Source of the DNA: a virus
Reading direction: 5' to 3' (one strand)
Virus record (IMG/VR): IMGVR_UViG_3300043436_001510
Coordinates: 1-24,165 of that record
DNA: 24,165 nucleotides
Within the stretch, counting starts at the first letter, position 1. Each line of letters begins with the position of its first letter. Below, in pieces: positions 1 through 24,165 of this stretch. The notes under the pieces are model-generated. The model ran no database searches, was not told the DNA's origin, and saw nothing but the letters and a program-made list of their open reading frames with translations. Made by a program: the position numbers and the translations under genes.

Positions 1-871
1 TTTTAATTTGAGCTTTTATTTGCTCTGCTTTCATTTCTTCCGGTCTTTTATACTTGAATAACCCCTCAACCGAGAAGCCTTTGAAATCTCCGTTCTTAAT
101 AGATGCCCATACTTCTGGATTATCTACCTTAAAACTACCAAACCAACTACCCTCTGGTGCATCTTCAAATCCAACCATTGGTTGTATGCCTCTTTTCTTT
201 GAAGTAATAAAGCTCTCAAATAAAGTAACGCCATCAACGATTTGAGTAGGATCGTGCATTAAGTTTACGTTTGCTTGATATCCCTTTTGGAAGTACTTTT
301 GTACTATCTTTTGAATAGTAGCTGCATTGAATACCACATAATACTCTCCGTTTGCATCAAATCTGTATATTGGAGTATCGCTTAACATTAAAGGACCAGA
401 AACGATTTGCTCATCTTCATTGATTGAGAATTTCATTTTTTGAACGCTTGTTAGTTTATTTTCAGCCCAAGTTAAAGCAGCTTCGCCACCCCAAGCATCA
501 TACATTAATTTACCACAACCATCTTCGTAGCTTTTAGAGCTTTCTAAATCTACTTTGTGTCTGCTTAAATAAGAGTACATTCTTTGTATAGTATCTAAAC
601 TTATTGGCTCTCCACTTGATAATTGATTAGCTCTTGTTTTACCTACTTGAGTGCCACAAGTCCCCCAACCATTTTCTTCAGCCCAATCTAAAGCCTTTTG
701 AGCAGTATTCTTTACGCTCTCCGGATAGTCGCTAAATGAGTCAGCAAACTTTAAGAAATTCTTTTGAATTGCAGGTTTATCAACGAGTGCGATAAAGTCC
801 ACCTCACTATCATCGTTGAAGTCGGAGCTGATATCCAGGTAATAGAATGGAATGTTTGAGTCATATTTCAT
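1..871 (-). CDS. XkdF-like prohead protease with inserted domain (3' end outside window)
   Basis: Read from ATG at 871; 290 codons are visible and the frame is still open at the window edge. The N-terminus (residues about 10-35, ending VDFIALVDKPAI) and the segment from residue 146 onward (SGPLMLSDTPIYR, then GEYYVVF, NVNLMHDPT, KGFSVEGLF) are the pattern of XkdF-type phage serine proteases, which mature the prohead by cutting scaffold and capsid N-termini. His206 in the LMHD motif and Ser267 in FSVEG are the likely catalytic pair. Between these parts lies an insert at about residues 48-140 containing CGTQVGKTRANQL and DAWGGEAALTWAENKL, which resembles a separate domain seen in other phage head proteins. 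The gene follows the tape measure after a 20-bp gap; capsid and portal genes presumably lie past the edge. The family call is from motif recognition, without a database search. Confidence 0.82.
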   Translation of the reverse strand, partial: MKYDSNIPFYYLDISSDFNDDSEVDFIALVDKPAIQKNFLKFADSFSDYPESVKNTAQKALDWAEENGWGTCGTQVGKTRANQLSSGEPISLDTIQRMYSYLSRHKVDLESSKSYEDGCGKLMYDAWGGEAALTWAENKLTSVQKMKFSINEDEQIVSGPLMLSDTPIYRFDANGEYYVVFNAATIQKIVQKYFQKGYQANVNLMHDPTQIVDGVTLFESFITSKKRGIQPMVGFEDAPEGSWFGSFKVDNPEVWASIKNGDFKGFSVEGLFKYKRPEEMKAEQIKAQIK

Positions 872-891
872 ATTAATAAATAGTTTAAATG

Positions 892-2547
892 TTATTTAAA
901 GCGACTTGAATTAAGTATTCTTGTTACTCTATTTTGTGAATTTGTTACATCGCTCTCTAAAACGTATGCTTTTATAGCTTGATTTCCGAGTGCGTTTATT
1001 GTGCCTTGATTTAATTGAGTTACTGTATTTTGCATAGGAGCTGGACTTACCGGAGCTGCACCAAAACTACCAGTTGGCATATTTACACCTCCAGCACTAC
1101 TTGCTCCAGGAGTTTTTACGTCTCTAATTTTTTGTACTGATTTATAACCAGCATATAAAGCTATACCTGCATTAATAGGAGCTAAAGCTGGTCCGACAAC
1201 TGGAATACCTACTGTACTTTCATAAGCCTTTTGAGCTGATAAGATAGCAGATATAATAGCACTTGAAATAGCCAATGCTTTTTGAGTATCACTTCCTTCA
1301 TCTGCTAATTGACTTGCAGTAGCTAAACTTTGCGAAATAGCATCAAGAGCTATAATAGCTGACTCCATTTTAGCACGAGCTAATAACCTTTCCGAGTCTG
1401 CAACTTGAGTATTTAAAACAATGTTTTGTTTTTTTAGTTTGCTAACATCTTTATAACTATTTTGCTCTTCTGTAGATGCAATTTGAGTTATTGACTTCAT
1501 TTCAGTTAACTCAATCTTGCTATCCTCAAATTCTTTCTTTCTTTTTTCTGCTGCCTCTTTAGCTTGTCTGGCTGACTCTTGCCTTCTCTTTCTTTCTGCT
1601 GCTTGATATTCGTAATTAGCAACTATACCCTCAGCATTTGACTTATTTATAGTATTTAAAGCCTCTTTTGCACCTTGTTGGTCTATTTTTTTAATATCGT
1701 TATAATATCTAATTTGAGCTTCTGTTTTTCTTCTTCTATAACTTTGCTCAATTTCAAATATTTCTTTCTCACTTGCTCCCCTTGCTTTAGCTTTAGCTAT
1801 ATCTATTGATTTTTGATTTTCTAAAGATTGAGTTAGTTGGTCAAGCTCGTATTTGCTACCATCTTTAATTGTTTTATTAAACTCTTTTTGTCTTTCGGTT
1901 GCTTCTTTAGTAGCATTTGACAATTGGTCAAAATAAGAAACTGCTTGTCCTAAAGCAACTACAAGCAAACCTATACCAGTTGCAGCAATAGCTCCTTTTA
2001 GAACATTAAATGCTACGCTTGTAGTTTCTACCTCAATACCAAACAGTCGCATTGTAACTGCTGCAGCCTTTGTCGCTAATTCATTTGCCTTAATTACAAT
2101 GGTGCTATTTTGAATAACAGATATTAAGTTTTTAAAGCCTTGAATACCAGTATCTAAAAATGTATTTAAACCCTCACTTAAAGCTAAAGCACCTTGTACT
2201 TTTACTAAAGTTTGTTGCAAATCCTCACTCTCAATTCCAAAAGTAGCCATTGCCCCTTGTACTGCTGCAAACCCACCGGCTACACCTTGCAAAGATTGAC
2301 TAAAAGCTCTAAATTTAGCATCTGGATTAAAAGCATCTGCCATACTTTTAGCATCTCCAATTCTATCTCTTAACTCGGCTACTCGTTTCGCTGCATTAAC
2401 TGCTTCTTGTGATCCTTCTCCAAATTTGGCTGCTAAAGATACCAAATCATTTGTAGCATCTCTTAATTGCTTCTTAATACTACCAACTGACTCAACTGCT
2501 TGAGATGAGTCAATTACTATCTTTGTGCCTACTATATTATCTGCCAT
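892..2547 (-). CDS. Tail tape measure protein
   Basis: 551 residues, alanine- and glutamine-rich and mostly helical. Hydrophobic stretches occur at about residues 180-202 and 423-470, and long charged coiled-coil segments at about 210-400, with a Gly/Pro/Ser-rich tail from 478 and a conserved-looking end (AYVLESDVTNSQNRVTRIL). This alternation of coiled coil and membrane-type helices is typical of tape measure proteins, which set tail length and help DNA cross the envelope. By the usual rule of about 1.5 angstrom per residue it would specify a tail near 80 nm, short for a siphovirus (inference). It starts one base after the stop of the 713-residue structural gene and is followed by the protease gene, consistent with one late operon. 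Confidence 0.85.
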   Translation of the reverse strand: MADNIVGTKIVIDSSQAVESVGSIKKQLRDATNDLVSLAAKFGEGSQEAVNAAKRVAELRDRIGDAKSMADAFNPDAKFRAFSQSLQGVAGGFAAVQGAMATFGIESEDLQQTLVKVQGALALSEGLNTFLDTGIQGFKNLISVIQNSTIVIKANELATKAAAVTMRLFGIEVETTSVAFNVLKGAIAATGIGLLVVALGQAVSYFDQLSNATKEATERQKEFNKTIKDGSKYELDQLTQSLENQKSIDIAKAKARGASEKEIFEIEQSYRRRKTEAQIRYYNDIKKIDQQGAKEALNTINKSNAEGIVANYEYQAAERKRRQESARQAKEAAEKRKKEFEDSKIELTEMKSITQIASTEEQNSYKDVSKLKKQNIVLNTQVADSERLLARAKMESAIIALDAISQSLATASQLADEGSDTQKALAISSAIISAILSAQKAYESTVGIPVVGPALAPINAGIALYAGYKSVQKIRDVKTPGASSAGGVNMPTGSFGAAPVSPAPMQNTVTQLNQGTINALGNQAIKAYVLESDVTNSQNRVTRILNSSRFK

Positions 2548-2548
2548 T

Positions 2549-4690
2549 TTAATAAATTGTGTCTATTACTTTTAATAATTCTACTTTCGTAGGTTTCTCG
2601 CTTAATGGATCATAACCCTCAACTTTGTTTATTCTCCACATCGTTCCATCTATAAGTATGTTTTTTGCAAAATCTAATGTTCTTATATCCATGCTCGTTA
2701 AATGAAATTGAGCAGTCAAGATTGTACTATTAGGATTTGTTATCTCTGCAAAGTATTGACTCCAGAATGAATTGAATAATCCATAATTAACTGTAGTGCC
2801 GGTAATCGTGTAGTAAATCTCTTTTGGAGATGCCCAACCTAAAGATTGAAAGTAAGTGCCATTATCTGGAACAGTCGGATGCTCCCACATACCAGAATAA
2901 GGAAATTGAGTTATGTTTGTTTGAATATTACCTCCACTTGTATTCTTAATATCCCAGTTAGCTACAGTTAGCATTTTCGTTTGTAGAATACGGATGTTGC
3001 TTGAAGTAATACTCTCATCTGCAAAGTTACCCTCTTTATATAAAGCCGGTACTATTTTAGGCTGATTATTTGGTGCATAGTTTACAGTAGATGCAAATAT
3101 AACCTCTAAATCATCTTTGTCTTTAGCATATTCGTATTCGCTATCATAGCTGAAGTCCATATACCCTTCATTAAACTTCTCTTTGTAAGTTTTATTATAA
3201 TAAGCATCATCTTGCTTAAATTTAAAATTAAATACCCTTGCATTCAATTCGCCCATAGGTTTTAACCTAATCTCTTGACTTCTATCAAGTTTATCACTCC
3301 AATCTAAATTCTCATTTAAGTAGAAATCTATATATGGTGTGATTATCAGTTTTTTAGCTATATTCTTATCTTCAACCACATAAAGATTAAACATTTTAAG
3401 GATTGAAGTAAAGAAGTCCGTTATCTTGATGTTTTGTGGTACTGCATAACGCATTTGAATAGTATCATTAATTACTGCTGGACTTAATACCTTAACCGGA
3501 GCATCAATTGTCCAAGTATTAATATAAACATCTAAACCTACACTAAAAGTACCACCACCGGCTGGAGTGTATAAAATATTAACTTTAAATATATCATTTA
3601 CTGCTATTGATGCAGTTGTAGATATGTTTTTAAGGTATCTAAAATTAAAACCTGGCCCAGTAGGGAAGCCACTTGTATTAAAACTATCTAAAGTTTGAAA
3701 AAATGCACCATTCTTCCATAATTCAAATGAATAAGTACCTGGCCCAAGAGAAAAACGCATATCAAAACCGAAGTTAAAATTGATATTTGTCAATGCACTT
3801 ATACCAACATATTGATATTGCCCACTTCCTATTGAATTGAAATCCCTAAAACTACCACTTGTCCATAGTAAAGTATAAGGAGATGCGTTAAATGTAGTAC
3901 TATAATTACTCCCTAAATCTAATAAGTTAGTAACTTGTATTTTTAATCTGTCATCGTTATTAGGAACTATTAGCCTTTTAAAAAATGCAGTATCAAAAAA
4001 ATCACATTCGTAAGTATATCCACTTAAATTGAATATCCTTTGTATGTATTCCCTTACATAAACTGCCGGTCTTAATGCTTGTTCGTAAAAATGGTTTCTT
4101 GCAGAAGTTTCAGCTACCTTGCCATAGTCAATCAATGGATAGAAATACCCAACACCTGGATTTGAATTTCTGTTATTCCAAGATGCCACCATATTTGCAT
4201 AGGTATAAGTATGGTTTAAATCTGTAAAGTCAATATTTTCTAATAAGCTAACACCATTTGATATATTTGAAATACTATCGGTTGTGCCTTTGCTTAATTC
4301 AAAATAAAACCCACCTAATTCGCCAAATACTGCACATTCGTACTCTACATGATTAGCATACTTGACAACCTCCATAACCCTTAATTTACCCTTAAAGATT
4401 TGGATATTGTCTACTAATATAACACAGTTACTACCATTAGCAGCTATGTAATTCTCATTAACATTAGGTGCAAATTGGTTTACATTCTCAATAGCTATAA
4501 ATCTTCCAAGCTCGGAGATATGGTTGAATATTTTGTTATTCTTTTGAGTACCTTGAATTACTATTGTCTTTGAATAGCTCGTATTTTTACTACCGAAGTC
4601 CTTTACATCATCTATAACATAGCTAATCTCACAAGCTATGTCATCTGTTAAATCTAATTCAAAACCCTCTACAAATATTTGTGTTCTCAT
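2549..4690 (-). CDS. Large tail/baseplate structural protein
   Basis: 713 residues with high Asn, Tyr, Phe and Thr content and no signal peptide or membrane segment, as expected of a virion protein. The N-terminus (residues about 24-65) contains KNTSYSKTIVIQGTQKNNKIF. The C-terminus has LDFAKNILIDGTMWRINKVE followed by a short strand-rich end (TKVELLKV). Similar N- and C-terminal blocks occur in large tail-associated proteins of Bacteroidota phages, but I cannot assign it to a named tail component such as distal tail protein or hub. It overlaps the upstream 392-residue gene by one base (ATG inside TAATG) and is followed immediately by the tape measure. Its size and place fit a tail tip or baseplate part; that role is inferred. 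Confidence 0.7.
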   Translation of the reverse strand: MRTQIFVEGFELDLTDDIACEISYVIDDVKDFGSKNTSYSKTIVIQGTQKNNKIFNHISELGRFIAIENVNQFAPNVNENYIAANGSNCVILVDNIQIFKGKLRVMEVVKYANHVEYECAVFGELGGFYFELSKGTTDSISNISNGVSLLENIDFTDLNHTYTYANMVASWNNRNSNPGVGYFYPLIDYGKVAETSARNHFYEQALRPAVYVREYIQRIFNLSGYTYECDFFDTAFFKRLIVPNNDDRLKIQVTNLLDLGSNYSTTFNASPYTLLWTSGSFRDFNSIGSGQYQYVGISALTNINFNFGFDMRFSLGPGTYSFELWKNGAFFQTLDSFNTSGFPTGPGFNFRYLKNISTTASIAVNDIFKVNILYTPAGGGTFSVGLDVYINTWTIDAPVKVLSPAVINDTIQMRYAVPQNIKITDFFTSILKMFNLYVVEDKNIAKKLIITPYIDFYLNENLDWSDKLDRSQEIRLKPMGELNARVFNFKFKQDDAYYNKTYKEKFNEGYMDFSYDSEYEYAKDKDDLEVIFASTVNYAPNNQPKIVPALYKEGNFADESITSSNIRILQTKMLTVANWDIKNTSGGNIQTNITQFPYSGMWEHPTVPDNGTYFQSLGWASPKEIYYTITGTTVNYGLFNSFWSQYFAEITNPNSTILTAQFHLTSMDIRTLDFAKNILIDGTMWRINKVEGYDPLSEKPTKVELLKVIDTIY

Positions 4691-5868
4691 TATCGTAATT
4701 GTGTGGATTGTGTGCCTAATAGAATGTCTATCTCTAAATTAAATATTTTATCTGCTCCTCTTTTCTTTTCTGCCCAATCGCTTGTTTCTATCGTTACCGG
4801 TATCATTAAAGCATTATTGTCTATTTGAGCAAATACTTGTGGAGAAGCTAACAATTCTCTTAACCATAAGAAATCAGTTTCGCTAACATAGTCGCTTACT
4901 AATTTAATCTTATGAGTCATTGTATTTGAGTAGTTAGTTTTAACCTCGCCTAAAGTGTTATTATAAACTCTATTTATGTTTACTCCAATATCAAAAGCAC
5001 TTGTTGTGTAGGTTGTAATTAACCCTAACTTATTAATTGATTGTCTCTCTATGTTTGTATTAACACGATTAACCCCAGAAAATAAGAAGCTCTCAAAACC
5101 ACCCATTGCGTTAAGGAAGTGCAACATTACCGGATTGTTCTTTGTGCAGTTAAAGTTTATACTTATCGTAGTGTCATTAAGCACATTGTGTAATGGATCG
5201 CCATCAATATCAAAATATAAACTGTTAGTATCACCAAATAAAATATCATAGGTCAATTTAGCATTATATACTCCTATTGCATTCAAAGAGTCAGCAAATG
5301 AATAAGTCGCTGGACTTGCTAAAGTCCCAAAATTAACTGTACCTCCAACATAGGTTTGCGATTTGAATATAGGAATATAAACCGAGTAATTCCCATAAGA
5401 ATTAATTGTTCTATATCTATTTGTACTTAAATACAAAGGTAATGCTCCACCATAAGAAACTAAACCTAAATCCGGCAGTAAACTATCGTTTAAGAATGAT
5501 GGATAACCATACCAAGCATAACTCGTTTCAGTAGCTACATTGGTTGTAATTACTCCACTTGTATTCTCCGTTCCGTATTTAACTTGGTATTCTATATAAG
5601 GAAAGTATGCAGAGCTTATATTAGCTTGAATATAGTTTTTTATTATAGGAGCTACATCAAGATAAGCATGATAAGTAGCACCAAAAGTTATGGCTTTAAA
5701 TTCTCTTAAAACCATTACTCCGTTAATATATACATCAAATATATAACGATTATAAGCATAACTTGGAGTAGTTATAGGTTGATTTTCTCCGAATGCGTGA
5801 ATGACTGGTCTGCATATTGACCTCATTTGATTTCTGGCATAATTGCCTTGTAAAATTGCAAGTCCCAT
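4690..5868 (-). CDS. Putative tail-associated structural protein
   Basis: 392 residues, rich in Tyr, Asn, Ser and Thr with alternating hydrophobic residues, suggesting a mainly beta protein. No signal peptide, catalytic motif or membrane segment is seen. The end of the chain (TIETSDWAEKKRGADKIFNL) resembles the end of proteins found beside tape measure genes in related phages. The start ATG at 5868 overlaps the stop of the upstream gene by one base, and its own stop overlaps the start of the 713-residue gene by one base. It therefore belongs to the tail operon. Whether it is a tail tube, distal tail or receptor-binding part cannot be told from the sequence. Confidence 0.65.
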   Translation of the reverse strand: MGLAILQGNYARNQMRSICRPVIHAFGENQPITTPSYAYNRYIFDVYINGVMVLREFKAITFGATYHAYLDVAPIIKNYIQANISSAYFPYIEYQVKYGTENTSGVITTNVATETSYAWYGYPSFLNDSLLPDLGLVSYGGALPLYLSTNRYRTINSYGNYSVYIPIFKSQTYVGGTVNFGTLASPATYSFADSLNAIGVYNAKLTYDILFGDTNSLYFDIDGDPLHNVLNDTTISINFNCTKNNPVMLHFLNAMGGFESFLFSGVNRVNTNIERQSINKLGLITTYTTSAFDIGVNINRVYNNTLGEVKTNYSNTMTHKIKLVSDYVSETDFLWLRELLASPQVFAQIDNNALMIPVTIETSDWAEKKRGADKIFNLEIDILLGTQSTQLR

Positions 5869-6536
5869 TATTTATTATTTTCCCATGAATTTTTAATTGC
5901 TACTTGTACTTCAAAGCCTACTGCTTCAGATAAGTCCTTTTGGAACTCTGCCGAATTAAATAGTTTTAAAGCATTGTCAAAATAGTTTGTTGGTTGAATA
6001 CCTTTCTTTTTTATACTTCTTGCAAATGCAGTAGCTAAACTTCTTAATTTGGTTGTTTGGCTTACTGTACTCCTTATTGATTTTCTTTTCTTTTCTAAAC
6101 CAGATATTGTGTACTTATCACTTGGTCTAATATTATGCCTTGTAATCCAACCTTGCATTGCATCTATCATTTTTTTAGATGCCCCTTTAGTTTTGAATTT
6201 ATAAGGACTTCCACTTAAAGTTTTACCAACTCCAGCAACCCCTTGATTGACAAAGTCCCAATATTCTGCAGCTTTACTTCCGGCTTCATAACCAAGAGTA
6301 AGCACAAATGACTTACCCATATACCCAACCTCAAACTGCACATCCATTAAAGCTCCGGTATCAATCTTCTGCTTTGATCTTAAGTTTCTTTGAGCTGCAG
6401 TTATAAACTTACCAGCATATTCAGCTAACAACTTCTCAACTTCTGCCATCTTACCAGTTTCGGTAAAATCTGCCCTACTACTTCCAAAGGAAGATAGTGA
6501 CTGCAAATTTGCTTTTTGTGAAGATGCTATACTCAT
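5868..6536 (-). CDS. HK97 gp10-like tail completion / neck protein
   Basis: 222 residues, basic. The order of features fits the HK97 gp10 family of minor head-tail connector proteins: an N-terminal helix that pairs with AAQRNLRSKQKIDTGALMD, then a strand region, then AAEYWDFVNQGVAGVGKTL, and a C-terminal block with a basic helix (AFARSIKKKGIQPTNYFDNAL). The tract IDTGAL near residue 60 and the Gly-rich stretch near 95-110 match the usual family layout. It overlaps the tail chaperone long frame by four bases upstream and the 392-residue gene by one base downstream. Likely role: joining or terminating the tail at the head-proximal end. The family call rests on motif order only. Confidence 0.6.
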   Translation of the reverse strand: MSIASSQKANLQSLSSFGSSRADFTETGKMAEVEKLLAEYAGKFITAAQRNLRSKQKIDTGALMDVQFEVGYMGKSFVLTLGYEAGSKAAEYWDFVNQGVAGVGKTLSGSPYKFKTKGASKKMIDAMQGWITRHNIRPSDKYTISGLEKKRKSIRSTVSQTTKLRSLATAFARSIKKKGIQPTNYFDNALKLFNSAEFQKDLSEAVGFEVQVAIKNSWENNK

Positions 6537-6805
6537 TTTAAGTTTTTAATCTGTTGTTGCTCGTAATCTTGTTTCGCTTTCAAATATGCTAAATCATTTA
6601 AGAATTGAATTACCGGCATATCATATACCTCATCTAATTTTACTCTTTCGTGTTCGGCAACAATTGCTGCTTGATAGATCCAGCCATAAGTGTCCATAAA
6701 TCGTTTACCACTTTCTCGGACTCGGATTGGCTCATCTTCGCTGCTTTCAATAGGCTCTCCAAATAACCCTTTGAATTGTCCATCCAGTTTAGATATACTT
6801 TGCAA
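6533..6805 (-). CDS. -1 frame extension of the tail assembly chaperone (gpT-like part)
   Basis: This frame has no ATG of its own: the first possible start is a TTG inside the T run at 6805, with no plausible initiation signal. It is best read as the C-terminal 90 residues of a fusion made by -1 frameshifting, giving 160 + 90 = 250 residues. The peptide looks genuine: DTYGWIYQAAIVAEHERVKLDE, split here as DTYGWIYQAA and EHERVKLDE, then MPVIQFLNDLAYLKAKQDYE. It shares 166 bases with the unshifted frame, so that stretch is read in two frames. Its stop overlaps the start of the next gene by four bases. In lambda the equivalent gpT part recruits tail tube subunits; the same job is inferred here. 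Confidence 0.72.
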   Translation of the reverse strand: MQSISKLDGQFKGLFGEPIESSEDEPIRVRESGKRFMDTYGWIYQAAIVAEHERVKLDEVYDMPVIQFLNDLAYLKAKQDYEQQQIKNLK

Positions 6806-7284
6806 AAAAAAACAACCATTCCGTAAACCTCTACGATTGATGCACTCAACAAATCTTCTGCATATATATCGTGGTCTTGGTCTTGATATTTCAAATCCCT
6901 ATACCCAAGCCAACTCTTTTTTTGTGGCATTACCATTGAAGCTGCAATCCTATGTAAGTTCTGTACTACATCTCTTTGGAAGTATTTAGTTGTTATATAT
7001 CTACCAGTCCCACCTACTCTTATTTCTCTTATATCTGGAATAAAACGATAAACATTGCCATTTGCTTTGATATATTTACAAGTTTTGCTCGGTAATTGCT
7101 CTTTGTAGATAAATTCAATCTCCTTGCATTTCTTGTTAAATTCAGTCATAGGCAAAGCGTCTACTTGCTTTTCAGTTAAGTTAAATAGAATTGCCACTAC
7201 CTTAATGATAGCTTCAAAGTTGTCATCTGTTTTTAACTGCTCCAGTTGTTGAAATTGGTAAACAGTTACATCATTCCAAGTCAT
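6640..7284 (-). CDS. Tail assembly chaperone, short (unshifted) product
   Basis: 214 residues from ATG at 7284 (MTWNDVTVYQFQQLEQL). The N-terminal 150 residues have the compact helical look of phage tail assembly chaperones of the lambda gpG type, which coat the tape measure before tube growth. At codons 157-160 the frame reads GTT GTT TTT TTT and runs on for 54 more codons (CKVYLNWMDNSKGYLESLL and onward) to a stop at 6640. The second open frame, shifted by -1, begins exactly at the T run, so about one in many ribosomes would make a longer product ending at 6533. The tail module position, shortly after the large terminase and before the tape measure, supports the role. Confidence 0.75.
   Translation of the reverse strand: MTWNDVTVYQFQQLEQLKTDDNFEAIIKVVAILFNLTEKQVDALPMTEFNKKCKEIEFIYKEQLPSKTCKYIKANGNVYRFIPDIREIRVGGTGRYITTKYFQRDVVQNLHRIAASMVMPQKKSWLGYRDLKYQDQDHDIYAEDLLSASIVEVYGMVVFFCKVYLNWMDNSKGYLESLLKAAKMSQSESEKVVNDLWTLMAGSIKQQLLPNTKE
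6804..6812 (-). other. Programmed -1 frameshift slippery site (U9)
   Basis: On the coding strand the sequence is GTTG followed by nine bases of which all are T from 6812 to 6804, then GCAAAG. In the chaperone frame the heptamer T TTT TTT occupies 6811-6805. A simultaneous -1 slip of both tRNAs leaves the next codon as TTG at 6805-6803, which is the first codon of the 90-codon extension frame. I did not identify a clear stimulatory pseudoknot just downstream. Confidence 0.7.
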
Positions 7285-7322
7285 TGTAGTTTATTTTAAA
7301 TAGGTAAAAAATAGAAAGTACC

Positions 7323-8468
7323 TTACGAAAAGGAGTATTGCCCAAACCCACCTTGTAGGTAAGTAAGTGCCACATATCTTAAAGCATCAATAGCGTGGTC
7401 ATTCATTCCTATAACTTCATTCAGCATTTCGCCATTCTTTTGCTTCCACTTGTAACTTGCTAACTCTCTTAATAAATTAGTACTATCGTTTGTGATATTC
7501 ATTTTATAGCCTTTGAGCAAGTTTAAACCAGCTCTAACCGAGTCAGCTCCTTTCTTAACCCCACTTGCATTGATACCACAATTAAATAACTCTTGAATAG
7601 ATTTAGGCTCGGAGCTATCTGCTATAACCGAAGTAATGCCTTGCTCTTTTAATTTATCTGCTAACATAGGATTAGTCAATTGCCTTTCATATACAAACTC
7701 CTTAATATAAAGCTCTCCATTATATCTCCAAACCCCAACACACGCACTTGGATCATTTGTAAAACCAAAGTCCAACCCATAACCTACTAAAGTTGCATCA
7801 ATTGGTATTTCGCTGCATCTTGTATAATTCCTAAACACTAAACCCTCAATCTTACCAGTCATTCCTCTGGCATATACTTTCCACAATTCAAGATCAACCT
7901 CTTTAAGATTTTCAATTTTCTCTACTAACTTCTTATCTATGAATGGATTGTGTCTGTAGTCGGATATGATTAACTTAACATTTGGTTGCCCTAACAATTT
8001 CTCATGCACCCAAAAAGCCTCATTTGGATTGTAGTCAATATAGGTTTTAACTTTAGTACGCATGTAAAGCTCATTAAATACATCATAACGCACCCCATTT
8101 GCCTCATTGATAAATAAGTAGTCCCTTTTACCATTCTTGGCATCTTGAGCATCATCATAGCTTTTAAACTCTATTATACTTCCAGATTGAAAGGTAAATA
8201 TCCTATCCGACTTGTTATATTCTTTGACTAATTGCTTTAACTCCTCGCTTGAGCTCCAAATAGTGATGGCATCTCTTAACGCTCCGGCTTTTAAGTTAGG
8301 TATATCTTGACCGGCTACAGTTATAACCAAATTAGGCTGACTTACTGCAAAAGTAAATAGCACCTGGAGAATAGAGTAGGTTTTACCAGAAGAAGTACCC
8401 CCTTGATTAACTACAATATCCTCTTTGGAATCTAAATTAGCTTTATAAAGTACTCCAGTAGTGAACAT
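7323..8468 (-). CDS. terL: Terminase large subunit
   Basis: 381 residues. The ATPase half has a Walker A motif GGTSSGKT at 23-30 and a Walker B stretch YLFINEAN at 117-124 with the catalytic Glu at 122. The nuclease half has the three acidic clusters of the terminase RNase H-like fold: Asp233 in GLDFGFTND, Asp284 in IADSSEPKS, and Asp357/Asp361 in NDHAIDALRY. It packages DNA into the prohead and cuts concatemers. The ATG at 8468 overlaps the stop of the 46-residue gene by one base. At 381 residues it is a compact form, similar to other Terminase_3/6-type proteins from small phages. A 38-base gap separates it from the tail chaperone gene. Confidence 0.95.
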   Translation of the reverse strand: MFTTGVLYKANLDSKEDIVVNQGGTSSGKTYSILQVLFTFAVSQPNLVITVAGQDIPNLKAGALRDAITIWSSSEELKQLVKEYNKSDRIFTFQSGSIIEFKSYDDAQDAKNGKRDYLFINEANGVRYDVFNELYMRTKVKTYIDYNPNEAFWVHEKLLGQPNVKLIISDYRHNPFIDKKLVEKIENLKEVDLELWKVYARGMTGKIEGLVFRNYTRCSEIPIDATLVGYGLDFGFTNDPSACVGVWRYNGELYIKEFVYERQLTNPMLADKLKEQGITSVIADSSEPKSIQELFNCGINASGVKKGADSVRAGLNLLKGYKMNITNDSTNLLRELASYKWKQKNGEMLNEVIGMNDHAIDALRYVALTYLQGGFGQYSFS

Positions 8469-8608
8469 TATTTTAAGGTCAAATCCTTTTCAAGTAAGAA
8501 TATGGTTGTAGTATTTGTTGTGTGTATGCTGACAATATACCAACCCTCGTTTAGATAGGTATTAACTTTGTCTATATCATCTTTAATAACTCGTTGTTTC
8601 TTGTCCAT
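8468..8608 (-). CDS. Small hypothetical protein, 46 aa
   Basis: Short gene translated from ATG at 8608, with the leader AACTAACTATG that matches other starts in this phage. The product runs MDKKQRVIKDDIDKVNTYLN, then EGWYIVSIHTTN, then IFLLEKDLTLK. The pattern of a helix followed by a Gly-Trp turn and two strands ending in FLLEK is common among tiny phage proteins of unknown function. Its stop overlaps the terminase start by one base (TAATG), which supports translation of this frame. No function can be assigned. Confidence 0.7.
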   Translation of the reverse strand: MDKKQRVIKDDIDKVNTYLNEGWYIVSIHTTNTTTIFLLEKDLTLK

Positions 8609-8616
8609 AGTTAGTT

Positions 8617-8838
8617 TTAAAGTTTTTCAAGCTCTTGTTTTACTTTTTGATAATACATTACCTCAGTTAAGTATGTAAAATTATTATTTGATAAATCTAC
8701 TAATAATTTAATCATTTCATCTACTGCTATTAATGCAAATTGTTTAGCTATACCTTTTGCAGCTTTACTACTATAACAATCATCTATTAATTCATAATAA
8801 GATAACCATAATTCTATTGCTTTTTCTTTTGGTGTCAT
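8617..8838 (-). CDS. Small hypothetical protein, 73 aa
   Basis: 73 residues starting MTPKEKAIELWLSYYELIDD and containing a central stretch IAKQFALIAVDEMIKLL and an end YYQKVKQELEKL. It looks all-helical and soluble. Similar proteins with the MTPKEKA start and the ALIAVDE core are frequent between small and large terminase genes or near them in Bacteroidota phages, but none has a known function that I can name. The start is preceded by the leader AAACAAATAAACT, whose TAA is the stop codon of the upstream 56-residue gene. Confidence 0.75.
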   Translation of the reverse strand: MTPKEKAIELWLSYYELIDDCYSSKAAKGIAKQFALIAVDEMIKLLVDLSNNNFTYLTEVMYYQKVKQELEKL

Positions 8839-8841
8839 AGT

Positions 8842-9012
8842 TTATTTGTTTAAATTATCTATTATGCCATAAGCATTTAAAGTCCAATCAATTACTCTTT
8901 GATTTTGCTCCTTCTCCATTTCTTTGGCTTGTTCAATAATATCTGTTGGTATAAGTCCTATATAATCTTCAACTTGGTCAATCAACCATTCTATTGCTGT
9001 TAGTTGTTTCAT
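8842..9012 (-). CDS. Small hypothetical protein, 56 aa
   Basis: 56 residues: MKQLTAIEWLIDQVEDYIGL, then IPTDIIEQAKEMEKEQ, then RVIDWTLNAYGIIDNLNK. The N-terminal TAIEWL block and the IIEQAKEMEK helix form a recognisable small-protein type in phages of Flavobacteriia and Bacteroidia; function unknown. The start at 9012 has the same leader (AAACAAATAAACTATG) as the genes starting at 8838 and 17361. A -7-like box TAACTTTG lies at 9042-9035 on the coding strand, 23-30 bases before the start, but no TTTG at the right distance was found, so a promoter here is only possible. Confidence 0.72.
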   Translation of the reverse strand: MKQLTAIEWLIDQVEDYIGLIPTDIIEQAKEMEKEQNQRVIDWTLNAYGIIDNLNK

Positions 9013-9078
9013 AGTTTATTTGTTTTTAGTTGTTCAAAGTTAATAAATTTTATATTATTTATTTACGGTAAAATTACC

Positions 9079-9468
9079 CTATTTAATTTCATTCTCGCTA
9101 CTTGCTAAAGGAATTGCACTTTCTACAACCTTAACATTGACAGTATTAATAGTTACCTCTTGGCTCACAGTTTCTTTTGGTTTGCCATATACCCTACTCA
9201 TTAAAGTATCTAAAGAATATAAGCTGCCCTTTTCAAGCGATTTCTTTAAAGCATTTGCGACTGTCTTTTCTAATATCGTTGCATTTGGATTTTTAAAGGT
9301 ATCTGCCAACTCTTCAAGAGTCATAGACATAAGTACTTGAATAGCATCGTTTACCTCGCTCATTTTGTAACCTTGCTCTTTTAAAGCCGACACAAATTTT
9401 CTCGGTCTGCCATTAGGATTTCTTACCTCTCCTTTTTTAGCTGGTCTTAAATTCTGTTCGTTAGCCAT
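9079..9468 (-). CDS. Terminase small subunit-like protein (DUF5681 type)
   Basis: 129 residues. The N-terminus has KKGEVRNPNGRP, the signature of DUF5681-type proteins, which sit directly before large terminase genes and are taken to be small terminase subunits that recognise the packaging site. A helical middle (EVNDAIQVLMSMTLEELADT) and TILEKTVANALKKSLEKG follow, then SLYSLDTLMSRVYGKPKETV, then a Ser/Val-rich end. Three small genes lie between it and the large terminase, an unusual but not rare spacing. Its start follows an 81-bp gap that may hold a promoter. A DNA-binding role is inferred from family and context. Confidence 0.75.
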   Translation of the reverse strand: MANEQNLRPAKKGEVRNPNGRPRKFVSALKEQGYKMSEVNDAIQVLMSMTLEELADTFKNPNATILEKTVANALKKSLEKGSLYSLDTLMSRVYGKPKETVSQEVTINTVNVKVVESAIPLASSENEIK

Positions 9469-9549
9469 TTCTCTTATTTGTTTCTTAATTTTTGTAGTTT
9501 ATCACAGATTACAAATATAAGTAATATTAAGGCTTTTAAACCTACTATA
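9469..9549 (-). promoter_or_regulatory. Possible late promoter before the packaging/tail genes
   Basis: An 81-bp gap. On the coding strand TATATTTG (9519-9512) matches the Bacteroidota -7 element TAnnTTTG and lies 43 bases before the small terminase start. A TTTG at the usual -33 distance is missing; GTTTA is the nearest resemblance, at a spacing of about 17. A promoter read by a phage-modified polymerase would explain a conserved -7 with a different -33, but this is inference. Confidence 0.35.
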
Positions 9550-9810
9550 CTAAACACTATTTGATAAATCATCTATTATAGATTTTTTCAACATTTTAAT
9601 AAGTTCAAAAATAACTTCAACCCATTGTCTACTTTCAACATTTATAGCTTCTTCAATGTCTCCATTATCTGCAAAACTTTTACATAACTTTGCTAAATCA
9701 ATTGCTGCAAATATATTTTCATTTTTTGATAACATTCCTTTATATGGATTGCTATTTGATGATTTTAATACTAATTCTACTAAGTATTTAGTTTCTGTTT
9801 GTTGTTTCAT
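9550..9810 (-). CDS. Hypothetical protein, 86 aa
   Basis: 86 residues starting MKQQTETKYLVELVLKSSN. The first 50 residues look like a short beta-helix unit (YLVELVLKS, then IFAAIDLAKLCKSFADNGDI), followed by helical VEVIFELIKMLKKSIIDDL. No catalytic motif or membrane segment. It lies two bases downstream of the 62-residue gene and closes the middle operon before the terminase gap. I do not recognise the family. Confidence 0.65.
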   Translation of the reverse strand: MKQQTETKYLVELVLKSSNSNPYKGMLSKNENIFAAIDLAKLCKSFADNGDIEEAINVESRQWVEVIFELIKMLKKSIIDDLSNSV

Positions 9811-9812
9811 AA

Positions 9813-10001
9813 TTATCTATTAAACTTTTCGTTAAAGTATTGCTCTGCAGATTGGTAGCTATTACTCTCAATGTAGGCAGTTTTAACTTGGTGCTCGTGG
9901 ATTTGTTGAGCTTTTATGAATGCTATTAGTAAATCATTGCCTATGAAGTATCTATTTTGCTCCATAAATGATTGTAAGAATTCTACTGGTGATTGTTCCA
10001 T
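9813..10001 (-). CDS. Small hypothetical protein, 62 aa
   Basis: 62 residues: MEQSPVEFLQSFMEQNRYFI, then GNDLLIAFIKAQQIHEHQVK, then a polar end with SAEQYFNEKF. It is helical and soluble. Proteins of this type, with paired VEFL and AFIKAKQI helices, are frequent next to HNH and terminase genes in Bacteroidota phages, function unknown. It follows the HNH gene by two bases. Confidence 0.7.
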   Translation of the reverse strand: MEQSPVEFLQSFMEQNRYFIGNDLLIAFIKAQQIHEHQVKTAYIESNSYQSAEQYFNEKFNR

Positions 10002-10003
10002 AG

Positions 10004-10261
10004 TTATTTATGATATTCTATTACTTTTTTATGTGTTTCTTTTAAAAACTCTTTCCATTGTTTCTTATCGCCAAATTTTAGGTGACAGATACGGCATAAC
10101 GCTTGTAAGTTCTCTATGGTATCTTCCTTTTTCGTGCCACCCATACCCCTACAATCAATATGATGAATATCAGTAGCCTTTGTGCCACATACTTCACAAG
10201 GTATGAATGATCCGGTATCATATCCGAAGTAATCAAGGTAAAGTTTTGTGTGTTTTTGCAT
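10004..10261 (-). CDS. HNH endonuclease
   Basis: 85 residues. A compact HNH nuclease: CEVCG supplies the first zinc-binding pair, TDIHHID gives the catalytic His pair, IENLQALC gives the central Asn, and CRICHLKFGDK gives the second Cys pair and final His. Such small HNH proteins near terminase genes often take part in DNA cutting during packaging, as with HK97 gp74; others are free-standing nicking enzymes or recombination aids. Position four small genes before the large terminase favours a packaging role. It follows the ParB-like gene after one base. Confidence 0.88.
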   Translation of the reverse strand: MQKHTKLYLDYFGYDTGSFIPCEVCGTKATDIHHIDCRGMGGTKKEDTIENLQALCRICHLKFGDKKQWKEFLKETHKKVIEYHK

Positions 10262-10262
10262 A

Positions 10263-10697
10263 TTAAAATTCTACTCCACAAGATGGGCAGATAGTTCCAG
10301 TTCCTTTTGTATTATCCTCTTCCTTATCTTCATTCCAAATAGGCACATCAAGTCCCCAATTTTGAAGTTCTATAGCGTCCCATTCATTCGCTAACTGCTC
10401 ATAATCCCACTCTCCAGCATTGATATTATCTCTAATTAAGAACTCCTTTAGCTCTTTAGCATTAAAATCAGTTGCTTTCTTTACCCAAGTATCTTCTATT
10501 TCTTTATAATTTAAGTCAAGTAAAGCCCTATATCTTTGATTGCCGCCTACTATTATGTTATTCTCATCTACAATTATAGGTCTTAATTCAAGCATTTTAG
10601 GGAATGTCCTTATGCTTTCTACCAATTTCTTAAAATTCTCGTTTCTTACTACTCTTGGATTTTCTGGATTGAGCTTTAAACTTGATAATTTTATCAT
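10263..10697 (-). CDS. ParB/Srx-fold nuclease-like protein
   Basis: 144 residues. The N-terminal 80 residues fit the ParB N-terminal fold: LKLNPENPRV, then KLVESIRTFP, then LRPIIVDENNIIVGGNQRYR, which holds the GGNQRYRA signature for nucleotide binding. The middle (AKELKEFLIRDNINAGEWDY) is usual for phage ParB-like proteins, which often come with adenine methyltransferases. The last residues contain CPSCGVEF, half of a zinc ribbon; a second Cys pair is absent. No methyltransferase gene is seen next to it. Its start overlaps the HAD gene's stop by four bases. A role in DNA modification or nuclease control is possible, not shown. Confidence 0.82.
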   Translation of the reverse strand: MIKLSSLKLNPENPRVVRNENFKKLVESIRTFPKMLELRPIIVDENNIIVGGNQRYRALLDLNYKEIEDTWVKKATDFNAKELKEFLIRDNINAGEWDYEQLANEWDAIELQNWGLDVPIWNEDKEEDNTKGTGTICPSCGVEF

Positions 10698-11125
10698 TTG
10701 AATAGTTTACCCTCTGTTTTAGTCATTTTGTTTATTAAATCTATTTGCTCTTGGTTGTTATCGTAATGGATAGCAACTCCCAATCTTTTAACTGTTTCCC
10801 ACTTGTTCTTTCCATTGGTAAAGTAAATATCACTTCTTCTTATGCCTAATTTATCAGCAACATCATAAACCTCTTTACTATCCTTGCTTTGTCTTGCAGT
10901 AATAATCAACACTCGGTAATTCTCTGCTAATAGTTGCTTTGCTTTCTCTTGACCTTTATCAGTACTTAAAGTATCATCAAAATCAAAACTTACTATTTTA
11001 GTAGCAAATTCTCCTTGAGCCAGGATTGCACGATATACTTTCTCTGCCTTGGATTTCGTATCATAGATACAAGCTCCATTCCCTATCCTATACTTTCCGT
11101 TAGATGAGCACTTATAAATTGGCAT
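10694..11125 (-). CDS. HAD-family phosphatase fused to a small N-terminal domain
   Basis: 143 residues in two parts. Residues 1-40 (MPIYKCSSNGKYRIGNGACI, then YDTKSKAEKVYRAILAQ) resemble a short domain usually found at the end of other phage proteins. Residues 42-140 are a small HAD phosphatase: motif I SFDFDDTLS, motif II VLIITAR, the motif III Lys in NGKNKWETV, and motif IV HYDNNQEQID. There is almost no cap, as in polynucleotide 5'/3'-phosphatase or nucleotidase relatives. Substrate is unknown; a nucleotide or nucleic-acid end is plausible given the phage context. It overlaps the preceding gene by 14 bases. Confidence 0.78.
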   Translation of the reverse strand: MPIYKCSSNGKYRIGNGACIYDTKSKAEKVYRAILAQGEFATKIVSFDFDDTLSTDKGQEKAKQLLAENYRVLIITARQSKDSKEVYDVADKLGIRRSDIYFTNGKNKWETVKRLGVAIHYDNNQEQIDLINKMTKTEGKLFK

Positions 11126-11423
11126 CTACTTTCTTTTTAGATTTCTTACCATTCGCACTGTCTTGATTAGGTGCTTCACTCGGTTGTTCAGCGACTTTAA
11201 GGCTTTCTTTATATTTATTGGCATATTTATATACTCGGTTTACAAGTTCAAAAACGCAGCTTCCACAGTTGTTTCTATCATTGCTTTCATAGATATACTT
11301 ATTGTGTATTGCTTTATACTGCTCAAATACTGGTTGAGTTAGGTTTCTCAATACTTCATATTGAATGCTGATTGAGTTGTCTAATTGTGTAACAAATAAA
11401 AAATCTAATTCTTCTTGTGTCAT
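11112..11423 (-). CDS. Hypothetical protein, 103 aa
   Basis: 103 residues. A helical N-terminus (MTQEELDFLFVTQLDNSISI), a short middle with NRNNCGSCVFELVNRVY-like spacing (RNNCGSCVFELVNRVYKYA), and a low-complexity basic end (GKKSKKKVDANL). The CGSC pair with one following Cys-free helix recalls small phage proteins that carry a single CxxC knuckle; metal binding is possible but not supported by a second pair. It overlaps the membrane protein gene by four bases upstream and the HAD gene by 14 bases downstream. Function unknown. Confidence 0.65.
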   Translation of the reverse strand: MTQEELDFLFVTQLDNSISIQYEVLRNLTQPVFEQYKAIHNKYIYESNDRNNCGSCVFELVNRVYKYANKYKESLKVAEQPSEAPNQDSANGKKSKKKVDANL

Positions 11424-11653
11424 TTTCTTATAAATTTAATGATTAATTGAAATAAGATTACTGAAAGGAATGCTCCTATTATAATCTCTTTAATATAAAT
11501 AGGCAAAATTGAAATTATTAAATAAGCATATACTGGTAAGCAGTACTCGCAACCAAATGGCTTCTTTTTTAAATACTTATTCCAGCTTGGAACTTGGTAG
11601 ATTTCAAACCATACCACCATTAAAATCAAAGTTGCTATGATATTTTGTAGCAT
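11420..11653 (-). CDS. Small inner-membrane protein with CEYCLP motif
   Basis: 77 residues with three hydrophobic stretches: about 4-20 (IIATLILMVVWFEIY), 42-56 (VYAYLIISILPIYI) and 58-74 (IIIGAFLSVILFQLIIKF). Between the first and second lies KPFGCEYCLPVYA. Small membrane proteins with a CxxC-hydrophobic motif at the start of a helix occur widely in Bacteroidota phages without a defined role. It overlaps the sigma-like gene by 19 bases and the next gene by four. It sits far from the lysis genes, so I do not call it a holin. Confidence 0.65.
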   Translation of the reverse strand: MLQNIIATLILMVVWFEIYQVPSWNKYLKKKPFGCEYCLPVYAYLIISILPIYIKEIIIGAFLSVILFQLIIKFIRK

Positions 11654-12273
11654 ATTGGAGTAAATTTGTTTTCTTTATTTTCTTGTATTTTTTTAAATAC
11701 CTTATCAAGCTCATCAAGTATTTGATCAATGTCCCATTCTTTAGGAATGTCTATTTCACATTCTATAGTAAACTTGATTTTCTCATTAAATAAGTCACTC
11801 ATTTTGGCTTTTCTTTTGATTTTATTAATAGTATCATAAATACTTCTAACAGGAATTCCTGTATCATTGCTTAACTTTTTAGCCTTGCAATTATATTGTA
11901 TATAGTATTTAAGTAGATTTTTTTCATAGAATGGCAAATTATCGTGGAAATCTTCAACTTTTTCATATTTTTCTTCCATTATATCATTATCACTAACTGT
12001 TTCTGGTAAATTTGGCACTTCCTCAAAAACTTTTCTATATTTATTATAAAATCCGCTATCATTAGATTTTATCATATTTAAAATTGTTCTTATAACGTAA
12101 AATTTAAGATATCCATCATTATGCATTTGCATCAACCTCTCTTCAGATAAATTGCATAATACCAACATCGTTTCAGATAACAAATCTTCTCTTAAATGTT
12201 CTGGATTCATTTTAGAGATTACATCTTTTAATTCTTTTGAATTATAAAGGTCAGTTATTATCTGTTGCCTCAT
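11635..12273 (-). CDS. RNA polymerase sigma factor-like protein
   Basis: 212 residues. Residues about 25-85 resemble sigma-70 region 2: HLREDLLSETMLVLCNL, then LKFYVIRTILNMIKSND and a following FYNKYRK. Residues about 115-160 resemble region 4: LPFYEKNLLKYYI, then AKKLSNDTGIPVRSIYDTI (a helix-turn-helix), then KIKRKAKM. The C-terminal 50 residues are acidic and charged, with no match I know. Lying just before the packaging and tail genes, it could switch host polymerase to late promoters, or act as an anti-termination-like regulator. It overlaps the DUF1599 gene by 23 bases. The homology is distant; a profile search should confirm it. Confidence 0.65.
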   Translation of the reverse strand: MRQQIITDLYNSKELKDVISKMNPEHLREDLLSETMLVLCNLSEERLMQMHNDGYLKFYVIRTILNMIKSNDSGFYNKYRKVFEEVPNLPETVSDNDIMEEKYEKVEDFHDNLPFYEKNLLKYYIQYNCKAKKLSNDTGIPVRSIYDTINKIKRKAKMSDLFNEKIKFTIECEIDIPKEWDIDQILDELDKVFKKIQENKENKFTPICYKIS

Positions 12274-12559
12274 CTTCGTATATCATTGACAAAATTAAAG
12301 AATATGTTATAAGGTCTTGTAAGCTATCTTTCATACTCTCATTTCTTGCCTCTTTGCCAATTAAATTGACAATTCTTGATATTTTAATTCCTATTTGATT
12401 AAGACAAACCTGGAATGCAGTAGTGCCACATAACATTCCGGTTTCCTTAAAATTGCTTAATCTATCTTCGTTTGCATAGTCATCACCTTTGCTTTCCAAA
12501 AGGTCTAATATATCCTTGAATATATCTCTTGCAAATTGTAATTGTTCTTGCTTATTCAT
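12251..12559 (-). CDS. DUF1599 / nucleotide modification-associated domain 1 protein
   Basis: 102 residues. The stretch LLESKGDDYANEDRLSNFK near residues 18-36, followed by a helical core (GTTAFQVCLNQIGIKISRIV) and NESMKDSLQDLITYSLILSM, is the pattern of DUF1599, also named nucleotide modification-associated domain 1. These proteins have a MazG-like all-alpha fold and sit in phage gene sets for nucleotide synthesis or base modification; the reaction is not established. It starts one base inside the stop of the SSB-like gene (TAATG) and ends the nucleotide block, which supports a link with the TS-family enzyme, pyrophosphatase and deaminase upstream. Confidence 0.8.
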   Translation of the reverse strand: MNKQEQLQFARDIFKDILDLLESKGDDYANEDRLSNFKETGMLCGTTAFQVCLNQIGIKISRIVNLIGKEARNESMKDSLQDLITYSLILSMIYEDEATDNN

Positions 12560-12792
12560 TAGAAAGGTAAATCTTCTTTTTTAGTTGCAACCTCTATTTT
12601 GCCATTTGTCCAAGCTACCTTACCATTACCAACATAAACTTTCTTTTCTTTTGCTTCTCTTTGCTCTTTACTTTGTTGTAAAGTTATAGCAACATTATTG
12701 CCATATTTATCTTGCTCATCATTAATAGATGCGGTATAGTACTTATATGTACCATCTTCTTGCTTTAGGCTGAAATTAATTAGTGCGCTCAT
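12559..12792 (-). CDS. Small SSB-like protein with DLPF tail
   Basis: 77 residues: a strand-rich body (MSALINFSLKQEDGTYKYYT, then ASINDEQDKYGNNVAITLQQ, then VYVGNGKVAWTNGKIEVA) and an end reading TKKEDLPF. The last residues copy the acidic, Phe-terminated tip of bacterial single-stranded DNA-binding proteins, which docks partner proteins. The body could be a small OB-like fold. Neighbouring replication and repair genes fit an ssDNA-binding role, but the length is under that of classical SSB and the homology is not certain. It overlaps the 114-residue gene by 17 bases. Confidence 0.55.
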   Translation of the reverse strand: MSALINFSLKQEDGTYKYYTASINDEQDKYGNNVAITLQQSKEQREAKEKKVYVGNGKVAWTNGKIEVATKKEDLPF

Positions 12793-13120
12793 TTTTTTGT
12801 TCTTTTATTAGTTGTTCGGAATATTCCTCAAGTTTTGCTCTGTTCTCTTCATTTAAAATTACATAGTTGTTAGCCATACTATCAATCGCTCCAGCATTTG
12901 CTAAATCAATCTCATACATTTTTTTAAAATCTTCATGAGTTATTTTCATTAGTAAGTCCCTATTGATCCAATCTAATCTACCAGTATAACCTTTTAAAGT
13001 TTGTTTAGCCCCGTAAGTTGCCCCAGTTTCTGTAATTATGAAATCAAAGTAATCTCTACTCAATTTAGCATAAAGTAAAGCCTTTGCAAAATAAAAAGCA
13101 TCTGTTGTTTTTGCTGCCAT
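12776..13120 (-). CDS. Hypothetical protein, 114 aa
   Basis: 114 residues, largely helical: MAAKTTDAFYFAKALLYAKL, then LKGYTGRLDWINRDLLMKIT, then NYVILNEENRAKLEEYSEQL. No motif, signal peptide or membrane segment. Similar-looking proteins with an FAKAL start and GYT..LDWI middle occur in early regions of Bacteroidota phages; function unknown. It follows a 54-bp gap that contains an inverted repeat and a DnaA-box-like sequence, so it may begin a transcription unit, although no TAnnTTTG box is present there. Confidence 0.7.
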   Translation of the reverse strand: MAAKTTDAFYFAKALLYAKLSRDYFDFIITETGATYGAKQTLKGYTGRLDWINRDLLMKITHEDFKKMYEIDLANAGAIDSMANNYVILNEENRAKLEEYSEQLIKEQKNERTN

Positions 13121-13174
13121 AATGTAAAATTAACGGTTTTTGTTAAAAAAATATTGTTTGTATTAAATAGTTAT
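13121..13174 (-). promoter_or_regulatory. Gap with inverted repeat TTAAC-N7-GTTAA and one DnaA-box-like site
   Basis: Positions 13130-13134 (TTAAC) and 13142-13146 (GTTAA) form a perfect 5-bp inverted repeat around seven bases. Its layout matches the TTAAC-N7-GTYWA cores found at 19096-19112 and 20499-20515. TTATTCACA at 13171-13179 matches the DnaA-box consensus TTWTNCACA; it overlaps the end of the VRR-NUC gene. Only one such box was found by eye, so it may be chance. No TAnnTTTG box seen. Confidence 0.35.
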
Positions 13175-13513
13175 TCACAATTTGTAATAATTGTTAATAG
13201 TTTGCATAAACTCATCTAAATTCCAGCATACTGCACATAAGTAGCCTTTTTTAGTTAGATAAGCCATTATTTTCTTTTGGGCTTCACTTGGTTTATTATA
13301 TCCGTATTTCATTTCAATATAAAGTCCATGATATTCGCCCATTGGAGTTGGAATAAATAAGTCCGGAACGCCACTTACTACTCCTTCTGCTTTTAATCGT
13401 TTTGCAGTACTGAAATGCCTAAACCCGCCGTTCGGGATGCTGTATATAAGCTCTCTTGGGTATTGTAGTTTAAACCAGTTGATACAGTTTACTTGTAATT
13501 GATGCTCAGACAT
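13175..13513 (-). CDS. VRR-NUC domain nuclease
   Basis: 112 residues. A complete VRR-NUC module: Glu3 and Gln5 at the start (MSEHQLQVNCINWFK), PNGGFRHFSTAKRLKAEG, then GVVSGVPDLFIP with the key Asp, then YHGLYIEMKYG with the Glu-x-Lys pair. This is the PD-(D/E)xK type fold found alone in many phages and in FAN1-type nucleases, and it acts on branched or flapped DNA. Its start overlaps the end of the deaminase gene by eight bases. A part in resolving replication or recombination intermediates, or in degrading host DNA, is plausible. Confidence 0.88.
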   Translation of the reverse strand: MSEHQLQVNCINWFKLQYPRELIYSIPNGGFRHFSTAKRLKAEGVVSGVPDLFIPTPMGEYHGLYIEMKYGYNKPSEAQKKIMAYLTKKGYLCAVCWNLDEFMQTINNYYKL

Positions 13514-13907
13514 TAATTTTAATACAGTTTATATTTGCTTTATTCAAGAGTTTTATGCCATCTGTATCTCTATATTCTTCTTTATAAAAAACTTCTTTAA
13601 TTCCAGATTGAATTATAAGTTTTGAGCATTCCATACAAGGGGATAAGGTTACATATAAACTTGATCCATCTGAACTCTCATTAGATCTTGCACATTTAGT
13701 TATGCAATTGCTTTCAGCATGTATAACTTCTTTTTTTGTTATACCATTTTCTTCACAAGCGTTATCAAAACCAGAAGGCGTACCATTGTAGCCAATGCTT
13801 ATTATACGATTATTTTTAACAAGCACAGCACCAACTTTTTTCCTTTCAGCTTTTGAATGTTTAGAAATTGTTTCTGCTATTTCAATATATGTATTATGCC
13901 AATTCAT
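13506..13907 (-). CDS. dCMP deaminase
   Basis: 133 residues from ATG at 13907 (MNWHNTYIEIAETISKHSKA). A longer version from TTG at 13916 is possible but less likely, since an ATG with overlap into the upstream gene is present. Zinc-site motifs of the cytidine/dCMP deaminase family are intact: His63-Ala-Glu65 and Pro90-Cys91-x2-Cys94, with GYNGTPSGFDN at 39-49, the usual dCMP-deaminase substrate loop. It converts dCMP to dUMP, feeding thymidylate synthesis. It overlaps the MazG-like gene by 14 bases. Together with the TS-family enzyme and the pyrophosphatase it recalls the T4 set of dCTPase, deaminase and dCMP-modifying enzyme. Confidence 0.9.
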   Translation of the reverse strand: MNWHNTYIEIAETISKHSKAERKKVGAVLVKNNRIISIGYNGTPSGFDNACEENGITKKEVIHAESNCITKCARSNESSDGSSLYVTLSPCMECSKLIIQSGIKEVFYKEEYRDTDGIKLLNKANINCIKINV

Positions 13908-14202
13908 TCTTAACAAATGTTCCGTTAATCATTGATCCATTTCTTTTTGCTATAATATTATAAGCGCTATTTATGCAATCTTCAATATTATACCCTTTTA
14001 ATGCAGCTAAATTAGTTAATACCACTACACAATCGCCAATAGCATCAATAAATTCTTCTTCGTCATTTTTTAAAATTGATTTTGATAATTCACCGGCTTC
14101 CTCAAATAATTTAATACATTGAGTTTTTGGATCCCCATTATCTATTATCCCTTTGCTTTTTGCCCAATCTCTTATAGATTGAAATTCATTTTTTAGTTCC
14201 AT
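13894..14202 (-). CDS. MazG-like nucleoside triphosphate pyrophosphohydrolase
   Basis: 102 residues. The all-alpha NTP pyrophosphatase metal site is visible: Glu34-Glu35-x2-Glu38 in FEEAGELSKS, then Glu50-x2-Asp53 in EFIDAIGD, with Asp57 close by. The end has AYNIIAKRNGSMINGTF, common in this subfamily. Such enzymes hydrolyse dNTPs to dNMP and pyrophosphate. In this position, directly between the TS-family gene (one-base TAATG overlap) and dCMP deaminase, a dCTP or dUTP pyrophosphatase that supplies dCMP or dUMP is the natural guess. The substrate cannot be read from sequence. Confidence 0.85.
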   Translation of the reverse strand: MELKNEFQSIRDWAKSKGIIDNGDPKTQCIKLFEEAGELSKSILKNDEEEFIDAIGDCVVVLTNLAALKGYNIEDCINSAYNIIAKRNGSMINGTFVKNELA

Positions 14203-14978
14203 TAGTTGTTCATTTTAGCTTTTATAAATTTTGTATAATTATAATTATTCAATATTACATTATTATAATGAAAATTATCAATATTATCTTTTATAGTTAG
14301 TGTTGGGTATTTATTAGCGTTTAAATCAATACATTCTTTAGCTTGATCATAATGGTCCTCATATAAATGTAAATTTGAAACATAATATGACAAATAAGAT
14401 TTTTTTATATTTAACTCATTGCAAATAAGCTTTGTTAAAATAGCATAAGAAGCGATATCAAATGGCAGGCCTAAAAAAGCATCTGCACTTCTTTGATATA
14501 CCGAAGTATATAATTTATTATTTACAATATTAAATTGAAACAATATATGGCATGAAGGCAAACAAGCTAATTCTAATTCAGCAGGATTCCAAGCTGTAAC
14601 AACTGCCCTTCTTGAGCTTTTATCGCTTTTTAAAATATTAATAGCATTTCTTAATTGATCTATTTCATTATTCCATGATCGCCATTGTATTCCATAATTT
14701 CTTCCAATGCCGTCCATATTTGCATCATCAATATTTTTATCCCAAATAAAAACGCCAATATCATTCAAGTCTTTCTTTTTTTCAATTTTATTCAAAAAAC
14801 AATAAAGCTCTTTTGATACTTGATTAATATTTAACTTTTTTGAAGTAGTAGCTGGGAATTTTGACAAATTAAATGTTTTATGCCAACCAATAAATACACG
14901 AGCCTTTCCAGCTCGTGTATCTTGTAATTCACATTTAATTAATTTTTGTAGTACTACTTGCAACCAATCTTTTTTCAT
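14202..14978 (-). CDS. Thymidylate synthase family enzyme with Asp at the pyrimidine-specificity site
   Basis: 258 residues. Family landmarks are intact: Glu57 in KELYCFL, IWDKN at 78-82, YGIQWRSW at 95-102, Arg123-Arg124 (SRRAVV), the nucleophile Cys143 in LPSCHILFQF, QRSADAFLGLPFDIASYA at 162-179, and His204/Tyr206 in SNLHLYEDHYDQ. At residue 174 the motif reads LPFDIASYA; canonical dUMP enzymes read LPFNIASYA. In this family that Asn binds the uracil ring, while Asp is found in T4 dCMP hydroxymethylase and gives dCMP methylation when put into L. casei TS. The enzyme therefore probably acts on dCMP, making 5-methyl- or 5-hydroxymethyl-dCMP. The sequence does not settle which. The gene is very AT-rich compared with the terminase. 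Confidence 0.85.
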   Translation of the reverse strand: MKKDWLQVVLQKLIKCELQDTRAGKARVFIGWHKTFNLSKFPATTSKKLNINQVSKELYCFLNKIEKKKDLNDIGVFIWDKNIDDANMDGIGRNYGIQWRSWNNEIDQLRNAINILKSDKSSRRAVVTAWNPAELELACLPSCHILFQFNIVNNKLYTSVYQRSADAFLGLPFDIASYAILTKLICNELNIKKSYLSYYVSNLHLYEDHYDQAKECIDLNANKYPTLTIKDNIDNFHYNNVILNNYNYTKFIKAKMNN

Positions 14979-15108
14979 AAAAATACCATTTAATTGATTT
15001 TACATTAATTGTAGGATTTTCCTGTTTAATTAAGTTAACAATTTCATTAACTTTTAGATTTTGAGCTTTTAGCTCTTTTACTCTGCTTTTTAGTGATTGT
15101 TTTTTCAT
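14935..15108 (-). CDS. Small HTH-like protein overlapping both neighbours, 57 aa
   Basis: Translated from ATG at 15108: MKKQSLKSRVKELKAQNLKV, then NEIVNLIKQENPTINVKSIK, then WYFYEKRL and a short polar end. The middle has the rhythm of a small helix-turn-helix domain (NEIVNLIKQ, turn, VKSIKWYFYEKRL), a type seen among tiny phage proteins. It overlaps the end of the DUF6378-like gene by 62 bases and the start of the TS-family gene by 44 bases, so it fills what would otherwise be a 68-bp gap. The uneven overlaps lower confidence. A regulatory role is only a guess. Confidence 0.55.
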   Translation of the reverse strand: MKKQSLKSRVKELKAQNLKVNEIVNLIKQENPTINVKSIKWYFYEKRLVASSTTKIN

Positions 15109-15370
15109 TGTTCTTGTTTTTGTGGTTAAATAAAGCGGTTATATATGCGATCATATCTAAATAAGTATCCTCTTTGTGATTATAAGCCATTCTGGACAAT
15201 TTAAGAGCTATTAATACTTTATATATATCTTCAGTATTTAAGTCTTTATTGCACAATTGAGATGCTATTACGGCTGTTTTAAATAAAGAGTCATCAAAAG
15301 GTCCATATTGCCTTTCTTTTTCTTCTTTTCTTTTGTATACAATGTTGTTTGCTTTTTCTAAAATGTTCAT
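15047..15370 (-). CDS. DUF6378-like protein
   Basis: 107 residues. The start (EKANNIVYKRKEEKERQYGP) followed by FDDSLFKTAVIASQL, IYKVLIALKLSRMAYN and HKEDTYLDMIAYITAL fits the DUF6378 type: small all-alpha phage proteins found with nucleotide-metabolism genes, possibly distant MazG relatives. From about residue 84 the chain is a charged low-complexity tail (KKQSKRAKSSKSKS) that coincides with the start of the overlapping 57-codon frame. That tail may therefore be shaped by the second frame. It heads the nucleotide block after a 54-bp gap in which I see no promoter box. Confidence 0.7.
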   Translation of the reverse strand: MNILEKANNIVYKRKEEKERQYGPFDDSLFKTAVIASQLCNKDLNTEDIYKVLIALKLSRMAYNHKEDTYLDMIAYITALFNHKNKNNEKTITKKQSKRAKSSKSKS

Positions 15371-15424
15371 AGTTTTAAATTTATGTAAATATACTTGTTT
15401 TTATTTAAAGTTGCTTGTTTTTAA

Positions 15425-16006
15425 TTACTTTTTAAAATAATTTTTGAAGTTAGCTTCCCATTCAGCTCTTTTCTCTGCTATTCTTTGCGATTTATTGTCT
15501 GTTTCTGGCTTGCTTGCTACTTGGTTGATACATTCTATCAGCTTATCAAAATAACCATCTATAACCGGTATCTCTTCGCTTACTTCATTTATCTGTCTAT
15601 CCTTTTGTATTTTGTATTGCTCGTTAGCATAATCACACTCGGCTGCATAGGTATTTACCCATTTCATAAAAGCAATAGGACTTAATTTCCCATATATGTC
15701 ACCAAAAGTTCCGGTTTTAGCCTTTACATAAAACAACTTCCATTGTTCTGCAGTTAAATTGGCATAATTGTTACAAATAAGCTCAACCACGTCTTGTTTT
15801 TGAGCGTTATTCCACTCACAACCTATGTAGTTTAAAAAGTTACTTAATTGAGCAGCTACCCCGGAATAAATCTTTTCTACTCCTAATTCTTTTGATAATT
15901 GGACTAAGGTTTTTGTATGACTAAAATCAGCCGGCGCATGATTAACCGAAATACCTTGCGGTTTCTTCGTCAAGCTCAATTCTTTGCCCTTCTTGTTTTG
16001 TTCCAT
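15425..16006 (-). CDS. Probable replication protein in helicase-loader position
   Basis: 193 residues. No enzyme motif. A disordered start (LSLTKKPQGISVNHAPADF) is followed by helices including LVQLSKELGVEKIYSG, then ICNNYANLTAEQWKLFYVKA, then KTGTFGDIYGKLSPIAFMKW, and a charged C-terminus. The tract TGTFGDIYGKLSP recalls phage proteins of the DUF6633 type that sit directly after initiator genes. By gene order it matches lambda P, the helicase loader, but no sequence similarity to P is claimed. It overlaps the initiator gene by 65 bases in another frame. The role as partner of the initiator is inferred from context. Confidence 0.6.
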   Translation of the reverse strand: MEQNKKGKELSLTKKPQGISVNHAPADFSHTKTLVQLSKELGVEKIYSGVAAQLSNFLNYIGCEWNNAQKQDVVELICNNYANLTAEQWKLFYVKAKTGTFGDIYGKLSPIAFMKWVNTYAAECDYANEQYKIQKDRQINEVSEEIPVIDGYFDKLIECINQVASKPETDNKSQRIAEKRAEWEANFKNYFKK

Positions 16007-16706
16007 AGTTGATTATTTTATTAAATTGCGAATTAATATTTTTAAGCAAAAAGTTTTCTTTTAACCATTTGTCTTTTGAAGCGTAATCTAAAACTTTTGT
16101 AAAACTGCCAACCACTAATTTTTCAGTAATAACAAGAGATTTTTGATTACAAATATTTATAATTTTTGCTTCAATTTCTTTTATCATCTTACCATCTATT
16201 GCTTGGAATGTTGGTTTAAAGTTAAATAAACTTTCATAAAAATTAAAATACACTTCTTTTAATTTAACAAAGTTTGCAGATCCTTCTGCCTTATCTTTAT
16301 TTGTATTATTAGTTGTATTATTAATTGTATTATTATATATTAACTTTTCTTCAAGGCTGCTTTTAACTTTACTTTTAGTCTGCTTTGAAGTTTTATTCAA
16401 GTCTGCCTTTAAACTGTCAGTCTGCTTTGAAGTTAAGTTAAAGTCTATATTTGTTTTTAAAACACGTTTTCTACCATCAAATGAGTCTATATACATAAAC
16501 CCAAAAGATATTAATTTAGATATTGATTTACTTATTGTTGTTGTAGATACATCAAGGAATTCAGCAAAGTATTCATTGGAAGCAAAACAGCCATCTTGAT
16601 TATCTAAAGAGTTAATTTCAACCAATAATATTTTATCAGTCCAATTTAGCTCTTTATTCAGGTAAACTTCTTTAGGTATCCATATACCTTTAAAATCTCT
16701 TTCCAT
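15942..16706 (-). CDS. Winged-helix replication initiator (lambda O-like layout)
   Basis: 254 residues. Residues 1-90 form a winged-helix DNA-binding domain: IWIPKEVYLNKELNWTDKIL, then FASNEYFAEFLDVSTTTISK (the recognition helix), then KLISFGFMYIDSFDGRKR as the wing. Residues 91-140 are a low-complexity linker (TSKQT repeats, then NNTINNTTNNTN). Residues about 145-254 form a conserved-looking C-terminal domain (LKEVYFNFYESLFNF, then FTKVLDYASKDKWLK). This order is that of lambda O: DNA-binding head, linker coded by the origin, partner-binding tail. Repeats in the linker DNA are listed separately. An in-frame TAA lies 12 bases before the ATG, fixing the start. The leader upstream is long and structured. 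Confidence 0.75.
   Translation of the reverse strand: MERDFKGIWIPKEVYLNKELNWTDKILLVEINSLDNQDGCFASNEYFAEFLDVSTTTISKSISKLISFGFMYIDSFDGRKRVLKTNIDFNLTSKQTDSLKADLNKTSKQTKSKVKSSLEEKLIYNNTINNTTNNTNKDKAEGSANFVKLKEVYFNFYESLFNFKPTFQAIDGKMIKEIEAKIINICNQKSLVITEKLVVGSFTKVLDYASKDKWLKENFLLKNINSQFNKIINYGTKQEGQRIELDEETARYFG
16303..16338. repeat. Three AT-rich 12-bp tandem repeats (candidate unwinding element)
   Basis: Plus-strand units GTATTATTAGTT, GTATTATTAATT and GTATTATTATAT follow each other without gaps inside the initiator gene, coding for NNT-type tetrapeptides (residues about 123-135). All but four of 36 bases are A or T. It lies immediately downstream (in gene direction) of the 16-bp repeat array, the same polarity as the AT-rich stretch of the lambda origin. 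Confidence 0.6.
16354..16434. repeat. Four-copy iteron-like array inside the initiator gene
   Basis: Plus-strand copies start at 16354 (AGGCTGCTTTTAACTT), 16377 (AGTCTGCTTTGAAGTT), 16400 (AGTCTGCCTTTAAACT) and 16419 (AGTCTGCTTTGAAGTT). Copies two and four are identical over 16 bases; copies one and three match 13 and 12 of 16. Spacing is 23, 23 and 19 bp, near two helical turns. A partial fifth copy (AGTCT) begins at 16442, 23 bp further on. The array codes for the protein linker just after the winged-helix domain (residues about 91-118). Confidence 0.6.
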
Positions 16707-16879
16707 AAAAAAATAGGCTTAAGAAATCCAGGTGGTCGCAGTACCCTTCATTCAAAAGCCAATAAATATTTTTAATAATCTCTGCGACAGATTATATTCA
16801 TTAATAAATAGTAGTTCTTTATAAATTACCGGCAGCTTTTACACCACCGGTAAATCAACTATGAACATACAAATTTAAA
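16707..16879 (-). promoter_or_regulatory. Structured 5' leader and possible promoter of the initiator gene
   Basis: A 173-bp region without a credible gene. On the coding strand TAAATTTG (16877-16870) fits the -7 element TAnnTTTG, giving a leader of about 155 bases; no TTTG at the standard distance is present. The leader then has: (a) a 7-bp inverted repeat TTACCGG/CCGGTAA (16853-16847 and 16832-16826) with a 14-base loop and no U tract; (b) a hairpin ATAATCT/AGATTAT (16795-16789, 16781-16775) whose seven-base loop GTCGCAG (16788-16782) is fully complementary to CTGCGAC at 16741-16735; (c) GGCTT (16760-16756) and AAGCC (16720-16716), then TA and seven T directly before the ATG. Confidence 0.5.
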
Positions 16880-17059
16880 CTAAATGGCTGACAAAAATTT
16901 TTTATTTACTGAAAATTTTTCTTTTTTACCTTGAACAATATAAACTTCCCCATGTTCAGCTATTAATTCCACTATTTCACCTTTAGCACCATATACCTTA
17001 AATGATTTTTTATCTATCATTCTATTGCTTTTTATATCTTCAAGAAGTTTAAATTTCAC
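16880..17059 (-). CDS. Small hypothetical protein, 59 aa (GTG start) or 46 aa (ATG)
   Basis: Two starts are possible: GTG at 17059, overlapping the upstream stop by four bases (GTGA), or ATG at 17020. The longer form begins MKFKLLEDIKSNRM and continues KSFKVYGAKGEIVELIAEHG, then EVYIVQGKKEKFSVNKKFL. The body looks like a small beta-barrel (alternating strands, Gly turns), similar in shape to tiny phage proteins of unknown role. The four-base overlap and the sensible first 13 residues favour GTG. It ends just before the initiator leader and its stop lies beside the -7-like box. Confidence 0.6.
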   Translation of the reverse strand: MKFKLLEDIKSNRMIDKKSFKVYGAKGEIVELIAEHGEVYIVQGKKEKFSVNKKFLSAI

Positions 17060-17361
17060 AGCGCTTTTCTCATTTTAGTTGCTACTTGCATTATTGACTT
17101 GGCTCTTAATTCTAAAGATTTAATATACTTCATTACTTTGAGCTGGTCCTTTTCTATCCAATATCCCTCCCAATCTGCTGCCAAGTTTTTAACTATCCCC
17201 TCTGTACGAAGATAGTTTATTATTTTACGCATTTGGATTTGGCTCAAGTGAATAGAATGCTCTTGCATCATTAAAGCTCTCAAGTCATTGTTAGTTATTT
17301 TTTTATTTGACTTGATAAATTTAGCTACTTTTTTAGCTACGGAGATTTCATAGTGTGTCAT
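17056..17361 (-). CDS. Winged-helix-like hypothetical protein, 101 aa
   Basis: 101 residues, basic. Residues 1-80 suggest a winged-helix fold: YEISVAKKVAKFIKSNKKIT, then NNDLRALMMQEHSIHLSQIQ, then MRKIINYLRTEGIVKNL as the recognition part, and WEGYWIEKDQLK as the wing. The C-terminal helix is LELRAKSIMQVATKMRKAL. Such proteins are common in early regions of Bacteroidota phages and may bind DNA, but no target is known. The start has the AAACAAATAAACTATG leader seen at 8838 and 9012. Confidence 0.7.
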   Translation of the reverse strand: MTHYEISVAKKVAKFIKSNKKITNNDLRALMMQEHSIHLSQIQMRKIINYLRTEGIVKNLAADWEGYWIEKDQLKVMKYIKSLELRAKSIMQVATKMRKAL

Positions 17362-17374
17362 AGTTTATTTGTTT

Positions 17375-17500
17375 TTAAAGGTTCATAATATCATTTTGAA
17401 TAAACAAGGCGAATTTAGTTTTAAATTTCCCTTCTGGGCAAATATTAAATGCCCATTTTAATAATAAAGATGTAATCCATTTTTTAATTTCTTGTGTCAT
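17375..17500 (-). CDS. Small hypothetical protein, 41 aa
   Basis: Short gene from ATG at 17500 (leader AAAAAACTATG) in what would otherwise be a 145-bp gap: MTQEIKKWITSLLLKWAFNI, then CPEGKFKTKFALFIQNDIMN and a final Leu. An amphipathic helix is followed by a PEGKFK turn and a second helix; peptides of this shape are frequent in Bacteroidota phages. Its six-base distance to the upstream gene and 13-base distance to the downstream start fit the operon. No function is known. Confidence 0.6.
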   Translation of the reverse strand: MTQEIKKWITSLLLKWAFNICPEGKFKTKFALFIQNDIMNL

Positions 17501-17506
17501 AGTTTT

Positions 17507-17863
17507 TTATTTTAGTGAAAGTGAAGCTGGTTGTAAGATTAATTTATTAGGAATTGCATCTCCAAGATTATACCATTGGCAGAATTTAGCGTCATCAAAA
17601 TATTCAATACCATCTTTAGTATAGCTTGGTATTTCGTGAACTCGTTTATAAATGACTGCTTTAGGATCATAGGTAAACATATGTATTTCCCTTAAACCAT
17701 CGTTAAAAACGAAATCAATAATGCTATCGCTATATTTAATTATCATTTGAGTTGCATAGCTTTCACGATTATATCTCGTATTGTGTACTTTGCTTTTGAC
17801 TAATCTGCCATCTACATAGATATGCATTGTTCCCACTGGAGGAGTTATTTTATAATTACCCAT
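17507..17863 (-). CDS. Hypothetical protein, 118 aa
   Basis: 118 residues. The first half is strand-rich (MGNYKITPPVGTMHIYVDGR, then YATQMIIKYSDSIIDFVFND), the second holds YKRVHEIPSYTKDGIEYFDD and a short helical end. No known motif, signal peptide or membrane segment. It overlaps the exonuclease gene by eight bases, so it belongs to the recombination operon. I do not recognise the family. A small accessory factor for the recombination pair is conceivable but unsupported. Confidence 0.6.
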   Translation of the reverse strand: MGNYKITPPVGTMHIYVDGRLVKSKVHNTRYNRESYATQMIIKYSDSIIDFVFNDGLREIHMFTYDPKAVIYKRVHEIPSYTKDGIEYFDDAKFCQWYNLGDAIPNKLILQPASLSLK

Positions 17864-18494
17864 TGATTATATTTAAAATGTTATTTACATAGATTGTAGC
17901 AAGTTCTACCTTTTCAATTAGCTTCTCGCAAAAATCATTATCTCTATCAATATGCACTATCTTAAGCATATTTATTCTCGGATCGTAAGCAACCCAATTC
18001 GCCCAATTAGTATTTGTGCATACCATATTAAACTGTACTTGAGCATAGTAATTCTTATTATATGCAAGTAAATCAGCTCCAGTATTGAATAATAAGTAGT
18101 CAATCATAGTTTCTCCAGTATATGGACATTTAACCTCTAATACTCCTTGACCTTTGTCGCTTTCAATCAATCCATCTGGACTACCACCTGCTCTTTCTCC
18201 AAACTCAAAGAATTTAGGATTTGCACCACCCAAGTTTTCTACTTTATAACCAGTTTGAGCTTCATAAACCAATATAGCTTCATTCTCTAAAGATTTCCCC
18301 CATTCAAGTGCATTCATCGGAGCTAATTGCTTTACTTCTCCACTCAAGATTTCATGTACTTTTCTATGTATATAAGTTTTAGCAGTTGCTCCAAATACCT
18401 CATCTTTCTTTTTACTTTCAGTAAGTAAGTTCCCTATTTCGGAAGCAGTAAACTTTCCCAGCCTACTGCTCATCCAATTGTCTTGTTCAAACAT
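17856..18494 (-). CDS. YqaJ-type exonuclease (viral recombinase nuclease)
   Basis: 212 residues. The YqaJ/lambda-exonuclease fold markers appear in order: WMSSRLGKFTASEIGNLL at 7-24, WGKSLENEA with Glu70 at 65-73, GGSPDGLI with Asp107 at 103-110, GVLEVKCPY with Glu120 and Lys122, and NYYAQVQFNMVCT with Gln152. It degrades one strand of double-stranded ends to leave single strands for the annealing protein. Its start overlaps the ERF stop by one base (TAATG), so the two are translated together, as in other phage exonuclease-annealase pairs. No RecT or Gam-like gene is visible. Confidence 0.9.
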   Translation of the reverse strand: MFEQDNWMSSRLGKFTASEIGNLLTESKKKDEVFGATAKTYIHRKVHEILSGEVKQLAPMNALEWGKSLENEAILVYEAQTGYKVENLGGANPKFFEFGERAGGSPDGLIESDKGQGVLEVKCPYTGETMIDYLLFNTGADLLAYNKNYYAQVQFNMVCTNTNWANWVAYDPRINMLKIVHIDRDNDFCEKLIEKVELATIYVNNILNIING

Positions 18495-19033
18495 TATTTT
18501 AAAGATTTTTTGCGATTAGTAAATAAAGTTTTCTCTGCATTACTCCAATCTTCTTTTGTAGAGTATAGCATTTGCAATTCTGTAATATCCTTACATTTAG
18601 CAAGTTTATTAACTAATTCAGCATCAATACCTACCGGCTCATCTTTGCCATGAGTGTTAGTAGCATCTGCATCTTTAGTGTCATCAATAAGGAATAAACC
18701 ATTTAAGGCATATTTACGAGCATAAGAAGATGATGCTCCGAAACTTTGTGCAATATCCATTCCTCTTTTATTAGGATCAATACCGGCACATGCAGTTACT
18801 TTATATGAAGATGAAGTTTCTAAATCAATTAATAGGGCTTCAGCTTCTACATAAATAATACCACCAATTTCTTTTATTTCATCGGACAAAGTTAAAGTAC
18901 ATTCATGCTTAGCTAATAATGGCTTAACTGCTTCAAGAATATCCTCGCAGTTTCTGTACTTGTAATTACCAAAATTATTAAATTGGTTTTTTGGGGCTTT
19001 CAGTTCAAACTGAATTTTTGATAATTTGTTCAT
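18494..19033 (-). CDS. erf: ERF-family single-strand annealing protein
   Basis: 179 residues. The ERF pattern is clear: FELKAPKNQFNNFGNYKYRN, then CEDILEAVKPLLAKHECTLT, then strands with EIGGIIYVEAEALLIDLE, and IAQSFGASSSYARKYALNGL, followed by FLIDDTKDAD. A variable C-terminus (residues about 130-179) follows. ERF proteins form rings that anneal complementary single strands during phage recombination and genome circularisation. It is the first gene after the promoter region at 19034-19109 and overlaps the exonuclease gene by one base. The leader is ACTACAACTATG. Confidence 0.92.
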   Translation of the reverse strand: MNKLSKIQFELKAPKNQFNNFGNYKYRNCEDILEAVKPLLAKHECTLTLSDEIKEIGGIIYVEAEALLIDLETSSSYKVTACAGIDPNKRGMDIAQSFGASSSYARKYALNGLFLIDDTKDADATNTHGKDEPVGIDAELVNKLAKCKDITELQMLYSTKEDWSNAEKTLFTNRKKSLK

Positions 19034-19052
19034 AGTTGTAGTTGGCTTTTAT

Positions 19053-19069
19053 AACTCCTGCCAGAAGTT
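19053..19069. promoter_or_regulatory. 17-bp palindrome over the expected start of the ERF transcript
   Basis: AACTCCTG, one central base, then CAGAAGTT: arms match at seven of eight positions. It lies between the -7 box (19080-19073) and the ERF start codon (19033), where transcription should begin, so it is well placed as a repressor operator. Read as RNA it could instead form a short six-pair hairpin in the 5' untranslated region. Confidence 0.45.
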
Positions 19070-19072
19070 TTA

Positions 19073-19103
19073 CAAAAATAAGTAAAGTTTTTTAATTAAC
19101 AAA
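19073..19103 (-). promoter_or_regulatory. Bacteroidota-type promoter of the ERF-exonuclease operon
   Basis: Coding strand TTTG at 19103-19100 and TATTTTTG at 19080-19073, separated by 19 bases, fit the Bacteroidota consensus TTTG-N19-21-TAnnTTTG. The predicted start is near 19066, about 33 bases before the ERF ATG. This is the best promoter match in the window. Confidence 0.65.
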
Positions 19104-19112
19104 ATTTGTTTA
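19096..19112. promoter_or_regulatory. TTAAC-N7-GTTTA palindrome covering the -33 box
   Basis: TTAAC AAAATTT GTTTA; the inner AACAAA-A-TTTGTT is a perfect inverted repeat. It covers the -33 TTTG of the ERF promoter and the stop codon of the DnaA-like gene. The same core with the -33 box at the same place occurs at 20499-20515. Confidence 0.45.
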
Positions 19113-19457
19113 TAAAATAATATCATCGTAAAGGTCTTTTTGTGCTTCAATCTTCCTAATAGCATTCAAAACAGTTGTATGATCTCGGTTGAATATAGCA
19201 CCTACTTCGGTCATTGTAAATCCGGTTTGATATAGTTTATACATTAAAACCATTCTCGGCAATACTACTGTTCTTCTTCGGCTTCCACTCATCATATCTT
19301 CGTAGCTTATTTTATAATCCTTACAAACTCCCATGATTGCAGTTTTAATAACCTGGTCTTTGTTAGCCTTTAGATTGTTTCTTAATTCTTTAATTTGAGC
19401 TTTAAGTTTAATTAACTCGTGGTTCTTCAATTTTAACTCCTTCGGTGTTGTCTGCAT
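19110..19457 (-). CDS. Stand-alone DnaA domain IV-like DNA-binding protein
   Basis: 115 residues. Residues 8-33 are a charged coiled-coil helix (LKLKNHELIKLKAQIKELRN). Residues 38-105 align by eye with DnaA domain IV: AIMGVCKDYKISYEDMMSGS, then RRRTVVLPRMVLMYKLYQTG, then FTMTEVGAIFNRDHTTVLNA, then IRKIE. The RDHTTVL block is the DnaA-box recognition signature. The AAA+ ATPase part of DnaA is absent, so it could bind DnaA boxes without firing an origin: a transcription regulator, a competitor of host DnaA, or an origin factor. It overlaps the upstream 65-residue gene by 50 bases, and its stop lies inside the ERF promoter palindrome. Confidence 0.82.
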   Translation of the reverse strand: MQTTPKELKLKNHELIKLKAQIKELRNNLKANKDQVIKTAIMGVCKDYKISYEDMMSGSRRRTVVLPRMVLMYKLYQTGFTMTEVGAIFNRDHTTVLNAIRKIEAQKDLYDDIIL

Positions 19458-19605
19458 AATAAATGGATAGTTTTATATTTTCTTGTTTACATTTTAATTT
19501 CAAATCTACATAAAAATCATGTAGCATATTGTCTATTTCTTCGGATTTTAGAGATGCTTCAAATATTGTAGCTATTTCCTCTAATCTTGATAATCTTCTA
19601 TCCAT
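19408..19605 (-). CDS. Small hypothetical protein, 65 aa
   Basis: 65 residues: a helical, acidic start (MDRRLSRLEEIATIFEASLK, then EEIDNMLHDFYVDLKLKCKQ) and a short strand-like end (IKLSIYYADNTEGVKIEE). The C-terminal 16 codons overlap the DnaA-like gene in another frame. It overlaps the upstream 151-residue gene by eight bases. No family is recognised. The long downstream overlap makes the last part of the protein or the first part of the next the less certain one. Confidence 0.55.
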   Translation of the reverse strand: MDRRLSRLEEIATIFEASLKSEEIDNMLHDFYVDLKLKCKQENIKLSIYYADNTEGVKIEEPRVN

Positions 19606-20053
19606 GATACGAGTTTTTATTTGTTTCTAATTCTTTACAAATATATTCAATTAGCTCTTGGATACCATCTTCGCCAAGCAATTCATCTGGCTCAATGCCA
19701 AATATTTTAATATCCTCTACAATATAGTGCCCTTGAATACCAAGCTCTCTCTCGGCTGGTTGATAATAAGAAGTGAATGTTACCGGAAAGCTTTTATAAG
19801 TTACTTCTGCCATAGTTGGTATATTTAAGTTTTGAAAAAATCGTTTTATTTCTGTTTGATTATGATTGTCATTCGGATATAGCTCCAGGCACTTTGTTCT
19901 TAATTCATCAAGCTTCTCTCCACTTGCAATTAAGTTACATATCTCTTGCTTTATTGCACTAATATGAGCAAAGGATTTCATCCATAAGTCATGGTCTTCG
20001 CTATACATAAAAGTAAAGTCATGGTTTCTTAACATTTGAATAAGTTGTTCCAT
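19598..20053 (-). CDS. Hypothetical protein, 151 aa
   Basis: 151 residues, acidic. The N-terminal half is helical (MEQLIQMLRNHDFTFMYSED, then HISAIKQEICNLIASGEKLD, then IKRFFQNLNI). The second half has strands (EVTYKSFPVTFTSYYQPAER) and an acidic end (DELLGEDGIQELIEYICKEL). No catalytic motif is obvious. It starts five bases after the 78-residue gene and keeps the AAAAACTATG leader. Its place in an early operon before the DnaA-like gene suggests takeover or replication support, but no function can be named. Confidence 0.65.
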   Translation of the reverse strand: MEQLIQMLRNHDFTFMYSEDHDLWMKSFAHISAIKQEICNLIASGEKLDELRTKCLELYPNDNHNQTEIKRFFQNLNIPTMAEVTYKSFPVTFTSYYQPAERELGIQGHYIVEDIKIFGIEPDELLGEDGIQELIEYICKELETNKNSYHG

Positions 20054-20058
20054 AGTTT

Positions 20059-20295
20059 TTATTTTTTAGAGTTACGATAAGCAGCTATTAATTTCATACA
20101 ATCTTCATACCAGTCATGATTTCTATCCGAGTATGGTTTATTAGGCAATCTCAAATTAAATATTGCTTGTTTATAAACCCATTTTCTATGTATTGGATTG
20201 ATAATATCAGTATCTCTTAATATCATAATAAGTAACCAAGCTAAATATTTGTTTGTTGGTTTTGTTTCTACCATCCAGTTAGTTAAGTTCTCCAT
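20059..20295 (-). CDS. Small hypothetical protein, 78 aa
   Basis: A longer open frame extends upstream, but the credible start is ATG at 20295, overlapping the stop of the 45-residue gene by one base (TAATG). The product runs MENLTNWMVETKPTNKYLAW, then LLIMILRDTDIINPIHRKWV, then a basic end with NHDWYEDCMKLIAAYRNSKK. It is mainly helical with one moderately hydrophobic segment that is too interrupted to call membrane-spanning. Family unknown. It is the second gene after the promoter region at 20433-20560. Confidence 0.6.
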   Translation of the reverse strand: MENLTNWMVETKPTNKYLAWLLIMILRDTDIINPIHRKWVYKQAIFNLRLPNKPYSDRNHDWYEDCMKLIAAYRNSKK

Positions 20296-20432
20296 TATTT
20301 TTTGTTTTGTGCGTTTAAAAATACTGCAACAGTAAAGTATGTCGCAGCTACTAAAAGAATACCAAGAATAATGTGGTCTTGTTGAATTAAGCCAAGTGAG
20401 ATGGCAGTTGAAAGGATTGTTAATTTGTTCAT
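20295..20432 (-). CDS. Small membrane protein, 45 aa
   Basis: Translated from ATG at 20432 (leader AAAAAACAACTATG) rather than the upstream ATG at 20495, which would lie before the predicted promoter -7 box. The peptide is hydrophobic almost throughout: MNKLTILSTAISLGLIQQDH, then IILGILLVAATYFTVAVFLN, then AQNKK. One clear membrane helix covers about residues 21-39, with a basic cytoplasmic tail. It is the first gene behind the palindrome-bearing promoter. Early phage membrane peptides of this kind sometimes act in superinfection exclusion; nothing here proves that. Confidence 0.55.
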   Translation of the reverse strand: MNKLTILSTAISLGLIQQDHIILGILLVAATYFTVAVFLNAQNKK

Positions 20433-20472
20433 AGTTGTTTTTTTTAATCGCAGCACCATTGCTTTGATAGAA

Positions 20473-20506
20473 CAAAGATAAAACAAATATTTCAATAATT
20501 AACAAA
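20473..20506 (-). promoter_or_regulatory. Bacteroidota-type promoter before the DnaA-like operon
   Basis: Coding strand TTTG at 20506-20503 and TATCTTTG at 20480-20473, with 22 bases between them, slightly more than the usual 19-21. The predicted start near 20466 gives a leader of about 34 bases to ATG 20432. The -33 box is inside the palindrome at 20494-20520. Confidence 0.5.
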
Positions 20507-20520
20507 TTTTGTCAATTATT
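20494..20520. promoter_or_regulatory. 27-bp near-perfect palindrome over the -33 box
   Basis: Two 13-base arms (20494-20506 AATAATTAACAAA and 20508-20520 TTTGTCAATTATT) match at 12 of 13 positions around one central T. The one-base centre argues for a protein-bound DNA site, not an RNA hairpin or terminator. It shares the TTAAC-N7-GTYWA core with 19096-19112. Confidence 0.55.
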
Positions 20521-20534
20521 TTTTAAAGTTTTTC

Positions 20535-20561
20535 TAACTTATTGGTTTTTAATAACTTATT
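20535..20561. repeat. Direct repeat TAACTTATT, two copies 18 bp apart
   Basis: Plus-strand TAACTTATT at 20535-20543 and again at 20553-20561. It lies just upstream (in transcription direction) of the palindrome and -33 box, where an activator could bind; the second copy reaches the stop codon of the 75-residue gene. Low sequence complexity makes chance possible. Confidence 0.35.
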
Positions 20562-20788
20562 TAATCATCAAAAAGCTCAAAATATGTTTCATTTACAAAC
20601 TTTTCTACAATTCTTAAGGATTTAGCTTTAATATTGTCTATAACTTCTCTGTCATCTTTAGTCATTACATTAAGCTGCTCCATTGTAGCAAGAGCATAAC
20701 AGAATGTGTTTATGTATTCGGAAGCAGTAGTTTCATCTACTACCCACTCAATTTCTTGTTCCTGGTCCTCGTTTAATTCTTCAGCCAT
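20561..20788 (-). CDS. Small acidic hypothetical protein, 75 aa
   Basis: 75 residues, strongly acidic at both ends (MAEELNEDQEQEIEWVVDET and ending YFELFDD), with a helical centre (SEYINTFCYALATMEQLNVM, then IDNIKAKSLRIVEKFVNE). It has no known motif. It follows the metallophosphoesterase gene after two bases and ends at the regulatory gap 20433-20560, so it closes the lysis/phosphoesterase operon. DNA-mimic proteins are small and acidic like this, but that alone is not evidence. Confidence 0.65.
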   Translation of the reverse strand: MAEELNEDQEQEIEWVVDETTASEYINTFCYALATMEQLNVMTKDDREVIDNIKAKSLRIVEKFVNETYFELFDD

Positions 20789-20790
20789 AA

Positions 20791-21774
20791 CTAAAGTATT
20801 TCGCCTTTGAATATTCTTTTGTTTTCTACTTTAAAATTGCCATCTTTATCTACAATAACATGAGCAAATCCGTGTGCGTAATTGTTAGCAAATGGCACAT
20901 AATCTGGATTTAACTCACATAAGCAGCCGGTACTCCAAGTAGTAGTAATATCTCCACTTAAATTTGTTTCAGTATGTTCGCTAACTTTATGTACATGGCC
21001 TATTAAAATACTTTGTTTGGCCTTTACATAAGCTCCACGAGCAGCATTTACCGGACTGAATGCACCTCTCATTAATAAGTGTCCGTGATGAATAAATAAC
21101 TTACCAGCTTTAACTAATTTAGTATCCTCAATTAAGCGAATTTTAAGCTCATTTAAGCCAAGTATTGACTCCAATGAAGCATTTGCTATATCCAATAATT
21201 CTGGAGCTTTAGCCATCATCCAATGATTAAAGCGAACATCGTGGTTGCCAAGCATCCAATATATATCTTGAGTAGGGAATGTAGCTCTTAATACTTGTAA
21301 GAAGTTTTTACAAACATCAATCTCATAAGCCAAGCTCTTTTTTCTTGGATCTTTAAGGAAGCGACTAATTTGGTAGAAATCAATTAAGTCCCCATTTATT
21401 ACTATGGTATTTACTTTCTTATCTCTTCCATAATTGAAAGCACAAGTTAAAGCCTGGATATCATGATAAGGAACATGAATATCGGATATAACTAATATAT
21501 TGTTATTAGCCAAAGGTAGTTTAATAGGTATATTCTCTACTGCTTCGCTTTTAGGGAATTGGTATGGATTTTCTGGATTTAATGGCTCGGCAGATTTATT
21601 GTTCGTTCTTGACTTTTCTCCAGCCTTACCAAGAGCTTTTAAGCATTGAGTATAGCACCCTTTCCAATCATTAAATAGATGTTTATTTTTATTATAAACT
21701 ATCCTTGCGAATTGCCTAACCGGAGTGTTAGGGAACTCTTGTCTTAATTCAATAATGATTTGTTTTTTTGTCAT
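20791..21774 (-). CDS. Metallophosphoesterase
   Basis: 327 residues. Residues 1-50 are a small helical domain (FPNTPVRQFARIVYNKNKHL, then WKGCYTQCLKALGKAG) often seen in front of phage phosphoesterases. From residue 92 the calcineurin-like metal site is complete: SDIH at 97-100, GDLID at 128-132, GNHD at 176-179, HHGH at 229-232 and GHVH at 259-262. It hydrolyses a phosphoester; the substrate could be a nucleotide, a nucleic acid or a signalling molecule. It follows the lysozyme gene after 14 bases. No signal peptide, so it acts in the cytoplasm. Confidence 0.92.
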   Translation of the reverse strand: MTKKQIIIELRQEFPNTPVRQFARIVYNKNKHLFNDWKGCYTQCLKALGKAGEKSRTNNKSAEPLNPENPYQFPKSEAVENIPIKLPLANNNILVISDIHVPYHDIQALTCAFNYGRDKKVNTIVINGDLIDFYQISRFLKDPRKKSLAYEIDVCKNFLQVLRATFPTQDIYWMLGNHDVRFNHWMMAKAPELLDIANASLESILGLNELKIRLIEDTKLVKAGKLFIHHGHLLMRGAFSPVNAARGAYVKAKQSILIGHVHKVSEHTETNLSGDITTTWSTGCLCELNPDYVPFANNYAHGFAHVIVDKDGNFKVENKRIFKGEIL

Positions 21775-21788
21775 CGTAGTTGTTTGTT

Positions 21789-22232
21789 TTATGAAAAGTA
21801 TAAGTTAGCTTCGGCTTCTCTTCTTCGTGTAAGTCCGTTTAAAACCTTTCCACCACCTTTGTTCCATTTCATAAACTCATCACGAATAGTTTTATCAGCA
21901 GGATTTGCATTTACTTTTTTAAGCAATGTTGAGCTTTTTAAATTACCTACTCCACAGTTATATGCAAAGTCCGTAAGTGCATCTCTTTGATTTTGATTTA
22001 CATTTGATTTTATAAGCTCGTTAGTTTGCTGAACGAATTTAATCAAGATAACATCTAATAACTCCTCTGCTCTTTCTTGGGTAATCTTATCTCCTGGCTT
22101 TACCTTTACTCCGTTCTCATAAAAAGTATTTCCGTACCCAATGGTATTATGCCCAGCTGAACATACATACGAAGTCAATTTGCAACCCTCAAAGTGCTTA
22201 ACTAATTCTCTTAATTTGTTTGATATTATCAT
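21789..22232 (-). CDS. Endolysin, GH24 (T4-type) lysozyme
   Basis: 147 residues. The catalytic spacing of GH24, Glu-x8-(Asp/Cys)-x5-Thr, is present: Glu15 (HFEG), Cys24 (YVCSAG) and Thr30 (NTIGYG). Further marks are KPGDKITQERAEELL, NQRDALTDFAYNCGVG and GLTRRREAEANLYF. It cuts the glycan strands of peptidoglycan. There is no signal peptide, so release should depend on a holin. Cys in place of Asp is a normal family variant, and T4 lysozyme with Cys at that position stays active. Its start overlaps the spanin stop by four bases (ATGA). Confidence 0.95.
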   Translation of the reverse strand: MIISNKLRELVKHFEGCKLTSYVCSAGHNTIGYGNTFYENGVKVKPGDKITQERAEELLDVILIKFVQQTNELIKSNVNQNQRDALTDFAYNCGVGNLKSSTLLKKVNANPADKTIRDEFMKWNKGGGKVLNGLTRRREAEANLYFS

Positions 22233-22687
22233 TTTAATAGTTTTTTAAATACAAAAATTACTCCTATAAAGATTAATAGCATAAAGCCAACCCATCTACC
22301 TATTACGATTAGTTGTTTTTGCTTAATTATAACCTCATTAGCAGCCTTTAATTTGCTTTCTAATACAAATAGCTTTGCAGTATTTTCAAGCCTAATAACA
22401 CTATCCTTTTTGATTGTTTTAGTGATGGTTTGACCTGGTAGATAAACATAACGAATTATCTCGTTGTTTATAACAGTATCTTTTATTAAAGTATCGGTAC
22501 TCTTTAAGGTATCATGAGTAATAGTTTCTCTTACCTCAATGCTTTCTTTAATTGGGAACTTATCAGCACAGTTTTGAGCTATAAGCTCTGGATATTTACT
22601 TTGAATTATTGCTAACTTCTTAACTGATTGCTTTTCAGTCATGCAAGAAGCTAAAATGATTGTTGTTAGTAGTAGTAGTTTATTCAT
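22229..22687 (-). CDS. Candidate unimolecular spanin (lipoprotein with C-terminal membrane helix)
   Basis: 152 residues. The N-terminus MNKLLLLTTIILASC ends in a lipobox (L12-A-S-C15), so Cys15 would be lipidated and carried to the outer membrane. The periplasmic part is polar with strand- and coil-forming stretches (SIEVRETITHDTLKSTDTLI, then LENTAKLFVLESKLKAANEV). The end is a membrane helix at about 127-146 (GRWVGFMLLIFIGVIFVF) with a basic tail (KKLLK). An outer-membrane lipid anchor plus an inner-membrane C-terminal helix in one chain is the layout of one-gene spanins such as T1 gp11, which fuse the two membranes at lysis. The adjacent lysozyme gene supports this. Confidence 0.65.
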   Translation of the reverse strand: MNKLLLLTTIILASCMTEKQSVKKLAIIQSKYPELIAQNCADKFPIKESIEVRETITHDTLKSTDTLIKDTVINNEIIRYVYLPGQTITKTIKKDSVIRLENTAKLFVLESKLKAANEVIIKQKQLIVIGRWVGFMLLIFIGVIFVFKKLLK

Positions 22688-23072
22688 CTCCGAATATATA
22701 TTGTCTTTTTAAGTGTCTTACTCTCTTATAAATAGCAGTATCTATGTTTTTAAACATTTCTGCAAATGCTTCACGATAAGCTACATTATATTGGAATAAA
22801 GTTGCATTAGCTTTAATTGCCACATCAAGACAATTAAGAATACTATCTAAATGACTATTCCTATGTAAGATAATAGCTCTTTGACTATCAATTTGATTTT
22901 GTTGAATAACAATTTTTTCATTGTATTGAGTAAATTTAAAGTTTATGTCATCTGCTTGAGATTTCAAAAGCAGCACAACAGTATCTTGACCTATTAGTTT
23001 AGTTTTTGGATATTGGGAGTAAGTTGGCATTGCCAATATCAACCCCATCACTATCATCGCCCATTTTCTCAT
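22680..23072 (-). CDS. Secreted coiled-coil protein of the lysis cassette, 130 aa
   Basis: 130 residues. A signal peptide (MRKWAMIVMGLILAMPTYSQ, basic start, hydrophobic core, small residues near 17-19) is followed by long polar helices (TQYNEKIVIQQNQIDSQRAI, then LNCLDVAIKANATLFQYN), with a basic C-terminus (RVRHLKRQY). It should act in the periplasm. Its first 25 codons overlap the end of the upstream 105-residue gene in another frame, and its end overlaps the spanin gene by eight bases. It may be a periplasmic helper of lysis or a coiled-coil partner of the neighbouring anchored proteins; neither is proven. Confidence 0.65.
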   Translation of the reverse strand: MRKWAMIVMGLILAMPTYSQYPKTKLIGQDTVVLLLKSQADDINFKFTQYNEKIVIQQNQIDSQRAIILHRNSHLDSILNCLDVAIKANATLFQYNVAYREAFAEMFKNIDTAIYKRVRHLKRQYIFGDE

Positions 23073-23316
23073 GTAATTCTTGATTTTCTTGTTTTAATTC
23101 TACAACCACAGATTTCAAACTATCTGCAGCCTTTTCTGCTTTTTTCATTTCAGTTACTCTCTTATCTATAAATTGAGCATTCTTTTGAATTGCAGCAGCA
23201 GCCAAGCTATCAACATTTACACCTTTGTACTGGCTTACTTTCTTTTGACCGGCACTCGTTATGATCAAAAACATAACAAACACGAATGCCATAACGATAA
23301 TATTATTTCGTTGCAT
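22999..23316 (-). CDS. Single-span membrane protein with periplasmic coiled coil, 105 aa
   Basis: 105 residues. A membrane helix at about 6-22 (IIVMAFVFVMFLIITSAG) is followed by a heptad-rich stretch (FIDKRVTEMKKAEKAADSLK, then VVELKQENQELHEKMGDD). That arrangement, an N-terminal inner-membrane anchor and a coiled periplasmic part, is also that of i-spanins such as lambda Rz, so it is an alternative or additional spanin component. The last 24 codons share DNA with the signal peptide of the next gene. It overlaps the upstream 93-residue gene by 14 bases. Confidence 0.65.
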   Translation of the reverse strand: MQRNNIIVMAFVFVMFLIITSAGQKKVSQYKGVNVDSLAAAAIQKNAQFIDKRVTEMKKAEKAADSLKSVVVELKQENQELHEKMGDDSDGVDIGNANLLPISKN

Positions 23317-23584
23317 TTATAATAGCATTTTGAGTTATTAAGGATATTATTACACTATCTTTTTTTTCAATTGTTTTCATCAGACCTCGTTTCTCTTCCT
23401 CACAATTACCCATTGAACTTTTGCTCATATTCTTTTGGTCAATGTACAAATAGGTAATTCCAATAACCGACAAAAATGCTATCGCAGCAATAGGACTCTT
23501 TTTGAATTGTTCAAAACTTACTGGCATTTTAATACCAGCTTCTATCTTCTTTGGATCTGTTTTTTTAGTTCTCGGTGTCGCCAT
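23303..23584 (-). CDS. Single-span membrane protein, 93 aa
   Basis: 93 residues. A basic cytoplasmic start (MATPRTKKTDPKKIEAGIKM), one membrane helix at about 30-48 (SPIAAIAFLSVIGITYLYI), then a charged segment (EEEKRGLMKTIEKKDSVIIS) that may form a coiled coil. It overlaps the holin-like gene by 20 bases and the following gene by 14. Being one of three successive small exported or anchored proteins between holin and lysozyme, it probably belongs to the lysis machinery, perhaps as a holin partner. No family name can be given. Confidence 0.65.
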   Translation of the reverse strand: MATPRTKKTDPKKIEAGIKMPVSFEQFKKSPIAAIAFLSVIGITYLYIDQKNMSKSSMGNCEEEKRGLMKTIEKKDSVIISLITQNAIINATK

Positions 23585-23834
23585 CTACATTCTTCTTTCC
23601 AAAATATCCATCAATTGCTTTTTCTACAACCTTTAAGCCCAACAATGCAGCTATCAAAATAGTTACCGAAATAACTAAAGTTTCGCTTGGTGCAATATGG
23701 CTTTCGCTAAAGGAATTATGGTATAAAGTAATACCTAACAAAACACCCAAGAATAAAGCTATTAATCGCTTCATTGATGGTGCATCTGCTTTGTCTAAAA
23801 AGAAACCGGCTATAAAACTTAAAATCTTCTTCAT
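23565..23834 (-). CDS. Holin-like protein with two membrane helices
   Basis: 89 residues. Helix one at about 23-38 (LIALFLGVLLGITLYH) and helix two at about 52-70 (TLVISVTILIAALLGLKVV) are joined by a short polar loop (SFSESHIAPSE); the N-terminus is amphipathic with a basic patch, and the C-terminus is charged (KKNVDGDTEN). Size and two-helix layout fit class II holins, which open the inner membrane for the endolysin. It heads the lysis group and overlaps the following gene by 20 bases. Small two-helix proteins are hard to assign by sequence alone. Confidence 0.65.
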   Translation of the reverse strand: MKKILSFIAGFFLDKADAPSMKRLIALFLGVLLGITLYHNSFSESHIAPSETLVISVTILIAALLGLKVVEKAIDGYFGKKNVDGDTEN

Positions 23835-24100
23835 TATTTAGTTGGGAATGGAGGAGGAGGAACTGGTTGATACTCAATAGGCTCAACATTAACATAATGG
23901 CATACTTGTTCGCCATCTACTTCTTCGCATTGTTGCTCGGATAAATAAAGAAACTCTGGGAATACTATTCCATTAAGCTCCTCTATTGATATAACCCAGT
24001 TGCCATTTATATCAGCTATTGGGTTGAAGAAACAGTCTGGTGCGTATGCTTGTCCTTTAATTTTGTTGTAATCTTCGGTTGTGATTTTATATACTATCAT
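23834..24100 (-). CDS. Hypothetical phage protein, 88 aa
   Basis: 88 residues: MIVYKITTEDYNKIKGQAYA, then PDCFFNPIADINGNWVISIE, then CHYVNVEPIEYQPVPPPPFP. The pattern of a short helix, FNPIADINGNWVIS and a proline-rich end is seen in small proteins placed between tail-fibre or virion genes and the lysis block of Bacteroidota phages. A part in virion assembly is possible; no motif proves it. Its ATG overlaps the stop of the partial upstream gene (ATGA), and its stop overlaps the holin-like start by one base. Confidence 0.65.
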   Translation of the reverse strand: MIVYKITTEDYNKIKGQAYAPDCFFNPIADINGNWVISIEELNGIVFPEFLYLSEQQCEEVDGEQVCHYVNVEPIEYQPVPPPPFPTK

Positions 24101-24165
24101 ACTTGTCTTGATAAATCTGTTTGAAATTGTTGAATTAAGTTATAAAGTGCTAAAGCCTCTGCATC
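24097..24165 (-). CDS. C-terminal end of an unknown gene (5' part outside window)
   Basis: The frame is open from the window edge and reads DAEALALYNLIQQFQTDLSR, then QV and a TGA stop at 24099-24097, overlapping the next start by four bases. Twenty-two residues of a helical C-terminus are too few to identify. By position it probably ends a tail-fibre or other structural gene. Confidence 0.5.
   Translation of the reverse strand, partial: DAEALALYNLIQQFQTDLSRQV

Follow-up and report, generated by a model that had tools for sequence, protein, structure and literature searches.

Does a phage enzyme of the thymidylate synthase (TS) family that carries Asp at the pyrimidine-recognition position act on dCMP, and if so, what becomes of its product? 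The question is raised by an ORF at positions 14202-14978 (minus strand) of IMG/VR record IMGVR_UViG_3300043436_001510, the whole of which (24,165 bases, classed as linear) was analyzed and is referred to here as the window. Asp at this position, 177 in the numbering of the Escherichia coli TS (EcTS), is used as an indicator that a phage genome contains modified cytosine. Nearly all genes of the window lie on the minus strand, and the affinity of its terminase to those of a human fecal phage and of Bacteroides and Phocaeicola phages, together with a GC content of 32% and SD-like motifs upstream of 3 of the 37 genes, suggests that the host belongs to the Bacteroidota.

The ORF starts with ATG, encodes 258 amino acids, and matches the PF00303 profile over nearly its entire length (E 1.9e-64). 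Its AlphaFold2 model (pLDDT 95.4) superposes on the Mycobacterium tuberculosis and E. coli TSs with a Z score of 34 and an rmsd of 1.6 to 1.7 over 254 residues (4fog, rmsd 1.6), so that both profile and fold place it in the TS superfamily; by sequence, too, the closest solved structures are bacterial TSs. The absence of dCMP hydroxymethylases and MilA from the best 50 structural matches listed is no evidence against kinship with these enzymes. In common with ThyA, the protein has the catalytic Cys, Arg, and His/Tyr set and the length of the C-terminal tail, and the alignment confirms the retention of E57, W79, Y95, R123/R124, C143, R163, S164, D166, H204, and Y206. The Asn found at EcTS 177 in dUMP-specific TSs is absent and is replaced by Asp174 (codon GAT, 14459-14457), which aligns with E. 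coli TS Asn177 and T4 gp42 Asp179. The first-pass annotation, which described a TS-family enzyme with a GAT-encoded Asp in place of Asn and the other catalytic residues kept, was thus correct. The protein further differs from ThyA in having Cys139 at EcTS Ala142, a tail ending in KMNN, and Asn82 at EcTS Trp83, the last of which is also common among Asn-type phage TSs. The substitutions Trp83-to-Asn, Ala144-to-Pro, and Val262-to-Met were considered as special marks of the enzyme and dropped, being common in Asn-type phage TSs.

Asp174 is neither a chance substitution nor an error, given that the equivalent residue is Asp in a second, 99% identical contig and in six more close contigs, encoded by GAT or GAC, and that the gene evolves under purifying selection among the close contigs (dN/dS 0.06-0.26). 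DNA encoding exactly LPFDIASYA was detected in only 14 IMG/VR contigs. An Asn-to-Asp change at 177 can switch a TS from dUMP to dCMP, with 5-methyl-dCMP as the product, as reported in the MetaGPA study, which cites mutant work on this switch of canonical TS to dCMP methylation and found mostly Asp in the TSs on contigs with experimentally modified cytosine (PMC8670742). The same Asp is listed for the cytosine-using enzymes T4 gp42, MilA, and BcmA in the work on MilA (PMC5175136). The identification of Asp174 and its interpretation as a dCMP marker hold up.

The set of homologs sampled comprised 78 viral or MAG rows, 17 of them with Asp at 177, a proportion that gives no estimate of frequency because Asp rows were deliberately sought. 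Two trees were built, one of 82 rows and the other after masking of positions 142, 177, and 263. Both place the window enzyme in a clade made up of 15 Asp rows together with two Asn rows on long branches; T4 gp42, the Xp12-genus proteins, and 57 Asn-type phage TSs all fall outside it. Constraining the 15 Asp rows together was not rejected (p-AU 0.62). Asp177 is fixed in the close group of the window and nearly fixed in its clade, and Cys at EcTS Ala142 is common to the Asp rows of the clade. Asp177 is therefore present in several lineages. The two Asn rows within the clade (L042, 4980-5837; L102, 4998-5861) have Cys142 but Asn177 and lack a neighboring deaminase gene; their Asn177 could be a reversion, the ancestral state, or a long-branch artifact. 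In a Bacteroidales MAG contig (L103, 4998-5801), Asp177 occurs in an otherwise canonical TS (Trp83, Val262), beside which no deaminase was found.

The best contextual evidence, absent from the first-pass finding, comes from the neighboring genes, all on the minus strand. The TS stop overlaps (TAATG) the start of a gene for a MazG-like all-alpha NTP pyrophosphohydrolase (13894-14202; PF03819, with PRA-PH PF01503 below cut-off), a candidate dCTP pyrophosphatase, and the end of this gene in turn overlaps the gene for a dCMP deaminase (13506-13916; PF00383, PF14437). The latter protein, a candidate (5-methyl-)dCMP deaminase, has HAE and SPCxxC zinc motifs and a GYNG motif, and the position of T4 Y153 is occupied by Tyr. 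A DUF6378 protein (15047-15370; PF19905) accompanies the trio in four close relatives (L005, L014, L015, and L022). In two of these, L005 and L014, the terminase and gene order are unlike those of the window, yet the unit of DUF6378, TS, MazG, and deaminase is retained and hence behaves as one module. Membership of the VRR-NUC nuclease gene (13175-13513) is doubtful; it overlaps the end of the deaminase gene and keeps this position only in the same-species contig. Across the sample, 14 of the 17 Asp rows but 1 of the 61 Asn rows have a dCMP deaminase gene no more than 2.5 kb away and on the same strand, an association for which the Fisher test (p 1e-11) is overstated, since kinship leaves only three phylogenetic pairs, that is, few independent changes. 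Within the window clade, all 15 Asp rows have the deaminase, counting the L007 contig read past the locus end, and a MazG/PRA-PH pyrophosphohydrolase often joins it.

Similar gene combinations are present in known systems. In the MetaGPA study, PRA-PH, PF00383, and PF14437 are named as TS partners in modified contigs (PMC8670742), and the window shares with this network Asp177, the deaminase matching both families, and the PRA-PH/MazG neighbor. It differs in the TS-like His (His144) at EcTS 147, a position that differs in modified contigs (PMC8670742), and in that no carbamoyltransferase was found in the 12 related Asp contigs searched. DoCa6, DLP4, and PaMx74 stood in for Xp12, Bosa, and FMYAK-P1 in our comparisons. 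The Xp12-genus enzyme (Bosavirus DoCa6) and its relative in PaMx74 likewise have Asp177 and MazG/PRA-PH and dCMP deaminase neighbors, but they occupy a separate tree branch (on the other side of a starred branch), with a different gene order and Pro at EcTS 147; furthermore, the DNA of Xp12 contains 5mC, which is a possible constituent of the window phage's DNA. MilA-type CMP hydroxymethylases have Ala and Lys in the ribose pocket, in contrast to the window enzyme, which keeps Ser164 and Arg123/Arg124. Considering the Asp177 clade and its linkage to deaminase and MazG/PRA-PH genes, as in the Xp12-genus and MetaGPA contigs, dCMP is very probably the substrate, in agreement with the first-pass proposal.

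As to the product, the hydroxymethylase signature derived from the T4 ternary complex has two elements: an acidic residue (Asp or Glu) at position -3 from the catalytic Cys, and Ser, replaced by Thr in some phages, at position -2 from the active-site Tyr (PMC6400193). In the window enzyme, the first of these positions is Leu140 (catalytic Cys143) and the second is Arg93 (Arg93-Asn94-Tyr95), not Ser/Thr; its tail, ending in IKAKMNN, is full length. Leu140, Arg93, and the full-length tail make TS-type methylation likelier, and the predicted product is accordingly more likely 5-methyl-dCMP than its hydroxymethyl counterpart. Asn94, equivalent to EcTS Val93, could together with the polar end of the tail (MNN) admit water.

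These features can be combined in a scheme in which the MazG-like enzyme would supply dCMP (from dCTP, for instance), the Asp177 enzyme would convert dCMP and 5,10-methylene-tetrahydrofolate to 5-methyl-dCMP by TS-type reductive methylation, and the deaminase would turn part or all of the latter into dTMP; if phosphorylated, 5-methyl-dCMP could also enter DNA as 5mC. The dCMP deaminases accept 5-methyl- and 5-hydroxymethyl-dCMP, and that of Xp12 turns 5-methyl-dCTP into dTTP (PMC12088426). We regard the methylation step as reasonably probable, with that probability divided about equally between DNA rich in 5mC and DNA without much of it. The scheme is favored by the occurrence of the same trio in DoCa6 and PaMx74 and by the searches of 12 Asp contigs, in which neither ThyX nor a second TS turned up. 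Counting against it are the retained His147, as opposed to the MetaGPA difference and the Xp12-genus Pro at this position, Asn94 with the polar tail end, the three-pair basis of the deaminase association, and the failure to find a DHFR gene in the window or the other Asp contigs searched, although the record is incomplete and DHFR can come from the host.

The fate of the product bears on the DNA itself. The window contains no TCGA and no CTAG, against 39 and 55 expected from trinucleotides, and is also short of GATC, CATG, GGCC, and ACGT; shuffling codons of the main genes while preserving the proteins gave means of 24 TCGA and 39 CTAG and minima of 12 and 23. Depletion is also seen (observed/expected) in the same-species contig L002 (TCGA 1/16, CTAG 0/20), in L005 and L014 taken together (CTAG 5/67, GATC 6/43, CATG 14/70, GGCC 4/29), and in ordinary Bacteroides phages from the group with the nearest terminases, such as EMB1 (GATC 0/81, CTAG 0/68). 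CCGG is over-represented in the window (36 vs. 20 expected). Relative to expectation, the overall palindrome level is 0.57-0.70 in most members of the group to which the window belongs, 0.86-1.03 in the distant Asp177 contigs, and 1.00-1.06 in the Xp12-genus phages and PaMx74; for 55 Asn-type contigs the median is 0.80. As a sign of unprotected DNA, such avoidance is suggestive only, because T4, with its modified DNA, avoids palindromes as well (0.78) and because the contrast between distant Asp and Asn contigs (p 4e-4) mixes hosts. Nevertheless, the strong depletion in the window and its relatives argues against long-standing, complete protection in this lineage. Protection from restriction, which the first-pass annotation had proposed, is not supported and is the weakest part of that reading.

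In the special case of our scheme that resembles Xp12, 5-methyl-dCMP would be phosphorylated and 5mC would replace most virion cytosine; the role of the MazG-like enzyme would be to clear dCTP, and that of the deaminase to provide dTTP. The gene trio shared with Xp12-genus phages, the MetaGPA link of Asp177 TS, PRA-PH, and deaminase genes to fully modified contigs, and the weak palindrome avoidance common to distant Asp177 contigs and Xp12-genus phages all fit this case; we nonetheless consider it somewhat unlikely for the window, where the palindrome depletion speaks against it, an objection softened by the avoidance in T4 and by the tolerance of some restriction enzymes (TaqI, MboI) to 5mC. 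The cassette might, moreover, be recent in the genomes of the window group and thus compatible with 5mC despite the depletion. Searches of the Asp contigs for a T4 gp1-type deoxynucleotide kinase found none, a point against this case that loses force because DoCa6 lacks one as well. At the other end of our scheme lies a dUMP-free, inverted thymidylate route from dCTP to dCMP (MazG-like enzyme), 5-methyl-dCMP, and dTMP (deaminase), in which modified cytosine would be scarce in or absent from the DNA. As the exclusive outcome it appears rather unlikely, but the cassette may serve such a route either alone or alongside DNA modification. If 5-methyl-dCMP is mainly a step to dTMP, thymidylate synthesis would have a second reaction order, and the residue by itself would be an unsafe basis for inferring DNA modification; the clade combining Asp177 with the deaminase holds one lineage with the sequence footprint of unprotected DNA.

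A dCMP hydroxymethylase generating 5hmC, possibly glycosylated in relatives, appears distinctly unlikely. The window enzyme and T4 gp42 are both phage-encoded TS-family members with Asp at the pyrimidine-recognition position, and the pair of Asn94 and the polar tail end would suit a hydroxymethylase; however, the two share 22% identity, the T4 signature residues Asp145 and Ser94 have no counterparts in the window enzyme, and T4 gp42 lacks the C-terminal tail. With the signature missing and the fold closest to full-tailed TSs, the first-pass analogy with T4 is weakened, and the palindrome depletion is a further objection. A few kilobases from the cassette, L005 and L014 encode a hexapeptide transferase and proteins predicted to be glycosyltransferases (phrog_7162, GT2), which would fit glycosylated 5hmC, but no glycosyltransferase match was found in the window. 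In L014, the hexapeptide transferase, GT2, and phrog_7162 genes lie upstream of the terminase (3127-5266), and this GT2 is the only one among the Asp contigs searched.

An ordinary TS that still prefers dUMP and tolerates Asp, with the deaminase feeding dUMP by the standard route to dTMP through dCMP deaminase and TS, is highly unlikely, because even though His147, Leu143, Trp80 (EcTS numbering), and the tail are TS-like and the nearest solved structures are TSs, Asn-to-Asp at 177 moves TS toward dCMP, Asp is retained across a diverse clade, and most sampled Asn-type relatives have no neighboring deaminase.

Two further ORFs deserve mention. The window encodes at 10694-11125 a small, possibly HAD-like protein with weak matches to PF06189 (5'-nucleotidase, below cut-off) and to polynucleotide kinase families. 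In L007, the TS-family ORF (530-1921, minus strand; 464 amino acids) has, midway through the TS domain, an in-frame insert of ~170 amino acids, without a stop, which by eye resembles phage AP2/HNH-type sequence.
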